From: Verrucomicrobiales bacterium
GTDB lineage: Bacteria; Verrucomicrobiota; Verrucomicrobiia; Verrucomicrobiales; DEV007
NCBI GenBank assembly: GCA_029213065.1
Contig: JARGPH010000029.1
Location: 1 to 64,000, forward strand
Length of the DNA: 64,000 nt
Reading direction: 5' to 3'
This document shows positions 1 through 64,000 of this stretch, in pieces. Position 1 is the stretch's first letter, and the number at the start of each line of letters is the position of its first letter. Below the pieces are notes generated by a model that was not told where the DNA came from, did not search any database, and saw only the letters and a list, made by a program, of their open reading frames with translations. Both the position numbers and the translations under genes were made by a program.

Positions 1-477
1 GGAACCCTCGTCGGAGTCGATGCCCTCGCGATGTGTTGGGGGATGGTGAAGGTGGTTCTCATTCCCGTGCTCATCGGTCTCTTCGTGAATCGATTTTTTC
101 CCAAAGCGAGTGGGAGGATTTCACATGTCTCGCCGCTTGTTTCGGTGATCGCGATTGTGCTCATTGTCGCGAGCGTGATCGGGCAGAAGAACGATGTGAT
201 CTTGAATTCGGGGTGGCGGCTTCTCGCGGCTCCCGCTCTCCTCCACCTCGGCGGTTTCGGGTTGGGGTATTTTCTTTCGAGATTTTTTAAGCTTCCCGAA
301 GCCAGCGCCCGCACCATTTCCATCGAAGTGGGGATGCAGAATTCCGGACTCGGAACCCATCTCGCGAACAGGTATTTCCCCGGAACGATTGCCGCGGTTC
401 CCTGTGCGATCAGCGCGGTTTATCACTGCATTATCGGAAGCATCGTCGCCGCTTACTGGCGGCGGAAGGGGGCCTGA
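1..477 (+). CDS. Bile acid:sodium symporter (BASS) family transporter, C-terminal part
   Basis: The reading frame is open from base 1 and ends at 477, so this is the C-terminal ~158 residues of a protein that begins outside the window. It has four to five hydrophobic stretches and the conserved motif VGMQNSGLG near residue 110, which with the following H and N residues lies in the substrate/sodium-binding core of BASS-fold transporters. By family it would be an inner-membrane sodium-coupled symporter for an organic anion; the substrate cannot be read from the sequence. A second, separate BASS protein lies at 61279-62145. The next gene is convergent. Confidence 0.85.
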   Translation, partial: GTLVGVDALAMCWGMVKVVLIPVLIGLFVNRFFPKASGRISHVSPLVSVIAIVLIVASVIGQKNDVILNSGWRLLAAPALLHLGGFGLGYFLSRFFKLPEASARTISIEVGMQNSGLGTHLANRYFPGTIAAVPCAISAVYHCIIGSIVAAYWRRKGA

Positions 478-481
478 ATGT

Positions 482-616
482 TTATTCCGGGGGAAAGAGA
501 TCGAGGAACGCTTCGGCCTCGCGCACTTTTAATCTTCTCGGGTGGTAGAAATTTAAGGCGGCAACGATTTCCGGATTGATCTCTAACTTTTCGATCTGGA
601 GATTTCGAGACCCCAT
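482..616 (-). CDS. Possible 44-residue small protein or gene remnant
   Basis: A short minus-strand frame with an ATG at 616 and TAA at 482-484, in the 200-base space between two convergent genes. The predicted product (MGSRNLQIEKLEINPEIVAA... to ...AFLDLFPPE) has a charged, helix-like composition that reads more like protein than the other frames here. An in-frame TGA lies seven codons upstream, so it is not an obvious extension of a longer gene. There is no ribosome-binding site, but that is normal in this window. I do not recognise it. It could be a real small protein, the tail of a decayed gene, or chance. Confidence 0.3.
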   Translation of the reverse strand: MGSRNLQIEKLEINPEIVAALNFYHPRRLKVREAEAFLDLFPPE

Positions 617-677
617 TTCGCTTAGGCTGCAGGGTCACGCTGAAGGGAGCGAAATGCCAGCCTGCCGTATGTGCTTT

Positions 678-1367
678 CTACATCGACAGACCAAAGGCCT
701 TTCCTACTAGTGCGGTCACTCCCATCGCGGCGGATCCCCAGGCGCAGACTCTCCATGCGCCGACGATTGGCGAGGCACCTCCCATTCTTGCGGCAAATGC
801 ACCCAGAGCAGCGAGGGCGACAGTGGCGCACAGGGGGATAAGCCAGGGGATGATGGTGAGGGGTGATACCATTGTGATGACAAGAGGGATCGTGGCTCCG
901 GCGGCGAACATTCCGGCGGAGGTAAATGCGGCTTCGTAGGGGCGGGCGCTCAATTCGTGCACGATTCCGATATCATCGCGGGCATGGGCGCCGAGGGCAT
1001 CATGTTCCATGAGCTGATGCGCCACTTCGTCGGCGAGTTCGGGGCTGAGGCCCCGCTCACGATAGATCCCGGCGAGCTCTGCGAGTTCCCCCTCGCGATT
1101 GTTTTCGAGGGAGTTCATCTCGATTTTGAGATCGGCGTGTTCGATGTCTTTTTGCGATTGAACAGAGACGTATTCTCCAGCAGCCATGGAAAGGGCGCCG
1201 GCCGCCAGTCCTGCCGTGCCGGCGAGGATGATGGTTTCGCTGCCCGCTCCTGCCACGGCGACTCCGGTGATGAGGCTCGCGGTGGAAACGATCCCGTCAT
1301 TCGCACCCAGCACGGCGGCTCTCAACCAGCCGGATCGGTGGATTCGGTGGGGTTCATGATGTGGCAT
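678..1367 (-). CDS. VIT1/CCC1 family iron/manganese transporter
   Basis: 229 residues. The N-terminal motif LGANDGIVSTASL, followed by GLAAGALSMAAGEYVSV, is diagnostic of the VIT1/CCC1 family of Fe2+/Mn2+ exporters. About five membrane helices are visible (near 12-35, 43-62, 145-165, 170-192 and 205-225). Between helices 2 and 3 lies a Glu/His-rich cytoplasmic stretch (about 70-140), as in the metal-binding helices of plant VIT1. By family it moves divalent iron or manganese across the inner membrane for detoxification. It stands alone, convergent with the BASS gene, and has no recognisable metal-responsive operator. Confidence 0.88.
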   Translation of the reverse strand: MPHHEPHRIHRSGWLRAAVLGANDGIVSTASLITGVAVAGAGSETIILAGTAGLAAGALSMAAGEYVSVQSQKDIEHADLKIEMNSLENNREGELAELAGIYRERGLSPELADEVAHQLMEHDALGAHARDDIGIVHELSARPYEAAFTSAGMFAAGATIPLVITMVSPLTIIPWLIPLCATVALAALGAFAARMGGASPIVGAWRVCAWGSAAMGVTALVGKAFGLSM

Positions 1368-1583
1368 GGGCGGAAACAGGAAAGAGGTCGCGAGTCGTAA
1401 ATGGTGGAAAAGAGGATGTTCGATTCAAGGTGGTGCGTCAACTTCGCGTTTGAAACATCATCGTGCCGAGCCTCCCCGTTGAAAAAGCGGTTAATCGACT
1501 GATTTTGTTTAAGTTTGATTTGAGAGTGGATGGACCGGGGAAGTGTCTTCTTTTTCGTGTCTCGTCGCTGAACGAACCGTACC

Positions 1584-2855
1584 ATGAGCGAGAAAGATTC
1601 AAAAACAGACCGTCGTGATTTCCTCCAGAATTCATTTTTAGGAGCTGCAGGAGCCGGGCTTGCGGTCGCCTCGACCACTCATGTGGCAATTGCTGAAGAG
1701 AAAACCACGCCGAAAACGGATCATACCAACGAGGTGGATGTCCTTGTGGTGGGCGGCGGAACCGCGGGGGTGATTGCGGCAATTCAGGCGGGCCGCGCCG
1801 GGGCGAAAACTCTCCTCGTGGAGCGTGGCAGTCAGCTTGGCGGAACGACGACCACCGGCGGTGTTGCTTTTCCGGGGCTTTTTGATGCGTGGGGAAAACA
1901 GGTTATCGCCGGGATCGGGTGGGAACTGGTGAAAGAGAGTGTCGAGATGGACGGCGGGGACTTCCCCGATTTTGCGAAAGTGCCTCAGCGCCACTGGCAC
2001 AATCAGCTTTATACGAATCAGTTTCTTTACGCGATTCTCGCCGAGGAAAAATGTGAGCAGGCCGGAGTGTCGATTGCCTACTACGAGTTTCCCCGATCGG
2101 TCGCAAAAACGGAGACGGGCTGGGAAGTGGATTGTGTGGGCTTCGGGACGACCCGCCGGGTTCACTGCAAACAGATCATCGATTGCACGGGCGGTGCCGA
2201 GGTCGTGGGGCTCCTCGGCTTTCCCCGATTGCGGGAAGAGGAGCGCCAACCGGGATCGTTTCTTTTCAAGCTGGGGGAAGCTCACGCTCCGGGACGCGAG
2301 CAGGTTCACCGTGTCTATGTTCATGGTGCTGATTCGACCAGTTCGGTGACGGCGACGGAGGCGAACCTGACAGGACGAAAAACAATTCTCGCGAAACTGC
2401 GGAAGGAGAAGAAACGGCTCATGCACCTGCAGCCCGAAACCGGATTCCGTGAGAGTTTTCGGATTGAAGGGGAAACGATCGTGAGTGTGAATGACTATAC
2501 TTCCGGACGGGTTTTCGAAGATGCGATCTGCAACGCGTTCTATCCCGTAGATCTTCATACCAAGCAGGGTGTGAAACCCAAGCCACTCAAACCGGGGACG
2601 GTTCCGACGATCCCCCTGCGCGCCCTCATTCCAAAAGGGAGCCGCAACATCATCGTGGCGGGGCGCTGTGTCAGTAGTGACAGGCTCGCGAATTCGGGGC
2701 TGAGAGTTCAGGCTTCCTGCATGGCGATGGGGCAGGCTGCCGGTGTTGCCGCCACACTCGCGGCACAGTCGGGGACTACGCCGCTGGAGGTTCCGCTGGA
2801 GGGGATTCACCGCCTCCTCGCGGAGCACGGAGCGATTCTTCCGGGAAAGGCCTAA
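1584..2855 (+). CDS. Exported FAD-dependent oxidoreductase (FAD_oxidored family)
   Basis: 423 residues. The N-terminus has a twin-arginine signal (TDRRDFLQ at 8-15, then an Ala/Gly-rich hydrophobic segment), so the folded flavoprotein is probably exported by Tat. The Rossmann dinucleotide motif VDVLVVGGGTAGVIAA lies at 51-66, with an acidic residue ending beta-2 (VERGSQLGG), and a C-terminal FAD-contact motif near 370-400 (GSRNIIVAGRCVSSDRLA, then GQAAGVAA). This is the architecture of the FAD_oxidored (PF12831-like) proteins common in Planctomycetes and Verrucomicrobia. The substrate is unknown. The following membrane gene starts 31 bases downstream and may be co-transcribed. Confidence 0.85.
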   Translation: MSEKDSKTDRRDFLQNSFLGAAGAGLAVASTTHVAIAEEKTTPKTDHTNEVDVLVVGGGTAGVIAAIQAGRAGAKTLLVERGSQLGGTTTTGGVAFPGLFDAWGKQVIAGIGWELVKESVEMDGGDFPDFAKVPQRHWHNQLYTNQFLYAILAEEKCEQAGVSIAYYEFPRSVAKTETGWEVDCVGFGTTRRVHCKQIIDCTGGAEVVGLLGFPRLREEERQPGSFLFKLGEAHAPGREQVHRVYVHGADSTSSVTATEANLTGRKTILAKLRKEKKRLMHLQPETGFRESFRIEGETIVSVNDYTSGRVFEDAICNAFYPVDLHTKQGVKPKPLKPGTVPTIPLRALIPKGSRNIIVAGRCVSSDRLANSGLRVQASCMAMGQAAGVAATLAAQSGTTPLEVPLEGIHRLLAEHGAILPGKA

Positions 2856-2886
2856 ACCTTGGTCTCTCTGTGTTAGGCTTCCTGCG

Positions 2887-3816
2887 ATGAAACGGCACTG
2901 GGTATCGCTACTGACAGCTTCGACTTTTCTCGTCCTCGCCGTCAGCGGGGTCCTTGCTTTTGTGCGTCCGTTTTCTCTCGGAATCGTGGGACTGCACTCC
3001 CTCATGGGGTTTGTGTTTATCGCTCTCGTGGCGCTTCACATCGGCAAGAACAAAGGGCATTTGAATCGCTATGTCCGGAGGCGCTCGCTCTGGATAATTT
3101 TGCTTCTGACGACTTTGCTGACAGTAATTCTCGTGTGGCAGCCGGCTCCTGTGAAGGCTTTGTTAGGACTCAGTAAGAATCTCGGTCCGGCAGTAGATCG
3201 GTTCGAGGTCACGGAGGAGGGGATTACTTATTTCTATCACCCGGCTCCCGACTATCGCCTCAAGCTGTCGATTCGGACGGGGAGCGGCTTTGATCCTGAC
3301 AACCCTCCTCATCTTGCCGTGTGGTTGGAGAACGCTTCTTTTTACCACATCAAAACGCTCCATGAGCCGGAGGGCGATGGAGGAGGTCAGTTGCCTTATT
3401 GGAGTTTCAAGCGGGATGGCTGGGAAGAGGCGAAGCGAGAGGCCGAGGCAGCGGAGCAGTCCGACGGGGACGTTGATGCGGTGTCCGCTCCCACGCAAAA
3501 CAGCTCTTTTGATCCGGGGGATTATCTTCTTCCGAATCCGGAGAGTCCGATGACGTATCAGGTCATGATTGAGATCAAGGCGGCAGCGGAAAGCGGCGGG
3601 GCGGAGGATGCACCATCCTTGATCTACAAGGTCGAAATCGACAATGCCGATCCTTATGTCTATCAGCTCTTCGAGCTGGTCGGGTATCCCAAAAAGATCG
3701 AGGACACTGAAGAGAAGGAGGAGTGGGCGATTTACTATTACGATGAACCAATGAGCCCGGCTCTGGAGCTAATCGACAGCGCGCTGTTGACGATTGAGCG
3801 GGTTCCGGAGAATTAG
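2887..3816 (+). CDS. Membrane protein with DUF4405-like anchor and DUF2271-like domain
   Basis: 309 residues from the ATG at 2887. The open frame extends upstream but would overlap the FAD gene. Three hydrophobic segments (about 7-27, 33-52 and 60-82) with a helix-end histidine (LVALHIGKN) resemble the heme-binding DUF4405 module. They are followed by a soluble domain with HLAVWLENASFYHIKTL and later PMTYQVMIEIKAA, which resembles DUF2271 proteins found beside flavin- and heme-dependent redox systems. The position directly after an exported FAD oxidoreductase fits a redox partner role; that role is inference. The gene ends in a strong hairpin. Confidence 0.6.
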   Translation: MKRHWVSLLTASTFLVLAVSGVLAFVRPFSLGIVGLHSLMGFVFIALVALHIGKNKGHLNRYVRRRSLWIILLLTTLLTVILVWQPAPVKALLGLSKNLGPAVDRFEVTEEGITYFYHPAPDYRLKLSIRTGSGFDPDNPPHLAVWLENASFYHIKTLHEPEGDGGGQLPYWSFKRDGWEEAKREAEAAEQSDGDVDAVSAPTQNSSFDPGDYLLPNPESPMTYQVMIEIKAAAESGGAEDAPSLIYKVEIDNADPYVYQLFELVGYPKKIEDTEEKEEWAIYYYDEPMSPALELIDSALLTIERVPEN

Positions 3817-3850
3817 AAAGCCGACTTCCCGTGAAGGGAAGGTCGGCTTT
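3817..3850. terminator. Bidirectional rho-independent terminator
   Basis: An inverted repeat (AAAGCCGACTTCCC, short loop, complementary arm with one bulged G) starts one base after the upstream stop codon and lies 20 bases from the end of the convergent gene. The A run on one side and T run on the other let it serve both strands. Confidence 0.85.
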
Positions 3851-3870
3851 AGGTGGAATGCTGTCGGGGG

Positions 3871-4302
3871 TTACTGCTGCCCGACCCGGCTCCAGAAACT
3901 ATCCCCTGCGGCGATGTCCCGTGCTTCGATTTTGTCGGCGGCAAGCCTGCTGTTTTCGAAGGCAATTACGTATTCATCCAGTTTGAAGACCCGGCGGAAA
4001 GCGGCACCATCATTGTGAACATTGACGTTGGCACCGGCGATGGTGACGTTTGCGGGGATCGTGACGAAGAGGCGTTCGCCGGAGCTCATTCTGATTCGGA
4101 TGAGGCGATCAGGGAAGCTGGTTTCGATGATCCTGCCCGTGAATCGGGGGAGCTTTGCAATTTCGGGAAGCTTGACCCGTTTGTCGGTCACTTTTTTGGT
4201 CAGGTCAGGTGCCTTCGGGATCGTTAACTTCGGTTTGTTCTGAGCCATGAGAACCGATGAAGTTCCGAGGGCGATGGCAAGGATTAGTAGTGTTGTTTTC
4301 AT
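3871..4302 (-). CDS. Small secreted protein of unknown function
   Basis: 143 residues with a clear signal peptide (MKTTLLILAIALGTSSVLMA, cleavage near 20/21). The mature part opens with a Lys/Pro-rich stretch and then an apparently all-beta domain (FTGRIIETSFPDRLIRIRMS, ERLFVTIPANVTI) that suggests a small barrel. There are no cysteines. The C-terminus (RDIAAGDSFWSRVGQQ) is amphipathic. I do not recognise a family. It stands alone between two terminators, so it is probably monocistronic and periplasmic. Confidence 0.7.
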   Translation of the reverse strand: MKTTLLILAIALGTSSVLMAQNKPKLTIPKAPDLTKKVTDKRVKLPEIAKLPRFTGRIIETSFPDRLIRIRMSSGERLFVTIPANVTIAGANVNVHNDGAAFRRVFKLDEYVIAFENSRLAADKIEARDIAAGDSFWSRVGQQ

Positions 4303-4462
4303 TTTCTATATTTCGATTTTGGTGTTTTGAAAGTGCGGCGGTGCAGTGCACGGCTCGAATCTTTCCTTAACTGAGAGACGGATCAGAAAATGGTTTACGC
4401 ATTGTTTTATGGAAAATATAGTTCGGTTAGGTTGATTGTTAGAGCGACTTTTGGACGGGCAC

Positions 4463-4495
4463 AAAAAAAGCCCGGTCGAATTGACCGGGCCTTTT
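4463..4495 (-). terminator. Rho-independent terminator of the pilT pair
   Basis: An 8-bp GC-rich stem (GCCCGGTC / GACCGGGC, 4470-4477 and 4483-4490) with a T7 run on the minus strand (A7 at 4463-4469 on the plus strand), 25 bases past the pilT stop codon. Confidence 0.88.
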
Positions 4496-4519
4496 GTTCG
4501 TTTGAAAGAGGTGTGGCGG

Positions 4520-5623
4520 TTAGTCTTCCGTGGTGCCGCCGGCCGAGTTTCCGAGATCGGCATATTCGGGGGGAAGTGCGTTTTTGAACCGGTTCTTGTC
4601 GATCGCTTTCATGTAAGCTTCAACGGGTGAGGCAACGCCTTCGACCATCTTCGCCCAGATGGCGTCATCCATGAACTGCATGCCGTATTCTTTACCACCG
4701 GTGATGATGTCGTATAGCTTCTGGGTGGAGCCTTCACGAATCACTGAGGCAACCGCCGGTGTCGAAACGAGAATCTCATTCACGGCAACACGACCGGGTT
4801 GATCATCCCGTTTCAGAAGGAGCTGGGCAACGACACCGCGAAGTGATCCCGCCAACATGGTTCGCACCTGTGACTGCTGATCGGAGGGAAAGACGTCGAC
4901 GAGTCGGTCGACGGTCTTACGGGCGTTGTTGGTGTGGAGCGTTCCAAAGACGAGCAGGCCCGTTTCCGCAGCGGTGAGGGCGAGTGAAATGGTTTCGAGG
5001 TCACGCATCTCACCCACGAGCACGATGTCGGCATCCTCACGAAGAGAAGCACGCAAGCCGTCAGCGAAGGAAGGAGTGTGAATCGGCACCTCACGCTGTG
5101 AGATCGTCGATTTCTTGTTGTTGTGAACAAACTCGATCGGTTCCTCGACGGTGATGATGTGTCGTGAGTAGGTGCGGTTGATGTAATCGATCAGAGCGGC
5201 GAGCGTGGTGGACTTGCCGGAACCGGTCGGTCCCGTCACGAGAACAAGGCCGCTTCGCATGTCGCCGAAGCTTTCAATTGTTTCGGGAACGCCGAGGTCC
5301 TGAATTGTTTTGATTTTCGTCGGAATGAGACGGAAAACAGCACCGAGTCCGTTGTTTTGTTTGAAGTAGTTGCAACGAAAGCGGGATTCCTTATCCATCT
5401 CGTAAGCAAAGTCGAGGTCGCCTGTTTCGAGGAATCTCTCGTAGGCTTTCTCGTCGCAGATCTCCTTGAGCATGTGGTTGAGCGTGGCATGCTCAAGCAC
5501 GCCCTCGGCGATCGGGGCAATTCCTCCGTGCGCCCGCATTTTGGGCGGCTGTCCTTCACTGAGGTGAAGATCGGAACCACCGGTTTCAACGAGGTGGGTA
5601 AAGTATTGGTCAATAACGGCCAT
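4520..5623 (-). CDS. pilT: Type IV pilus retraction ATPase PilT
   Basis: 367 residues, slightly longer than the usual ~345. Walker A GPTGSGKSTT is at 131-140, the Asp box ITVEEPIEF at 157-165, Walker B VLVGEMRDLE at 201-210 and the His box FGTLHTNN at 226-233. These are the motifs of the hexameric PilT motor that disassembles pilin at the inner-membrane platform and powers retraction and twitching. In the Asp box the usual Asp is Glu (VEEP rather than EDP). A 40-residue C-terminal extension rich in Ala, Gly and acidic residues is not part of the core. It follows the second PilT-type gene after 35 bases and ends in a terminator, so the two form an operon. Confidence 0.92.
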   Translation of the reverse strand: MAVIDQYFTHLVETGGSDLHLSEGQPPKMRAHGGIAPIAEGVLEHATLNHMLKEICDEKAYERFLETGDLDFAYEMDKESRFRCNYFKQNNGLGAVFRLIPTKIKTIQDLGVPETIESFGDMRSGLVLVTGPTGSGKSTTLAALIDYINRTYSRHIITVEEPIEFVHNNKKSTISQREVPIHTPSFADGLRASLREDADIVLVGEMRDLETISLALTAAETGLLVFGTLHTNNARKTVDRLVDVFPSDQQSQVRTMLAGSLRGVVAQLLLKRDDQPGRVAVNEILVSTPAVASVIREGSTQKLYDIITGGKEYGMQFMDDAIWAKMVEGVASPVEAYMKAIDKNRFKNALPPEYADLGNSAGGTTED

Positions 5624-5658
5624 GATATAAAAAAGTAGGAGTGAAATAGAATGTTGAA

Positions 5659-6738
5659 TCAGCCGAGTGCGGCGCTGAGCGTGGTGCGGTCGATGGCCCT
5701 CCCGAGGGCTTCCTCCTTGGTGATTTTTCCTTCGTGATAGAGTTCGGCAAGGGCGTCATCCATCATGATCATGCCGACCTTTTTACCGGTCTGCATGACA
5801 CCGGGAAGCATGAAGGTTTTACCATCACGAATGATCGCGGAAACGGCTGCGGTGTTGACGAGCAGCTCCAGCGCGAGTTCGCGCCCGGTGCCGTCTTTGT
5901 TGGGGACAAGCTGCTGGGAGATCACTCCGCGGAGCGATTCCCCGACCATGATTCGAATCTGTTCCCGCTGATCGGTTGGGAACACGTCAAGAATTCGGTC
6001 AAGGGTTCGGGAGGCGCTACCGGTGTGGAGCGTTGCGAGCACGAGGTGGCCTGTTTCCGCGGCCGTGATCGCGAGCGAGATCGTTTCCAGATCCCGCATC
6101 TCACCAACCATGATGATATCCGGATCCTCACGAAGGGCGGCTCGCAGTGCCTGGGAGAAACTCTCGGTATGGGTGTGGACCTCACGTTGGTTCACATGGC
6201 AATTGTCGGAAGTGATGACATACTCGATGGGATCCTCCAGGGTAATGATGTGGTCGTTTCGCTGTTTATTGATCTCGTCGATGAGGGAGGCCAGAGTTGT
6301 CGATTTCCCTGATCCAACTGCACCGGTAACGAGGACGAGACCATTGTGATATTCTAAAAGCGGCTTGATTGCCTCAGGGAGGCCGAGCTGCGCCATGGTT
6401 CGGAGATCAGTGCTGATGACACGGAAAACCATTTCCCAGCCGAGACGGGTTTTAACGACCGAAGCACGGAAACGACCGAAATCCGGGGCGTAGGCGAAGT
6501 CGACGTCGCCGGTTTCAATGAGGCGCTGGAGTTCCGGCTCGGGAAGGTAGCCCCGTGCGAGTTTCTCAGATTGTTCATCGGTGATTAGGTCTGCATTCTC
6601 CCAGATGGGCTGCAGCAGGCCAAATCGGCGCCATTTCGGCTGAGTGCCCGGTGCAATATGGACATCGGAGACGTCATACTCCTGGGCCAATTTGAGATAC
6701 TCGTCGACGTGATCTAGAATGGGAATGGTTTCTGACAT
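5659..6738 (-). CDS. PilT/PilU-type retraction ATPase, second paralogue
   Basis: 359 residues. It has all four PilT motifs: Walker A GAVGSGKSTT at 139-148, Asp box ITLEDPIEY, Walker B IIMVGEMRDLET and His box LATLHTGS. The Walker A second residue is Ala-Val instead of the Pro-Thr of its neighbour, and the N-terminal domain differs clearly, so this is an old paralogue rather than a recent copy. By analogy with PilT/PilU pairs it could be an accessory motor, but I cannot assign PilU by sequence alone. It is the first gene of a two-gene operon; no pilin or assembly genes are in the window. Confidence 0.85.
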   Translation of the reverse strand: MSETIPILDHVDEYLKLAQEYDVSDVHIAPGTQPKWRRFGLLQPIWENADLITDEQSEKLARGYLPEPELQRLIETGDVDFAYAPDFGRFRASVVKTRLGWEMVFRVISTDLRTMAQLGLPEAIKPLLEYHNGLVLVTGAVGSGKSTTLASLIDEINKQRNDHIITLEDPIEYVITSDNCHVNQREVHTHTESFSQALRAALREDPDIIMVGEMRDLETISLAITAAETGHLVLATLHTGSASRTLDRILDVFPTDQREQIRIMVGESLRGVISQQLVPNKDGTGRELALELLVNTAAVSAIIRDGKTFMLPGVMQTGKKVGMIMMDDALAELYHEGKITKEEALGRAIDRTTLSAALG

Positions 6739-6943
6739 GATAAATAGTGAAAGGAGCAGGTGTTGCGAAACTTCTAAGGATCGGTTTTGCCGAAAGGTTC
6801 TCTCGCTTCCTGTATGAAGAGGAAAGTATTCTGATCATGACAGGGTGAGGCAAGACAAAAACCGACATTTTCGCGACTTTGAAAGCGATTCGCGCCAGAC
6901 AAAAGGTCTTGCAGGGTGCCCTCAATTCTGAGAACTCTACGTT

Positions 6944-7795
6944 GTGAAAGCTATAGGTGGTCTACTCGTATTCGTTCTCGTTTTTCTAGGTGTGGGTGTC
7001 GGCATGCATTATGCCCTCTACGAAAAAATGGGAGTATTTGTCTGGTCGATGGAAAAGGACGCTCAATCGGGCAGTTCCAAATTCGTTCGCACGACGTTGG
7101 AATCGGCGGCGGGCGCACGTGCTGCCGCTGCGGCCCCGGATGAAAGTGCGGGAGGCGAGGACACGCTTGAGTCTGCGCCGGCACCGGAGCCGGCATCACC
7201 CGGGGAGGCGAAGCCGAAGCGAAAGGCGGGCGAGTTTCCTCTCTTTAACGGAAAAGACCTCGGGGCCTGGGAAGTCACTCAGTACGGAGGCGAGGGCGAA
7301 GTCTTTGTGAATGAGGATGGCAATATGGAGTTTGGATTCGGCGCGGTCATTACCGGCGTGAACTGGGGTGAGGCTGTCCCTGCCACCTCAAATTATGAAA
7401 TCACGCTCGATGCGATGAAACTCGATGGGACGGATTTCTTCTGTGCGCTCACGTTTCCTGTGAAAGACAGCCACGCCACTTTCGTGATCGGCGGCTGGGG
7501 TGGCGGCGTCGTTGGGATCTCCTGCGTCGATGACCTCAATGCCTCCGAAAACGAGACGATGAACATCGAAGGATTTGAGGACGATGTCTGGTACAAAATC
7601 CGCGTGAGAGTGACCGATGATAAACTAAACGCATGGATCGATGACGAGGAAAAAGTCGATCTGGAGCTCGAAGATCGAAAAATCAGTCTCCTTCCCGGGG
7701 ACATTGAACTCTCGGTTCCGATCGGTATTGCGAGCTTCCAAACGCGTTCTCAATACCGGAATATCGTCTGGAGGAACCTCCCTGCAGGCGAGTAA
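6944..7795 (+). CDS. Membrane-anchored DUF1080-like (concanavalin-type) domain protein
   Basis: 283 residues starting at a GTG. A single N-terminal membrane helix (about 3-22) is followed by an Ala/Pro/Glu-rich linker (about 50-100) and then a domain opening FPLFNGKDLGAWEVTQYGG. LFNGKDL-x-x-W is the hallmark of DUF1080 (3-keto-disaccharide hydrolase / laminin-G-like fold), abundant in PVC bacteria. Later strands (WYKIRVRVTDDKLNAWIDDE, FQTRSQYRNIVWRN) fit the same jelly roll. The domain would sit outside the inner membrane. Binding or hydrolysis of a sugar derivative is the family expectation; no catalytic residue can be named. Confidence 0.8.
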   Translation: MKAIGGLLVFVLVFLGVGVGMHYALYEKMGVFVWSMEKDAQSGSSKFVRTTLESAAGARAAAAAPDESAGGEDTLESAPAPEPASPGEAKPKRKAGEFPLFNGKDLGAWEVTQYGGEGEVFVNEDGNMEFGFGAVITGVNWGEAVPATSNYEITLDAMKLDGTDFFCALTFPVKDSHATFVIGGWGGGVVGISCVDDLNASENETMNIEGFEDDVWYKIRVRVTDDKLNAWIDDEEKVDLELEDRKISLLPGDIELSVPIGIASFQTRSQYRNIVWRNLPAGE

Positions 7796-8010
7796 TTTTC
7801 GCAGAGGTGAGAATGGTGTTTTCGCGATTTTGTAATGGAAATTATAAAATTGTCAAAAATTAAAATTATGGAGGCATTAATTATCAACTTTTTCAACGAA
7901 ACGCTTGACCTATGGTCCAGATAGCGGCTGGATTATTAAAAATTGTGAAGCACCCTTCCCGAAGCCCTCTCAATTTTTAAAGACCACTCAAACTTGTTTT
8001 TAAATCCTGC

Positions 8011-9048
8011 ATGAATCTACGCGACCAGCTTAAAGAAATTCTTCCTGACATCCTTCCCAGAAATCCAGCTCAGGCCATCAAGGGAACTGAGTTGATTGAA
8101 ATGGTGAAGCATCGTCTCAAGCAGGATTATTCCGACGCGACGCTTCGCTATCACTTTTCGATCATGTCATGTGATCCTTCTTCGCCGATTGCGAAGGTCG
8201 AGCAGGGTCAGGGGTATTACCTCCGCACGTCGACGATTCACACGATGAACAGTGCCCGGAATATGTTTCGCTCCGATAGTGGCGAATCGAGTGATTCATC
8301 AGTGATGGGTTCAGCGGACATGGATGTGACTCTTGCGAGAGCTTCCAAATTCCGTGCCGTGGTGCAGCGCTATCTTGAAGCCGTTCAGCAGTTTCCTTTC
8401 TCTTTCGAAGAGTCTTTTTCCACTGATGTCGAAGCGAACCGCTGGCGTGTTCCTGATATGGCGGTGGTTGACTGGCTCACCGCAGATTCTTCCGATGACC
8501 ATGTCACGATGGACAAGCGTAAGCTTGAGATTACCCGTCGCCTCGGAGAGTCTCCCATGCGTGTTTCCAGCGTGAAGCTTCGTCTCGAATTGAATCACAG
8601 TTCGGTGCTTGAAGACTTGCACCAGACCCTTGCTTCGTCGGAGTGGGCGAATGCCGGTGAGCTTCTCATTGCGGCTTCAATCAATGATCAGCGCCTTGTT
8701 GAAGAGATTCGTCGTTTTGCGGCCCGCTACGGTATCGGGGTGATCAGCTTCGGTCTCGATGCCGATGTCCTCGACGACATGCCTGAGCCTGCGGCGATCG
8801 AGAATTTGCTGCCGGGAGAGTTTGATTCGATTCAGAGCCTTCTTCAGATCCGTCGTTATGCGGCTCCTGAGTCCGGCAAGAGTCACGATTGGCAGCACAT
8901 TGTGAATGCCGCCCTTGAAAACAATGATTTTGCCCGCTTCGAGAAGTGGGTTTCCAAGAGTCTTCTCGAGGAGCGTGTTATCACGGCGCGTGAATTTGAA
9001 GATCTTGAGCGGAGCAAGACTTCGGTCGCTCAGGAATACGTGGCTTAA
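8011..9048 (+). CDS. Winged-helix protein with COG2958/HrgA-like, possibly degenerate nuclease domain
   Basis: 345 residues. The first ~75 (LRDQLKEILPDILP ... LRYHFSIMSCDPSSPI ... GQGYYLR) read as a winged helix resembling the HARE-HTH/HrgA type. The middle resembles the PD-(D/E)XK fold of COG2958 proteins: WRVPDMAVVDW near 146-156, VKLRLELN near 195, then LASSEWANAGELLIAAS. In active members the second motif carries E-x-K; here the order is K-L-R-L-E, so cleavage may be lost. A C-terminal helical part follows. The gene stands alone with a leader of about 200 A+T-rich bases and its own terminator. It could be a regulator or an inactive restriction-like protein. Confidence 0.55.
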   Translation: MNLRDQLKEILPDILPRNPAQAIKGTELIEMVKHRLKQDYSDATLRYHFSIMSCDPSSPIAKVEQGQGYYLRTSTIHTMNSARNMFRSDSGESSDSSVMGSADMDVTLARASKFRAVVQRYLEAVQQFPFSFEESFSTDVEANRWRVPDMAVVDWLTADSSDDHVTMDKRKLEITRRLGESPMRVSSVKLRLELNHSSVLEDLHQTLASSEWANAGELLIAASINDQRLVEEIRRFAARYGIGVISFGLDADVLDDMPEPAAIENLLPGEFDSIQSLLQIRRYAAPESGKSHDWQHIVNAALENNDFARFEKWVSKSLLEERVITAREFEDLERSKTSVAQEYVA

Positions 9049-9097
9049 TCGCTTCAATAAATTTTTCCCGCTTCTTCCGGTGGGGCGGAGAATTAGT

Positions 9098-9128
9098 GAG
9101 GGTGCCTTTTGCGGGGCACCCTTTTTTC
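9098..9128 (+). terminator. Rho-independent terminator
   Basis: Stem GGGTGCC / GGCACCC (9100-9106 and 9115-9121) followed directly by T6, about 50 bases past the stop of the winged-helix gene. Confidence 0.88.
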
Positions 9129-9196
9129 TTACAATTTCCTGACAACCCTTTTACAGGGGCATGACAACTGTTTCCCGAATGGGGTGACAGTGTCTC

Positions 9197-10579
9197 ATGG
9201 AAATTAACAAACACCTCATCATGTCGGTGCTCGGGAGCGTGGCTCTCCTTGGCGGAACGTTCACTTCATCCACCGCGGTTGCCTGCGGTGCATACAGTCA
9301 CGGGGATCTCCCGCTCGGGGTGCGAACCTCGGTTGATCGTCCCTTGATTGCTGAAGGCGGGGGCGATTCCAAAGTCGTCATTAAGATTGAAGTCGAAGGG
9401 AGGAAGGTCGATCGGGTGCGCCGGACGCCGTTGAATCTCGCAATTGTCCTCGACCGAAGCGGTTCGATGTCGGGGGCAAAACTGGAGCAAGCCAAGCAGG
9501 CGGCTCAGTTCCTTGTCAATCAGCTGGAGCGCGACGATGTCCTCTCGGTTGTTCTCTATGATACTGAGGTGCAGGTGGTGGTTCCTGCGGGAAAGCTGAA
9601 GGACAGAGCCCGCGAGATCAGTCGCATCATCGGTCGCATTGAGACAGGTGGCAGCACGGCCCTTTATGCCGGGGTCGAACAGGGCGGTGGTCAGTTGCGC
9701 GAATATCTCAGCAGCGAGCGAATCAATCGGGTCATGCTTTTGTCTGATGGTATCGCGAATATCGGGCCGAGCAGCAATGCGGAGATCGCCAAGCTCGGTT
9801 CCCGCCTTGCCCGTGAGGGCGGATCGGTCACGACGATCGGGTTGGGAAATGATTACAACGAGACGCTGATGACGTCGCTCGCGGAGGCCAGTGATGCCAA
9901 CTACTACTACGTCGCTGATATTGAAAGTCTTCCCGAAGTGTTCGAAGCCGAGCTCGGTGAGCTTCAAAGCATCGTCGCCCGTGACATCACGATTGAGATT
10001 CGCTGCCCGAAAGGGGTGCGTCCAATCCGCTTTCTCGGTCGTCCGGGGACTTTGAGCAAGCGCAGCGAGTCAGTCGCGTTCGGAACGGTTTCCAGTGAGC
10101 AGGTTCGCGAGCTCTATCTGGAATGTGAGATTGAACCGGATGCGATGGGGAAAACGACAGAGATCGCAACAGTGGCGGTGACTTTTACTGAGGGCAGTTC
10201 AACGGAGAAGCAGTCTCTCGACTCGGCCCCGGTGGTGGTTGGATACACCGCTGATGTCGTCCTCGCGGAGAAGTCGGTCGACCGGGCGATTGCGGCTGAG
10301 GCGGCGATTTTCGCCAATGCGCTGGAGACGGAGAAGGCTATAGCATACGCCGATAAGGGAAATATTGCGGAGTCGAAGGCTCAGATCTCGAGGCAAACGG
10401 AAACCTTGAAGGCGGCGTATGCCGCAGCTCCTGCAGCTCAGCAATCTCTCCTCAAGTCGGAGATTGAGGCGCTCGAAGAGACCGCAAATGATCTCGATGA
10501 CAACCGGCTTTCTAAAGAGCAGCGGAAAAAGCTTTCGAACGGATCGTGGGAACTTCGTAACTCGAAACGAGCTAAGTGA
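9197..10579 (+). CDS. Secreted von Willebrand factor A domain protein
   Basis: 460 residues with an N-terminal hydrophobic signal (about 6-29) and Cys30, so it is exported; the Cys context (TAVAC) is a weak lipobox. A VWA domain follows with the MIDAS motif DRSGSMS at 86-92, a Thr in the TGGSTAL loop, and LLSDGIANIG supplying the third metal ligand. Strands resembling an adhesion-type beta domain follow, then an Ala/Glu/Lys-rich helical C-terminus that may form a coiled coil. It would bind a protein partner through Mg2+ or Ca2+. It lies upstream of a two-component system, separated by a hairpin. Confidence 0.85.
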   Translation: MEINKHLIMSVLGSVALLGGTFTSSTAVACGAYSHGDLPLGVRTSVDRPLIAEGGGDSKVVIKIEVEGRKVDRVRRTPLNLAIVLDRSGSMSGAKLEQAKQAAQFLVNQLERDDVLSVVLYDTEVQVVVPAGKLKDRAREISRIIGRIETGGSTALYAGVEQGGGQLREYLSSERINRVMLLSDGIANIGPSSNAEIAKLGSRLAREGGSVTTIGLGNDYNETLMTSLAEASDANYYYVADIESLPEVFEAELGELQSIVARDITIEIRCPKGVRPIRFLGRPGTLSKRSESVAFGTVSSEQVRELYLECEIEPDAMGKTTEIATVAVTFTEGSSTEKQSLDSAPVVVGYTADVVLAEKSVDRAIAAEAAIFANALETEKAIAYADKGNIAESKAQISRQTETLKAAYAAAPAAQQSLLKSEIEALEETANDLDDNRLSKEQRKKLSNGSWELRNSKRAK

Positions 10580-10596
10580 TTCCCCCGTGGTGACTC

Positions 10597-10631
10597 CCGC
10601 CCCTCATGCTTCGCGGCGTGAGGGGCGGTTT
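10597..10631 (+). terminator. Hairpin terminator after the VWA gene
   Basis: A perfect 10-bp stem CCGCCCCTCA / TGAGGGGCGG (10597-10606 and 10619-10628) with a 12-base loop, followed by only TTTC. The stem is strong but the T run is short, so some read-through into the kinase gene is possible. Confidence 0.65.
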
Positions 10632-10673
10632 CATGCTGCAAATTAGTCGTTTACCCTGATATTAGAGTTCTCA

Positions 10674-12854
10674 ATGAAACGTATTGCCCTGGTCTTTTTG
10701 GTAGCCATTTTGCTGCCGGCTCTCCTCCTCGCAGGATTGGCGGTGCGCTCGCTGCGTGATCAGGAGCTGGTGGTGAACAGCCAGCGGATTCAGCTTCATC
10801 AGACCTCCTGTGATGCGATGGTAACTTCGGTGAATCTGTTCATGGACGACGTAAGAGGGTTTTACGGGGAAGTTCTCGATGATCTCGTGGTGCGCTCTGC
10901 AGAGGGTGTCCTCACAAATTACGATCAATTGCTACGGGAGGAGTGGTCGCAGGCCGCTGGTGGTGCCGTTGTCAGTGATGCCGGCGAGATTCGTTCGCCT
11001 TCGCGTGATGACAGCGAGTGGGCGTCCCGTTTTCTTGATAATCATGGAGGATTTCTGACCAGTCAGCGCGTTGTTGAAGTCTATCAGGCTCCGAAAAGAA
11101 TCGCGAGCCAGCTCCAGGTCATCGAAGAGGAGGTTTCGGCTCCTCCGGTTGAATTGGCAAAGGCGGCCGAGTCTTCCACGCGATCTGATGATCTTCGTGA
11201 GGAAGCGCGAACCCGCGATGCGGATGTAGCCAAAGACAAGGCGGACTTGGGAATGGCTTATGAGCCACAGCAACGTCGAAAAGTGCAGGCCTACCCGGGA
11301 AAGGTGCTCTCGCAGCGTTTTGGAGGGGAGGCTGATCAGTCTTTATCTCAAAAGGTTGAGATTAAGGAGAAACCCTCGCCGTCGATGGCGGCGCCCCGGG
11401 GAAAAGTGGCGGGAAGTCCTGCGCCTCAAGCAGCTCCGGCTGAGGACCTTGTCGCGACGTCCGCTCCGATGCCACCGGCTGCGGCGCCTGCAGCGGCAGC
11501 GGAGTCATTTAATATTCAAATGGCAGAGAAAAAACAGGCCGCTCAGTCCGGAGGGATCCCGCAAAGTGTGCGGAATGTCGCTCCCGCGCAGCAGTGGGAA
11601 GCTCCGTCCATACAGCAGACAAAAACCGGGGCCGCGATTCCCGAAGTGGAGGGTGCCTACAATTATTCCAGCCTCAATCGAGTTTCCGCTTCTCTGAATG
11701 AAATTACCTCAGACCGGGAGGAGGGGGCTGTCAGTCGAATTATTGACGGGGAGCTTCATGTCCTTTTGTGGAAGAAGCATCCCGCTGAGCCGGGTTATAC
11801 TTTCTGGGCGGAACTGGATCTCGACTCAATTAAAAACGACCTGGAGGACCTTTTCGTCCCTCAGCAAAAGTCGGTTCAGGAAAACGAGGTTACCCTTGCC
11901 TTGCTCGATGCGGGCGGTGATCCGGTGGTGCAGTCGGTTCCCGGTTTCTCAACGGATTGGAGCGCTCCCTTTGTCGCGTCCGAGGTCGGGCAGATTTTGC
12001 CCCGCTGGGAAGTGGCCGCCTATCTGCTCAACCCCGATGCGCTGAACCAGTCGGCGAGAACGGTGCGCCTCACTCTCCTGCTGACGACTCTGGTGCTCGT
12101 TGGTGCTGTCAGTGTCGGAGGTGTCCTCATCATGCGTGCTGTGAACTATGAGATGACGCTTGCGACACGGAAGACGGATTTTGTGAGCAATGTCAGTCAC
12201 GAGCTGAAAACGCCGCTGACTTCGATCCGGATGTTTTCAGAGCTGTTGGAGAAAAACCAGAATCCCGATGCGGCTCAGACGCGGCAGTATTCGAGCGTGA
12301 TCAGCAAGGAGTCGGCGCGACTGACTCGCTTGATCAACCGCCTTCTCGATTTTTCCCGACTCGACCGGGGAGAGATGAAGCTCAACAAAGAGCCGATCGA
12401 TCTCGCTCAGTTTCTCAAAGGAATCGTCGATACCTACCGCATGCAGATTGAGGCGAAGGATTTGACCTTAAGTCTCAGTATTCCCGCGGATCCCGTTCCG
12501 GCGATCGAGGGCGATGTTGACGGGTTGTCTCAGGTCTTTGCGAATTTGCTTTCGAATGCGGAAAAATACGGTGGTGCAGCCAGTGAGATCGAAATGGAGC
12601 TCCGCAACTCCGGCGGCGGTGTCCTCCTCGTGGAGGTGAAAGACCGTGGGAAGGCGATATCCAAGGCAAATCAGCGGCGTATCTTCGAGAAATTCTATCG
12701 TATCGATGAGTCGATTAACTCGGGGATCGAAGGATCCGGTATTGGTCTGGCGCTTTGTCGGCAAATCGTTGACCTCCACGGCGGTCAGATTCGCTATTCA
12801 AAACGGGACGGAGGCGGCAGCGTTTTCTCCGTTGAGCTTCCAATCGCTTCGTAA
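10674..12854 (+). CDS. Membrane sensor histidine kinase with long Pro/Ala-rich sensor region
   Basis: 726 residues. Membrane helices are at about 5-25 and 462-484, enclosing a large extracytoplasmic region. That region has a long Pro/Ala/Gln-rich low-complexity stretch (about 150-320) and a more ordered part before helix 2. The cytoplasmic part has a HisKA domain with the phosphoacceptor in SNVSHELKTPLTSIRM (His near 508) and a HATPase domain with FANLLSNAEKYGG (N box) and GSGIGLALCRQIV (G box). The G1 aspartate motif is VKDRGKAI rather than D-x-G-x-G. The response regulator begins three bases after the stop codon, so the two are one operon. Confidence 0.9.
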   Translation: MKRIALVFLVAILLPALLLAGLAVRSLRDQELVVNSQRIQLHQTSCDAMVTSVNLFMDDVRGFYGEVLDDLVVRSAEGVLTNYDQLLREEWSQAAGGAVVSDAGEIRSPSRDDSEWASRFLDNHGGFLTSQRVVEVYQAPKRIASQLQVIEEEVSAPPVELAKAAESSTRSDDLREEARTRDADVAKDKADLGMAYEPQQRRKVQAYPGKVLSQRFGGEADQSLSQKVEIKEKPSPSMAAPRGKVAGSPAPQAAPAEDLVATSAPMPPAAAPAAAAESFNIQMAEKKQAAQSGGIPQSVRNVAPAQQWEAPSIQQTKTGAAIPEVEGAYNYSSLNRVSASLNEITSDREEGAVSRIIDGELHVLLWKKHPAEPGYTFWAELDLDSIKNDLEDLFVPQQKSVQENEVTLALLDAGGDPVVQSVPGFSTDWSAPFVASEVGQILPRWEVAAYLLNPDALNQSARTVRLTLLLTTLVLVGAVSVGGVLIMRAVNYEMTLATRKTDFVSNVSHELKTPLTSIRMFSELLEKNQNPDAAQTRQYSSVISKESARLTRLINRLLDFSRLDRGEMKLNKEPIDLAQFLKGIVDTYRMQIEAKDLTLSLSIPADPVPAIEGDVDGLSQVFANLLSNAEKYGGAASEIEMELRNSGGGVLLVEVKDRGKAISKANQRRIFEKFYRIDESINSGIEGSGIGLALCRQIVDLHGGQIRYSKRDGGGSVFSVELPIAS

Positions 12855-12857
12855 ATC

Positions 12858-13571
12858 ATGAAAAAGACTGAGATTTCCATTTTTGTCGTCGAAGACGATG
12901 ACAGCATTCGATTCGGCCTCGAGGAGATTCTGAAGGCGGAGGGATTTCGCGTCGAATCCTGTGCTGACGGGGCGAAGGCGATCGAGGGAATCTCCGGATT
13001 TCTTCCCGATTTGATTCTTCTCGATGTGATGTTGCCGGGCAGGAGCGGTTACGAAATCGCGAAGCAGCTGCGTAAAGCCCGCTGCCGTATTCCTATTCTT
13101 ATGCTGACAGCGAAGGGGCAGGAGATGGACAAGGTTGTCGGGCTTAAATCCGGGGCGGATGATTACGTCACGAAACCTTTCAGTATTATTGAGCTTCTCG
13201 CCCGAATCGAAGCGTTGCTGAGGCGCACGAGAGAATGGGGCGGGGATGATGGTGTGCCTGAGCCTGCAGCGCCGGTGGAGTTTCAAGTGGGGAAGGCGAC
13301 AATTGTTCCGGATACCTACGAAGCAAAAGTCGGAGGCGAGTGCGTTTCTCTGACGCCGAAGGAGTTGGAGCTGATTGTCTTTTTTCACGGGCATCGAGGC
13401 AGTGTTCTGAGCCGGGATCGGATTCTTGAGGCTGTCTGGGGCGTGAAGTATTTCGGGACGACGCGAACCCTGGATCAATGTGTCGCTCAGGTGAGGAGAA
13501 AAATCGGCGACGAGGGGAGAACGCCCGAGTATCTTCTCACGGTCCATGGTGTGGGGTACAAACTGGTGTAG
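12858..13571 (+). CDS. OmpR/PhoB-family response regulator
   Basis: 237 residues. The receiver domain (1-125) has the acidic cluster EDDD at 12-15, phosphoacceptor Asp56 in LLDVMLPGRSG, Thr84 and Lys107 (VTKPFS). The C-terminal winged helix (about 138-237) has VSLTPKELELIVFF and VWGVKYFGTTRTLDQCVAQVR, the signature of OmpR/PhoB effector domains. It would be phosphorylated by the adjacent kinase and then bind DNA as a dimer. Targets are unknown; the upstream VWA gene is a candidate by position only. Confidence 0.93.
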   Translation: MKKTEISIFVVEDDDSIRFGLEEILKAEGFRVESCADGAKAIEGISGFLPDLILLDVMLPGRSGYEIAKQLRKARCRIPILMLTAKGQEMDKVVGLKSGADDYVTKPFSIIELLARIEALLRRTREWGGDDGVPEPAAPVEFQVGKATIVPDTYEAKVGGECVSLTPKELELIVFFHGHRGSVLSRDRILEAVWGVKYFGTTRTLDQCVAQVRRKIGDEGRTPEYLLTVHGVGYKLV

Positions 13572-13595
13572 CCCGCTCGAGAAGCCGCAAACTGT

Positions 13596-13662
13596 CGTAG
13601 CCGCCGTCTCAAGACGGTGGAATGTCGTATTTTCAGGCCACGTTCCGGCAAACGCGGCTACG
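13596..13662. repeat. REP-like palindromic element
   Basis: Outer 9-bp inverted repeats CGTAGCCGC (13596-13604) and GCGGCTACG (13654-13662) enclose an inner palindrome CCGTCTCAAGACGG (13604-13617). The element lies in the 95-base space between the response regulator and the convergent yedK-type gene and has no T run. Its form is that of extragenic palindromes in PVC genomes; a copy number could not be checked here. Confidence 0.5.
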
Positions 13663-13666
13663 GACT

Positions 13667-14308
13667 CTATTCAAATCCAGGCAGCATGTCAGTTGCCCGG
13701 GGCTCCGCGCCCGCGTGATTGGCGGATTTGAGAAGAGGGTTGTGACAATGAAAAGTTTCAAGTTCTGTCACTCCCTCAAGCAGCAATCCGCGGGGATCAG
13801 GCTCGTTTAAAAAGGCTTCGAATTGATCTTCTCTCAGGATGACGGGCATGCGGTCGTGAATTTCTGCGATGATCCCGGTTGCCGCCCGGGTAAGGGTAGT
13901 GAAGGCGGGGCCGTTCTCTCTGTCCTCCCACAGCCCTGCCATCCAGAGAAAGGCCCGGTTGTCCCGCGGTTGAAAGGCGTGGGTCTGCTTGTTGCCGGCG
14001 CTGCCCGACCATTCGTAAAAGGTCGAAACGGGGATGAGGCAGCGTCGTTTCGATTCCCAGGGGCCGGACCAGACGCCGTTGAGTTTTTCAGAGCGGGCGT
14101 TGTTCACGGCGGGGTTGTAGTCACGCTCAAATCCCCAGCGCATCACTTCGGGGGCCGGCGCGGCGTCGAAGGAGCGTATCACCAGCCCGGGATCGGTTTT
14201 GCGAATCCCGAAGGGCTTCTCGAGCTTCCGGAGCGATTCGAGAACGACTTCCTCCCAGTCGAGGCGGTTGCGGTGTCTGGCCGGACCGATGTCGTAGAGA
14301 TTGCACAT
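13667..14308 (-). CDS. SOS response-associated peptidase (YedK/HMCES family)
   Basis: 213 residues. The invariant Cys2, exposed after removal of Met1, forms the thiazolidine crosslink with abasic sites in single-stranded DNA. Other conserved residues are visible: Asn70 and Arg72 (NNARSEKL), Glu99 (FYEW) and His151 (IHDRMPVI). By family it protects abasic sites in ssDNA during replication by forming a DNA-protein crosslink. Length is typical (~220). It stands alone; I see no LexA-type box near its start, though the LexA consensus of this group is not something I can assume. Confidence 0.93.
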   Translation of the reverse strand: MCNLYDIGPARHRNRLDWEEVVLESLRKLEKPFGIRKTDPGLVIRSFDAAPAPEVMRWGFERDYNPAVNNARSEKLNGVWSGPWESKRRCLIPVSTFYEWSGSAGNKQTHAFQPRDNRAFLWMAGLWEDRENGPAFTTLTRAATGIIAEIHDRMPVILREDQFEAFLNEPDPRGLLLEGVTELETFHCHNPLLKSANHAGAEPRATDMLPGFE

Positions 14309-14341
14309 TCCTGAATTTGGAGCGTGCTTCCCGGAAAAGCA

Positions 14342-14372
14342 AACAGGGTTAGGTCGTCGACCTAACCCTGTT
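14342..14372 (-). terminator. Long perfect palindrome acting as terminator of the rpsR operon; member of a dispersed repeat family
   Basis: Two 15-base arms, AACAGGGTTAGGTCG and its complement, separated by a single T. On the minus strand it is followed by a T-rich stretch, so it can terminate the ribosomal operon that ends at 14426. The arm also matches sequences at 52079-52116 and 33849-33878, so it may be a repeat element co-opted as a terminator. Confidence 0.6.
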
Positions 14373-14425
14373 GAATCATCCTTGCGGATGGAAATTGGTG
14401 TTCCTCCCGTTGAGAGGAAGCCTGA

Positions 14426-14662
14426 TTACATCAGGTTGAGAGCGCGGGCGCGCTTGATCTCACGAGTGATGCGGCGGTGAAGCTTTGCGGAAACACCTGT
14501 AAGGCGGCGTGGGTAGATCTTGCCACCTTCGCTTGCGAAATTCTTGAGATACTCAGGATTCATGCAATTCACTTTCTCGACCGTGATGTCGTGACGACGG
14601 CGAGGCATGCGGCGATTCGCGCGGCGGAGATTGATTGCTCTCTGTTCTGTTTTTGGGCCCAT
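14426..14662 (-). CDS. rpsR: 30S ribosomal protein S18
   Basis: 78 residues, typical for S18. The sequence contains FASEGGKIYPRRLTGVSAKL and RRITREIKRARALNLM, which match the conserved RNA-binding core that contacts 16S rRNA in the platform of the small subunit. It is the last of three minus-strand genes (DksA-like, rpmG, rpsR), 41 bases after rpmG. A short palindrome (CCTGAT-TAC-ATCAGG, 14421-14435) covers its stop codon. Confidence 0.96.
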   Translation of the reverse strand: MGPKTEQRAINLRRANRRMPRRRHDITVEKVNCMNPEYLKNFASEGGKIYPRRLTGVSAKLHRRITREIKRARALNLM

Positions 14663-14703
14663 AACTAAATTAATTAAATAGTGATTCCTCGGTAAAAGCG
14701 GGA

Positions 14704-14877
14704 TTAACGCTTCTCACGGTGGAGGGTACGACGCTTCAAATACGGGTTGAATTTGACTTTTTCAAGTCGGCCCGGAGTCCGGAGACTCTTTTTGTTACGT
14801 GTGGTTACGTAGATAGATGGACGGGCGCCTTCTTCTTTGGCTTCCGTGCATTCGAGTATGATTACGTCTCTTGGCAT
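14704..14877 (-). CDS. rpmG: 50S ribosomal protein L33
   Basis: 57 residues, from ATG at 14877 to TAA at 14704. The product opens [12 protein letters not shown] and contains IYVTTRNKK and [11 protein letters not shown], which match L33 of the large subunit. Only one cysteine is present (Cys10), so the zinc-ribbon CXXC pairs of C+ paralogues are absent and this is a zinc-free C- type. That form is used under zinc limitation in bacteria with both types; whether a C+ paralogue exists elsewhere is unknown. It lies between the DksA-like gene and rpsR. Confidence 0.93.
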
Positions 14878-14950
14878 GAGATTCGGGATTACAATGTTTC
14901 GCGAGGGCGGGTAGACTAATTCAGATGATTAAAATCTCAACTGATAATTT

Positions 14951-15700
14951 TTATTCATCTTTCGATGCGGTTGGAGAGGCCTCTTTCTCGTCGATTCCGA
15001 AGAGTGTCGTGGCAGCTGATGTGCGCATTCCGGCAGCGGCTTCCTGATCCAGTTTTTCCTGAAAATCGACGGTGCAGCGGGCAAATGGCATTGCTTCAAG
15101 ACGAGCCACCGGAATCGCGACCCCGGATCCTTCACAAATTCCGTAGTCTCCGGAGTCGATCCGGAGAAGTGCTTCTTCGATCTGGTGAAGCGCGTCCTGC
15201 TCCTGTGAAAGAAGATTCAGGGCAAAATCGCGGTCATACGCGTCACTTCCGGCGTCTGCCTGATGCATTCCGAAGGCGGATGAGTCGTGGTTGTCTTCTC
15301 CTTTTCCAAGTGTGTCACGGGCGACACCGTTCATCTGGTCGACGAGCGTGTCGCGGAGATCGAGAAGCTTCTGGCGCTGCTTTTTGAGGAATGTCGCGGT
15401 GAGCTTCTTGGGCTTTCCGCCTCCGTTGCTATCTACCGTGGAAGCAGGGGGGAGCGGGGAAAGATGAGAGAGGAGAGGGCGTCTCTTCGCCTGATTGAGC
15501 TTCCTGACAGGAGCGTTCTTGCTGATGGCCTTCTTAGTTGCTTTTTTAGCAGAGGCCTTCTTCGCTGGCGCCTTTTTAGCCGGAGCTTTCTTGGCAGCGG
15601 CTTTTTTCGCTGGTGCTTTCTTCGTCGCCGCCTTTGCAGGAGCTTTAGTGGCCGACTTTTTCTTAGCAGGAGATTTCTTTTTAGCAGCTTTCTTAGCCAT
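14951..15700 (-). CDS. DksA/TraR-like protein with histone-H1-like Lys/Ala/Pro tail and incomplete zinc finger
   Basis: 249 residues from the ATG at 15700; the frame runs 36 codons further upstream without looking like protein. Residues 1-75 are almost only Lys, Ala, Pro, Ser and Thr in repeated AKKAPAKKA-type units, as in histone-H1 C-terminal tails and bacterial H1-like proteins. Residues ~100-220 match the DksA/TraR family: a coiled coil ([20 protein letters not shown]), then [16 protein letters not shown] and [14 protein letters not shown]. Of the four zinc cysteines only Cys189 and Cys209 remain; positions 192 and 212 are Ser and Asp. It heads the rpmG-rpsR operon. A nucleoid or RNA-polymerase role is inference. 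Confidence 0.8.
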
Positions 15701-15823
15701 GTTGGGGGCGCGGGGGAAAAGTTGAAAATCTAATTGGGATTTCGGCGTTGTGCCTACCTCTCTGAGGCAAATCGCGAGACTTGTAATACATGTCAAGGTT
15801 AGTCGCAAGAGGAAAATCTATAC

Positions 15824-17623
15824 CTAGAGGGACGGGTTGAAGGGCCAAATCACGGGGATGAGAAAGCTCGCGAGAACCCAGAGAGCGATGGCGAGAGGGA
15901 GGCCGATTTTGCTGAAGTCGGCGAATTTGTAGCCGCCGGCACCGTAGACGTAGGTGTTGGTTTGGTAGCCAATTGGGGTTACAAAACTCGCTGAGGAGGC
16001 AAACATGACAGCGATGACAAAGGGGCGTGGATCGACATCCAGGGAAATGGCAATCCCGATCGCGATAGGGGTGAGAAGGGCTGCGACAGCATTATTACTA
16101 ATCAATTCCGTCAAAATAGCGGCAAGGAGGTAAAGAGCCGCGAGCACCGCGTAGGGGCCCAGATCGCTGAACGCTGAGGCGACAAACTGGGCTGCGATTC
16201 GGGCGAGTCCTGTTTTTTCAAGGGCTACCCCGAGGCCCAGCATGCCGAAAATCATGAAAATCACTTTCCATTCGACCGCGTTGTAGGCCTCGTCGGGGTC
16301 GATGCAGCGGGTCACGAGAGTGAGCACTGCCGCGGTCATCGCGAGGATCGGGATGTAGGCGGGGTAGAGCGCGCCTCCAATCATGAAGAGGAGAAGCGCT
16401 CCGATAGCGATGGGTGCCTTTCTTCGTCGAATCGAGCGTCCTCTCGGTTTGGTGAGGTTAACGAAGTCTTTTTCCGCGAAAAGTTCGCCCATCCGGTCGA
16501 CGGGACCTTCAACGAGGAGGGTGTCGCCGAAGGCCAGTTTCACCTCTTCGAAGCGATCGCGCAGATTCACGCCGCGGCGGTGGACCGCGATGATGACGAC
16601 TCCGAACCGCTGGCGGAAGTTGAGTTCTTTTAGGCTTTTGCCTACCAGACGCGATTCCGGACCGACGATTCCCTCCATGAGAACGGCGGATTCGGTCTGC
16701 ATGAGATCGAGACCCAGTTCGCTTTCCGGCTGAAGATCGAGTCCGCTTGTCTCAGAGAGTTCGACGACTCCTGAGGCCCGCGTTTTCATGAGAATCTGAT
16801 CCTTTGCCTCAAAGATCAGCTTGTCGAGTGGAATGGGGACAGGACGACCCCTTCTCACAATCTCGATAACGCGGAGGCCGCGGTTCTTTGCAAGGGGGGT
16901 CTCGGGGAAGGCTTTTCCGACGAGGGGGGAGCTGGAGTTCACGTAGACCTGCGTGAGGAACTCCTGGGAAGCTTCCCCGTCGAACAGGGTTGAGAGAGTT
17001 TCGCGGTCGGGGATGAGTCGCCATCCCCCGAGAATGATGTATACGATCGCAGCAGCGACGAATAAGAGGCCCAGCTTGCTGACCTCAAACATACCGAAGG
17101 GCTCGAGGCCGTATTTCATCGCGATATCGGAGGCGATGAGGTTCGTTGAGGTTCCGATGATGGTGCAGGTTCCTCCGACGATCGCGGCGTAGCTCATGGG
17201 AATGAGGAAGCGTGAGGCGGTGAGATCGTATTTGCGGCAGTGGGCGAGAACGATGGGGAGAAAGATGACCACCACCGGGGTGTTGTTGACGAAGGCGGAG
17301 AGAAAGGCGACGAGGATCAGGAGGGTGATCATGACCCTGAGAGGGCTTTTCCCCGCGATGGTTTCAAAGCGACCGGCGAGCAATTCGATCAGCCCGGTTC
17401 GTTCCAGCACGGCACTCATGATAAACATGGCGGCAACGGTCACCGGCGCGGGACTTCCGAAGACGTCGAGTGCTTCGGATGGGGTGAGTGCTCCGATGAG
17501 GATCAACGAAAGAAATGCCCCCATCGCAGCGAGGTCGGGCGATACCCATTCTTTCACGAGCGTGATGAACACGAGGATAACGATGGCGACGGTAAAAATC
17601 TGCTGCCAGAGATGGACTTCCAT
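15824..17623 (-). CDS. SLC13/DASS-type permease with two RCK_C (TrkA-C) domains
   Basis: 599 residues. Two blocks of membrane helices (about 5-200 and 400-599) surround a soluble insert (about 205-390). The first block has FVNNTPVVVIFLPIV and the second LISNNAVAALLTPIA, the paired helix-breaking S-N-N-T/A motifs of the divalent anion:Na+ symporter superfamily. The insert contains two TrkA-C-like units, as in SLC13-type sulfate and organic-acid permeases of many bacteria. By family it imports sulfate or a dicarboxylate with sodium; the exact substrate is not readable. It is divergent from cstA. Confidence 0.87.
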   Translation of the reverse strand: MEVHLWQQIFTVAIVILVFITLVKEWVSPDLAAMGAFLSLILIGALTPSEALDVFGSPAPVTVAAMFIMSAVLERTGLIELLAGRFETIAGKSPLRVMITLLILVAFLSAFVNNTPVVVIFLPIVLAHCRKYDLTASRFLIPMSYAAIVGGTCTIIGTSTNLIASDIAMKYGLEPFGMFEVSKLGLLFVAAAIVYIILGGWRLIPDRETLSTLFDGEASQEFLTQVYVNSSSPLVGKAFPETPLAKNRGLRVIEIVRRGRPVPIPLDKLIFEAKDQILMKTRASGVVELSETSGLDLQPESELGLDLMQTESAVLMEGIVGPESRLVGKSLKELNFRQRFGVVIIAVHRRGVNLRDRFEEVKLAFGDTLLVEGPVDRMGELFAEKDFVNLTKPRGRSIRRRKAPIAIGALLLFMIGGALYPAYIPILAMTAAVLTLVTRCIDPDEAYNAVEWKVIFMIFGMLGLGVALEKTGLARIAAQFVASAFSDLGPYAVLAALYLLAAILTELISNNAVAALLTPIAIGIAISLDVDPRPFVIAVMFASSASFVTPIGYQTNTYVYGAGGYKFADFSKIGLPLAIALWVLASFLIPVIWPFNPSL

Positions 17624-17741
17624 TTACGAGGTTGAACGTTGCAATTCTGTGAGATACTAGGCAGCATCACGTGTGTGTGCTTTTCCTTATCTTCGATTAA
17701 TAATTTTCCAAACTACGATTACATAACCTCTGTTTGATTTC

Positions 17742-19694
17742 ATGGAAACACTTCTCATTGCCGTTGGTGCCTTAATTCTCTATCTGATCGCCTACAATAC
17801 GTATGGGAAGTGGCTCGCCCGGAAAATTTTCAAGTTGGATCCGGATGCGATCGTTCCCAGTGTCGCTCTGAATGATGATAAGGATTATGTTCCCACGAAA
17901 AAATCGATCATTTTCGGGCATCACTTCACTTCTATTGCCGGAACCGGACCGATCGTCGGGCCGGCCGTTGCCGTAATCTGGGGATGGGTTCCGGCTCTTC
18001 TCTGGGTGCTTTTCGGATCCATTCTGATTGGCGCGGTGCACGACTTCGGCTCGCTCGTTGTTTCGATGCGAAACCGGGGGCAGACCGTCGGTGATATCGC
18101 CGGTCGCGTTCTCACGAAGCGGACCCGTCTCCTTTTCCTCCTCGTTCTCTTTATGGCGCTTACGATCGTTCTGGCGATCTTCGGGCTCGTCATCGCTGCG
18201 GTCTTTCAACAGTACCCCGCTTCTATTTTTCCCTGCCTCGTTCAGATTCCTCTCGCTGTATTTATCGGGGTCTACATGCACCGGAGGGGGATGAACATTC
18301 TGATTCCGTCTCTGATTTCGCTCGCGGTCATGTATGTCACGGTCTTCTTCGGTAACAGCGGCTTTCTCGGTGATTTCAATGCTTCACTGGCGGCCTGGCC
18401 GGTCATGGCCTGGGTGGTCGTTTTGCTGCTCTATTCCTATGTGGCTTCGGTTCTTCCCGTCTGGGCGCTTCTTCAGCCCCGCGATTACATCAACAGTTTG
18501 CAGTTGCTCAGTGCGCTCGCTCTCGTCGTTCTCGGATTGATCGTCGCCGGTGTTATCGGCGGTGCTCCGGTCACTGCCGGAGCGGAAAGACCTGCTCTTG
18601 AAATTGCCGCTCCTGCGTTTCGTGCCGCACCTGAAGGGGCTCCGATGATTTTTCCGTTCCTCTTTATCACGATTGCCTGTGGTGCCATATCGGGATTCCA
18701 TTGTCTCGTTTCGAGCGGCACTTCTTCGAAGCAGATCAAGTGCGAGACGGATGCGCAATTTGTTGGATACGGTTCGATGTTGACGGAGGGATTTCTCGCT
18801 GTCCTCGTGATTTTGGCCTGCGTTGCCGGTTTGGGACTCGGGATTAACGGTGGAGCCGATGGCGCACTGCTCATGGGGGCGGACGCCTATGCGGATCGCT
18901 ACAGCACATGGGGCGGGGCGAACAGTCTCGCTGCCAAGGTTGGTGCATTCGTTGAGGGATCAGCCAATTTTCTCAAAGCGCTGGGTGTGGCTCCGGGGTT
19001 TGCGATTGCGCTCATGGGCGTTTTTGTAGCGAGTTTCGCGGCGACGACTCTGGATACGGCCTGCCGTTTGCAGCGTTATGTGATTCAGGAGTTGGCTTCG
19101 ACCTTCGCCCCGAAAGTCTCACGCACCGCTCTTGCTGCTGAGGCTTACGACCTCGACGATAACATCGCCGGTGCTGATCGGCATACCGGTGAGGCGGAGG
19201 ATCACAAGCCGCATGCGCTCAATCCGTGCACCTGGCTGACGAATAAGCATGGTGCTACCATTTTCGCGGTGCTCGTGGCGACGTTGATTGCTTCGATGCC
19301 CGGGGGGGGCGGTAAGCCTGCCGGAACCGGAGGCCTTATTCTCTGGCCGCTTTTCGGGGTAACCAATCAGCTGCTCGCAGGGCTCGCCTTTATGGTGATC
19401 ACCTTCTGGATGTGGCGGAGGCAGTTGCCGGTCTGGTTTGTCGCCATTCCGATGGTATTTATGCTTTTCCTCCCCGGAATCGGAATGACACTGAATATTT
19501 TTGTCGGAGAGAATTCCTATCTCGCGAAGGAAAACTGGCTTCTTGTATTCATTGGGGCGGCAACACTTGTCCTTCAGATCTGGATGATCGTGGAGGCGCT
19601 CATCGCCTGGCCGAAAGCGAAAGGGATTCTCGAGGAGCAGTTGGAACCGCTCCCTGCCGGCAAGTATGCAACTGACGGCGGGCGATCCTGCTAG
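17742..19694 (+). CDS. cstA: Carbon starvation protein A (peptide/pyruvate transporter family)
   Basis: 650 residues with about 16 membrane helices. Conserved CstA segments are visible: YGKWLARKIFKLD near the start, FGHHFTSIAGTGPIVGPA, HDFGSLVVSMRNRG, GFHCLVSSGTSSKQI and TTLDTACRLQRYV. Length fits the family, with the C-terminal region slightly short. Family members import pyruvate or peptides during carbon limitation. A run of eight G at 19302-19309 lies inside the gene (encoding MPGGGGK); slippage there would truncate the last ~130 residues. Confidence 0.94.
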   Translation: METLLIAVGALILYLIAYNTYGKWLARKIFKLDPDAIVPSVALNDDKDYVPTKKSIIFGHHFTSIAGTGPIVGPAVAVIWGWVPALLWVLFGSILIGAVHDFGSLVVSMRNRGQTVGDIAGRVLTKRTRLLFLLVLFMALTIVLAIFGLVIAAVFQQYPASIFPCLVQIPLAVFIGVYMHRRGMNILIPSLISLAVMYVTVFFGNSGFLGDFNASLAAWPVMAWVVVLLLYSYVASVLPVWALLQPRDYINSLQLLSALALVVLGLIVAGVIGGAPVTAGAERPALEIAAPAFRAAPEGAPMIFPFLFITIACGAISGFHCLVSSGTSSKQIKCETDAQFVGYGSMLTEGFLAVLVILACVAGLGLGINGGADGALLMGADAYADRYSTWGGANSLAAKVGAFVEGSANFLKALGVAPGFAIALMGVFVASFAATTLDTACRLQRYVIQELASTFAPKVSRTALAAEAYDLDDNIAGADRHTGEAEDHKPHALNPCTWLTNKHGATIFAVLVATLIASMPGGGGKPAGTGGLILWPLFGVTNQLLAGLAFMVITFWMWRRQLPVWFVAIPMVFMLFLPGIGMTLNIFVGENSYLAKENWLLVFIGAATLVLQIWMIVEALIAWPKAKGILEEQLEPLPAGKYATDGGRSC

Positions 19695-19705
19695 GGGATC
19701 GTTCA

Positions 19706-19736
19706 CAAAAAAGACCCGCCAATCCTGTGGCGGGTC
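19706..19736 (-). terminator. Hairpin terminator between cstA and the HU gene
   Basis: Stem GACCCGCC / GGCGGGTC (19713-19720 and 19729-19736) with an A6 run on the plus-strand 5' side, so the U run follows the hairpin on the minus strand. It most likely ends the HU transcript and may also stop cstA read-through. Confidence 0.7.
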
Positions 19737-19781
19737 AGTGTGGCGCCTTCTTCGAGGAGCCGGTCGCGCGGATTGACGGGC

Positions 19782-19801
19782 GAGATGCGCGCGCGCATCT
19801 C
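19782..19801. repeat. Perfect 20-bp palindrome
   Basis: GAGATG, a core of alternating G and C, and CATCTC form an uninterrupted 20-bp palindrome. Short flanking complements (GGGC before, GCCC after) extend it with a small bulge. It lies in the 140-base space between two convergent genes and could be a hairpin, a dimer-binding site or part of the 3' UTR. Confidence 0.75.
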
Positions 19802-19822
19802 TGTTCCCGCCCTTAAGTTCTT

Positions 19823-19838
19823 TTAACAGCGCTGTTAA
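19823..19838. repeat. Perfect 16-bp palindrome over the HU stop codon
   Basis: TTAACAGCGCTGTTAA covers the stop codon of the HU/IHF gene (stop at 19835-19837). Symmetry is perfect. It may be a regulatory site or a 3' UTR stem. Confidence 0.75.
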
Positions 19839-20152
19839 GATTCAAGCGCTTCAAGTTCGGGAAGAACCTTGGAGACCCGCTCCTTGAGTTCTTTGCCGGG
19901 CTTGAATTTCACAATGGCGCGAGCAGGGATGGGTACCGCTGCGTCGGGCTTGTTGGGATTGCGTCCGATTTTCGGCTTGGTCTTGGTCACCTGAAATGCT
20001 CCAAAATTTCGAAGCACAACGTCGTCATTGCTTGAAAGGCTGGACGTCACCTCACCGATAAAGCTTTGGATCACGTTGAAAACTTCCTGTTGAGTAAGGC
20101 CTGTCTCGTTGCTGATCTTGATGACAAGATCTCGTTTCGTTATAGTTGCCAT
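19835..20152 (-). CDS. HU/IHF-family DNA-binding protein
   Basis: 105 residues. It has the family layout: helical dimerisation part (TKRDLVIKISNETGLTQQEV), LRNFGAFQVTKTKPKIGRNP and a DNA-intercalating arm ending VPIPARAIVKFKPGKEL. The proline at the tip of the arm is present in the NPNKPD segment. Such proteins bend DNA and organise the nucleoid as dimers. About 12 extra C-terminal residues (VLPELEALES) exceed the common HU length of ~90. HU cannot be told from IHF by sequence alone. Confidence 0.92.
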   Translation of the reverse strand: MATITKRDLVIKISNETGLTQQEVFNVIQSFIGEVTSSLSSNDDVVLRNFGAFQVTKTKPKIGRNPNKPDAAVPIPARAIVKFKPGKELKERVSKVLPELEALES

Positions 20153-20461
20153 GAATAAAAGTTAAGTAATGGGTTTCCGTAGTCTTAAAGGGCACTTCGT
20201 AAATGCAATGTGTAGTTGCTCAGTTAGGCGCGCATTCAGGTGGATGCCTTTCGTGATGAGTAAGTTGCTGTAAGCGGGTTTCATGCCAAGAGAAAGAGAT
20301 GTTTTCCTGTGACTGTTCCGCAGCGCGGGCTAGTTTTCGTCGGGTGGGGCTTTCGTTTGTGATGCGCCGTGTCTTTCTTTGTTTGGCCTGGTTGCGTTCC
20401 CGGGGAAATTTTAACGGTGTGTGCTCTCAGCGGATTCTCTATCTGTTCTAAATCAATCAAT
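20153..20461. other. Divergent intergenic region between the HU gene and mutY
   Basis: This 309-base stretch should hold the promoters of both divergent genes. The mutY frame is open from 20369, but residues before the ATG at 20462 do not resemble MutY. I see no RNA gene, clear -35/-10 pair or strong hairpin here. Confidence 0.5.
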
Positions 20462-21571
20462 ATGAGCGAGGTATGTCATTTTAACAGCGTCTTTAGTAAT
20501 CTCTCAAGGGTAAATAAGTTTCAAAAACGACTCATAGACTGGTTTGATACTGAGGGGAAAAGCTATCCCTGGCGCGAAACCTCGGATCCCTATGCGATCC
20601 TCGTATCCGAGCTGATGCTACAGCAGACGCAAATCGCGACAGTGTTGAGGCGGGGGTATTTCACGCGCTGGATTGCAAAGTTTCCGGATTGGGCTTCGCT
20701 TGCGGAGGCGGAGGAACCGGAGGTTCTCAAGATGTGGGAGGGGTTGGGATACTATAACCGCGCCCGCAATCTGCAGAAGACCGCAGGCATCATTGTCGAT
20801 GCATTCGAAGGGCGGTTTCCTGAAACCTACGAGGAGGTGATTTCACTTCCCGGGGTGGGGCGCTACACTGCCGGGGCGGTTCTCAGCTTTGCTTTTGGAA
20901 AGTCGATTCCGATTGTCGACGGGAATGTTATCCGGGTTCTCTCGCGGATCATGGCGTTTCACGAGCCGGTTAATACACCGTCGAGCAGTGCGACGCTGTG
21001 GGAATGGGCGGAGCGACTCACTCCGCGTAAAAACGCGCGAGCATACAATTCGGGTGTGATGGAGCTGGGGCAAACCATCTGCAGGAAATCCTCTCCGGAT
21101 TGTGAGGCCTGCCCTGTCAGCCAATTCTGTCTTGCGAATCAAAGAGGGGAGTCGGCGGTGCTTCCGGTAAAGAAAGCGACTGAAAAAGTGACACGGTTGA
21201 ATGAAAATGCCCTCATTCTCGTGCGGGGAGAGAAAATTTTATTAGCGGAGGAAAGTGGCAGTCGGAGAAAGGGGATGTGGCGGCTTCCTGAGCTTACCTC
21301 CGAGGAATCAGCTGATTTCGAAGAGTGCTTTCGTTTCGATTATGCGATCACCCGATATAAGGTGAACCTTCGCATTCTTACCCCCAATCCAGCCAGTGCG
21401 GGGAGTCGCGTCGCGGAGCCCGGTGAAGCGTGGTTTGATCTCCGGGACAGTGAAAAACTTCCGCCGATGGGGTCTCCTTATCGGAAAGCGCTCTCAAAAT
21501 ACCGTGAAATTCGAGAAGAACTTTTGTTTCAGGCTGAGAATGAAGGTGACAGAAAGCAAAAAATCGGGTAG
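20462..21571 (+). CDS. mutY: A/G-specific adenine glycosylase MutY
   Basis: 369 residues from the ATG at 20462, chosen because the MutY fold starts ~20 residues later (LIDWFDTEGKSYPWR). Catalytic Glu50 lies in SELMLQQTQ and the helix-hairpin-helix LPGVGRYTAGAV at 129-140 is followed by catalytic Asp153 (VDGNVIRVLSR). The [4Fe-4S] ligands are Cys207, 214, 217 and 223 (C-x6-C-x2-C-x5-C). The C-terminal third is a shortened NUDIX-like 8-oxoG-recognition domain (GMWRLPELTSEE). It removes adenine opposite 8-oxoguanine. It stands alone, divergent from HU. Confidence 0.95.
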   Translation: MSEVCHFNSVFSNLSRVNKFQKRLIDWFDTEGKSYPWRETSDPYAILVSELMLQQTQIATVLRRGYFTRWIAKFPDWASLAEAEEPEVLKMWEGLGYYNRARNLQKTAGIIVDAFEGRFPETYEEVISLPGVGRYTAGAVLSFAFGKSIPIVDGNVIRVLSRIMAFHEPVNTPSSSATLWEWAERLTPRKNARAYNSGVMELGQTICRKSSPDCEACPVSQFCLANQRGESAVLPVKKATEKVTRLNENALILVRGEKILLAEESGSRRKGMWRLPELTSEESADFEECFRFDYAITRYKVNLRILTPNPASAGSRVAEPGEAWFDLRDSEKLPPMGSPYRKALSKYREIREELLFQAENEGDRKQKIG

Positions 21572-21706
21572 TTCGTGCTTGTATTAGGTGAATTTTTTTT
21601 TAAATGTAACCTTTTAACAGTTGTTTAGAGTAGGAATTGAGAATTTTGAACCAATTTAGAATTTTCCTGTTATTCTCCTCAACCGCGAATTAACAAACAC
21701 AGAGTT

Positions 21707-22744
21707 ATGTGGAAGGTATTTCTTGTCATTTCATCCGTCATCCTCGGAGGCGCCGCTTATCTTAGCTATTCCAACATGGAAGTAGTCAAAGAGCGTATTG
21801 CCCAGGTTGCGGAACAAAATCAACTGCTGGAAGCTCGTCAGGCGTCTCTTGCTAAGACCAATGAAGAGGTTGCCCAGTTGGAGCAGTCGATTCAAATGTT
21901 GAAAGACGAAGCCGAGAAGCTGGGAACCGAGAAAATCGATCTCGATGCCAAGTTGGTCGAAGCTCAGTCCAATGAGAAAGCGCAAGCTGCCAAGCTCGTT
22001 ACGGCTAAAGAGGACCTCGAAGAGGCCCGTTCGCTGATGGGCAATATCGCCAAGGTCGAAGCTCTCCAGAAAGAAATGAATCAGATTCGCGCCCAAGTTG
22101 AAGAGGCTGAGATCGAAGTGGTTCAAATGGAGGGTGCTGCTGCTGCCGCGAAAGTGGAGGCGGATCGCCTTTCCAAAGTGACTGAGGAACTGAAGGCTCT
22201 TCGTCTTGATCAGGAGGCCGGTCTTATCCGGGGTGAGTTCCAGTCCGAGATTCGCAATGCCTACAATCAGTGGGGATTTGTTGTTGTTCAGGGTGGCAAT
22301 GATCAGGGCGTCGTAAATCGCGCCCAGATGGATGTTTACCGTCGCGGTCAGCCCATCTGCAAACTTCTCGTTACTTCGGTCGAGCCGACCTATTCAGTGG
22401 CGGATATCATTCCCGGATCGCTTGCCCCCGGGCAGTCGGTTCAGATGGGTGATACGGTAGTGAAAACAGTTCGTGCGATGACAACGACAGCGCCTTCCGC
22501 TCCTGCGGGTGGTGCAGCAGCTCCTGCGGCGACGGCTCCGGACGAAGGCGCTTCACCTGCTCCCGCGCCGGCCGCGGATGATCCATTCGGTGGAGGGATG
22601 TCAGCGCCTGCTGCAGAGCCCGATCCATTTGGTGGTAGTGCACCGGCTGAGCCGGATCCCTTCGGCGGAGGTGGTGGCGCCATGGAAGGTGGAGATGCAC
22701 CGGCAGCTCCCGCAACACCGGCTGAACCAGATCCTTTCCAGTAA
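21707..22744 (+). CDS. Membrane-anchored coiled-coil protein with beta-barrel-like domain and DPF-repeat tail
   Basis: 345 residues. A membrane helix or uncleaved signal (1-20) leads into a long coiled coil (~25-185, Glu/Gln/Lys-rich heptads). A compact domain (~190-260) follows with NQWGFVVVQGGNDQGVVNRA, LLVTSVEPTYSVADII and GDTVV; this SH3-like pattern is seen in MreC- and FlgT-type proteins. The tail is Ala/Pro/Gly-rich with four DPF motifs and ends DPFQ. The next gene is a paralogue in the coil and the beta domain. An envelope scaffold or sensor role is inference. Confidence 0.7.
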   Translation: MWKVFLVISSVILGGAAYLSYSNMEVVKERIAQVAEQNQLLEARQASLAKTNEEVAQLEQSIQMLKDEAEKLGTEKIDLDAKLVEAQSNEKAQAAKLVTAKEDLEEARSLMGNIAKVEALQKEMNQIRAQVEEAEIEVVQMEGAAAAAKVEADRLSKVTEELKALRLDQEAGLIRGEFQSEIRNAYNQWGFVVVQGGNDQGVVNRAQMDVYRRGQPICKLLVTSVEPTYSVADIIPGSLAPGQSVQMGDTVVKTVRAMTTTAPSAPAGGAAAPAATAPDEGASPAPAPAADDPFGGGMSAPAAEPDPFGGSAPAEPDPFGGGGGAMEGGDAPAAPATPAEPDPFQ

Positions 22745-22790
22745 CTCTGAGAGAATTCGCGAATATTAACTCCGGAAATTTCCTAATAAG

Positions 22791-23582
22791 ATGAAAAAAT
22801 TTATAATGATTCTCTCAGCCCTCATCATGATGGGCTCCGCGTTCGTAGGGATCATCAACAAAGATGATCTCAAAGAAGTAGTCGAAAATCTCGAAAAGGT
22901 TCGCGGTGATGTCAAGACCGCTACTGCCCAGCTCGGTGAGGCTGAGGATAAGCGCGATGATGCCACTGAGAAAGAGACTCAGGCCAAAGACGGACGCAAC
23001 CAGGCTGCTGCGGCGGTTGAAGGTGTCAGGCAGGAGTTGAAAATTGCGGCTCGTGCCCTTGAAGATGTTTCCGCTGAGCTGAAAAAAGTGGAGATCGAGA
23101 AAAAGGAAATCGACCTCGCGGTTCAGAAGCAGTTTCCGGATGGGAAAATTAAGACGGCTGAGGATCTCACGATGACTCTCACAATGCTTAAAGATACTCT
23201 GACTGAGAAGCAGAATAAAAAGACTGAACTTGCCGCAGTTGTGACGACCGCGCAGCAGACAAAGCAGTCTGAGGTCGCGAAAGTGAAGCAGGAGGAGAAA
23301 TACCAAATGCAGCGGGCTCAGAAGCTTGCTCTCAATGGGCTCACTGCCACCGTGATCGCTGCTAACAAAGAATGGGGATTTGTGATGGTCAACGCCGGCC
23401 GTCAGCATGGTGTTGCTCCGGATGCCTCTTTGCTTGTTAAGCGCGGAAACACACGTATTGCCCGACTTCGGATCGTTACCCTCGAAGAAGCGGTGACGGT
23501 TGCGGACGTCGTTGACGAATCAATCGTTCCCGGAATCGAAGTGCATCCCGGCGATAAAGTTATTTTCGAAAACGTGCAGTAG
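22791..23582 (+). CDS. Paralogous coiled-coil envelope protein with the same beta domain
   Basis: 263 residues, starting 46 bases after its paralogue. An N-terminal hydrophobic segment (1-20) is followed by a long coiled coil (~25-185) and a C-terminal domain with NKEWGFVMVNAGRQHGVAPD, ARLRIVTLEEAVTVADVV and PGDKVIF. These positions match the neighbour (W-G-F-V-x-V, G-V, V-A-D, G-D-x-V), so the two arose by duplication. This copy lacks the Pro/DPF tail. The pair may assemble through the coils; the hetero-oligomer idea is inference. Confidence 0.7.
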   Translation: MKKFIMILSALIMMGSAFVGIINKDDLKEVVENLEKVRGDVKTATAQLGEAEDKRDDATEKETQAKDGRNQAAAAVEGVRQELKIAARALEDVSAELKKVEIEKKEIDLAVQKQFPDGKIKTAEDLTMTLTMLKDTLTEKQNKKTELAAVVTTAQQTKQSEVAKVKQEEKYQMQRAQKLALNGLTATVIAANKEWGFVMVNAGRQHGVAPDASLLVKRGNTRIARLRIVTLEEAVTVADVVDESIVPGIEVHPGDKVIFENVQ

Positions 23583-23632
23583 AAGATTTGTTCTTCTATT
23601 GGATTTAATTCGTCCGCGAACTATTCTAAGTG

Positions 23633-23821
23633 ATGAAATTGCTTCTTAACCTTTTTTTGCTGGTTCTTGTCGCGACTGGTCTTTCTTTGACTTCCTGCGA
23701 GACGGTTGATTCAGATCCGCGCCCTGAGCGCGAAAAGCTCAGTAGCATGCCTCATAATATTCCCCAATCCTGGGAAGGTCAGGCCGGGATGCCGGGCTTT
23801 GGCGGTGGCGGAGGTTACTAA
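23633..23821 (+). CDS. Small lipoprotein with Gly-rich C-terminus
   Basis: 62 residues from ATG 23633 (a GTG lies directly before it). The signal ends in a good lipobox LTSC, so Cys22 would be lipidated. The mature part is 41 residues, polar, and ends GMPGFGGGGGY. It begins 50 bases after the coiled-coil gene and 51 bases before the cyclic-nucleotide-binding gene, so it is probably in the same operon. Function unknown. Confidence 0.65.
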   Translation: MKLLLNLFLLVLVATGLSLTSCETVDSDPRPEREKLSSMPHNIPQSWEGQAGMPGFGGGGGY

Positions 23822-23872
23822 AACGCATTCCCCGGAATCTGTTCCGTAAAATTTTTCTGAACTATCTGATCT

Positions 23873-24340
23873 ATGTCCGCTGATTCTACTGAACTTCCCG
23901 AAATGGGTTTCGCTTCCAATTTCGATGAGGAGGAGCGGGTTTTGCTTGGCGGATTCGGTGAATTTATCTCACTGAATGAAGGTGATATCCTGATTCAGGA
24001 AGGGCATCCACAGGATTCACTTTTCATGGTGATTTTCGGAAAGTTCCACGTCCAGACCGAAGTTACAGGGCGTTCCGTTTTGTTGGGGATTCTTAAAGCG
24101 GGTGACACTGTGGGTGAGGTGAATATTTTTGATTCAGGGAATGCGAGTGCCAGCGTGGTCAGCAATACATTTTCCCAGATTTGGAAAATTGACCGGGCAA
24201 GTCTTGAGCAGTACCTTGAGGCCCACCCGAGAACTGCAGCGCGACTTCTTGTGAACATCGCGACGCAGCTCAGCAAGCGATTGAGATCAACAAACGAGAA
24301 AGTGGCGATGGCACGCGAAGCGATGCTTGGTTCTTTCTAG
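23873..24340 (+). CDS. Cyclic-nucleotide-binding (CRP-like) domain protein without HTH
   Basis: 155 residues. It is a single cNMP-binding beta roll: FISLNEGDILIQEGHPQDSL, then KAGDTVGEVNIFDSGNASAS, which occupies the phosphate-binding cassette. The canonical G-E-[LI]-A-L-x(n)-R-[ST]-A is changed: GEVNIFDSGNASASV lacks the Arg that grips the cyclic phosphate, so it may bind another ligand or none. It has a C-terminal helix but no winged helix, so it is not a standard Crp-type activator. It may be a stand-alone sensor for the neighbouring envelope proteins. Confidence 0.8.
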   Translation: MSADSTELPEMGFASNFDEEERVLLGGFGEFISLNEGDILIQEGHPQDSLFMVIFGKFHVQTEVTGRSVLLGILKAGDTVGEVNIFDSGNASASVVSNTFSQIWKIDRASLEQYLEAHPRTAARLLVNIATQLSKRLRSTNEKVAMAREAMLGSF

Positions 24341-24405
24341 TTGGGGGTCTCAGCACAGGAACTCCCTATATTAATTCCTGCCAAGGCGGGAAACAGCACC
24401 TCTTT

Positions 24406-24831
24406 ATGTTTGAGCCTTCAACACTCCCATTGGACCATGTGTCAGGTGTAGGCTCCGCATTCGCTCTCTTTTTCGCCCTTTTGATCGGGCACGCGGTCGC
24501 TGATTTTCCTTTGCAGGGAGATTTTCTCTCTCACGGGAAAAACCGGAAGCTCGATCCGCCGAAGTTGGCCGACGGAAAAGCGCCGACGACAACCTGGGTA
24601 TATCTCATGACGGCCCATGCGCTTATTCACGCGGGCTTCGTCTGGTTGATTTCAGGGTATCTTATTTTTGCGGTGATCGAATTCGTCCTGCATTGGCTCA
24701 TCGATGTCGCCAAGTGTGAAGGCAAGACTTCTTTCGCACTCGATCAATGGCTTCATGTGATCACGAAGGCGGTTTACGTGGTGATTCTCTGGTCGGGCTT
24801 GATGAACCAGTATCCGAATCCCGGCCCGTAG
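24406..24831 (+). CDS. DUF3307 family membrane protein
   Basis: 141 residues with three to four membrane helices. The motif IGHAVADFPLQGDFLSHGKN is characteristic of DUF3307 proteins (H-x-x-x-D-F-x-x-Q). HALIHAGFVWL and LHWLIDVAKCEGKTSFALDQWLH add conserved His and Asp residues in or near the membrane. The function of the family is unknown; the His/Asp pattern hints at metal binding or hydrolysis. It is in line with the preceding genes (65-base gap). Confidence 0.75.
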   Translation: MFEPSTLPLDHVSGVGSAFALFFALLIGHAVADFPLQGDFLSHGKNRKLDPPKLADGKAPTTTWVYLMTAHALIHAGFVWLISGYLIFAVIEFVLHWLIDVAKCEGKTSFALDQWLHVITKAVYVVILWSGLMNQYPNPGP

Positions 24832-24913
24832 AGGGGGTGGTTTGGATGAACGGGTGGGGATTTGGCTTCGTTTCAGGGGCTTTTCTGTTGAAATGAGATG
24901 GTGTCATCGCGAC

Positions 24914-24927
24914 CAACACCGGTGTTG
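24914..24927. promoter_or_regulatory. Perfect 14-bp palindrome upstream of the S41 protease
   Basis: CAACACCGGTGTTG, perfectly symmetric, 32 bases before the protease start codon. Size, symmetry and position are those of an operator for a dimeric regulator; the regulator is unknown. It could also be chance. Confidence 0.35.
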
Positions 24928-24959
24928 AAAAGGCGTCTCTCTGGGCGAACGTATCCATC

Positions 24960-26306
24960 ATGATTTTAAGATCGCTGACATTGCTCTTCGCGTGCGGATT
25001 AATGCTCTCAACGGCCCTTGCTCAGGTTGACTCTGATGAAGCGGATCTGGGCTTTAAGGAGATTGAGCTTTTCACCGAAGTTCTGGAAACAATTCGTCAG
25101 GGATATGTGGATGAGGATAAGGTGTCCTATGAGCGATTGATTAACAGCGCCCTCGCCGGCATGCTCGCTGACCTCGATCCTCACTGCCAGTTCATGCAGC
25201 CAAAGGTTTTTGATCAGCTCAAGCGCCATACCGACAGCACTTACGATGGTATTGGAGTGACGATCTCGACGAAGAATGATTCTCTGACCATCGTCACTGC
25301 AAGAGAGGATGGTCCCGCCGCGCGCGCGGGAGTTTTACCCGGGGATCATATCATGAAAATTAATGATAAACTCACAGAGGATGTGGGGATTTCCGAGGCG
25401 GTGAATATGCTCAAGGGCAAGCCGGGGGAGGCGATCAAGCTGACGATTCGTCGTCCTGCGACGCAAAAGCTTCACGAGTACGAGATGAAGCGGGAGGTCA
25501 TTAAGCAATCTTCTGTTAAGGATGTCAGGATTTTGAATCCTGAGTTAACGAAACCTTATCGGATGGGATACGCCCGAATTCTTCAATTCAGCGAGCCAAC
25601 AGCGACAGAACTCGCCGACGCTCTCGACAAACTCGAGCAGGAGGGAATGGATGCCTTCGTTCTCGATATGAGGAATAATCCCGGGGGATTGCTTAACAGC
25701 GCTATCGATGTCTGCGGTGAGTTTGTGAAAGCGGGAACGGTCGTGCTCACCACTGAAGGAAAGCCGGGTTCCGGACAGATCAAGGTTTTCAGGACGAGTG
25801 CGAAGAACAAGCGTCGTGAGCGGGATTATCCTCTCGCGGTATTGCTGAATCATTCTTCGGCGAGCGGTGCCGAAGTGGTCGGTGGTGCTCTTCAGGATCT
25901 CAAGCGTTGCATCGTTGTCGGCGAGACCTCTTTTGGCAAGGGATCGGTTCAATCGATTCTTCCGATTGGCGACGGGAAGGCGATCCGGATGACGACGGCA
26001 AAATATTATACTCCGAGCAGTCATCGCACGATCCACGAAAACGGTGTGATTCCGAATATTGTCGCGACTCTCACCCCGGCTCAGGAGCAGGATCTTATTC
26101 GCTGGTTCAGCCGCGATACGATGTCACCGGCGCAGCGAAAAGAGGCGGAAAAATTCAGAGACCCACAAGTCGTGCGAGCGATCGATGCGATGAAAGGTGC
26201 TCTCGTTTATTCCAAATTCGGCGAGGAGAATAAGGCAGCTCCTGCACCTGCACCAGCGCCGGAGAAAGAAGAGGAGAAAATTGAGTCGGCGGAAGAAGGC
26301 GAGTAG
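24960..26306 (+). CDS. C-terminal processing peptidase (S41 family, PDZ-containing)
   Basis: 448 residues with a signal peptide (1-21). A PDZ domain spans ~90-165 (DGIGVTIS, AARAGVLPGDHIMKI, AVNMLKGKPGEAI). The S41 catalytic part has the Ser/Lys dyad Ser302 (SSASGAEVVGGAL) and Lys327 (TSFGKGSVQS); their spacing of 25 matches plant D1 protease. The C-terminus is Ala/Pro/Glu-rich and disordered. By family it trims C-termini of periplasmic proteins. It ends the run of envelope genes and is followed 28 bases later by tsaD. Confidence 0.92.
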   Translation: MILRSLTLLFACGLMLSTALAQVDSDEADLGFKEIELFTEVLETIRQGYVDEDKVSYERLINSALAGMLADLDPHCQFMQPKVFDQLKRHTDSTYDGIGVTISTKNDSLTIVTAREDGPAARAGVLPGDHIMKINDKLTEDVGISEAVNMLKGKPGEAIKLTIRRPATQKLHEYEMKREVIKQSSVKDVRILNPELTKPYRMGYARILQFSEPTATELADALDKLEQEGMDAFVLDMRNNPGGLLNSAIDVCGEFVKAGTVVLTTEGKPGSGQIKVFRTSAKNKRRERDYPLAVLLNHSSASGAEVVGGALQDLKRCIVVGETSFGKGSVQSILPIGDGKAIRMTTAKYYTPSSHRTIHENGVIPNIVATLTPAQEQDLIRWFSRDTMSPAQRKEAEKFRDPQVVRAIDAMKGALVYSKFGEENKAAPAPAPAPEKEEEKIESAEEGE

Positions 26307-26334
26307 TTGATCTTTTCGTTAAAATTCCAGCGGT

Positions 26335-27351
26335 ATGGCCAGTGACTTTGTGCTCGCGATTGAGACGTCGTGTGATGAAACTGCCGTTGCTGTTGCCGGC
26401 GGGAATGGTGAGATTCTCATCAGCAAGGTCGCTTCGCAGATCGCGCTTCATGCCCCATACGGAGGTGTCGTCCCTGAGTTGGCTTCGAGAAATCACAGTG
26501 TCGATTTGCGTCCACTGATTGATCAAACTTTAGTGGAGGCGGGAATCGATTGGAAATCGATCGGTTCAGTGGCGGCTACGTCCGGTCCCGGTCTCTCCAG
26601 TTCGCTTCTGATTGGCGATACCACCGCCAAAGCAATTGCGGTTGGACTTCAGTGCCCCTTTTATTCGATCAATCACATGGAGGGGCATCTTCTCTCTCCG
26701 TTTATTGGAAGGGGGGAAGCCGTTTCGGAGCACATTGCTTTGATCGTCAGTGGCGGGCATACCATGATTGTCGATGTCGCCGCTGTGGGGGAGTATCAGA
26801 TTTTAGGGTCGACCCGGGATGACGCCGCGGGAGAGGCCTTCGACAAGGTGGGGAAAATGCTCGGACTCGAATACCCGGGTGGTCCCGTCATCGGTCGGCG
26901 TGCTGAAAAAGGGGATCGCAAGGCTTTTGATTTTCCCCGCAGCATGATCGACAGCGGTGATTTTCAGTTCAGTTTCAGCGGATTGAAGACATCGGCCCGC
27001 TACGCGCTCGACAAACTCGGCGCAGAAATCGGGGAATCGGTCATCGATGATTTTTGTGCGTCGTTCGAAGAGGCGATCGTCGATGTTCTCATTGCCAAGT
27101 TGTTCCTTGCGGCGGAAAGGACCGGAAGAAGATTGATAACTGTCAGTGGCGGTGTGAGTTGTAACCGTCGCCTTCGCGAGAGAGCGGAGGCGGAAGCGCG
27201 AGAGCGCGGTCTTGAGTTGTTCCTTGCGTTGCCCGATTACTCGACTGACAACGCGGGGATGATTGCTTTCGCAGCGGCCTTGCGGAGGCTGGTCGGCATT
27301 GCCCCTTCGGGTCTGGATTCTGACATTGACCCCAATTTGAAGCTGGCCTGA
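26335..27351 (+). CDS. tsaD: tRNA N6-threonylcarbamoyladenosine transferase TsaD
   Basis: 338 residues, usual length. It has the metal-binding NHSVDLRP and HMEGHL segments, VPELASR, LIVSGGHTMIVDV, DDAAGEAFDKVGKMLGL, and VSGGVSCNRRLRER near the end. These are the ATPase-fold and metal motifs of the TsaD/Kae1 family, which transfers threonylcarbamoyl to A37 of ANN-decoding tRNAs together with TsaB and TsaE. Those partners are not in the window. Confidence 0.96.
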   Translation: MASDFVLAIETSCDETAVAVAGGNGEILISKVASQIALHAPYGGVVPELASRNHSVDLRPLIDQTLVEAGIDWKSIGSVAATSGPGLSSSLLIGDTTAKAIAVGLQCPFYSINHMEGHLLSPFIGRGEAVSEHIALIVSGGHTMIVDVAAVGEYQILGSTRDDAAGEAFDKVGKMLGLEYPGGPVIGRRAEKGDRKAFDFPRSMIDSGDFQFSFSGLKTSARYALDKLGAEIGESVIDDFCASFEEAIVDVLIAKLFLAAERTGRRLITVSGGVSCNRRLRERAEAEARERGLELFLALPDYSTDNAGMIAFAAALRRLVGIAPSGLDSDIDPNLKLA

Positions 27352-27425
27352 AACCTGTTTTCTATACAGGAAGGCGGTGAGGAAATGATTGCAGAGAAGT
27401 TGTCATCTTGGTAGCTTTGCTGCCC

Positions 27426-28373
27426 ATGCCGTTGAAAACCATCCTCAATTTTGTTGTCGTTCTCCCACTTGTGTTTGTTGGTTTTTCAGTTACTCCCGGC
27501 CATGCCGAAGAGAAAGCAAAGATTGTCTTCGTCGCAGGCAAGCCGAGTCACCCTGCCCGAACTCATGAGCACAAAGCGGGGTGTCACCTTCTCGCCGATT
27601 TGCTGAACGGGCATTATGGCGATCGCGTTACGGCGATGGTCTACGAAAACGGATGGCCCGAGGCGGCTGAGGCGTTTGCAGAGGCTGACGCTGTCATTAT
27701 TTTCTCCGACGGCGGGCAACGTCATCCTGCTTTTTTTCATCTCAAGACACTCGACGATTTACGTTCCCGCGGGATTGGTTTGGGTGCGATTCACTACGCT
27801 GTGGAAATGGAGCCGGGCGAGACCAATGATGCGCTCATCGCGAGTATTGGAGGAGCTTTCGAAGTGAATTACTCGGTGAACCCACACTGGGTGGCGGATT
27901 TTAAGGTGGACTCAGATCACCCGGTCGCGAACGGTGTCGAACCTTTTGCGATCGAGGATGAGTGGTACTTTAACATGCGTTTTGCCAGTGGCGAAGGGGT
28001 CACTCCGATTCTCTCGGCAGTTCCACCGCCAGAGACGATGAGCCGTCCGGATGGGCATCATTCCGGGAATCCTGAAGTCCGTAAAATGGTTGAGGCGAAA
28101 GAGCCGCAGCATGTCTGCTGGGTTTACGAGAGTCCTGAGACGGACGGTGCAAAGGTGCATCGCGGGTTCGGTTTTACAGGCGGGCATTTTCACGACAACT
28201 GGGCGAATGACGGGTTTCGAAAAACCGTTCTGAATGCGATTTGCTGGACAGCTGGAGTGGAAATTCCGGAAGCGGGAATGGAAACCCCTACCCCTGACAA
28301 GGCGGCGCTGGATCGAAATCTCGATGACAAGCCCGCCCCCAGGGCCCGGAAAAAGAAAGCCGTGAAGAAATGA
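27426..28373 (+). CDS. Secreted ThuA-like protein
   Basis: 315 residues from the ATG at 27426 (a TTG six codons upstream is also open). The signal peptide ends near GHAEE. The ThuA-like, class-I glutamine-amidotransferase fold shows in KIVFVAGKPSHPARTHEHKAG, ADAVIIFSDGGQRH, GIGLGAIHYAVE and FGFTGGHFHDNW. Many PVC bacteria encode such proteins beside Gfo/Idh/MocA oxidoreductases, as here, and they are linked to sugar modification or degradation. The C-terminus is Lys-rich. The two genes are 28 bases apart. Confidence 0.85.
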   Translation: MPLKTILNFVVVLPLVFVGFSVTPGHAEEKAKIVFVAGKPSHPARTHEHKAGCHLLADLLNGHYGDRVTAMVYENGWPEAAEAFAEADAVIIFSDGGQRHPAFFHLKTLDDLRSRGIGLGAIHYAVEMEPGETNDALIASIGGAFEVNYSVNPHWVADFKVDSDHPVANGVEPFAIEDEWYFNMRFASGEGVTPILSAVPPPETMSRPDGHHSGNPEVRKMVEAKEPQHVCWVYESPETDGAKVHRGFGFTGGHFHDNWANDGFRKTVLNAICWTAGVEIPEAGMETPTPDKAALDRNLDDKPAPRARKKKAVKK

Positions 28374-28401
28374 TCCTGTGCCCTCACTAACCAATTATCC
28401 T

Positions 28402-29796
28402 ATGAAGAAAGAACAAACACCTAAAAATGAAGACGGAGTTTCCAGAAGGAAGTTCGTAGCCGGCGCTTCAGCCGCCGGAGCAGCGGCTGCTGTCCTGCCG
28501 ATCGAAAGCAGCGCTCAGGTTGCCGGCAGTGATGCGGTTAAAGTTGGTATGATCGGAATGGGCGGACGAGGGTCCGGTGCGATTGTGCAAAACCTTACCG
28601 CGAACGACAGCTCGCAGTTGTATGCCTGTGCGGATGCCTTTCAGGATAAGATTGATGGGACGGGGCCACGTGCTTCAGGTCTTCCCAAGATTACGCAGCA
28701 GCTCGAAAAGCTGGGTAAGGAGAAGCAGGTCGACCTTCCTCAGAGCCGACAGTATGCGGGATTCGATGCATACAAAGCAGTGATCGATGAGTGTGACCTC
28801 GTTGTCATCGCGACCCCTCCGGGATTCCGCCCGATTCACTTCGAATACGCAGTGCAGCAGGGGAAAAACGTTTTCATGGAGAAGCCGGTGTGTGTTGATG
28901 CCTGGGGTTACAACAAGGTGATTGAGGCCGCGAAGATGGCGGACCAGAAGAATCTCAAAGTGGTCGTTGGACTTCAGCGTCACTATCAGAACGTTTACCT
29001 TGAGGCTTATAAAAAGGTTCACGAAGAAGGTCTTCTCGGGGATATCGTAAGCGCGCAGGTTTGGTGGAATGGAAGCCGCCCCTGGATCGTGAAGCGTGAG
29101 CCGGGTTGGACGGAGATGGAATACCAGATGCGTAACTGGTATCACTTCAATTGGCTTTGCGGGGATCACATTGCAGAGCAACACGTTCACAACATTGACG
29201 TGATGAACTGGTTCCTCAGTGGTGATTCTGTTGCAGGAGGTCATCCGATCTCCGCTCAGGGAATGGGTGGTCGTGCCGGAACCGAACCTCTCTCAGTGGG
29301 CGAGATTTTCGATCACCACTACGTCGAGTTCCGCTATGGAAACGAACACAACAACGCGGTAATGAACAGCCAGTGTCGTCAGATTAAGAATACCTGGAAG
29401 AAGGTCGCTGAAGAGATTCACGGGTCGGATGGTATTCTTCACCTCGGTTCCGGTCGTATTACCGATCTCAAAGGCGAGCTGAAATGGCAGTATCGCGCTC
29501 CACGCAGCGGCGATCCCAATCCTTATCAGGTTGAGCACGATCGTCTTTACGAAGCAATTCGCGAAGATAAGCCCCTCAACAATGCCTATTACGGTGCGAA
29601 GAGCTCCTTCACCAGTGTTCTCGGACGTCTTGCCACAGCAAGCGGACAGGAAATCACATGGGATGAAGCCGTGAAATCAGATTTCTCCATCATGCCGGAA
29701 GAGTTTGATATGAGCGCTGAGCCTCCGGTCAAGCCGGGTGAAGACGGGAACTACGAACTCGCTATTCCAGGTGAGTGGAAGCTGCCCTGGGCATAA
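28402..29796 (+). CDS. Tat-exported Gfo/Idh/MocA family oxidoreductase
   Basis: 464 residues from the ATG at 28402. The Tat signal has SRRKFVAGASAAGAAAA. The Rossmann motif VKVGMIGMGGRGSGAI follows, with the conserved EKP triplet (NVFMEKPVCVD) and a catalytic-type His in LCGDHIAEQHVHNIDVMNW. This is the PVC type of exported NAD(P)-dependent sugar or inositol dehydrogenase, probably with a tightly bound nucleotide. It pairs with the ThuA-like protein and ends in a terminator. Substrate unknown. Confidence 0.9.
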   Translation: MKKEQTPKNEDGVSRRKFVAGASAAGAAAAVLPIESSAQVAGSDAVKVGMIGMGGRGSGAIVQNLTANDSSQLYACADAFQDKIDGTGPRASGLPKITQQLEKLGKEKQVDLPQSRQYAGFDAYKAVIDECDLVVIATPPGFRPIHFEYAVQQGKNVFMEKPVCVDAWGYNKVIEAAKMADQKNLKVVVGLQRHYQNVYLEAYKKVHEEGLLGDIVSAQVWWNGSRPWIVKREPGWTEMEYQMRNWYHFNWLCGDHIAEQHVHNIDVMNWFLSGDSVAGGHPISAQGMGGRAGTEPLSVGEIFDHHYVEFRYGNEHNNAVMNSQCRQIKNTWKKVAEEIHGSDGILHLGSGRITDLKGELKWQYRAPRSGDPNPYQVEHDRLYEAIREDKPLNNAYYGAKSSFTSVLGRLATASGQEITWDEAVKSDFSIMPEEFDMSAEPPVKPGEDGNYELAIPGEWKLPWA

Positions 29797-29842
29797 GCGA
29801 CCCATCTTCCCGGTCGGACTAATCCTGCCCGGGTAAACTTTG

Positions 29843-29879
29843 AAAACGGTCTCCGGTTCACCCTGGAGGCCGTTTTTTT
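29843..29879 (+). terminator. Rho-independent terminator
   Basis: A stem of AACGG-CTCC type pairing with GGAGG-CCGTT, with one mismatch, followed by T7, 46 bases after the oxidoreductase stop. Confidence 0.85.
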
Positions 29880-30239
29880 GTGGGGGAAGGGCAATTCGGT
29901 GATTCCCATCGGGAGGCTGTGCGAAAGTAGGAAAGGATTCCGACCCTCCTGCTGTGTTGTCGTGTGTGATGGGGGGGGGCGCAGTTCCCCTGCGACTGCG
30001 CCGACGGTGACTCCGCGGAAGAAAACGGGAGCGCTGTACAATACGAAGCCGCTCAACCCGAGGGTCAAGCGGCTCCGAAACACGAAACACAAACAGACAG
30101 TTACCGAGAAAGTAACCGACTTTATGTTAACTGATATTTAACTTATGTCAACTATTTAGAGTTAATTAATTCATTTTTTAACAATAAAACTTCAAATTCG
30201 CTCATTTCCAGGATTGGTGTAGATTTCCCTTCCAAAAAA
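29880..30239. other. Noncoding 360-base region with two hairpins and a G9 tract
   Basis: I find no convincing gene. Two clear stem-loops are present: GGCGCAGT / ACTGCGCC (29978-30002) and AGCCGCT / AGCGGCT (30047-30074), the second with a partly complementary interior. A run of nine G sits at 29971-29979. The last ~110 bases are very A+T-rich and should hold the promoter of the L,D-transpeptidase gene. A small RNA or structured 5' leader is possible but unproven. Confidence 0.5.
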
Positions 30240-30926
30240 ATGAATCAGACTGGAATAAATTTTCGAATCGGATCCCTCCTCATGGTGGTATGTGGTGCTG
30301 TCGCTCTTTCAATGATGGGAGGGTGTAAAACGACAGATGTCGGGGAAACCCCTGCCAGCATGGCGGTGCGGTATGGGACGGTGGGCAACGCGAACAATTT
30401 GAATGTGCGCGTCAGCCTCAATAACCGGGCCGTCTACGTTTTCGAAGGAGACGAGCCTCGCTTCGTTGCTGCAGTCGCGATCGGAAAGCCCTCCAATCCG
30501 ACTCCCACGGGAACTTTCAAGATTCAGCACAAGGAAGCGAAAAAGCGCTCCAGCGGATACGGATTTTTCAAAAAAGGCGATCAGGTCATTCCCGGGAAAC
30601 GTGGCGACATGCCTGCCGGATACAGTTATGTCGGGTACCCGCTTCCTTATTGGGCATACTTCTCGCATGACTGTGGTTTCCACGCCGGGGCGGTCTGGCC
30701 TGAGCCGCGCACACATGGTTGTCTTCGCCTTCACAAGACAATCGCGGACGATTTCTTCCACATGATCAAAGTCGGCACACCGGTGACGATTGCGAACAGT
30801 CTCCCTGAAGATGCCACGATCGGGAAAAATGTTCCCCGTCCGACCGATTACGCTCACCCCGATTCGTCACCTGCCGTTCGTGCATCGGACGCAGTGTTCA
30901 CGGATATGGATAACGTGTGGTTCTAA
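30240..30926 (+). CDS. L,D-transpeptidase (YkuD) lipoprotein
   Basis: 228 residues. The signal has a lipobox-like SMMGGC with Cys29. The YkuD catalytic motif is GFHAGAVWPEPRTHGCLRL with His159, Gly160 and nucleophile Cys161, preceded by GKPSNPTPTGTFKI. Family members make 3-3 crosslinks in peptidoglycan or attach proteins to it. The catalytic domain is a single unit without LysM. ispH begins eight bases after its stop, so the two are probably co-transcribed. Confidence 0.92.
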   Translation: MNQTGINFRIGSLLMVVCGAVALSMMGGCKTTDVGETPASMAVRYGTVGNANNLNVRVSLNNRAVYVFEGDEPRFVAAVAIGKPSNPTPTGTFKIQHKEAKKRSSGYGFFKKGDQVIPGKRGDMPAGYSYVGYPLPYWAYFSHDCGFHAGAVWPEPRTHGCLRLHKTIADDFFHMIKVGTPVTIANSLPEDATIGKNVPRPTDYAHPDSSPAVRASDAVFTDMDNVWF

Positions 30927-30933
30927 TTCAGTT

Positions 30934-32160
30934 ATGCCAGGCAGTTCCACCAGTAAAAAGCGCCGTCGTGTCAATGTCCGCACGCCGGAAGTGATGGAGC
31001 GCGTCCAGGCGGAAGTCGCCAATCACTACGAGAGTTCTATCGTGGAAAAGGTGAGGGCACTCGACGGTGTCCTCACGATTGGAAAGACGACGATCAGACT
31101 CGCGAAGCAGTTCGGTTTTTGTTACGGGGTCGAGCGGGCCATCGATTTGGCTTATGCCTCGCGCCGTGTCTTTCCTGACAATCGTATATTTCTGATCGGT
31201 GAGATCATTCACAATCCGGAAGTGAACCGGCAGCTGGAGGACATGAAGATTGTTTCACTTCCCTGGCGGAAGATGGACGAGACCTATGAGGATCTCTCTG
31301 AGGACGATGTCGTGATTGTTCCGGCTTTCGGGGCTCCGATTTCGTTCATGGATAAGGTCGAGTCACAGGGCTGTCATACCGTCGACACCACTTGTGGCGA
31401 TGTTATGAAAGTCTGGAAACGGGTTCGTGGATTTGCCCGTGACGGGATCACTTCCATTATTCACGGGAAAGCCGATCACGAAGAGACCCGCGCGACGGCA
31501 TCGCGCGCCGCCGGTGATGACGGCAAGGGCAGTTACTTGATCATCCTTACCCTTGAAGATGCGGACTACGTCTGTCGCTATATTGAAAGCGGAGGAGATC
31601 GTGAGGAATTTCTTAATCGATTTGAAGGAGCCGTTTCTGAGGGGTTCGACCCTGACCTTCATCTCAAACAGGTTGGCGTGGCGAATCAGACCACGATGCT
31701 GAAATCGGAAACAGAGGAAATTCAGAATCGCGTTCGCAGAGCCGTAGAGGCCCGCGATGGATCCGATGAAAATTTCTCTGTTTTTGACACTATTTGCGGA
31801 GCGACCCAGGAGCGTCAGGATGCGCTTTTCGAAATGCTGAAGAGTCAGATGGACCTTCTTCTTGTCGTCGGCGGTTACAACAGTTCGAACACGACCCACC
31901 TTGTTGAGATTGGAGAGAAGGAGCTTCCCACCTTTTTTATCCGGAAAGCCGACTGCATCGTTTCACTCGATGAGATCGTTCACTACGATCTTGAGCAGAA
32001 AGAGGAAGTGACCGCTTATGCCTCGATCTTCGACCCTGAAAAAGACGCTGTGATTGGAATTACCGCGGGCGCTTCCTGCCCGAGTAACCTGATCGAAGAT
32101 ACCATCCTCAAAGTATTCGAACTGCGGGGAATTGACGCGGATCAAATTCGGTCGGCGTAG
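30934..32160 (+). CDS. ispH: 4-hydroxy-3-methylbut-2-enyl diphosphate reductase, long form
   Basis: 408 residues from the ATG at 30934; frame sequence upstream overlaps the transpeptidase gene and is rejected. The three iron-sulfur cysteines are in FGFCYGVERAI, GCHTVDTTCGDV and TAGASCPSNLIE, and the catalytic-type Glu/Thr segment is GVANQTTMLKSETEEI. The ~100-residue extra length is typical of the plant/cyanobacterial long IspH type rather than the ~315-residue enterobacterial type. It performs the last step of the MEP isoprenoid pathway. Confidence 0.95.
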   Translation: MPGSSTSKKRRRVNVRTPEVMERVQAEVANHYESSIVEKVRALDGVLTIGKTTIRLAKQFGFCYGVERAIDLAYASRRVFPDNRIFLIGEIIHNPEVNRQLEDMKIVSLPWRKMDETYEDLSEDDVVIVPAFGAPISFMDKVESQGCHTVDTTCGDVMKVWKRVRGFARDGITSIIHGKADHEETRATASRAAGDDGKGSYLIILTLEDADYVCRYIESGGDREEFLNRFEGAVSEGFDPDLHLKQVGVANQTTMLKSETEEIQNRVRRAVEARDGSDENFSVFDTICGATQERQDALFEMLKSQMDLLLVVGGYNSSNTTHLVEIGEKELPTFFIRKADCIVSLDEIVHYDLEQKEEVTAYASIFDPEKDAVIGITAGASCPSNLIEDTILKVFELRGIDADQIRSA

Positions 32161-32192
32161 GCGCTACGGGCGGACCGGATCTTTTGCCCGGA

Positions 32193-33659
32193 CTACTTTC
32201 GGTCGAAAAGCGAAGCGCTGTCGGGGTAAAGCTGGACGAAGACCGTTCCAATCAGCTTTCGAAATTCCTTTTCCAGATCCCGCTTCAGCTTGACCGGATC
32301 GGAGTCGAGACCGCCCTTTTTCCAGAGTTTGTTCCAGACTTCGGCGTTTTCGGCGAGTTCCTCTTTGAGGATTGCCTCCCATTTGGCAGGATTGTTGACA
32401 GGATCCTGCCATGAGCCACGTCCGCGGCCGAAGTGGGATACAGCAAGATAAAGCATCACGATCGCCTGAACCTGACTGCGGAAATGATTCTCGGTCCAGC
32501 GCACCATATTCTGGCCTGCCTGAGTGAGATTGAATCCGTAGGCGAGGGCAAACGTCGTCGCTCCGCCGAGGAGCATCCCTACGATCGCGCCGCCGCCAAA
32601 GGTCATTCCTCCCGAAATGAGATCTGCGGAGAGTCCTCCCACCAGCCCTGAAGCCGCGCCTCCGATTGTGGCGAGGATCGATTCCTCCACGTTTCGTTTC
32701 ACCGCAAACTCTTCGCGCGAAACTTTCGACAGCGCGGAGGCGGTCTGACCGTCGAGTCCGTGAATGGAAATGAGTTCGTTCACGGTCTTCGAAGTCCGCT
32801 CTGCGAGGCGCTCATACATGCGGGTCTGGATTTGTTCGAGCTCCTTGTTTCGCTCTCTCCGGTTAACGAGCTGGGTGAGCTTGTCCACGAGGCCCCGCTC
32901 TGGAAGCGGTTCTGTATCGGTCAGGGAAAAACAGGCCAGATCGGAAATTGCTCCGACAGCGTTGTTGAGAATCTCGACGTTCCGCTCGATCCACGCATCT
33001 CTGAGTTTGAGGGCGACCTTGTGCTTTCTGCCCTCCAGCACCTCGGCGGCTTTTTCAAGGATGTGGTGCTCCTGAGTCCAACTGCGGGTGAACGCATCCA
33101 GAGTCGAAACGCTTTTTACGATTTCAAATTTAGCGAGGTGTTCCCGCCACGCGGATTCGTTCTTTCGCTCTTTCTCCGCGTTGGGTTCCCCGGTTTGGTT
33201 GAGGAAAACCAGAACCGGCTTTTTGATCCATTCGATTACTTCGATTTCGAGGTCGACGTAGCTGAGTGACTCTGGCGGCTGGGAGGCATCGACGAGATAG
33301 AGAACCACATCAGCATCGCTTTGGACGTTTCGAATCGCCTCCTGACTGCACCAGAGAGATTTGTCGGCGGCCCGATCCCAGACCTGATGGAGAATCCAAC
33401 CGACTGGATTCTCGCTCGCGCGCAAACGTCTCGCGAGCTTTGCGAGATTGGAGCCGAAGCCGGGGGTGTCCCAGATCCGGGCGACGAGATCGTCCTTCTC
33501 GATGAGCGGGTAGGCCTCGGGAATGATTGTGACGTGTGCGCTGTCCGCGACCTCTCCCACGTCTTCCCGCAGCAGGGTGCGGGCGAGAGCCGTTTTACCT
33601 ACGTTGGTGTGTGAGATCAAGCTCAGCACGATTTCATTGTCGGCGGCAGTGGAGGCCAT
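32193..33659 (-). CDS. P-loop GTPase with DUF3482-like C-terminus
   Basis: 488 residues. GTPase motifs: G1 SHTNVGKTALAR (16-27), G3 DTPGFGS (64-70) and G4 replaced by FLNQTGEPN (NQxG rather than NKxD), which may alter guanine specificity. A Gly/Ala-rich hydrophobic stretch (IGGAASGLVGGLSADLI and IVGMLLGGATTFALAYG) may insert into a membrane. GTPases of this type with a DUF3482 C-terminus are usually next to a DUF2868 gene, as here: the neighbour ends one base before this start. Function unknown. Confidence 0.8.
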   Translation of the reverse strand: MASTAADNEIVLSLISHTNVGKTALARTLLREDVGEVADSAHVTIIPEAYPLIEKDDLVARIWDTPGFGSNLAKLARRLRASENPVGWILHQVWDRAADKSLWCSQEAIRNVQSDADVVLYLVDASQPPESLSYVDLEIEVIEWIKKPVLVFLNQTGEPNAEKERKNESAWREHLAKFEIVKSVSTLDAFTRSWTQEHHILEKAAEVLEGRKHKVALKLRDAWIERNVEILNNAVGAISDLACFSLTDTEPLPERGLVDKLTQLVNRRERNKELEQIQTRMYERLAERTSKTVNELISIHGLDGQTASALSKVSREEFAVKRNVEESILATIGGAASGLVGGLSADLISGGMTFGGGAIVGMLLGGATTFALAYGFNLTQAGQNMVRWTENHFRSQVQAIVMLYLAVSHFGRGRGSWQDPVNNPAKWEAILKEELAENAEVWNKLWKKGGLDSDPVKLKRDLEKEFRKLIGTVFVQLYPDSASLFDRK

Positions 33660-33660
33660 G

Positions 33661-35136
33661 TCAGGAGGGAATTTCGGAGAGTGGTGATGGCGATCGGCCC
33701 ACGAAGATCAGGTCGAGATTCTCCGTTTCAAAAAGTTTTCTCCAGGCGGCTTCGCGTTCGATGCGTCGTTTCCCGGCGTCGGGGAGAAAGGTGAGCTTCT
33801 CATCGTAGCTTTCGGGATCAATGAGTGCCCACTTAACGGGGCTGTTTCCAACAGGGTTGGGTGCATGACCTGACAGGGTTTGATAGACCGCGAGATGGGT
33901 TTCTTTCTCCGGAGTCGACGCGAGCGAGTAGAGGGGGACCAGAGTGCTGCCATCGGGGGCATCGGTCAGGGTGAATTCCTCCTCTTCTCCAAAAGTGATC
34001 GGGGGATTCCACGAAATCTTGAGCGGCTTCTCGAATTGATCTTCGAGCGCCCGAATCGCGAGACGCTTTCTCGCATCGGTTGGATCAAGTCCGTAGGGCA
34101 CGATGTGAACATCGATCGAGTGCCCCGTGGAAATCGCCAACAAATGCTCATAGTAATGGCTTGAGACGTCACGGAAAGGAAGCGACCTGGCTAGGGCGCT
34201 CGCTTTAATTCGCCAGACCAGTGAGAAAATGAATCTCGGAATGATGACAAACAATCCAATTGTGATCGCATACCAGTGAATCCAGCGGGCGGCGTTCTGA
34301 CCGGCGACTTCTGCCCCACCGCTCATGCGGATCGTATCGAGCTCTTCGACAGAAGGGATTGCGCCTCCGCTGATGGCTGTGGCTGGACCGAGAACGGTTT
34401 GGAGGATGGGGCGGAGCTGGCTGCTCGTTTCAAAAAAGGTGCTTTCCCAAACCGCGGTGTATTCATTGGCGAGTCCTTTCACATACATCCCCGCTATGGC
34501 CCCGGCGGCGAGAATCAGGGCCGTGGTGTGGAGGAGCGATTTCAATCGTGCCCCCATGATCGGAGCAGTGATCTGCCTCCATCGCTTTTCAAAAATCGTC
34601 TCACTGCCCGCGAGCGTTTTCTGATCTTCTTTCTCAATCTTTCCGTGTTCGCTTCGAGACGGTTGCATCATTCCGATGAGCCAGTCGACCCAGCTGTCGC
34701 TGAACAGTTTGTCCCGCGAACGGAAAAAGAGGATGATCTCGCGGATGTAAACGAGCAGGCTCCAGAAAATGATTCCGAGAAGGGGAAAGGAGAGAATGTT
34801 AATGCGTCTTTCAGGCCCCAGTTCGTTGGTGAGAAAGCCGATCACCGCGGCGATGAGGCCGAGGGCGAGGGTGAGAATTCCGAACCGGTGATTCGAGGCG
34901 ACGGTTTGGGTCCAGCGCGCCGCCTCGGGGTGGCGGGCGGCGAGACGAACGAGAAGTGAATCGGCCCGCTTTTCGAGAAAGGCGTTTTCGATGACTGAGC
35001 CTGAATTTTTCTCGAGCGGTGCCCCGGCCAGTTCAGCGGCGCTGCTTTTGTCGGCGGGGGAAAGGAGAAGATCGGCTTCGTCGGCTTCCTCGACCGCCTG
35101 CAACATCATGATTTTCCTGACGGCTTCCGGCTTCAT
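33661..35136 (-). CDS. DUF2868 membrane protein, partner of the GTPase
   Basis: 491 residues. It opens AVRKIMMLQAVEEADEADLLL; four or so membrane helices (~95-135, ~200-225, ~290-315) and a large C-terminal cytoplasmic domain follow (~320-491). The N-terminal pattern and gene pairing are those of DUF2868 proteins. The stretch LSGHAPNPVGNSPVKW lies on DNA (33849-33878) that matches a dispersed palindrome and may be a repeat insertion. It starts four bases after the ruvC stop and is followed after one base by the GTPase, so expression is coupled. Confidence 0.78.
   Translation of the reverse strand: MKPEAVRKIMMLQAVEEADEADLLLSPADKSSAAELAGAPLEKNSGSVIENAFLEKRADSLLVRLAARHPEAARWTQTVASNHRFGILTLALGLIAAVIGFLTNELGPERRINILSFPLLGIIFWSLLVYIREIILFFRSRDKLFSDSWVDWLIGMMQPSRSEHGKIEKEDQKTLAGSETIFEKRWRQITAPIMGARLKSLLHTTALILAAGAIAGMYVKGLANEYTAVWESTFFETSSQLRPILQTVLGPATAISGGAIPSVEELDTIRMSGGAEVAGQNAARWIHWYAITIGLFVIIPRFIFSLVWRIKASALARSLPFRDVSSHYYEHLLAISTGHSIDVHIVPYGLDPTDARKRLAIRALEDQFEKPLKISWNPPITFGEEEEFTLTDAPDGSTLVPLYSLASTPEKETHLAVYQTLSGHAPNPVGNSPVKWALIDPESYDEKLTFLPDAGKRRIEREAAWRKLFETENLDLIFVGRSPSPLSEIPS
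33849..33878. repeat. Possible repeat-element copy inside the DUF2868 gene
   Basis: AACAGGGTTGGGT and TGACCTGACAGGGTT, separated by three bases, match the extragenic hairpins at 52079-52116 (15 and about 13 bases identical) and more weakly 14342-14372. It encodes part of the DUF2868 protein in frame. Chance cannot be excluded. Confidence 0.35.
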
Positions 35137-35140
35137 GCGA

Positions 35141-35665
35141 TTAGAGGGCGACCGGTTGATCCTTGATTCCGACGGGGCGGTTTGAGTGGCTCGCGTAAAG
35201 ATGGGCCATCCCTATGGCGAGCGCATCAGCGGCGTCTGCGGGTGGTGTTTCGGTCAGGCCGAGAAGGGCACGCATCATGAAAGCGACCTGCTGCTTGTCG
35301 GCTGATCCTTTGCCGACGACAGCTTGTTTAACCCGTTTCGGGGCATACTCGAAAATTTCCATACCGTGTTCCGCCGCGGCGATGAGGGCCGCGCCGCGTG
35401 CCGCACCCATCGTGATCGCGGTTTTGTAGCTCTGCACGAAGATGACACCTTCCACCGCGCAGACTTCGGGGGAATGCGCTTTGATGACGTCGTTGAGTTG
35501 CTCGCGGATCGCAACGAGGCAGCCGGATTGACGCAGGTTTCTCTTGTTCGAGATCGTCCCGTAGCAAAGCGCGCGATGGAGCGGCTTCCCGGTGGGTGAA
35601 CGCGTCTCCTCAATCACCGCGAAACCGGTGTTCCGCAGAGCGGGGTCGATGGCAAGGACACGCAC
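35141..35665 (-). CDS. ruvC: Holliday junction resolvase RuvC
   Basis: 174 residues from a GTG at 35665. The four acidic catalytic residues are present: Asp7 (LAIDPALRNTG), Glu72 (AVEGVIF), Asp144 and Asp147 (PPADAADALAIG). The usual D-P-G near the first Asp is D-P-A here, unusual but not in a catalytic position. It cuts Holliday junctions symmetrically, normally with RuvAB; ruvA and ruvB are not adjacent. It lies between the foldase gene and the DUF2868 gene in a five-gene operon. Confidence 0.93.
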   Translation of the reverse strand: MRVLAIDPALRNTGFAVIEETRSPTGKPLHRALCYGTISNKRNLRQSGCLVAIREQLNDVIKAHSPEVCAVEGVIFVQSYKTAITMGAARGAALIAAAEHGMEIFEYAPKRVKQAVVGKGSADKQQVAFMMRALLGLTETPPADAADALAIGMAHLYASHSNRPVGIKDQPVAL

Positions 35666-35698
35666 GAAAAGAAGAGGGTGGAAGGACCGGGGTGGATT

Positions 35699-36715
35699 CT
35701 ATTCGTAAATGCGGACGTTGGCGTCACGGCGAAGTTTTGCGAGCCAGACATCGAGTTTCTTGTCCCGCTTTTCGGCGGTAAGCTTCTGGTCGACTTTGTC
35801 TTCCAGCTCTTCAAAAGAAGGAACGGATTTGCCAACCCTTTCCTCAACATACAGAATCCGCCAGTGAGAGCCCATGTCGAGCGCGGGGCTCATTTGTCCC
35901 GGTGGCAACTGGTAGGCGAGATCGTGGAGACCCTGCGCGAGTGTTCCCGATTTCCCGAGAACGCCGACATAGCCGCCTTTGGAGGCAAAGCTGTCATCTG
36001 AATACTTCTTGGCGACGGAACTGAAGCTGGAACCGCTCTTGAGTGAGGACTTCACCTTTTCCATGATCGCTTTTTGGTCGGCCTCGCTGCTTGTCGGAGT
36101 TTGTTTCGGAATGGAGAGCATTCTCACTTTCGGCTGACCGGCAGAGGCAAAGTCACCTTTGATTTCGTTGTAAATCCGCTTTTTCTCCCAGGGGGTGTTT
36201 GGAATGACCTGATCGCCTCCGTGACGCGAACGAAGTGCCTGAATCGCGATCTGATCGCGCTGAACGTCGCGGAAGGAGGCAATGGTCATGCCGCTCTTAT
36301 TCAGCTCGGCGAGGAACTTGTCGCGATCTCCGCCGAAGCGCGTCGCGATAAACTGGTTCACCGACTCATCTACGAAATTGTCTTTAATCTCTCCGCCCAG
36401 CTTCTTGAACTCGCTGAGAATGAGATTCCGGTCGATGAGGTCATCAAGAGCCTGCTCTTCCATCTTGCGAATTTCGCGTTCGGCCTCGGCCCGGCCCACC
36501 ATGCCGTTGTTGCCCATGAGCCAGACCCGCACTTGCGTCTGCACCGCTTGATCGACCATCGATTGTGTGATCGGTTCGCCGTTTACAACTGCCTTAATCG
36601 CATTGAGAACGACAGGCTTCGCGCAAGCAACCGCGACGAGCCCGAAGAAAACGGCTGTTATCGAGGTGAGCGCGACGATTCGAGGGCGTGAGAATGATTT
36701 TTCAGAAAAGATCAT
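35699..36715 (-). CDS. SurA/PpiC-type periplasmic peptidyl-prolyl isomerase
   Basis: 338 residues. A signal or anchor (about 14-32) ends at VAVACAKP. The N-terminal part (VNGEPITQSMVDQAV, ALDDLIDRNLILSEF) matches the SurA chaperone fold. One parvulin domain (~200-300) contains SSVAKKYSDDSFASKGGYVGVLG and LDMGSHWRILYVEER. It would help fold outer-membrane proteins. Place in the mfd-ruvC operon is unusual because the neighbours are DNA-repair genes. Confidence 0.88.
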   Translation of the reverse strand: MIFSEKSFSRPRIVALTSITAVFFGLVAVACAKPVVLNAIKAVVNGEPITQSMVDQAVQTQVRVWLMGNNGMVGRAEAEREIRKMEEQALDDLIDRNLILSEFKKLGGEIKDNFVDESVNQFIATRFGGDRDKFLAELNKSGMTIASFRDVQRDQIAIQALRSRHGGDQVIPNTPWEKKRIYNEIKGDFASAGQPKVRMLSIPKQTPTSSEADQKAIMEKVKSSLKSGSSFSSVAKKYSDDSFASKGGYVGVLGKSGTLAQGLHDLAYQLPPGQMSPALDMGSHWRILYVEERVGKSVPSFEELEDKVDQKLTAEKRDKKLDVWLAKLRRDANVRIYE

Positions 36716-36771
36716 GTCGTTAAAGATAGTGGAAATTGGAAGGAAAGCGAAGCGTTATCCCGCAACCTTGC

Positions 36772-39700
36772 TCACAGATCGAGCACCCAATCCAGGGCCG
36801 ACTCCAGCAGTTCCTCCTCGTCGTCCCCTATTAAACGGGGGAACTTGCCGTTTATTTGCACGTATTTCCCGTTTTTTGTGAGCTTCAACTTCTCGTCCTG
36901 GATCTCGATGGCGGAGCATCCTTTCAAGGCGGCGCGTATCTTGATCTCGGTGCTCATGAGCAAATGTTCGACTGCAGGAGGCAGCTTTCCGAAGCGATCG
37001 CTCCAGTTCTCACGGAGCAATTCCAGCTCTTTGACCTCGCTGGCTTCCGCCAATTCCCGGTAAGCGGTGATGCGGAGACGCGCTTCGGGCATGTATTCGG
37101 CCGGGACGTAGGCGGGGAGGCTGCCGTCGGGAGCCTGCGTGTACTGGGCCTCATTTGTGCAGAGAAAGTCGATGTGGACCGACATATCAATCCGGTCGCC
37201 GGCAGGTTCACCCTTCAGTTTCGAGACCGATTGCTTGAGGAGTTGGCAGTACAGGTCGAATCCAATCGCGGCGATGTGCCCGCTCTGCTGGGTTCCGAGG
37301 AGGTTTCCGGCGCCGCGTATCTCGAGATCCCGCATCGCGATTTTGAAGCCCGCTCCCAGAGACGAGTATTGCTTGATCGCATTGATACGCTTTCGTGAGT
37401 CGCCCACCGTGAGCATGTCCGGCGGCAGCATCAAATAGGCGTAGGCCCTGCGGTCCGCCCGGCCAACCCGTCCCCGGATCTGATAGAGGTCGGCGAGCCC
37501 GAAGCGGTCGGCGCGGTCGATGATAATGGTGTTCGCGTTGGGGATATCGACCCCGCTCTCGATAATGGTGGTGCAGACGAGCACGTCAAAATCATGACGA
37601 ATGAAACGCTTCATGACGTCTTCAAGCTCTTCATCACCCATTTGCCCGTGCCCGACCTCGACGCGGATCCCCGGGACAAGCCCCTCGAGGCGGCGCTTCA
37701 TCCCGCGAATCGATTTAACCCGGTTGTGGAGAAAAAAGACCTGTCCCTGCCTTGCCAGTTCCTTCTCAAGGGCGGAGCGAATGATCTTTTCGTCGTAGGG
37801 GCAGACCGTTGTCGCGACGGGGCGCCGGTTCGGGGGAGGGGTGTCGATCACTGACATTTCCCGCACCCCCATCATCGAGAGGTAGAGGGTTCGCGGAATC
37901 GGCGTCGCCGAAAGGGTGAGGACATCGACGAAGCGCCACATTTCTTTGAAGCGCTCTTTGTGCTTCACCCCGAAGCGTTGCTCCTCATCGACGACGACGA
38001 GACCGAGGTCCTTGAAATCGACATCCTTCGAAATGATGCGGTGTGTCCCGATCACGATATCGACGCTGCCGAGAGCCATTTTTTCGAGCGTCTTCCGCTG
38101 TTCCGCTGCGGAGCGGTAGCGGCTCAGGGTTTCGATGGTGACCGGAAAATCCGACATCCTTTCCCGGAAATTCTGGAAGTGCTGCTCTGCAAGAACTGTG
38201 GTCGGAGCGAGGATTGCGACCTGTTTTCCCGACATCACCGCTTTGAACGCCGCCCGGATCGCTACCTCCGTTTTGCCAAACCCGACGTCCCCGCAAATGA
38301 GGCGGTCCATGGGGCGATCGCTCTCCATATCGTGCTTGGCGTCTTCGATGGCCCGCAGCTGATCCGGGGTTTCCTTGTAGATGAAGGCATTCTCGAATTC
38401 CCACTGCCACTTGTTGTCCGCCGGATGCGCGAAACCGCGATGCGACTCCCGTTCCGCCTGAATCGAGAGGAGGCGGGCCGCGTAGTCCATGATCGAATTC
38501 TCCGCGTTCTTGCGGAGCTTCGACCAGCGCTTGTCCCCGAGGCGGGAGAGCTTCGGGGCCTTTTTCCCGGATCCGATGTAGCGGGAAACGAGGTGCGCCT
38601 GATCCAACGGGACGTAGAGCCGGGCCTGTTCGTCGTATTCGATTTCGAGAACTTCCTGGCTTCCCTCCGGCGTATCGCGCGACTTGATGCCACGGAATTT
38701 TCCAATCCCGTAGTCGATGTGGACGACGAGATCGCCATAGTTGTATTCCCTCAGGCTGCTGACCTGCTGGGCGGTCTGGCGCTCCTTCGCAAGCTTGTAA
38801 CGACGTCGCCCCCGCTGGTTCTGGTAGCGTCCGAAAATCTCAGCATCACTGAGCACCGCCACTCTCGCCTCCGGAATCGTAAAGCCACGGCTCAGGGTTC
38901 CGCTCATCGGCTGGAGAAAACCGTCATCCCAGGCGTTCTCAAGAACCAACTCGGTGAAACGTTCTTTCTCCCCGTCGGAATGAAACGCCATCAGGACGGT
39001 CCATTTCTCCTTTTTCCATTCGTTGAGCTGACGCGAAAATTCCTCGCGACGGGTCTCCTGCAAAATGAAATCACCCGCCCCGAATTCCCCGAGAGGGTTT
39101 TCAAAACAGGCCCCGGAAAAATCTTCGGCTCCTTCCTGTTTTTTGAGGACACCGTTTCCAACCGAAACACTCGCCAGCTCCGTATCGCAATCGACCGAGA
39201 TGATGAGGTCATTCTCCCCGATGTAGTCGGAGATATGACCGGTGTGCTCCAGGTTCGCTTCGCTCAGAAGAATTTCGCAGCTGTCCACTTTTCCAATCGA
39301 GGTCTGCGCATCGACGTCGAATTCGCGGATCGACTCGATCTCGAGATCAAACAACTCGATCCGCACCGGGTGGAGCGCTTGCCACGAGAAAATATCGATG
39401 ATCCCCCCGCGTAATGCGAACTGGCCCCGTTGAAACACCTGCGGCTCCTTTTCGTAGCCGGCCTCTTCGAGGATCGTGGCAAAGGAATCCAAATCCAGTT
39501 CGCCCCCTGTTTTGATCACTTCCGCCTGACGCGTCAGCGAGCCCGGGGGAGGTGCGTTCTCTTCGAGCGAATCGACTGTCAAGACGATCGAGGCTGAGCC
39601 GCCATCGTCGAGCATCTCGTGGAGTTCTTTTAAAACGGCAAGCCGCTCTGCAGCCGATTCCGGATCGGGAAGGCTCTCCTCAAAGCCCGCCCACTCGTAT

Positions 39701-40032
39701 TCGGGGAGAAAAAGCGCCTCCTGGCCCCAGACCCCGAGCTCCGATTGCATCACTTCCTGAGCCTTCACCTGAGAGCAGACCACCCAGATCGCCGAATCGA
39801 GATTGCCCGCTTCCCGCCAGGCCGCCATCGCCGAAGCGACGTAGAGCGGTTGGCCCGCCTCGGCTACATGCTCGAAGAGAGCCGGGTTCTCCGGTGTCGC
39901 GAGAGGGACCGATTGAAACGACGACAGGAGCGTGCCGCTGCGTCGCAATCGCGATGCCAGCGTATCGAGAGCTTCGCTGTCCGTGAGATTCTTCAAGAGC
40001 CCGACGCTACAGGCAAACGACGAATTTCTCAC
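36772..40032 (-). CDS. mfd: Transcription-repair coupling factor Mfd
   Basis: 1086 residues from a GTG at 40032. Domain order is N-terminal UvrB-like part (GQFALRGGIIDIFSW near 205), RNA-polymerase-interacting CarD-like domain (YGDLVVHIDYGIGKFRGI near 435), helicase motor with Walker A ICGDVGFGKTEVA and Walker B VVDEEQRFGV, the TRG/motif VI region QIRGRVGRADRRAYAYL, and the C-terminal D7 domain. It removes stalled RNA polymerase and recruits UvrA. It heads the operon mfd-foldase-ruvC-DUF2868-GTPase. Confidence 0.96.
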   Translation of the reverse strand: MRNSSFACSVGLLKNLTDSEALDTLASRLRRSGTLLSSFQSVPLATPENPALFEHVAEAGQPLYVASAMAAWREAGNLDSAIWVVCSQVKAQEVMQSELGVWGQEALFLPEYEWAGFEESLPDPESAAERLAVLKELHEMLDDGGSASIVLTVDSLEENAPPPGSLTRQAEVIKTGGELDLDSFATILEEAGYEKEPQVFQRGQFALRGGIIDIFSWQALHPVRIELFDLEIESIREFDVDAQTSIGKVDSCEILLSEANLEHTGHISDYIGENDLIISVDCDTELASVSVGNGVLKKQEGAEDFSGACFENPLGEFGAGDFILQETRREEFSRQLNEWKKEKWTVLMAFHSDGEKERFTELVLENAWDDGFLQPMSGTLSRGFTIPEARVAVLSDAEIFGRYQNQRGRRRYKLAKERQTAQQVSSLREYNYGDLVVHIDYGIGKFRGIKSRDTPEGSQEVLEIEYDEQARLYVPLDQAHLVSRYIGSGKKAPKLSRLGDKRWSKLRKNAENSIMDYAARLLSIQAERESHRGFAHPADNKWQWEFENAFIYKETPDQLRAIEDAKHDMESDRPMDRLICGDVGFGKTEVAIRAAFKAVMSGKQVAILAPTTVLAEQHFQNFRERMSDFPVTIETLSRYRSAAEQRKTLEKMALGSVDIVIGTHRIISKDVDFKDLGLVVVDEEQRFGVKHKERFKEMWRFVDVLTLSATPIPRTLYLSMMGVREMSVIDTPPPNRRPVATTVCPYDEKIIRSALEKELARQGQVFFLHNRVKSIRGMKRRLEGLVPGIRVEVGHGQMGDEELEDVMKRFIRHDFDVLVCTTIIESGVDIPNANTIIIDRADRFGLADLYQIRGRVGRADRRAYAYLMLPPDMLTVGDSRKRINAIKQYSSLGAGFKIAMRDLEIRGAGNLLGTQQSGHIAAIGFDLYCQLLKQSVSKLKGEPAGDRIDMSVHIDFLCTNEAQYTQAPDGSLPAYVPAEYMPEARLRITAYRELAEASEVKELELLRENWSDRFGKLPPAVEHLLMSTEIKIRAALKGCSAIEIQDEKLKLTKNGKYVQINGKFPRLIGDDEEELLESALDWVLDL

Positions 40033-40137
40033 CTGGATTTCACTTCCGGAGCCCTAAGCAATCAAATTGTACCTCATTTTTGAGAATAAATAGTTAATAA
40101 GCCTTAATTACCCTTCCTTTTTTATAAAAAATATGAT

Positions 40138-40158
40138 AAAATTACACATTTGTAATTT
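40138..40158. promoter_or_regulatory. Inverted repeat in the mfd/zinc-ribbon gene divergent promoter region
   Basis: AAATTAC and GTAATTT flank a 7-base centre in the very A+T-rich 168-base space between mfd and the plus-strand small gene. Downstream, TTGCTA (40164) and TAATTT (40187) are 17 bases apart and would put the transcription start almost on the ATG at 40201, i.e. a leaderless message. This is weak, single-copy evidence. Confidence 0.3.
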
Positions 40159-40200
40159 CATTCTTGCTAAAAATACAAAAAAGCTCTAATTTTCTACCGC

Positions 40201-40437
40201 ATGGCACAAGAAAACACCGCTTTAGCCGAACGCGCCAAAAGGGCACGTCGCATTGTTAAGAATCCATCACTTTACAAAGTGTGCATGGGTTGTGACTCAA
40301 TCGTGGCTTCCAAGGTAAATATTTGTCCTAACTGCCACGCGTATCGCTTCGAGATCGATTCTGATTTCGTTGTGAACCAGGCAAAGGCCCTCTCGACACG
40401 TGAGCAGAACTCCGTGGTTGCTGAGGATTTGTCCTAG
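40201..40437 (+). CDS. Small zinc-ribbon-like protein
   Basis: 78 residues. CMGC at ~29-32 and CPNC at ~42-45 form a four-Cys knuckle that would bind one zinc. An acidic, helical C-terminus (QAKALSTREQNSVVAEDLS) follows, with a basic N-terminus (ERAKRARRIVKNPSLYKV). I do not recognise a named family. The composition suggests a nucleic-acid- or ribosome-associated role, not shown. It is 120 bases upstream of tRNA-Tyr. Confidence 0.7.
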   Translation: MAQENTALAERAKRARRIVKNPSLYKVCMGCDSIVASKVNICPNCHAYRFEIDSDFVVNQAKALSTREQNSVVAEDLS

Positions 40438-40559
40438 ATAGATTTTGCCGACAAACGAGTTTCCAATTTAGACGAATTGGGAAAGAAACTGCTTGCAAAG
40501 GCGCTTCAACTCGACATCTTGTCGGCCTTGCTCGAAAGAGCGGAACTCCACGGAGTTTC

Positions 40560-40641
40560 GGGTAGATTCCGGAGCGGTCAAACGGGGCAGACTGTAAATC
40601 TGCTGGCTACGCCTTCGAAGGTTCGAATCCTTCTCTGCCCA
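40560..40641 (+). tRNA. tRNA-Tyr(GUA)
   Basis: 82 bases. The acceptor stem GGGTAGA / TCTGCCC pairs fully (one G-T), the anticodon stem-loop CAGA-CTGTAAA-TCTG gives GUA, a long class-II variable arm (GGCTACGCC) follows, and the T arm is GAAGG-TTCGAAT-CCTTC. The discriminator base is A at 40641. No CCA is encoded; the next bases are CTTT. A strong terminator lies 9 bases downstream. Confidence 0.95.
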
Positions 40642-40649
40642 CTTTCTTT

Positions 40650-40690
40650 AAAAAAGCCTGAGACCGGAACAGCCGGTCTCAGGCTTTTTT
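40650..40690 (+). terminator. Rho-independent terminator of tRNA-Tyr
   Basis: A 14-bp stem (AAGCCTGAGACCGG / CCGGTCTCAGGCTT) with a 5-base loop and T6; A runs on the other side make it work on both strands. Confidence 0.93.
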
Positions 40691-40702
40691 ATTGAGGAGT
40701 AT

Positions 40703-40740
40703 GGGTAGAGACGACGCGGTTAATCCTTCCCTGCCCACCA
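40703..40740 (+). pseudogene. Internally deleted tRNA-Tyr remnant with encoded CCA
   Basis: GGGTAGA at 40703-40709 equals the 5' acceptor arm of the intact tRNA, and AATCCTTCCCTGCCCA (40722-40737) matches its 3' end in 15 of 16 bases, followed by CCA. The D arm, anticodon arm, variable arm and most of the T arm are missing (38 versus 82 bases). With the following hairpin, which resembles the first terminator, this suggests an old tandem duplication of a tRNA-terminator unit. Confidence 0.6.
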
Positions 40741-40743
40741 TTT

Positions 40744-40782
40744 AAAACGCCTCAGCCGGGAACCACTTGGTTGAGGCGTTTT
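40744..40782 (+). terminator. Hairpin after the tRNA remnant
   Basis: An 11-bp perfect stem (AAAACGCCTCA / TGAGGCGTTTT) with a 17-base loop, four bases after the remnant. It ends in T4 and resembles the terminator at 40650-40690. Confidence 0.75.
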
Positions 40783-40881
40783 AACGTACTGGCAAAGGAA
40801 GGGGGTGCACCTCACGGGCGGGTTCTCCCTGGCGAACGGGCTTGAATGCGGGGGCGATTCCGGCGAGGCTGAATCCGTCCT

Positions 40882-42087
40882 ATGAATCTGCGTCCCCTCA
40901 TCTTGAGCCTTTCGGTTTTGCTTTCGTCCCCGTTGCTTCAGTCGGAGGATTGGCCGCGCTGGCTCGGGCCGGAAACGAACGGGATCAGTGGCGAGGTTCT
41001 GCCGGAACAAGTGGATCTGACGAATCGCGTTTGGACGGCAGAGATTGGGATCGGTTTTTCTTCGGTCTCGGTGGCTGGTGGACGCGTCTATTCCATGGGG
41101 CACAGGGATGGTGAGGAAACGGTCTCTTGCCTTTCGGAGGCGGATGGGAGTCTCCTCTGGAGCGATTCGTATGAGGCTGAATTGATGCCGAATCTCCATG
41201 AGGGAGGCCCCGGTGCGACTCCGACGGTCGATGGCGATCACGTCTACACGATGAGTAAAGACGGTCAGCTGCGGGTCTACGAAGCCGATTCGGGAGCGCT
41301 GGTCTGGAAGAAAGAGATGCCGGCGATTTCAGGGATGCGTGAGATTCCGGAATGGGGCTTCACTGCCTCGCCTTTGATTGAAGGGGACACGGTGTTCGTC
41401 GAAGCCGGGGCCACTTTTGCATTCGACAAAAAGACCGGAGAAGAGCTCTGGCGAAGTGATGACTACCGGCCCGCTTATGGAACACCTCAGCTCTTCGAGG
41501 CGGATGGCCGGGCGCTTCTCGCTGTTTTGAAAACCGATGGACTGGTCATTCTCGATCCCGCGAACGGGAAGACGCTCGCCTTTTCGATGTGGCGAACCAG
41601 CTTTCAGACCAACTCAACGACCCCTCTTTCGGCCGGCGACGGGCGACTCTTTATTTCCACCGGTTACGATCAGGGATGCGCCTTGTTCCGTTTTTCAGAA
41701 GGGAAACTGAGCAAGCTCTACGAAAATAAAAACATGTGCAATCACATGGGAAACTCGGTCCTGATCGATGGCTGTCTCTATGGGTTCGATGGCACCGCCC
41801 ATCGGGGGCGCCCTGTCGAGTTCACCGCGATTGACCTCGAGACGGGGGAGAAAAAATGGCACTTCGAGGATCTGAAATATGGCAGTGTTATTGCGGCAGG
41901 GCAGGATTTGATTGTCTTAACGGAAAGAGGGGAGATTCTGATTGGGCCTGCCACGCCGGCTGGTTTCGAGGCGCGTGTTCGGCACTCGATTTTATCAGGG
42001 CGTTGCTGGACGCCGCCGGTTCTGGCGAACGGCGTGATCTATGCGCGGAATGCTTCGGGAATGCTCGTCGCGATTCGCGTAAGATAG
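40882..42087 (+). CDS. Secreted PQQ-repeat (BamB-like) beta-propeller protein
   Basis: 401 residues with a signal peptide (1-21). The mature part opens DWPRWLGPETNGISGE, the typical start of PVC PQQ-like propellers. Repeated W-motifs of the PQQ type occur (DGSLLWSDSY, SGALVWKKEM, TGEELWRSDDY, TGEKKWHFED). No PQQ-binding or catalytic residues can be claimed; the propeller is probably a scaffold or periplasmic binding protein. It stands alone, convergent with the TPR kinase. Confidence 0.82.
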   Translation: MNLRPLILSLSVLLSSPLLQSEDWPRWLGPETNGISGEVLPEQVDLTNRVWTAEIGIGFSSVSVAGGRVYSMGHRDGEETVSCLSEADGSLLWSDSYEAELMPNLHEGGPGATPTVDGDHVYTMSKDGQLRVYEADSGALVWKKEMPAISGMREIPEWGFTASPLIEGDTVFVEAGATFAFDKKTGEELWRSDDYRPAYGTPQLFEADGRALLAVLKTDGLVILDPANGKTLAFSMWRTSFQTNSTTPLSAGDGRLFISTGYDQGCALFRFSEGKLSKLYENKNMCNHMGNSVLIDGCLYGFDGTAHRGRPVEFTAIDLETGEKKWHFEDLKYGSVIAAGQDLIVLTERGEILIGPATPAGFEARVRHSILSGRCWTPPVLANGVIYARNASGMLVAIRVR

Positions 42088-42135
42088 GTATCTTCCCGCA
42101 AAAAGGGAGCAAGGGGGGGGCGTTGTTGCGATCGC

Positions 42136-45100
42136 TCACCTTGCCGCGGGGATGAGTGATGTGCTGATCTCCTTCCACTGGTCACTTTTGGCGGGCCTGG
42201 ACCATTTTTCATAGAGTTGTGCGAGGCTGTCGCTGATGCGGTATCGCATTCGGGTGGCAAACTCCGGATGCATTTTCTCCGTAGTGTTATCACTCTGAAA
42301 CTGATTCCAGTCCGAGAGGAGAATGTTCTCCGCCTCGTCGAATTGTTCGAGCCCGATGAAGCATCGTGCTCTTGATATTCTCCAGGGAGTGTTCTGGGGA
42401 TTGCGGGGGCCTTTGTCTTTGAGAAATTCATCAATCCTCGAAAGTGCTTCCTCATGCTCTCCGCAGCCGATGAGGCAGTCAACAGATCTGATGCGCTGAT
42501 AAAGGGTCGCCGCGTGATTTTCACCGAAGATTTTAACGAAGGAATGCCACTGCTTTTCGTGGATGCGTGAGAGTGCCCGCGGGTCCTTCTGTTTCCTTGC
42601 GAATGCGGTCAGGATTCTGGAGCAGCGGTCCATTTGCTGTTCGTCTTTGCCCTTGTTTTTAATGTGGATCGCGATCACTTCCGTTGCAATCCGGTTGGCC
42701 GCTTCGTAGTTTTCGCCTGCTTGGAGATGTTCAGCGAGGTTGAGTGCGATTTCGAGAACGGGACCGTTGCGCCAGGTGTGCGCCTCACCAAAAAGCGGCG
42801 GAGTGAGAATCTTCGAGGCAATCTCCAGTTTCTCACTCTCGATACAACGCTGGGCATAGCGATTCCCGCGGGTCAGGGCAATCGGGTGTTCCGCGCCGTA
42901 TTGCGTAACGCTCTTGCGGTAGGCTTTTTCGAGAAGGATGATTCCGTCGTCGTGTTCCCCCGAATTCCAGAGAAGCTCTCCCAACCAGAAGATTTTTCCG
43001 GGATCCTGATTTTCGTTCATTGAAATGGCTTTGGCCCCGTTTCCGGTTGAAATCAGGGTCATCATCGCGGCGACTTTCTGTTTCTGCGCGGTGGTCAGTT
43101 TGAGTCGTTGCGCCCACTGGAGGAGGCTCTCGACGTTTTTCTCGAAAAGGGGATCGATCGATTCGCGGTTGAGGGCGGTGAACTGGCAAATCATCGCCGA
43201 GGTCATGGGCATTCCCCGCTGTTCATAAACGCCCGCAAGGTAGCGCGCTGAATCGGTCGTGTTGGAGTGAAAGGAGCCGTAAAAGTCGTGACAGTGCAGG
43301 AAGAGTTGCTCCGCTGCCGCGGTCGCTTCTTCGAGACGGTCCGTTCGACGGAGCGATGCAAGGAGAAAGCTCATTGGCCAGTAGTGACCTTTGTGGCGGA
43401 ATCGTCCTTCGAAGAAGTGGCGGTTCAGATCCTCATTCCAGAACTGAAAAGCGGATTCATGATTCCCGCTTCCCGTTGCGTGCTGAGCGAGAACAGCGAG
43501 ATAAGACTGTCTCTCCATCCCCGGGAAACGCTCCGGATTGTGGAGCACTTCTTTCAGGGTGTCTTCAACCTCATTGAGATAGTCCGTGCGTTGTTCGTCA
43601 TTTGAATAAGCTGCCTCGAGAAGATTTCGACAATGATTGAGGCGAGCTTTGTGCACCTGTGAGTCGTCTTCGCCAAGGGATTCACTCAAGGTTTTCCAGT
43701 TGTCCCGCGATGCGAGAAGTGCTTTCTCGGCCCTTCCTGATGCCCGGTTGGCTCCATTGAGGAGGAAGGTAAGTCTTTGCACCATCTTGGTGTTTTCCGG
43801 TAACTCTTTCGCGGAATTCAGGGCTTTCTCGAAAACGCCGGCGGCGAGGTCGGGGCGTCCGAGATCGTTGTAGGTCGTTGCGATGGCCTCCTCGATTCGG
43901 GCCCGGATAACGGGTTGGGAGGAAAATTCCAGGGTGACTTTGGATTCCGCTTCCCGGAGCACGTCGAGAGCCAGCATCTCCGCGCCTCCATTTTGGGGTG
44001 AAGCCTGGCGGAAAGCCTCGAAAAGAAAATCAGGAACCGCATCGGCATCGGCGAGACGGGCCTGAGCGAGTTCTTCCGCTTCTGTTGCCTCGATCGCCCA
44101 TTTGACGCTCACGGAGGTGGCGATGAGGAGGATGCAGAAAATGCTGAGGGCGGAAAAAACGAGAGCCTTGTGTTTGCGGGCGAATTTTCTGGCGCGATAG
44201 ACACGTGAGGGGGGACGGGCCAATACCGGTTCCCCGTCCAGATAGCGTTGAAGATCGTCGGCGAGGAGGCCGGCCGAGTCATAGCGTCGCGAAGGGGCTT
44301 TTTCGATGCAGCGGAGCGCGATCCAGTCGAGTTCGTCACGCAATTTTTTCGGCCAGCGTTCGAAGGTGGTACTGTGATTAGCCGCTTCGCCCTCGCGGTC
44401 TTTGCCTGAGGAGGTTTGCACCCGGATCGAGGGGCGTTCCGCTTCGTGCTCCCGAATCAGCCGGAGAAGGTTTTCGATGTTCAGTTCGGCAATGGCCGCT
44501 GCAGCGAGCGGCGGATCCCCTGTCAGCAATTCATAGAGGACGGTTCCGAGACCGAAAACATCCGAGCGGGTTTCCACTTCTCCTCCCTCGGCCTGCTCAG
44601 GGCTCATGTATTGGGGGGTGCCGAGCACCTGCCCGTCGAGAGTGAGGAGGGTGTCGCCCGGCCATTTTTCCTCCAGTGTCTTCGCAATGCCGAAATCGAT
44701 CAGTTTCGGAACGAAATTTCCCTCGCGGTCCACTGAAACGAGAATGTTATCCGGTTTGAGATCGCGATGAATGATTCCGTGCCGATGAGCGTGCTCAACC
44801 GCGCGGGCGACCCCGAGCATGAGAAGAAGTCGTGCGCGGATGCTGAGCTGACGGGCATCGCAAAATTCGACGATGGGTTCGCCGGACACAATCTCCATGG
44901 CGAAGAAGGGTTCCCCGGATTCAGTTTCGCCCACCTCGTAGAGGCGGACGATGTTGGGGTGGCTCATGATCGCGAGGGTGCGACTTTCGGCGCGAAATCT
45001 TTCGACGAGAGCGGAGTCGAGGGTTCCGGGGCGAACGATTTTGAGGGCGACATCGCGTTCGACCGGGTATTCCTGACGCGCGGCCCACACTTCCCCCATG

Positions 45101-45327
45101 CCGCCTTTTCCGAGAGCTTCTCTGAGCCTGTAGGGGCCGATCAGCTGAAACTGGATCCCTGTCCTGTCGCGAACCACCTTCGCTTTTCCGTCGGGTCGAA
45201 AATACTTTTCCTGAGATGCGGCGGTGTCCTCTGGAGTGGCGGACCCGAGGATGCATTTTGGACACAAACCTCCCGCGACGCTTTCTGATAACACGTAGCC
45301 GCAGGTGGGGCACAGGGCGTTTTCCAT
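42136..45327 (-). CDS. Zinc-ribbon serine/threonine protein kinase with TPR-like C-terminus
   Basis: 1063 residues from the ATG at 45327; the longer frame adds 33 residues that do not look like protein. An N-terminal zinc ribbon (CPTCGYVL ... CPKC) precedes a Pkn-type kinase: GKGGMGEVWAA, VAL-K (lysine), HRDLKPDNILV near 188 and LIDFGIAK. One membrane helix lies near 392. The C-terminal ~640 residues are helical repeats of TPR type (AGVFEKALNSAKELPE and similar). The kinase would face the cytoplasm and the repeats the periplasm. Ligand and substrates unknown. Confidence 0.88.
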   Translation of the reverse strand: MENALCPTCGYVLSESVAGGLCPKCILGSATPEDTAASQEKYFRPDGKAKVVRDRTGIQFQLIGPYRLREALGKGGMGEVWAARQEYPVERDVALKIVRPGTLDSALVERFRAESRTLAIMSHPNIVRLYEVGETESGEPFFAMEIVSGEPIVEFCDARQLSIRARLLLMLGVARAVEHAHRHGIIHRDLKPDNILVSVDREGNFVPKLIDFGIAKTLEEKWPGDTLLTLDGQVLGTPQYMSPEQAEGGEVETRSDVFGLGTVLYELLTGDPPLAAAAIAELNIENLLRLIREHEAERPSIRVQTSSGKDREGEAANHSTTFERWPKKLRDELDWIALRCIEKAPSRRYDSAGLLADDLQRYLDGEPVLARPPSRVYRARKFARKHKALVFSALSIFCILLIATSVSVKWAIEATEAEELAQARLADADAVPDFLFEAFRQASPQNGGAEMLALDVLREAESKVTLEFSSQPVIRARIEEAIATTYNDLGRPDLAAGVFEKALNSAKELPENTKMVQRLTFLLNGANRASGRAEKALLASRDNWKTLSESLGEDDSQVHKARLNHCRNLLEAAYSNDEQRTDYLNEVEDTLKEVLHNPERFPGMERQSYLAVLAQHATGSGNHESAFQFWNEDLNRHFFEGRFRHKGHYWPMSFLLASLRRTDRLEEATAAAEQLFLHCHDFYGSFHSNTTDSARYLAGVYEQRGMPMTSAMICQFTALNRESIDPLFEKNVESLLQWAQRLKLTTAQKQKVAAMMTLISTGNGAKAISMNENQDPGKIFWLGELLWNSGEHDDGIILLEKAYRKSVTQYGAEHPIALTRGNRYAQRCIESEKLEIASKILTPPLFGEAHTWRNGPVLEIALNLAEHLQAGENYEAANRIATEVIAIHIKNKGKDEQQMDRCSRILTAFARKQKDPRALSRIHEKQWHSFVKIFGENHAATLYQRIRSVDCLIGCGEHEEALSRIDEFLKDKGPRNPQNTPWRISRARCFIGLEQFDEAENILLSDWNQFQSDNTTEKMHPEFATRMRYRISDSLAQLYEKWSRPAKSDQWKEISTSLIPAAR

Positions 45328-45426
45328 ATAGATAATGTTATTCGTGCAATTGCCGGATAAGTAAATCCCGAAACAGGCAAAAAAATTCCGGGCCTCCGGG
45401 GTTTCACTGTGCCTGATCCGCGGCAT

Positions 45427-45461
45427 AAAAAAGCCGCTCCCGTTTTCGGAGAGCGGCTTTT
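45427..45461 (-). terminator. Rho-independent terminator of the metal-binding-protein gene
   Basis: An 11-bp stem (AAAAGCCGCTC / GAGCGGCTTTT) followed on the minus strand by T6, 37 bases past the stop at 45498. Confidence 0.88.
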
Positions 45462-45497
45462 CGTAAGAGAGTATTGAAATATCCCCGAAAGGAAACT

Positions 45498-45860
45498 TTA
45501 CTCGACTTCACCGAGATACTTTAAGGGATCTGCGGTAACCTTCTTTTTGCAACCGCCGCAACAGACCGCGATTTTTACGGTAGCAGTTGCTTCGGGATCG
45601 AGATCCTTACCGGAAAAGGCGCACTTGCCCTCTTCGGCGGAGGCGAGCTTTTCGGCATACTTGGCAGGATCCTTCTCGAATTTTGCGACGCATTTGTCAC
45701 AGCAGAAGGTCGCGGTGTAGTCAACAGACTTGGAGCCATCAGCATCTTTACCTTTTACAGGGCAAACGTCATTGATGGGCTTGGCTTCATCGGCATGGAT
45801 GGGGGCGGTAAAGGTAAACGCGGCTACGGCAGCGACTAGAAAAATAGAAAAGAGTTTCAT
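45498..45860 (-). CDS. Secreted protein with two YHS/TRASH-like metal-binding modules
   Basis: 120 residues with a signal peptide (1-23). Two copies of one cysteine module are present: CPVKGK ... FCCDKCVAKFEKDPAKY and CAFSGK ... VCCGGCKKKVTADPLKY. The C-x(n)-C-C-x2-C-x3-F/V-x-x-D-P-x-K-Y pattern is the YHS/TRASH type used to bind copper or other soft metals. The two modules suggest metal buffering or a chaperone in the periplasm. It is next to another Cys-rich secreted protein. Confidence 0.82.
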   Translation of the reverse strand: MKLFSIFLVAAVAAFTFTAPIHADEAKPINDVCPVKGKDADGSKSVDYTATFCCDKCVAKFEKDPAKYAEKLASAEEGKCAFSGKDLDPEATATVKIAVCCGGCKKKVTADPLKYLGEVE

Positions 45861-46029
45861 AATGTATATTTGTTAGTAAATGTGTTTAAAGAATAGTATG
45901 GTTTTCGGTCGATCTCCCTTTGATCCCGGACGCGTGCGATTCGAAATCGGCTCGGTTGCCGCACGAAGGCCAAAGAGCGGTCATCAACGTTTCCGATCAA
46001 CCGGGGAAACGTTGTTTCGGGATCGGGTA

Positions 46030-46398
46030 TCAGATCAGGAAAACTCCGTAAACCTCGGAGAAGGGCCGGGGAGGAGGTTTTAACTCGTGGATCACGTTGT
46101 ATGCCGGCGATTGTATGAGTGACACTCGAAGCGCGTCGAAGAGATTGATTTCGATGAATTGATCGAATCCATGCCATTCGGGAGGGTCCACGGAAAAATC
46201 ACCCTTTACCGGTGAAGTTGCGGCCATAGGCATTTCCTGATCACAATGAGGGCAGGGGGCCGGTTCTTCAGTTTCCGGGACGTGACAGCAGGATGGTTTC
46301 GCTGATTCTTTCTCCGTGTTGGCTCCGAAACAAAGGCACAAAGGAGACATCGCCACCTGAAGGCAGATCATCAAAAAGATGGCGATTGTGGGTTTCAT
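46030..46398 (-). CDS. Small Cys-rich secreted protein, possibly metal-resistance associated
   Basis: 122 residues from the ATG at 46398, the only start in this window I saw with a recognisable AAGGAG, 12 bases upstream. The signal peptide ends near CLCFGA. The mature part has PSCCHVPE and APCPHCDQEMPM, then a longer segment ending PPPRPFSEVYGVF. The arrangement recalls short proteins near copper and zinc efflux operons (DUF2946-like), but no efflux gene is here. The function is inferred only from cysteines and the neighbour. Confidence 0.6.
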   Translation of the reverse strand: MKPTIAIFLMICLQVAMSPLCLCFGANTEKESAKPSCCHVPETEEPAPCPHCDQEMPMAATSPVKGDFSVDPPEWHGFDQFIEINLFDALRVSLIQSPAYNVIHELKPPPRPFSEVYGVFLI

Positions 46399-46495
46399 GC
46401 GGTTGGAATTCTCCTTGATTTGAGTTTTCAGGTCAAGAGTTTCGGAAGGATTTCCAAGGGTCTCAGACCGTTCTCCGGTGGGGCCGTTCAATTTT

Positions 46496-46909
46496 TCAGG
46501 AAGGGGGCGTTTCGTGGTTCCGGCAGAGTGCGGACCAGGTTCCTGTATCTTCATCCGGGCCGGGGTCGTCCAGTGCCGACACGAGGATGACACGGTTGTC
46601 TATAACCTCAAACAATGCCTCCTGACAGAATTGGCGGGCGAGGGCCAATGCGTTACTGCGGGCGCAGACGATTCCATAGCCGGGTTCTATGTGTGAGAAG
46701 TCGGGGCTCCCTCCGGTTACGGGAAAAAACTCGTATCTGCGGTCCTCGATCTCGGATCTGAGGGATTCGTCAGCCCGTTGGTTGGCTGAATCGTCAATGG
46801 TGACGCCGTCGGGATTCCAGGCAGTAATGATATAAAAGTGTCGCGGCACCTCCCGGCGTTCACACTGGAAGCGGACGTTGCGGTATTCGGTTTTCAATTC
46901 AGTGGGCAT
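46496..46909 (-). CDS. DUF3293 family protein
   Basis: 137 residues. FYIITAWNPDG and NQRADESLRSEI early, FFPVTGGSPDFSHIEPGYGI in the middle, and a C-terminal F-E-V-I-D-N-R-V-I-L-V segment match DUF3293, a small alpha/beta family of unknown role. It is divergent from the MFS gene, whose longest frame would overlap it by 32 bases; the overlap argues for a later MFS start. Confidence 0.8.
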   Translation of the reverse strand: MPTELKTEYRNVRFQCERREVPRHFYIITAWNPDGVTIDDSANQRADESLRSEIEDRRYEFFPVTGGSPDFSHIEPGYGIVCARSNALALARQFCQEALFEVIDNRVILVSALDDPGPDEDTGTWSALCRNHETPPS

Positions 46910-46949
46910 GGTAGAGTCGGTTCCACCTCAAGGTAACCCCGGGTCTGAA

Positions 46950-48191
46950 ATGCGGAGTGGAATTTATCCGCTTCATTGCGCAGAGTGCGGTCTTGTGACT
47001 ATCGCCTCACGTTTGCCATCATTTCGCCATGTTCTCCTGATCAGCGGGCTTCTTCTGATCGCGGTGAACCTGCGTCCGGCCATTACCGGAATCGCCCCGT
47101 TGGCTGAGCGAATGCAGGGAGATGGGCTCAGTGCTCAGGCTGTGGGGATGCAAACCACGATTCCGTTGGTCCTTTTCGGGCTGGCCGGATTGTTTGTCGG
47201 CGCATTGGGCAACCGCTTCGGCTTCGCCCGCGCGCTTGGTGCGGGGCTTGTCATTTTGTCAGCGGGGTGTTTTCTTCGACCATGGGATTTCACTGGAACC
47301 GGCCTTGAGCGGATTGTCGGGTCGATCCTCATCGGGATTGGGATTGCCTTTGGAAACGTACTTCTTCCCGGGCTCGTGAAGAGTCGCTTTCCGAATCATG
47401 TCGGGTCGATGACGAGCCTCTACTCCACGGCGATGAATCTGGGAGCGATGTTTGGGATTGCTTTGGCGGTGCCTTTGGCTAATTCGCTTTCGGGAGGTTG
47501 GCGCGGGTCACTGAATGCATGGGGTTTTACCGCGTTGATTCCACTGCTTATCTGGCTCCCGCAACTGCTGCAGAAACCCCGGGTTCATACCGAGGGCAAT
47601 CCATTCGCAGGGATAATCAAATTGCTGCGAAGCGCCCGGGCATGGCAGGTCACGGCGCTGATGGGACTGCAATCCCTCCTTTTCTATTCCAGCGTTGCGT
47701 GGTTGCCCACCATTTTGCAGGTGCGGGGAATGAGCGAGGCGGCTGCTTCGGCCTGGCCTGCTGCGATGCAGCTTAGCGGTTGTGCGGCGAGCATCATCAT
47801 TCCAACTCTCGCGGGGCGGGCGCGGTCTCAGACTGGTTGGACTGTGGCTTGTGCCGCGATGTCGGTGCTTGGAATTGCTGGAATTCTCTGGCTGCCGCTA
47901 TTCTGGGTCGGAGGTGCCACGATTTTGATGGGGCTCGGTCTGAATGCCGGGTTCGGGGTGTGTTTGCTCCTCATCGCGTTGCGCAGTAGCAGTGCCGAAA
48001 CGGCTGGGTACCTGTCTTCGATGGCGCAAACCGTCGGCTATCTCGTTGCCGCACCCTTTCCGTGGTTCATCAGTTGGCTGAGCACAACGACGGATAGCTG
48101 GATGATTGGCTACGGGTTCCTCCTCATTCCCGCCGTTTTCGTTGGTGTGGCCGGAGCCCTCGCGGGGCGGAGCGGTGTCGTTGATCCTTGA
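46950..48191 (+). CDS. MFS transporter, CynX/NimT (cyanate/nitroimidazole) family
   Basis: 413 residues from the ATG at 46950; a GTG at 46995 is equally possible and places the first helix at the N-terminus. Twelve helices are visible. The opening HVLLISGLLLIAVNLRPAITGIAPL is characteristic of the CynX/NimT branch, as is GLFVGALGNRFGFARALGAG. Family substrates include cyanate and 2-nitroimidazole, but many members are unassigned. It is divergent from the DUF3293 gene. Confidence 0.86.
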   Translation: MRSGIYPLHCAECGLVTIASRLPSFRHVLLISGLLLIAVNLRPAITGIAPLAERMQGDGLSAQAVGMQTTIPLVLFGLAGLFVGALGNRFGFARALGAGLVILSAGCFLRPWDFTGTGLERIVGSILIGIGIAFGNVLLPGLVKSRFPNHVGSMTSLYSTAMNLGAMFGIALAVPLANSLSGGWRGSLNAWGFTALIPLLIWLPQLLQKPRVHTEGNPFAGIIKLLRSARAWQVTALMGLQSLLFYSSVAWLPTILQVRGMSEAAASAWPAAMQLSGCAASIIIPTLAGRARSQTGWTVACAAMSVLGIAGILWLPLFWVGGATILMGLGLNAGFGVCLLLIALRSSSAETAGYLSSMAQTVGYLVAAPFPWFISWLSTTTDSWMIGYGFLLIPAVFVGVAGALAGRSGVVDP

Positions 48192-48197
48192 GTTGCT

Positions 48198-49247
48198 TCA
48201 AGGCGTCATCTCGTAATCCAGCGAGAATTGATGCTGATCCCGATCCGGAACAATCTTTGTGGATTCGCACAATTTGCCTTTGATAGGGTCCCAGGTGCGA
48301 ACTTCGATGAGGTTGTCTTCGGGGATAAATCGCATCACCCGCAAGCCGTCTGCTCCGTAATCGGAGATGAGTTCGTGAACGGTGTTGCCGTGATCGCCGG
48401 TTGATTCGAGCCGGAATGCCTGGGTGCGACTCTGATCGCCGGAACAGATCATGAAGAGGTTTCTGTGCTTGCGGAAACATTTGTCCCACATTTGCTGAGA
48501 AGTGTTCCCGCGCGCACCATGCATTTTCTTCCAGGTCATGCGACCTTTCGGGAGGGAGAAAAACTCGTCGTTTGTCTTTGGTTTTTCACGCGGGCCGAGG
48601 TCCATGTGGGTCGTGACCATGGCGCGACAATCCTCATATTCTTCCAAAATGGAGTCAGCCCACGCGAGAACATCGTCCGGTGCGTTGCATTCCAGATGGA
48701 GACAAACAAACTTGAGGCCATCCGCTTCGAAGAGTTGAGCGCTGTTTGCGTTGTTTCCTGAGATGACGGGAGTTCCTTCCGGTTTTTCAAAACATCCGGC
48801 ATACCAGTCGAATCCCTCAAACCGTGATTTCGGGAAGACCTTCTGAAACAGGGTCGAATCCCCCGAGGACTTCATGTCGTGATTTCCGACCGAGATGCCG
48901 TAGGGAATCTTGCCGTGCAGTTTGTTCATCATCGCACCGGCAAGTGCCCACTGCTCCGGATTGTTTTTATCAACGATATCACCGACATGACTAACGAAAG
49001 CGATTCGCTGGCGGTCGAGGTTTTCCACGATCCAATCGGTCCAGCGATCGAAAACCGGGTTCGTCAGCGGGTCGGTGCTTTCAGGTGTCATCTTGGTCCC
49101 GACGCCGAGATAGTGCTGCGTATCGGAGATGACGACGATGGTGAACGAGCCCTCCGGGGCGGATTCCAGCTCCTCTGCGTTGATCTCTGTGGCGATCATC
49201 GTGAACAGTAACACAGAGATCGCGACCGAGAGTTCTTTGAGTTTCAT
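48198..49247 (-). CDS. Secreted calcineurin-like metallophosphoesterase
   Basis: 349 residues from the ATG at 49247. The signal peptide ends near INAEE. Metal-binding motifs are visible: VVISDTQHYLG, FVSHVGDIVDKNN, YGISVGNHDMK and later a MVTTHMDLG. The first Asp is followed by Gln (DTQ) in place of the common D-x-H. The enzyme would hydrolyse a phosphoester in the periplasm or outside; the substrate is unknown. Convergent with the MFS gene, six bases apart. Confidence 0.88.
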   Translation of the reverse strand: MKLKELSVAISVLLFTMIATEINAEELESAPEGSFTIVVISDTQHYLGVGTKMTPESTDPLTNPVFDRWTDWIVENLDRQRIAFVSHVGDIVDKNNPEQWALAGAMMNKLHGKIPYGISVGNHDMKSSGDSTLFQKVFPKSRFEGFDWYAGCFEKPEGTPVISGNNANSAQLFEADGLKFVCLHLECNAPDDVLAWADSILEEYEDCRAMVTTHMDLGPREKPKTNDEFFSLPKGRMTWKKMHGARGNTSQQMWDKCFRKHRNLFMICSGDQSRTQAFRLESTGDHGNTVHELISDYGADGLRVMRFIPEDNLIEVRTWDPIKGKLCESTKIVPDRDQHQFSLDYEMTP

Positions 49248-49325
49248 GGGCGAAAGATAGTTCGGATGGCCGGGAAGTGGCAGACGGCATAGCGCCCTTT
49301 TGAAATGTCGGAGCGTGTCGGACAC

Positions 49326-51539
49326 CTATTTCGGAAGGGAGGTTCGATGCTCATCAGTGAACAATCCGATCTTATCGAATGGAATTGTTTCGAATCCGGA
49401 AACTTCCTCGAGGAGGCGCGCGTCTGATTTGAGCAGAAAATTCGATTTCTCCCTGTCAACAAATCCAAGTTCGACTGGATCGTCTTTGGTTCCGGCGAGG
49501 TTCTTGAATCCTTTTATATCCGCTGCGGTGGATTTGGGAGCATCGCCGTTCGAATTGACCGCGAGGTTGTCGGCGATATCGAGTTTATCGACGAGCTTTT
49601 TGACGCTTTCATTGAAGCTGAGGACCTGCTTACCGGAGTCGATGAAAACATTGCGAACGATTCGGTTGTGGAGCGGTTCACGCGGGGAATCGTCCATGAT
49701 TTTGGCGAGGCTGGGATAGCGCGTGCTCCATGGAGGATTGGTGTAGTCCAGTTTCTCGGCTTTCTTGATCAGGTTCCAGCCGGCGTATTCAGGATTGTTC
49801 CATTGCTTCCAGGTCATCCCTCTTGAATCAATGTGGAGTCCGATCGGGCAATCGATCACGAGGTTGTTGATCACGGCATTGTCGCGTCCCCCGCCTATCA
49901 TGATGGCGCGTCCCGCTTTGTAGAAAATGTTTTGCTCGATGGTGTCGCCGCTGTCGCAGTCATCGAGATAGACGCCCATCGTATTGACGTGCTTTTCATT
50001 CCCGCCTCCGAGGTGGTGAACGTAATTCTGGCGCAGGTGGTTTCCCTGACTGGTCCAGTCGCGTCCCGTGTAGAAGGCTCCGGAGTCGCCCGTTTCCATA
50101 ACAACGCGATAAATCTCATTTCGCTCAAAGAGGTGGTCGTTACCACTGTAGAGTATCGCATTGTGAGGGGCGTCGTGGATGCTGTTATTCCTCACGATTT
50201 GCCCGACTCCGGAGACACCAATCCCGGGAGCGTAGGTGCGCTGAAACAGGCCGTAGTCATGGATGTGATTGTTGATCACGAGATTTTTGCCGGGTGTCAG
50301 GGTTTTTCTGTCTCCTCCGCTGACGATGATTCCCGAAGTTCCGAGATTGAAGAGATCGGAGGAGCGAATCGTGTTTTCAGTCCCGTTGCTGATCGTCACT
50401 CCTGTGTTGGCAAGGTTGGCGACAGTGCACCCGGCGATCTCGATTCCGGTGGTCTTTTCGAGGATGATTCCTCTTTCGTGACCGTATTCGAATCGCAGTC
50501 CCTCGAACTTGATGTGTTCCGCCCCGCTGATTTTTACGAGAGGGGCGTTGAGCGTCCCGAGGACAATTTCGGATTCCTCCCAGTTCGACCCGGGATGGAA
50601 ATAGAGAAGTTTTTTGGCTCGATCCAGATACCACTCTTCCGGGGCATCCAGCTCATCAAGTGTGTTCAGTGCGAAGAAACGACGCTCTTTTCCTCCCCAG
50701 GTTCCGTTCGATATTCCGTAGGAATGAGTTGCTCCCAGCGAGATGATTTTTTTGGCCGGGTCGTAGCTTTTGATTTGAATGACTTCAGAGCTCCAGTCGT
50801 GAGTCCAGTAACCAAAGAGCCAAACGCCGTCTTTCAGGTTCCATCGTGTCGGTCGGGGATCATCAAATTCGAATGACCCGGGGCGCGATTTACGACGAGC
50901 CGGATCATCCGATGTCGGGTCTGCCATTCCGGAGTCGATCGCTTTGGTGAAGCGGGCCCATCCATCGGGCCCGGCATCGAGATTGGGCCAGCGCGCAAGG
51001 GGCATCGGCTCGGCGTTCACATACAGCCAGGGTGCCGCAGGCTTGCCGCGGTATGAGGGGGTGAAGGAAGGGAAGTTCGCGGGGTGCAGCGCGGAGAGAT
51101 CCGCGACAAGAACTTTGCTTTGGGCTTCTTTGCTCAGGCGGGAGAGGACTGCGGAGTCTGTGATCTTTTTGAAATCTGTCGGCTTAAGACGAATGCCCCC
51201 CTCGAAGCGAGATTCCCCGGGCTGTTCCGCGCGATATACGACGGGGGATTCCGCCGTTCCGCTGTCCTCAGCGGTGAGCGTGAAAGTGGAATCAAGCTGA
51301 TAGGTTCCTGTGCCAATCCTGACGATGAATTTTTCCGCAGCGGCTTCCGGTTGAGCCTTCCTGAAGGCGCGAATCGCGTCGCGGGCTTCTTTCAGGGAAA
51401 GGAAGGGGGCGTCTTTGCTGCCGTCCCCTCCTTTATCTCCTTGAGACGCGACATAGAGAGTCTGATCTCCGCAAGCCAGAGAGATTGCAGAGATCAGAGC
51501 TAAGGTTGCCACTAACACTTTTTTATTCATACGATTCAT
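49326..51539 (-). CDS. Secreted right-handed parallel beta-helix protein
   Basis: 737 residues. A signal peptide (about 5-24) ends at SLACGDQ. The N-terminal part (LYVASQGDKGGDGSKDAPF) is the typical start of PVC beta-helix proteins (pectate-lyase-like). A long series of short N/G-rich turns follows (IAGCTVANLANTGVTISNG, VINNHIHDYG, IVRNNSIHDAPHNAIL), the coils of the helix. It may act on or bind an acidic polysaccharide. No catalytic triad is evident. It runs in line with the phosphoesterase gene, 78 bases upstream of it. Confidence 0.85.
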   Translation of the reverse strand: MNRMNKKVLVATLALISAISLACGDQTLYVASQGDKGGDGSKDAPFLSLKEARDAIRAFRKAQPEAAAEKFIVRIGTGTYQLDSTFTLTAEDSGTAESPVVYRAEQPGESRFEGGIRLKPTDFKKITDSAVLSRLSKEAQSKVLVADLSALHPANFPSFTPSYRGKPAAPWLYVNAEPMPLARWPNLDAGPDGWARFTKAIDSGMADPTSDDPARRKSRPGSFEFDDPRPTRWNLKDGVWLFGYWTHDWSSEVIQIKSYDPAKKIISLGATHSYGISNGTWGGKERRFFALNTLDELDAPEEWYLDRAKKLLYFHPGSNWEESEIVLGTLNAPLVKISGAEHIKFEGLRFEYGHERGIILEKTTGIEIAGCTVANLANTGVTISNGTENTIRSSDLFNLGTSGIIVSGGDRKTLTPGKNLVINNHIHDYGLFQRTYAPGIGVSGVGQIVRNNSIHDAPHNAILYSGNDHLFERNEIYRVVMETGDSGAFYTGRDWTSQGNHLRQNYVHHLGGGNEKHVNTMGVYLDDCDSGDTIEQNIFYKAGRAIMIGGGRDNAVINNLVIDCPIGLHIDSRGMTWKQWNNPEYAGWNLIKKAEKLDYTNPPWSTRYPSLAKIMDDSPREPLHNRIVRNVFIDSGKQVLSFNESVKKLVDKLDIADNLAVNSNGDAPKSTAADIKGFKNLAGTKDDPVELGFVDREKSNFLLKSDARLLEEVSGFETIPFDKIGLFTDEHRTSLPK

Positions 51540-51603
51540 TATCGCATTCTCTTGGAAATGCCAGAATCGCTTCCTGAAAACCCTGATTACGGCAGAGCGG
51601 TTT

Positions 51604-52014
51604 TCAGCAGCCTTCGCCTCCTGCGGGAGGGTTGTGCAGACCGATCATGTTTCCTTCAGAGTCGATCACCAGTGCGATGTCGCCATATTCGCCGATGGAA
51701 AACTTTGATTTTACGACGTTTCCTCCGGCGTCGGCGACACGGCTTTCCTCGTCAGCGCAATCGGCGCAGAAAAAGTAGACCAGGGTTCCGCCTCCGCCGG
51801 GCGTAACGCCTTCCATTTTGGCGAGTGCCCCGCAGCAGCCGGGACCGGCGGGCTCCCCCGGAAACATCAGCATTTCAAGTTCACCCAGTTCATTGTTAGG
51901 GGCGGGGAGTGCCTCGAACTGAATGCCGAGGACGGTCTCGTAGAATTTTCTGGCACGGTCCATGTCTGCGACATAGATCTCGAACCAGCCAACTGGATTT
52001 CTTTGGTTACTCAT
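51604..52014 (-). CDS. VOC (glyoxalase/bleomycin-resistance) family protein
   Basis: 136 residues from the ATG at 52014. NPVGWFEIYVADMDRARKFYETVLG at the start and DSEGNMIGLHNPP near the end mark a two-unit VOC fold. It resembles the small predicted glyoxalase/dioxygenase-like proteins found in many bacteria. The function is not assignable. A GEGC C-terminal Cys and a mid-protein GPGCCGAL are unusual. The repeat-like hairpin at 52084-52116 lies upstream. Confidence 0.85.
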   Translation of the reverse strand: MSNQRNPVGWFEIYVADMDRARKFYETVLGIQFEALPAPNNELGELEMLMFPGEPAGPGCCGALAKMEGVTPGGGGTLVYFFCADCADEESRVADAGGNVVKSKFSIGEYGDIALVIDSEGNMIGLHNPPAGGEGC

Positions 52015-52083
52015 AGGATATCGGTTTGGTAAGGTCAGCCATTGTCGCAACCGTGATCGGAATATTCAACAGTGGAGGCGACC

Positions 52084-52116
52084 CAACCCTGTTGAGTCGT
52101 TGACCTGACAGGGTTG
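52084..52116. repeat. Hairpin of the dispersed palindrome family
   Basis: CAACCCTGT and ACAGGGTTG form a 9-bp stem around a 15-base loop, with adjacent bases (52079-52083) continuing a match to 14356-14378: CGACC-AACCCTGTTGA plus TC-T, three mismatches in 22. It lies between the VOC gene and the PIG-L gene and may also act as a terminator. Confidence 0.5.
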
Positions 52117-52145
52117 AGTTTGAAAGCGGTTGATCTTTTCTGCTC

Positions 52146-53054
52146 TCAGTCAAAGAACGGGAAGAGTCGTTTGATTTCCGCCTCTCCCGGTTGGTGGGCG
52201 TATTCGCAGATTTCAAAAACTTCGGCATATTTCGCCTCGTTGCCCTTCTCTTCGCCATACCATTTGACCAATGATTCGCGGAACTTATCGGCGATGTTCC
52301 CATCCCGGTTTTGCCAACTCTTCGTGAGGAACTTTTTACGCATTATCTCATCGCCTGCGAAACGTTGAGTAAGCGTTTTTTCGGTCCCGAGCGCTCCGCC
52401 TTCGTAGACCTGAGAGGCGAGTGCGTCGATGGCGTCCAGTTTTTTGTCGAAGACATCATCAATCGAAACGGCGATGTCGGCCTTGAAGGGATAGGGTGTC
52501 GTGAACCTGTCGTAGAAATAGAGGAATGTAGTGGCGTGTTGGATTGCGGGGGTATCAGGTACGTAGAAGGGAACTCGTATCATAAATGCAGCGTCACGCA
52601 CGAGGAGGCCGGCGTTGCGATGGTCGGGATGGTAGTCGTAGGGGCGGTGGGTGATGACGATGTCAGCGTCCCATTCACGAATGAGTCGCGCGATGATTTT
52701 CCGGTTCTCCAGCGTCGGCATAATCTCGCCATCGTGAATGTCGAGCACCTCGACTTCGATCCCGAGTCGCCTCGCTGCTTCTTCGACCTCAGCGATTCGC
52801 CGTTTCGCGAGGGCGCCGCCGGACTCTTTCCAGTGACCAATGTCACCGTTTGTCACAGAAACGAATTTTACTTTGTGCCCCAGTGCTGTCCATTTCGCGG
52901 CGCAGCCGGAGAGACGAAATTCGGCATCATCCGGGTGAGCGCCGAAAGCGATGATGCGGAGAGGTTTCTCTTTTGATTCCTGTGAGGAGCCGATTGTGGT
53001 CGCGAGGAGAGTAGCTAAAATCAGGCTGTAACCGGTAATTCGGGCAAAGTTCAT
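52146..53054 (-). CDS. Secreted PIG-L/LmbE family deacetylase
   Basis: 302 residues. The signal peptide (1-23) ends at IGSSQ. Zinc-binding and catalytic motifs are IIAFGAHPDDAEFRL (AHPDD), DADIVITHRPYDYHPDHRNAG (H-P-D-H) and a C-terminal helical part. PIG-L enzymes remove acetyl groups from N-acetylglucosamine conjugates. Exported versions are frequent in PVC genomes. The divergent hydrolase at 53214 may share its promoter region; a functional link is inference. Confidence 0.9.
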   Translation of the reverse strand: MNFARITGYSLILATLLATTIGSSQESKEKPLRIIAFGAHPDDAEFRLSGCAAKWTALGHKVKFVSVTNGDIGHWKESGGALAKRRIAEVEEAARRLGIEVEVLDIHDGEIMPTLENRKIIARLIREWDADIVITHRPYDYHPDHRNAGLLVRDAAFMIRVPFYVPDTPAIQHATTFLYFYDRFTTPYPFKADIAVSIDDVFDKKLDAIDALASQVYEGGALGTEKTLTQRFAGDEIMRKKFLTKSWQNRDGNIADKFRESLVKWYGEEKGNEAKYAEVFEICEYAHQPGEAEIKRLFPFFD

Positions 53055-53213
53055 ACCGGGTTTTTCTCATTTTTTTAAATCCCGATCAAGAGTTTGCAGG
53101 CCGTGTTCAGGGCTTTCAACGGTGAGCCTGCAGCAGGTTGCAAGGGCAGCCCGCCTGTTCGGGCGCACTTAGGTAGCTTGTCATTGGCTTGAGTTTCCAA
53201 ATAGCATCCCGGC

Positions 53214-54563
53214 ATGATTGATTCCTCTCCTCCTCCTTCGCGTCGTGAGATTCTCGGATTGGGAATTCCCGCGATCGCAGGGGGCGCTGCGGTTCGCATT
53301 GGTGGGAGTGACAGTCACGCTGCTGAAGCGAAGCTTGAGGGCGGGGTTGGCGCGTCATGGCCGGTTCGGCGTCGGAAAATCGAGCGAAAGTGGCTTGAAA
53401 TCCTCGGAGACTTTCCCACTGAGATTCCAGATCTGAAGGTCGAGATGAAGGAGGCTCCGTGGGACGAGGAGGGGATCACCCGGTATCATGTCAGCTATCA
53501 GTCGGAGTCGGATGATAGAGTGACGGCGTGGTTATTGGTCCCTGATGCGGCTGGCGGGAAACCAACGCCGGCGATTATCTGTATTCACAGCACGACCTGG
53601 GGTTCAGGAAAAGATCAGGTGATCGGGTTGTCGGGGAAGCGTCCCGTCGATCCCGCTCCGGATCCTCAGATCGGTGTCGACTACGGTCTCACTCATGCCC
53701 GTCACGGGTTCATCACTTTGAGTATTGATGTGATCACGGATGGTGAGCGTATTGAGCCGAAACGGCGGGTCATGGATACACGTGTGTTTTACAAGAAGCA
53801 TCCTGAATGGTCCGTCATCGGCAAGACGATCTGGGATTGCAGTCGTGGCGTCGATTTTCTGCAGTCACTGGATTTCGTGGACTACGATCAAATCGGGGTA
53901 ACGGGGCTTTCGCTCGGAGGGCACATGGCGATCTTTGTGGCTGCTTTTGAGCCTCGAATTTCCGCGACGGTTGCGAATGGAGGGGTCCTCGATATGCATC
54001 GACACACTGATGCTTTTTCCCGCGTTCCAAAGGATAACAACTGGGAGCCATGGGAGGAGGGTGTTGATGAACCTACCAACAGCGCAAAACTGGAAAAACG
54101 ATTCGGATTTAAAACCAACAGTGGTCCTTTTATCTATCTGAAGAATTTCCGGAAGTATGTCGATGACCAGAGTTTACCGCTGCCGGTCAACATTGACGAT
54201 CTCATGATGCTGGTCGCTCCGCGTCCCATGTTGGTGATTTCAACCGAACAGGAATTCTACCGGCACAAGTTTTTCGAGAAGGCACCGAAGGTTCTCGATG
54301 TTTACATTAACTGGCAGGATGTCGACGGTCTCCCGAGCGTTCTCACGGCAAGGAAGGAGCGGCTCGGGTGGGATGATACGGTGGCTTACTACGATTCGAA
54401 CCACAACATCGGTGAAGAGAAGCTGACCCGACAATTCGGTGGATTCGGGGCCGGTGATTGCTTCAGCTGGTTCTCCTTTCCGGGGCGTCATGGGCTTCCC
54501 GGAGTGGCGCGGCGAATGAGCTTTGCCTGGTTTGACCGGTGGCTCGGGCGGACGTTGTATTGA
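53214..54563 (+). CDS. Tat-exported alpha/beta hydrolase, acetyl-xylan-esterase-like
   Basis: 449 residues. The N-terminus has SRREILGLGIPAIAGGAAV, a Tat-like signal. The nucleophile elbow GVTGLSLGGHMA holds the catalytic Ser; the oxyanion-hole strand is PAIICIHSTTWG and a His occurs late in FPGRHGLP, with the Asp probably near YDSNHNIG or VISTEQE. The architecture resembles acetyl-xylan esterases and related dienelactone-hydrolase-like enzymes common in PVC bacteria. It may deacylate plant or algal polysaccharides. The substrate is unknown. Confidence 0.85.
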   Translation: MIDSSPPPSRREILGLGIPAIAGGAAVRIGGSDSHAAEAKLEGGVGASWPVRRRKIERKWLEILGDFPTEIPDLKVEMKEAPWDEEGITRYHVSYQSESDDRVTAWLLVPDAAGGKPTPAIICIHSTTWGSGKDQVIGLSGKRPVDPAPDPQIGVDYGLTHARHGFITLSIDVITDGERIEPKRRVMDTRVFYKKHPEWSVIGKTIWDCSRGVDFLQSLDFVDYDQIGVTGLSLGGHMAIFVAAFEPRISATVANGGVLDMHRHTDAFSRVPKDNNWEPWEEGVDEPTNSAKLEKRFGFKTNSGPFIYLKNFRKYVDDQSLPLPVNIDDLMMLVAPRPMLVISTEQEFYRHKFFEKAPKVLDVYINWQDVDGLPSVLTARKERLGWDDTVAYYDSNHNIGEEKLTRQFGGFGAGDCFSWFSFPGRHGLPGVARRMSFAWFDRWLGRTLY

Positions 54564-54621
54564 GCTGCTTTTTCGGTAGGACCCACTGTCTCGTGGTCAG
54601 AAGCCGCTCTCGAAGGCGTTT

Positions 54622-57600
54622 TTAGTTCTCTTTTGCATCTTGAGAGTTGATCGTGATCAAGCCAGCGTGGGTGAGGGGTAATGCGTTCTTACGGCCCCTG
54701 TTGTAGATCGCCATTGAGAAAGATTCGGATGCCCGCCCATTGATGAGTGAAAATATTTTGTTTAATTCCGGAATGGGATCTCCGACGTTAATCCACTGAC
54801 CCTCTTTGCTTCTCCATATCGAAATAAATCTCGCCCATGTCATATCAGCGGAATCTCGAGTTGTTATAGATGTCGAAAAATAATGAGTATTTGATAGTAG
54901 ATACATCACCATGAATCGACCGTCCTTCATTCTTGCTACAACCGATTTTGAAACATTGGGGTAAACCTTCTCGAAATTACCCTGCTCGGACGCCAGTTCC
55001 TTCAAATCAACAGGCCCGTCGGCATCCCACAACCATAGTTTTCCATCGCTATCGATCGAACTCGCCCATCCGCCGCCGGTAGCAATTGACTGTATATTCG
55101 TAAGCGCTTCTTGTGGCGGGCGCTGCCAGGCCTTTTTGACTCCCATCCATTCCGGCGTGAGTTCGAGGTTATCATAGAGCGGTCCCCAGACTCGGGCGGT
55201 TCCGTCCTTGAGAAGGGCGATGCATTGCCTGTCATCACCTGCAAGGTCGAGAATTCCAATTTCAGACAGCTCGGGAGGTAAGTCCCGGGATAAGAAAATG
55301 GGGCTCGGATTGGGGCTGGCACCTACAAACTCAAGATTATCTTCCTCCGAAAGCAGGGCAAACGAATTGCCTCCTATCGGAAAGAGTTTTCGGATATTTT
55401 GACGGTCACCTTTGCCATTGGATGAGATCGTTTCTCCATTCTTTCGCAGACCGATCCAGCCGAGATGCTGCAGCAGTACCTGGGAGAAATCGGAGGTGCC
55501 TTCTGCTTTCGAAAGATCTATTGGAGATCCGTCGCCGAGGGTTCCGTAGGCTTTGAGGTTTCCGGCGGCTGGGGTGTGGAGATCTTTGCTGTCTAATTCA
55601 TTCGGGTTTTCTAGTGTTCCGATCGTGATTAAACCTCCTGCACCAGGAGTGGTTTTGTCTCCGGCACGCTTGTGAAAGGAAAAGGCGGACGGACTGAGCC
55701 CTTTTATCCGTTTCAAAAAATCGTTCGGAAAATTCGAAACTAAAGGTTGGAACCAATTTCCTTCATCGGACTGAAACAGCGTGTAGACATCGGAAAAAAT
55801 GGAATCCCGAACAGAATAGTCGAGATTCGTTTCGGATGTATTCCCGCTGGGGCTGATGACAAGAATTCTGTTTCCTCCTTTCCAAATCATACCCTGAAGG
55901 CCGCTGGAACTAAGAGCTTTCTTAAACTGTCCCTGCGCTGCTTTTATTTGAGGTGTTTCAATTTCAGGAGATTCGTTCCATGCTTTTAAGACTCCGTCGT
56001 TGGTCACTGCTGCCGCGTAATCTTGTGTCAGTCCGATGGAGACAACATTCGTTAACTCTTCGGTCGCTGATTTGGACCAGCGCTCTTTTTTGAAAGTGGT
56101 TCCCGGAGTTTCGTCGAACTGCGGACCCCATACCCTCACGGTTTTATCCCGAAGCAGAGCAATGACTCCCCAGGTTCCGACAACGCAATCGGTCACTCCA
56201 ATGGTTTGAGCATCCGACGGCACGTCTTCGACAGTCTTGTTGCTGGAATCCCCTGGCAATATATCAGCAAAAACATGCAGTTTGTGATCATTACTGATCA
56301 GAGAAAATCCATCATAATGGCCACGACAGATCTTGGTAACACCGCTCATCTCACCGCGACCGTCCGAGGAGATGGTGTCTCCGGTCGCCCGCAGCGCTAT
56401 CCACCCGGTCTCGTGTAGAACGACTTGAATAAAGTCGTTAATGCCCTCTGCTTTGCTGAGATCGATAGGACTTTCCTTGAAGCCCATTGTTCCAAAAGCC
56501 ACGAGTGGGCCCGGCTTCGCTTTGGCTGAGTCGCTCGAGCTCAACTGCGAGGTGTTCGGTATTGTTAGAGGGAGTAGGTCTACCTTTTCAGGGGGCTGTC
56601 CTCGCCAGTGGAAAAAGGCAGCTGAGGATAGGCCGATCACGGCAAGAGCCGAAGCGATCACCAGTGGTAACCTTTTTCCGGGGGGCGATTTTTCAGGCGT
56701 GCTCGTTGCCCGGGTCACGTCGTCTTTAATCTCCGTCGCTTGTTGATAGCGCAGCTCGACATTGCTCTCCATCGCCTTCATTACGACCTCATCGATACGA
56801 ACATCGACTTGCACGGTCTTTGACGGCGGCGAGTAGGCTCCCTGTGGCCGGGTCCCCGTGAGCATTTCGTAAATGACCACTCCGAGAGAGTAGATATCGG
56901 CACGATGATCCACCTCTGCGGTCGACTCCCACTGCTCTGGTGCCATGTAGAAAGGCGTCCCCATAGAAGTGCCGGTGAGAGTTAAGCCGGTTCCAAGAGC
57001 ATCGCTCTCAGTTCCTATCAGCTTGGCAAGACCGAAGTCCGCGATGTGCACCTGGCCTTTGAGATCGATTAGAATGTTAGCAGGTTTAATGTCTCGATGG
57101 GTAACCCCTTCATCGTGCGCGAACTGAAGCGCATCGCAGATCTGAGGGATAATCTTAAGCGCTTGCTCCGGTTTCAATTCTCCGGTGCGGATCATTTGAT
57201 TGAGATCTGCGCCATCGACAAACTCCATGATGAAATAGAAGAGATTTCCATGGCTCCCCTCATCATCTGACTGGTCTATCTCTCCGAAATCGAAAATCGT
57301 AACAATGTTCGGATGATTCAGCCGTGCCAGAACCTGCGCTTCCCGCTCGAAACGCAGGGCAAACCCCTCATGCATTTCAGGAGGACAGGTGAGCACTTTC
57401 AATGCCACGGTTCGATCAAGTCGAGGCTGACGCGCGCGATAAACCGCTCCCATCCCGCCAAGTCCGATCATCTTCTCAATTTCCAGTTCGGGAAACAGTT
57501 CACGTAGTCGCTTAATAGGGACCGCGAACTGCGGAATGTTTTCAGACGTTTCCACCTCTCTACGAGGAGGCGCCGAACCGGTCTCAGCCGACGATTGCTG

Positions 57601-57762
57601 CTGAAGGTTTTTGTCCGCCGGAGGAGGAGAGAGCATCGTGTCTGCATCGAGCAAGCAGGTCGGGCACATCCCGGAGGGAGCCTGAGGCGGAATTATGTTT
57701 CCGCAGGTTGGACAGGTTTTGCTGCCTGGTTCAGTGGGTTTTTCCGTCAGGTTCTCCGTCAT
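54622..57762 (-). CDS. Zinc-ribbon serine/threonine protein kinase with duplicated RCC1-like region
   Basis: 1046 residues from the ATG at 57762 (an ATG 31 codons upstream is also open). A zinc ribbon (CPTCGNIIPPQAPSGMCPTC) precedes a kinase: GLGGMGAVYRARQ, VALKVL, HRDIKPANIL near 219 and IADFGLAKL. A membrane helix lies near 375. The extracytoplasmic part has two long RCC1-like units, each opening with ...SPIDLSKAEG... and ending with W-G-P-x-x-D segments (VRVWGP, ARVWGP). The doubling suggests a beta-propeller. The ligand is unknown. Confidence 0.86.
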   Translation of the reverse strand: MTENLTEKPTEPGSKTCPTCGNIIPPQAPSGMCPTCLLDADTMLSPPPADKNLQQQSSAETGSAPPRREVETSENIPQFAVPIKRLRELFPELEIEKMIGLGGMGAVYRARQPRLDRTVALKVLTCPPEMHEGFALRFEREAQVLARLNHPNIVTIFDFGEIDQSDDEGSHGNLFYFIMEFVDGADLNQMIRTGELKPEQALKIIPQICDALQFAHDEGVTHRDIKPANILIDLKGQVHIADFGLAKLIGTESDALGTGLTLTGTSMGTPFYMAPEQWESTAEVDHRADIYSLGVVIYEMLTGTRPQGAYSPPSKTVQVDVRIDEVVMKAMESNVELRYQQATEIKDDVTRATSTPEKSPPGKRLPLVIASALAVIGLSSAAFFHWRGQPPEKVDLLPLTIPNTSQLSSSDSAKAKPGPLVAFGTMGFKESPIDLSKAEGINDFIQVVLHETGWIALRATGDTISSDGRGEMSGVTKICRGHYDGFSLISNDHKLHVFADILPGDSSNKTVEDVPSDAQTIGVTDCVVGTWGVIALLRDKTVRVWGPQFDETPGTTFKKERWSKSATEELTNVVSIGLTQDYAAAVTNDGVLKAWNESPEIETPQIKAAQGQFKKALSSSGLQGMIWKGGNRILVISPSGNTSETNLDYSVRDSIFSDVYTLFQSDEGNWFQPLVSNFPNDFLKRIKGLSPSAFSFHKRAGDKTTPGAGGLITIGTLENPNELDSKDLHTPAAGNLKAYGTLGDGSPIDLSKAEGTSDFSQVLLQHLGWIGLRKNGETISSNGKGDRQNIRKLFPIGGNSFALLSEEDNLEFVGASPNPSPIFLSRDLPPELSEIGILDLAGDDRQCIALLKDGTARVWGPLYDNLELTPEWMGVKKAWQRPPQEALTNIQSIATGGGWASSIDSDGKLWLWDADGPVDLKELASEQGNFEKVYPNVSKSVVARMKDGRFMVMYLLSNTHYFSTSITTRDSADMTWARFISIWRSKEGQWINVGDPIPELNKIFSLINGRASESFSMAIYNRGRKNALPLTHAGLITINSQDAKEN

Positions 57763-58280
57763 GGCCGTAAGATGATTGGATTCAGTCGCGCTGGAACTGG
57801 CAAATGCTTGCTTTCCTCCCTTTATGAACTGTTTAGAGTTTTTAGTTTTCTCCAATTAAGTAAAATTTCGTTAAGGAGTAACTTTGGTGCGGGTGCGGTT
57901 CATAGAGAATCTGATTCTCTGGTCTTCTACACCTTCTACAGAATCCATTACCAGGAAACTAAAAACATGAGCAAATATGCTGCATTTGCTGCTACTGAGG
58001 TCGTAAATACTTTTACAAGGATTCGGCACGACGCCTGGCGAAGATACTGAGATGGCCCCTTCTTCGAGCAGGTTGGTCGTAGCGGAGTGAGCGCGTTCTG
58101 TGACGATGTCAGGATCTGTTTGTAGATCGCCTGAGCCGGTGTATCTAAAATCTTTGCGCTTGAGATTCTGAGTTAGCGAACAGGTTTCGATCGCGGCGAC
58201 GCTTACCTTCCTGTTTCCTCCCGGGCCGGCTGCGGTGCCTTTTCGAAAAGACGTTGTCTTGTCGTAGGGCGCAGCAAAAA
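57763..58280. other. Intergenic region of ~520 bases without a convincing gene
   Basis: A 141-codon minus-strand frame (57871-58296) runs through most of it but starts in the terminator and its translation shows no domain or signal. It may contain the kinase promoter near 57763-57900. I see no tRNA, riboswitch or repeat. Confidence 0.45.
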
Positions 58281-58310
58281 TAAAAACGGCCCGCAACGAG
58301 TTGCGGGCCG
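58281..58310 (-). terminator. Rho-independent terminator of nspC
   Basis: A perfect 11-bp stem CGGCCCGCAAC / GTTGCGGGCCG (58287-58297 and 58300-58310) with a two-base centre, followed on the minus strand by T5 and a further T-rich tract. Confidence 0.92.
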
Positions 58311-58384
58311 CTCTGGCAAAGGAGAATCGCTGGAACCGTGAGTTCCGGCGATTGGATTTGTCTGATTTAAAACGGATCGCGGGA

Positions 58385-59674
58385 TTAGCCGAGACGCATT
58401 TTGTAATCTTCGTAGGTGAACTGGCGCACGGTTTCGATTTCGCCGTCTTCTTTCAGGATCGCAATGTCAGGAAGGCGCACGCCGTTGAAGGTCGTGTTTT
58501 TCACCATGGTGTAGTGAGCCATGTCGTGAAAGACAACCTGATCACCGATTTGAAGCGGCTCGTCGAAGCTGTAGTCGCCGATGACATCACCTGAGAGACA
58601 GGTGGGTGCACCGAGGCGGTAGGTGTGTTTCTTTTCACCGGCTTCGCCTGAGTTCTCAAGTCCTGCGCGGTAGGGCATTTCAAGGACGTCGGGCATGTGA
58701 GCGGTTGCTGATACATCGAGGACAGCGACGTCCATACCGTTTTCGACGAGGTCAATGACGCTGCCAACGAGCACACCGGTTCCGGTTGAAATCGCTTCGC
58801 CGGGTTCGAGGTAAATCGTGAGCTGTGGGTAGCGAGCCTGGATTTCTCCGATGATGCGGACGAGACGCTCGATGTCATAACCGGGTGTGGTGATGAGGTG
58901 ACCGCCGCCCATATTGAGCCACTTCATCTTTTTGAGGTGGCTGTCAAATTTAGCGGTGACGTGCTCGAGGGTTCTTTCCAGTGCATCGGAGCCCTGTTCG
59001 CAAAGCGTGTGGAAGTGGAGTCCTTCGATCCCGTCGAGATCAGCGCCTTCGAGTTTGGAGGCGAGAACGCCAAAGCGGGATCCGTGACCACAGGGGTTGT
59101 AGATCTCAGCGACGGATTCTGCGTATTCAGGATTGATGCGGAGACCGGGGGAAACCTTTTTGTCGGCGCTGAGAACCTCTTCGCGGTAGCGTGACCACTG
59201 CGAGAGGGAATTGAAAACGATATGGTCGGAAATCTTTACGAGTTCCGTCATCTCCGCAGGGGTGTAGGCCGGAGAGAAGACGTGAACTTCACCGCCGAAT
59301 TCCTCAGCTCCGAGACGCGCTTCGTGCAGACCGCTTGCGGTGGTTCCGGCGAGATAGTTACGAAGGGTCGGGTAGAGGTTGAAGCAGGCGAAGGCCTTTT
59401 GAGCGAGGAGGATGTGCGCGCCGGTCCGGTCCTGAACGTCCTTGAGGATGCGTCCGTTCCGCTGAAAGGCAGAGTGGTCCAGGAGGTAGCAGGGGGTCGG
59501 AAGATCGCAGGCTTTCGCTGCTTCCGCGAGGCGGGTAAAGGTTGCCTCCGGGGTGTCGGGGAGACACTTTGATTCGGGTGCAATTACGGGTGGCGCTGCG
59601 TTGGTTGCTGCGTCTGTGAAGAGAGTGGATGGGGTGAGGGCAATTTCGCGCTCGGATGATTCGTCGATATACAT
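58385..59674 (-). CDS. nspC: Carboxynorspermidine decarboxylase
   Basis: 429 residues from the ATG at 59674 (an upstream start exists but adds non-protein-like residues). The fold is that of alanine-racemase-like PLP enzymes. Motifs: PCYLLDHSAF, LAQKAFACF (the Schiff-base Lys), LHFHTLCEQGSDALERT, NMGGGHLITTPGYD and GAPTCLSGDVIGDY, the last holding the catalytic Cys of the NspC type. It decarboxylates carboxynorspermidine or carboxyspermidine. The upstream gene encodes the matching dehydrogenase. Confidence 0.93.
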   Translation of the reverse strand: MYIDESSEREIALTPSTLFTDAATNAAPPVIAPESKCLPDTPEATFTRLAEAAKACDLPTPCYLLDHSAFQRNGRILKDVQDRTGAHILLAQKAFACFNLYPTLRNYLAGTTASGLHEARLGAEEFGGEVHVFSPAYTPAEMTELVKISDHIVFNSLSQWSRYREEVLSADKKVSPGLRINPEYAESVAEIYNPCGHGSRFGVLASKLEGADLDGIEGLHFHTLCEQGSDALERTLEHVTAKFDSHLKKMKWLNMGGGHLITTPGYDIERLVRIIGEIQARYPQLTIYLEPGEAISTGTGVLVGSVIDLVENGMDVAVLDVSATAHMPDVLEMPYRAGLENSGEAGEKKHTYRLGAPTCLSGDVIGDYSFDEPLQIGDQVVFHDMAHYTMVKNTTFNGVRLPDIAILKEDGEIETVRQFTYEDYKMRLG

Positions 59675-59746
59675 TTGATAAGAATAGAAAAAATTAAAAG
59701 AGAGTTCTCCCCGCAGGGGGATGGGCAGGCGCTTGCGTGAAGGGCA

Positions 59747-59780
59747 CAACGCGTTGCGTTCGTGTTTGATGAAACACGAA
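59747..59780 (-). promoter_or_regulatory. Palindrome and hairpin between the two polyamine genes
   Basis: CAACGCGTTG (59747-59756) and a 9-bp stem TTCGTGTTT / AAACACGAA with loop GATG (59759-59780) lie in the 151-base space between the dehydrogenase and nspC. They could be an attenuator, mRNA stabiliser or regulator site. No polyamine riboswitch consensus can be claimed. Confidence 0.35.
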
Positions 59781-59825
59781 AATTCGGACCGGCGGGGCGC
59801 AGGCTGGTGAAAACCAACTCTACGC

Positions 59826-61037
59826 CTACGGTCTCAATGAATGATCCACTTCAAGGACATGCCAGGGAAGCCCCCAGGCATTTAGATCGTCCATGAAGGG
59901 ATCGGGGTCGAGCTGCTCGAGATTCCACACCCCGGGACGCAGCCACGCTCCGGACATGAGTTGTCGTGCCCCGATCATTGCGGGAACGCCTGCGGTATAA
60001 CTAATCGCCTGACTTTTCACTTCTTCGAAGCACGTTTGATGGTCACAAATATTGTAGATGAAACGAGTTGCCGTTTCTCCGTTTTCTTTGAGACGTCCTG
60101 TGATCATGCAACCAATACAGGTTTTGCCTTTGGTCAGTGGACCGAGGGACGCAGGATCAGGTAATATTTCTTTTAGAAATTGCAATGGAATAACTTCCTT
60201 CCCCTCATAATTGATGGGTTCGATGGAAGTCATCCCGATGTTCTCCAACACCTTCAAATGGGTGATGTAGTTCTGGGAGAAGGTCATCCAAAATCGAATT
60301 CGCTTCAGCCCGGGAAGGTTTTTCGCGAGGCTTTCGAGTTCCTCATGATACAAAAGGTAGATGTCCTTCGGTCCAATTTCGGGGAAATCGAATTCGCGGG
60401 AAATCGAGAGGGCGGGGACGGTCTTCCACTCGCCATTTTCCCAGTAGCGCCCATCCGCCGTGATTTCACGAATATTGATCTCGGGATTGAAATTCGTGGC
60501 AAAAGGCAAACCGTGATCGCCTGCGTTCGCGTCGAGAATGTCGACGGTTTCGATTTCGTCGAACCAGTGTTTCAACGCGTAAGCGCAAAAGACGTTTGTC
60601 ACGCCGGGGTCAAATCCACTGCCGAGGATGGCGGTGAGCCCGGCTTTTTCAAAGCGCTCCTGATAGTCCCACTGCCACTTGTATTCGAAATGCGGGTCAT
60701 CGAGTGGCTCGTAGTTCGCGGTATCGAGATAGTGCACGCCTGCTTCGAGGCACGCATCCATGAGGGTGAGATCCTGATAGGGGAGCGCAATGTTCAGAAG
60801 AACCTTCGGCTGGACCTCTTTGAGAAAGGCAACCGTTTCGGCCACGTTATCCGCATCGAGACAAGCCGTCTTCACCGTGACGCCGGTGGACGCAAGAATG
60901 TCAGCTGCAATCGCATCGCACTTTTCCAAAGTGCGGCTTACGAGCCAAACTTCGCCAAAGGTAGCCGCGTCCTGCGCGCACTTGTGCGCGACGACATTGC
61001 CAACTCCTCCGGCTCCCACGATAACGGTTTTCTGCAT
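59826..61037 (-). CDS. Carboxynorspermidine/carboxyspermidine dehydrogenase (saccharopine dehydrogenase-like)
   Basis: 403 residues. The NAD(P) Rossmann motif VIVGAGGVGNVVAHKCAQ is at the N-terminus, followed by ALPYQDLTLMDACLEAGVHYLDTANYEP and LGSGFDPGVTNVFCAYAL, typical of the saccharopine-dehydrogenase family members that reductively condense aspartate semialdehyde with putrescine or diaminopropane. The next gene is nspC. Together they form the alternative carboxyspermidine route to spermidine or norspermidine. Which polyamine is made cannot be determined. Confidence 0.9.
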   Translation of the reverse strand: MQKTVIVGAGGVGNVVAHKCAQDAATFGEVWLVSRTLEKCDAIAADILASTGVTVKTACLDADNVAETVAFLKEVQPKVLLNIALPYQDLTLMDACLEAGVHYLDTANYEPLDDPHFEYKWQWDYQERFEKAGLTAILGSGFDPGVTNVFCAYALKHWFDEIETVDILDANAGDHGLPFATNFNPEINIREITADGRYWENGEWKTVPALSISREFDFPEIGPKDIYLLYHEELESLAKNLPGLKRIRFWMTFSQNYITHLKVLENIGMTSIEPINYEGKEVIPLQFLKEILPDPASLGPLTKGKTCIGCMITGRLKENGETATRFIYNICDHQTCFEEVKSQAISYTAGVPAMIGARQLMSGAWLRPGVWNLEQLDPDPFMDDLNAWGLPWHVLEVDHSLRP

Positions 61038-61278
61038 AGACGATAGATCGCTGTGAAATTCGAGTTCATCCGAAGATTAGTCAATCGGTATTATGATAGG
61101 CTGAGTGACAAATTCAGGGGGATTTTCGGCAAGGTTGAGGCCTGCGGGACTTCCGGCCATCTTGGTGATCGGGCGGTTTCAGGCAGAGGCTTGTAAGGCG
61201 TAAAATTTCGACCCGCTTTGGTGGCAACTGTGTCATGGTGCCATCTCAATTCCTGTATGGGCCCGAGGCTCGCTACTT

Positions 61279-62145
61279 ATGATCGTCAAAGTGTTGTTAC
61301 CCCTTATTCTCGCCTTCATTATGTTTTCCCTCGGTCTGGGACTGAAGGGGAGTGACTTCGCACGGGTTGTGAAGTTTCCGAAAGCGTTCGCGATGGGGCT
61401 TTTTAATCAATTGGTTCTATTGCCTCTGGTCGCCTTCGCAATCGTGATCGTATTCAAGCCTTCTCCCGAGCTGGCCGTTGGCATCATGATTCTCGCACTT
61501 TGCCCGGGTGGGGTGACTTCGAATGTGCTGACACGTATCGCTAACGGAAACACTCCGCTTTCCATTTCGATGACAGCGATTGTCAGTTTGGTCTCGATTG
61601 TGTCGGTGCCGATCCTTGTCGCCTTGAGTGTCAATCACTTCATGGGTGTGAACGGTCCTGAAGTCGATGTGACCAGGCTCTGGCTGCAGATGTTCCTCCT
61701 CACTGCTGTTCCGGTGGGGATAGGGATGCTGCTCACCCGGCTGACTCCAGCTCTGGTTGAAAAGAGTGCCAAAGTAATCTCGCGGATCGCCCTGGCTCTC
61801 TTTGTCTTCATCATTGTGGCCGCTCTCGCAAAGAACCGTGTGGTTTTCTTTGGTAATTTGCCGAGTCTTGGACCGGCTCTAATTCTTATGAATGTGATTC
61901 TCCTCGTGATCGGGCTCGTCACCGCGAAGCTGGCCCGTCTTGATACGCGGGATGCGAGCACGATTGCGATTGAATCAGGCATTCAAAACGGGACGCTTGC
62001 GATAGCGGTGGGCGCTTTGATTGCGGCTTCGAGCACGGATACCCTGCCGCCGATCACGGTTCCTGCGGCCGTTTGCGGGATAACGATGTATCTGATCTCG
62101 GTGCCGTTTGTGCTCTGGCGTCGTCGCCTTTCACCTTCCCAGTGA
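61279..62145 (+). CDS. BASS family sodium-dependent transporter
   Basis: 288 residues, about nine helices. Motifs: IMFSLGLGLKGSDFARV, LCPGGVTSNVLTRIANGN (discontinuous helix region) and IESGIQNGTLAIAV, all characteristic of the bile-acid:Na+ symporter fold. The product is close in length to the shorter bacterial type. The substrate is unknown. The last 15 bases overlap the end of the convergent DUF900 gene, so the two 3' ends share DNA. Confidence 0.9.
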   Translation: MIVKVLLPLILAFIMFSLGLGLKGSDFARVVKFPKAFAMGLFNQLVLLPLVAFAIVIVFKPSPELAVGIMILALCPGGVTSNVLTRIANGNTPLSISMTAIVSLVSIVSVPILVALSVNHFMGVNGPEVDVTRLWLQMFLLTAVPVGIGMLLTRLTPALVEKSAKVISRIALALFVFIIVAALAKNRVVFFGNLPSLGPALILMNVILLVIGLVTAKLARLDTRDASTIAIESGIQNGTLAIAVGALIAASSTDTLPPITVPAAVCGITMYLISVPFVLWRRRLSPSQ

Positions 62146-63441
62146 TTGCAGCCTCTCGCGGTAGTCTTTCGGAAATTTCCAAAAGACATCCCCCTCATCC
62201 TTCACGAGGCCCCGCTGCTCGGTGTCGAGCTCGTAGAGAAACAACCCGATGTCGGAGCTGACCCAGGGGTCGCGATGGAAATAGCTGTGACCGGTGCCGA
62301 CGCGGTAAATTCTCTCGGGTTGAGAGACATTGATCATCTCAATGCCATCGGCGACATCGAGCACCTTTTCCTCCCAGGGTTTGAGTTGGCCGATGGATCG
62401 GCCGAGTCGGGTGTCGGCGAAGAGAAAACTTGAGACTCTGAGCGCTTTGTCATCGGGTGAGGCGTATACGGCCACCCCGTTCGCCAGTTCATAGAACCGG
62501 TCGAAGACGCCGTTGAAAAACTCCATCACATCCATATCGGGAGCGGCGAGGACAACGCGATCGATTTTGTATTTGTCAGTCAATTGCTCCGCGGTGAGAT
62601 CGCTCTCGATGAGTCTGAGTTCACGCATCGCGTTGACGACGATAGGGTTTCCGGCGCTGTGAGCGAGGATGAGGATTCGCGAGGCGTCAGTCGCTTCGGC
62701 AAGGCTCGCAATCATGGAGCGGAAGAGTCGTGTGCTTTGCTGGGCGTTGCCTTTGTCGGCAATGTAGCCGAGGAGTTTTCCTTCCGATGGCCACTCGAAA
62801 TTGATCATTGCCCCGTTGCGGCCCATGTAGTGATAAAGATCGGCGGCCTGCTCGGTATTGGTAATGAGGTGAGTGTTGAAGCCGTGAACGAAGATGGTGA
62901 TCTGCCGGTCTCTGCTTTGATCGAGTTGCTTCCGGATCGCCTGCATCCATTGATGGGAGCTGTGGCGCTGCCCTTCGTTTCCGGTTGCCCATGGATCGAC
63001 ATCGGTGAGTGGATCCGTGATAGTGACTTCACGCAGTTTCAGGCGCGTTTTCTTCCGCTTAACTTCAGTAGTGGATTCGCGATAAATTTGCTCGCTGGAA
63101 AGCCCTTCACCCACCTGGACGTCTGCGATGGCAAGGTGGGGAACCGGTTCGTCATTTCTCGCGTTCCCGAACGGGTCGACTCCGCGGATCAGCTTATCAT
63201 TGAGATTTCGGCTACTGACGATGAAGACAGGGACCTCTGAATTCAGGTTTGTGCGGCGCAGGTAGTTGACCGGTTGTTCGACTTTTTCAATCACACCCAC
63301 AGGTGTCGGCGCCATCTTCGTGGTGCCGGGTTTGGGTGTGGCGACACAACCGGCAAACAATAGAGCCATCGCCAATGCGAGCGCCGGATGGAGCGGGCGC
63401 AACGGAGCTGAGTTTCTCTGTGTCTCGTGGGGAATGTACAT
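62131..63441 (-). CDS. DUF900-type alpha/beta hydrolase lipoprotein
   Basis: 436 residues from the ATG at 63441. The signal has a lipobox LFAGC (Cys near 32). The middle reads ITIFVHGFNTHLITNTEQAADL, then GAMINFEWPSEG and ILILAHSAGNPIVVNAM, the nucleophile elbow. This matches DUF900 proteins, predicted serine hydrolases. A YASPDDKALRVSSFLF segment supplies the Asp; the His would be near GHSYFH. A run of eight C lies 17 bases upstream of the start. The substrate is unknown. Confidence 0.85.
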   Translation of the reverse strand: MYIPHETQRNSAPLRPLHPALALAMALLFAGCVATPKPGTTKMAPTPVGVIEKVEQPVNYLRRTNLNSEVPVFIVSSRNLNDKLIRGVDPFGNARNDEPVPHLAIADVQVGEGLSSEQIYRESTTEVKRKKTRLKLREVTITDPLTDVDPWATGNEGQRHSSHQWMQAIRKQLDQSRDRQITIFVHGFNTHLITNTEQAADLYHYMGRNGAMINFEWPSEGKLLGYIADKGNAQQSTRLFRSMIASLAEATDASRILILAHSAGNPIVVNAMRELRLIESDLTAEQLTDKYKIDRVVLAAPDMDVMEFFNGVFDRFYELANGVAVYASPDDKALRVSSFLFADTRLGRSIGQLKPWEEKVLDVADGIEMINVSQPERIYRVGTGHSYFHRDPWVSSDIGLFLYELDTEQRGLVKDEGDVFWKFPKDYRERLQSLGR

Positions 63442-63624
63442 GGGGATGCCTGTTATCGGGGGGGGATTCGTGGTCCTCTGGTTACGGGGGAAAGGCTGAC
63501 TTTTCAATCAATGATTCCGTCAAACCGGGGCGATTAACCTTCTCAAGTGGTATCCCGCGTGCTGAAGTGAGGGCTTGATTCGAGGCCCTCTTCCGTACTT
63601 GTTTCATTCTATTGTTCGAGCGTG

Positions 63625-64000
63625 ATGGATATATCAGATAGCAGTCAGGTTCGGAGTTCATCCAAAGCCGCTTTGGTCTCTATTTTGTCAGGGGCAACTC
63701 TGTTGGCTTTCGCGGCAATGACTCCTGTCATTCTGGCTTTGCCCGGATTGAACCCTGAAAACTGGACGATACGGGTGGGGGCATTCGTTCTTTCACTGTG
63801 GTTTTTCGTGACCGTCGGACTGGCTTTGATTGTCTCGCCGATGGTCCCCGGGGGAAGTTCAAGAGTTAAGGCGATCGCTCTATGCGTCGGTATGGGGATT
63901 GGCGTGTGTTTTTATCCGGGGATATACCAGCTAATGGTGGGGCCGTCTGAGCTCACCGGATCGATAGAGGAGGTGGTGCTTTCCCGGGGCAGCGACGGTT
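63625..64000 (+). CDS. Membrane protein of unknown function, N-terminal part
   Basis: An open frame from the ATG at 63625 (GTG directly before) runs off the window after 125 codons. At least three hydrophobic segments are visible: VSILSGATLLAFAAMTPVIL, VGAFVLSLWFFVTVGLALIV and AIALCVGMGIGVCF. The hydrophobicity pattern and lack of stops support a real membrane protein. I do not recognise a family. It diverges from the DUF900 gene. Confidence 0.7.
   Translation, partial: MDISDSSQVRSSSKAALVSILSGATLLAFAAMTPVILALPGLNPENWTIRVGAFVLSLWFFVTVGLALIVSPMVPGGSSRVKAIALCVGMGIGVCFYPGIYQLMVGPSELTGSIEEVVLSRGSDG

Follow-up and report, generated by a model that had tools for sequence, protein, structure and literature searches.

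Among described envelope proteins, those closest in layout to the ones presented here are MreC (PF04085), which joins an N-terminal membrane anchor to a coiled coil and a small beta barrel, and lipoproteins of minimal size such as those of the LptM type (NF047847), which are tiny lipid-anchored peptides. For Verrucomicrobiota, the parts of PMC10260701 drawn on here report that LolB is lacking, and that the methanotrophs studied are also without LolA, BamB and BamC. The same parts describe an abundant verrucomicrobial lipoprotein of Methylacidiphilum fumariolicum, WP_009060351, which is 139 aa long and whose gene adjoins amyA/galT (PMC10260701). Transposon essentiality data exist for Verrucomicrobium spinosum, and the main text of that source, as far as it was drawn on, holds no locus matchable to the genes treated below (PMC12283558).

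In the window (the whole stretch of DNA analysed, 64,000 nucleotides from a Verrucomicrobiales bacterium) we describe a previously unnamed unit, which consists of two coiled-coil proteins, A and B, and a PWN-type lipoprotein. The literature examined yielded no published description of such a coiled-coil/lipoprotein pair. Akkermansia belongs to the phylum that keeps it, as does Verrucomicrobium spinosum, a proposed model. The unit and its downstream neighbours, which all lie on the plus strand at the place that a sequence-only reading had given, are as follows:

21707..22744, + strand: A, membrane-anchored coiled coil with a six-strand beta domain and a Pro/Ala/Gly tail with four DPF (ORF, 345 aa)
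22791..23582, + strand: B, membrane-anchored coiled coil with the same beta domain (ORF, 263 aa)
23633..23821, + strand: PWN-type lipoprotein (HMM match 3.5e-17 in its own genome; codon-position bias)
23873..24340, + strand: free-standing cNMP-fold protein, a neighbour outside the unit (PF00027, E 4.6e-18)
24406..24831, + strand: DUF3307 membrane protein, a neighbour outside the unit (PF11750, 3.2e-10)
24960..26306, + strand: CtpA-like PDZ/S41 C-terminal processing protease, a neighbour outside the unit (TIGR00225, 4.5e-86)

Two paralogous coiled-coil proteins and a small lipoprotein

The coiled-coil/beta proteins begin with a signal-anchor-like N-terminus. AlphaFold2 predicts helices at residues 2-111 and 117-170 and strands at 179-253 in A (pLDDT 82), followed by a disordered tail, and helices at 2-114 and 123-182 with strands at 186-259 in B (pLDDT 81); the pTM values of the models are low (0.38 and 0.50). 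The two C-terminal beta domains have an identical predicted order of six strands, are 37% identical across 68 aa (E 1e-12, single comparison) and match each other, profile against profile, with a probability of 99.8. Positions common to both are W-G-F-V-x-V, G-V, V-A-D and G-D-x-V. In the tree, A forms an order-wide clade paralogous to B (support 93/87), and B, the more conserved of the two copies, adjoins the lipoprotein. The sequence-only reading had regarded the proteins as adjacent paralogues ending in the same domain and had proposed structure prediction as a check; the common fold is borne out in the models, and the duplication within Verrucomicrobiales and the adjacency across the order are confirmed as well. 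The four-fold DPF tail that it pointed out at the C-terminus of A is indeed present, and is limited to some families. Neither A nor B matches any Pfam or NCBIfam family over its cut-off.

The lipoprotein coordinates assume an ATG start, the listed GTG lying one codon upstream. The window copy has a signal peptide, a lipobox Cys followed by Glu at +2, and a mature part of about 40 aa that carries the motif SSMPHNIPQSWEG. In most members the mature protein comprises 28-45 aa and holds little besides one near-invariant peptide, [LIM]-P-W-[NS]-x-[PQ]-x-x-W-E, while the codon-position bias among relatives follows 3rd>1st>2nd. Because none of the 69 candidates, in which the lipobox is present, has Asp at +2, we place the lipoprotein at the outer membrane, a predicted location under a sorting rule that is unproven for Verrucomicrobiota. 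A scan of 47 members returned no curated Pfam or NCBIfam family over cut-off; the best matches (E 0.001-0.1) concern few members and are absent from the window copy. Such a protein is small enough for gene callers and family databases to overlook.

Spread of the unit and its changing neighbours

A, B and the PWN-type lipoprotein almost certainly constitute one gene unit across nearly all Verrucomicrobiota. Downstream of B, the lipoprotein is found in 78 of 79 testable Verrucomicrobiales loci, in keeping with its grouping with A and B by the sequence-only reading. In other orders and classes, where the coiled-coil/beta gene is often single, 50 of 60 loci have a motif-bearing tiny lipoprotein downstream of an anchored coiled-coil/beta gene (49 from the motif scan plus L287), against a background of 2 motif matches in 418 kb of flanking DNA. 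The lipoprotein HMM matches 104 of 115 near-complete Verrucomicrobiota genomes, two of which measure 0.9 Mb. A, B and the neighbouring genes are conserved at the protein level in relatives, so that the pattern is not due to chance. We regard A-B-lipoprotein as the form that this phylum-wide unit of the envelope takes in Verrucomicrobiales.

Twelve loci scored as being without the coiled-coil/beta gene carry a diverged copy directly upstream of the lipoprotein. Family f26 has a coiled-coil/beta pair without an adjoining lipoprotein, and in its three loci the same motif forms the C-terminus of a larger lipoprotein, which fits the PWN peptide as the working part. The two 0.9-Mb genomes keep the lipoprotein with no coiled-coil/beta gene detected, and in one further locus it adjoins an HU gene instead, so that another partner is possible; in one genome the two genes lie apart. 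Other neighbours of the coiled-coil/beta gene vary from locus to locus, and clustering of the flanking genes for a third constant neighbour returned local synteny only. A promoter and terminator scan gave about as many sites as shuffled sequence.

The three genes that follow the unit are the proteins that the sequence-only reading took them for. The DUF3307 protein scores 40.6 bits against PF11750 (cut-off 23) and the protease 288.9 bits against TIGR00225 (cut-off 218.6), the latter with its Ser and FGKG/Lys motifs kept (SSASGAE, SFGKG). In the cNMP-fold protein the phosphate-gripping Arg is replaced (GEVNIFDSGNASASV), as that reading had noticed; the residue, which belongs to the binding cassette of ligand-gated cNMP-binding proteins, is also absent from all 11 orthologues of other genomes with a readable motif.

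The proposal that all six genes form one envelope cluster did not survive comparison. Within the window's genus, synteny covers everything between DksA and IspH, far beyond the cluster, and gene order there is therefore uninformative about it; the DUF3307 gene keeps its synteny with the unit solely inside the genus clade. Among the family's other genera, six genomes carry A-B, the cNMP gene and the protease gene on three separate contigs, another has the protease gene about 190 kb away from A-B, and in two more the cNMP gene remains with the protease gene, but without A-B. The conserved gene order expected in relatives thus holds for A-B-lipoprotein and dissolves beyond the genus clade for the cNMP, DUF3307 and protease genes, which are only local neighbours of the unit.

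A possible link between two membranes

The pair, which has no curated family and stays adjacent phylum-wide, probably belongs to the phylum's envelope building. From conserved adjacency and the motif, a physical partnership between the coiled-coil/beta protein and the lipoprotein appears likely. The coiled coil of A and B, anchored at its N-terminus, would project from the inner membrane into the periplasm and end distally in the small six-strand beta barrel, while the lipid would keep the PWN peptide on the periplasmic side of the outer membrane, where the beta domain could grip its Pro and Trp residues. The pair might in this way link or space both membranes, or anchor another envelope machine, and the DPF tail of A, where present, could offer a multivalent binding site for a further partner. 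That the two components bridge or organise the two membranes is a hypothesis which we hold to be possible rather than probable: the models predict a helix break near residue 115, which might create a hairpin and bring the barrel back near the inner membrane rather than the outer. The predicted mature lipoprotein is little more than a putative binding motif, which makes its function directly testable.

The PWN peptide might instead dock on an outer-membrane machine such as BamA or LptD, as LptM does on LptD, with the coiled-coil/beta protein as an inner-membrane-anchored chaperone or delivery arm. Such an assembly-factor role, suggested by analogy, would suit a lipoprotein that is commoner than its coiled-coil neighbour and persists in 0.9-Mb genomes, as expected with a near-universal partner, and it would suit a phylum in which, in the parts of the source drawn on, LolB, and in methanotrophs LolA, BamB and BamC, are reported missing (PMC10260701). 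We nevertheless consider it unlikely, as any sequence link to LptM is limited to 3 of 47 members, which score weakly, and bam or lpt genes were not noticed to recur next to the unit in the loci inspected. A morphogenetic scaffold for the cell wall, in which A and B would be functional relatives of MreC and the lipoprotein would act on a synthase like LpoB-type activators, is again an analogy and seems less probable still. It draws on the shared order of transmembrane segment, coiled coil and beta barrel, on a Foldseek match to MreC (2j5u, E 9e-4) and on a weak match of B to the NCBIfam MreC family (E 0.0019, far under cut-off). However, the profiles align poorly with the MreC that the relatives themselves encode (probability 1-66% over 26-49 columns), the same genome carries a separate true MreC, and A-B is kept in at least four genomes without an MreC match.

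Adjacency could also serve co-expression only, the two proteins acting separately in the envelope; lineages with the lipoprotein and no coiled-coil gene, and the genome in which both lie apart, would agree with this. Yet adjacency persists over many orders despite changed neighbours, and the motif swap in f26 likewise speaks for partnership, so we judge separate action improbable. The sequence-only reading had envisaged a six-gene assembly in which the S41 protease trims the coiled-coil scaffold when the cNMP-like protein senses a ligand. In its favour, the six genes of the window share a strand and are closely spaced, and they are syntenic in the genus clade. Against it, most other genera of the family, and the order beyond the family, have these parts unlinked, and the genus synteny reaches far past the cluster; we give this model hardly any credence.

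Comparison with known systems

Beyond their layout, MreC and A/B have a related local motif in common (I/V-D-x-G-x-x-x-G-V), and in A and B, as in MreC, a beta barrel follows the coiled coil (AlphaFold2; Foldseek 2j5u). TM-scores are low because good alignment is confined to the small barrel. A and B differ in having one predicted barrel instead of two, an accompanying PWN lipoprotein and another gene context: the neighbours vary, and neither mreB, mreD nor any other mre gene was noticed in the loci inspected. Neither A nor B has a PF04085 match, and the NF010532 score is 17 bits (cut-off 243). Profile comparison, the single barrel and the separate true MreC led us to reject their being MreC itself.

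In fold, the beta domain comes closest to the C-terminal domain of FlgT (PF16538; PDB 3w1e and 8z5n; E 3e-4 to 4e-4). The predicted domain resembles MreC as well as FlgT-C structurally, but neither of them in sequence; against the FlgT_C profile, 2 of 20 members match, under cut-off (best E 0.014). FlgT is a ring protein of the flagellar basal body and has no anchored long coiled coil like that of A and B. A flagellar role was set aside, the fold match standing alone and no flagellar genes being noticed near the unit when the loci were inspected by eye. The helices of A weakly match the periplasmic adaptors (membrane fusion proteins) MacA, EmrA and AcrA. In adaptors, lipoyl halves flank the helices, whereas in A the beta domain comes only after them; with this domain order, a weak helix match alone and no recurrent transporter next to the unit, we rejected that identity too.

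The PWN lipoprotein is as tiny and lipid-anchored as those of the LptM type, but has a different motif. Like WP_009060351, which the parts of PMC10260701 drawn on propose to connect outer membrane and wall, it is phylum-specific; those parts make no mention of a coiled-coil neighbour or PWN motif. Length, signal peptide and neighbours, rather than sequence alignment, set the two apart as far as that source describes them (PMC10260701). We speculate, with more doubt than for the bridging of the membranes itself, that an undescribed system for linking or assembling the envelope defines Verrucomicrobiota and does a job done elsewhere by unrelated proteins. Its ligand would be a lipid-anchored peptide some 30 residues long, bound by a coiled-coil/beta-barrel protein anchored in the inner membrane, and the DPF tail of A would be a later, order-specific tail for multivalent docking.

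Gene order in the window and the extent of the proposed cluster

The genome that hosts the window (G000:C44) comprises 5.9 Mb, and its closest named relatives are Verrucomicrobiales / Akkermansiaceae MAGs. On the + strand, MutY is followed by six genes and then by TsaD, these two flanking names having been assigned by reading, without family search. The list also gives a DksA-type gene of the opposite strand and the DPF tail of A:

14951-15808, -, DksA-type protein whose N-terminus is extended by a long, Lys/Ala-rich segment resembling histone H1
21707-22744, +, A (345 aa), membrane-anchored coiled coil with terminal beta domain
22570-22744, +, DPF-repeat tail of A
22791-23582, +, B (263 aa), paralogue of A
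23633-23821, +, 62-aa lipoprotein
23873-24340, +, free-standing cNMP-fold protein
24406-24831, +, DUF3307 protein
24960-26306, +, Ctp, CtpA-like PDZ/S41 protease

A and B are separated by 46 bp, B and the lipoprotein by 47 bp (GTG start) or 50 bp (ATG), and the further gaps through to TsaD measure 51, 65, 128 and 28 bp. All features named in the sequence-only reading are present, namely the shared beta domain, four DPF motifs and the absent gripping Arg. Several families of the order have the DPF tail, mostly with 2-6 copies; A lacks it in the Akkermansia group and in a few further cases.

That reading had joined the six genes into a single envelope cluster with a scaffold trimmed in response to a ligand, a grouping which comparison with relatives does not bear out. 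The whole DksA-to-IspH stretch is syntenic in most genomes of the window's genus clade, so gene order there gives no specific signal; in the 13 loci examined outside the window's family but within the order, A and B alone remain together. Searches of whole genomes from the window's own family placed A-B, cNMP and Ctp each on a separate contig in six members of other genera; in a seventh, G320, some 190 kb separate Ctp from A-B. In genomes G336 and G339 cNMP adjoins Ctp, both away from A-B, and in G323 B and cNMP lie together with Ctp elsewhere. Contig breaks may conceal some of these links, but hardly every one, and the proposed cluster is thus two modules side by side (DUF3307 was tracked by synteny only). 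A conserved envelope unit does exist, as had been proposed, but it consists of A, B and the lipoprotein. Much of the order retains the cNMP-fold protein type, at times as several copies; it consistently lacks the gripping Arg and occurs independently of A-B.

Conservation of the A-B-lipoprotein unit

In the 77 of 80 named Verrucomicrobiales loci where both genes are readable, A invariably lies upstream of B, at 27-144 bp except in L085 (320 bp), where B is split. Usable sequence past B is available at 79 loci, and 78 of them give a match to the lipoprotein profile there, the sole exception being L099; L098 falls outside this set, as its sequence stops 4 bp past B. Among close relatives, the lipoprotein frame shows 5385 changes at third codon positions vs 3556 and 2638 at the others, the pattern expected of a protein-coding gene.

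Across the phylum, the B profile matches in 183 of 276 good genomes. Outside the order, 60 loci of further orders and classes were read, and in 49 of them a lipoprotein bearing [LIMVS]-P-[WH]-[NS] lies just downstream on the same strand, against a background of two matches in the flanks, which total 418 kb; the peptide KPWSRPASWE of L287 raises the count to 50. Six of the ten remaining loci belong to one family, f26 (L175-L178, L257, L283), and in L175-L177 the coiled-coil/beta gene or genes are followed downstream by a conserved ORF (ETWQF/ETWLF...). Mature lipoproteins are exemplified by CATTENREESDLPWNTPQPWETAPTIPGLNDR (L259) and CISTTSDNSDLPWNTPPPWEGVPTIPGLSTP (L191); a 47-row alignment shows full conservation of the Cys and of one Pro, and almost full conservation of Trp-Glu. 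In another family (L179, L180, L261, L266) the coiled-coil/beta gene has been duplicated in tandem independently, and the lipoprotein again follows. Upstream of the unit in L180 (3391-4467), repeated frame fragments (YHNAPVRARSK / LSQCPGEGKIK) look like a CRISPR-type repeat array.

The lipoprotein profile (E 1e-5 or better) matches in 104 of 115 near-complete genomes, part of these matches having been read; among the 104 are two 0.9 Mb genomes (G069, G090) in which no coiled-coil/beta gene was detected. Where such a gene had first been scored absent, the position just upstream of the lipoprotein often holds a diverged gene for an anchored coiled coil that ends in a beta domain (L297-L299, L301, L303-L307, L309-L311); in L308 the upstream gene encodes an HU-like protein, and in G052 the two genes lie apart. 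In f26, whose coiled-coil/beta pair lacks a small lipoprotein beside it, the PWN motif, [LIM]-P-W-[NS]-x-[PQ]-x-x-W-E, makes up the C-terminal end of a longer lipoprotein (about 150-175 aa; L312-L314). This exchange suggests that function resides in the peptide rather than in the remainder of the protein. Both gene unit and peptide are conserved, and we are nearly certain that the unit is real.

Predicted structure, family and possible role

A and B are predicted to be anchored coiled coils with a barrel: helix 2-111/114, a break, helix up to 170/182, then six strands, with the same fold for both beta domains. FlgT and MreC lead the Foldseek matches of B (E 4e-4 to 9e-4), and FlgT (LPHT ring) comes first for A; ATPase barrels follow closely, so that these matches reflect a common small barrel and do not establish kinship. 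Sequence tests place neither protein within Pfam, NCBIfam or MreC profiles, and profile scans found no Pfam or NCBIfam family for the lipoprotein; no component of the unit belongs to a described family. In a tree of 73 beta domains, built on only 93 usable columns, A and B group together to the exclusion of the copies from other classes (97/91); within this clade A is monophyletic (93/87), and B has weaker support (79/73). The order, the window's own genome included, has yet another paralogue type, which lacks the long coiled coil and in which a membrane anchor and a Pro/Gln-rich linker precede the same beta domain at the end of the protein:

L064:8340-9233
L061:8582-9220
L062:8492-9136
L063:7621-8262

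We infer that the coiled-coil/beta protein is anchored in the inner membrane, and the lipid of the lipoprotein would sit in the outer membrane, since none of 69 candidates carries Asp at +2, a rule unproven in this phylum. The barrel may bind the PWN peptide directly, which we consider somewhat favoured, and the two proteins could thereby link or organise the membranes, a role that we put forward more tentatively and with less than even expectation. Given the predicted helix break, the barrel may or may not point outwards.

A full-text search of open-access papers found no description of the unit. An essential-genome study of V. spinosum lists 100 essential proteins of unknown function (PMC12283558). 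The nearest published protein, an abundant Methylacidiphilum lipoprotein (PMC10260701), is of another length and has a different signal peptide and gene neighbourhood. With its mechanism as a proposal, the A-B-lipoprotein unit resembles a known kind of system, the anchored envelope protein with a lipoprotein partner.
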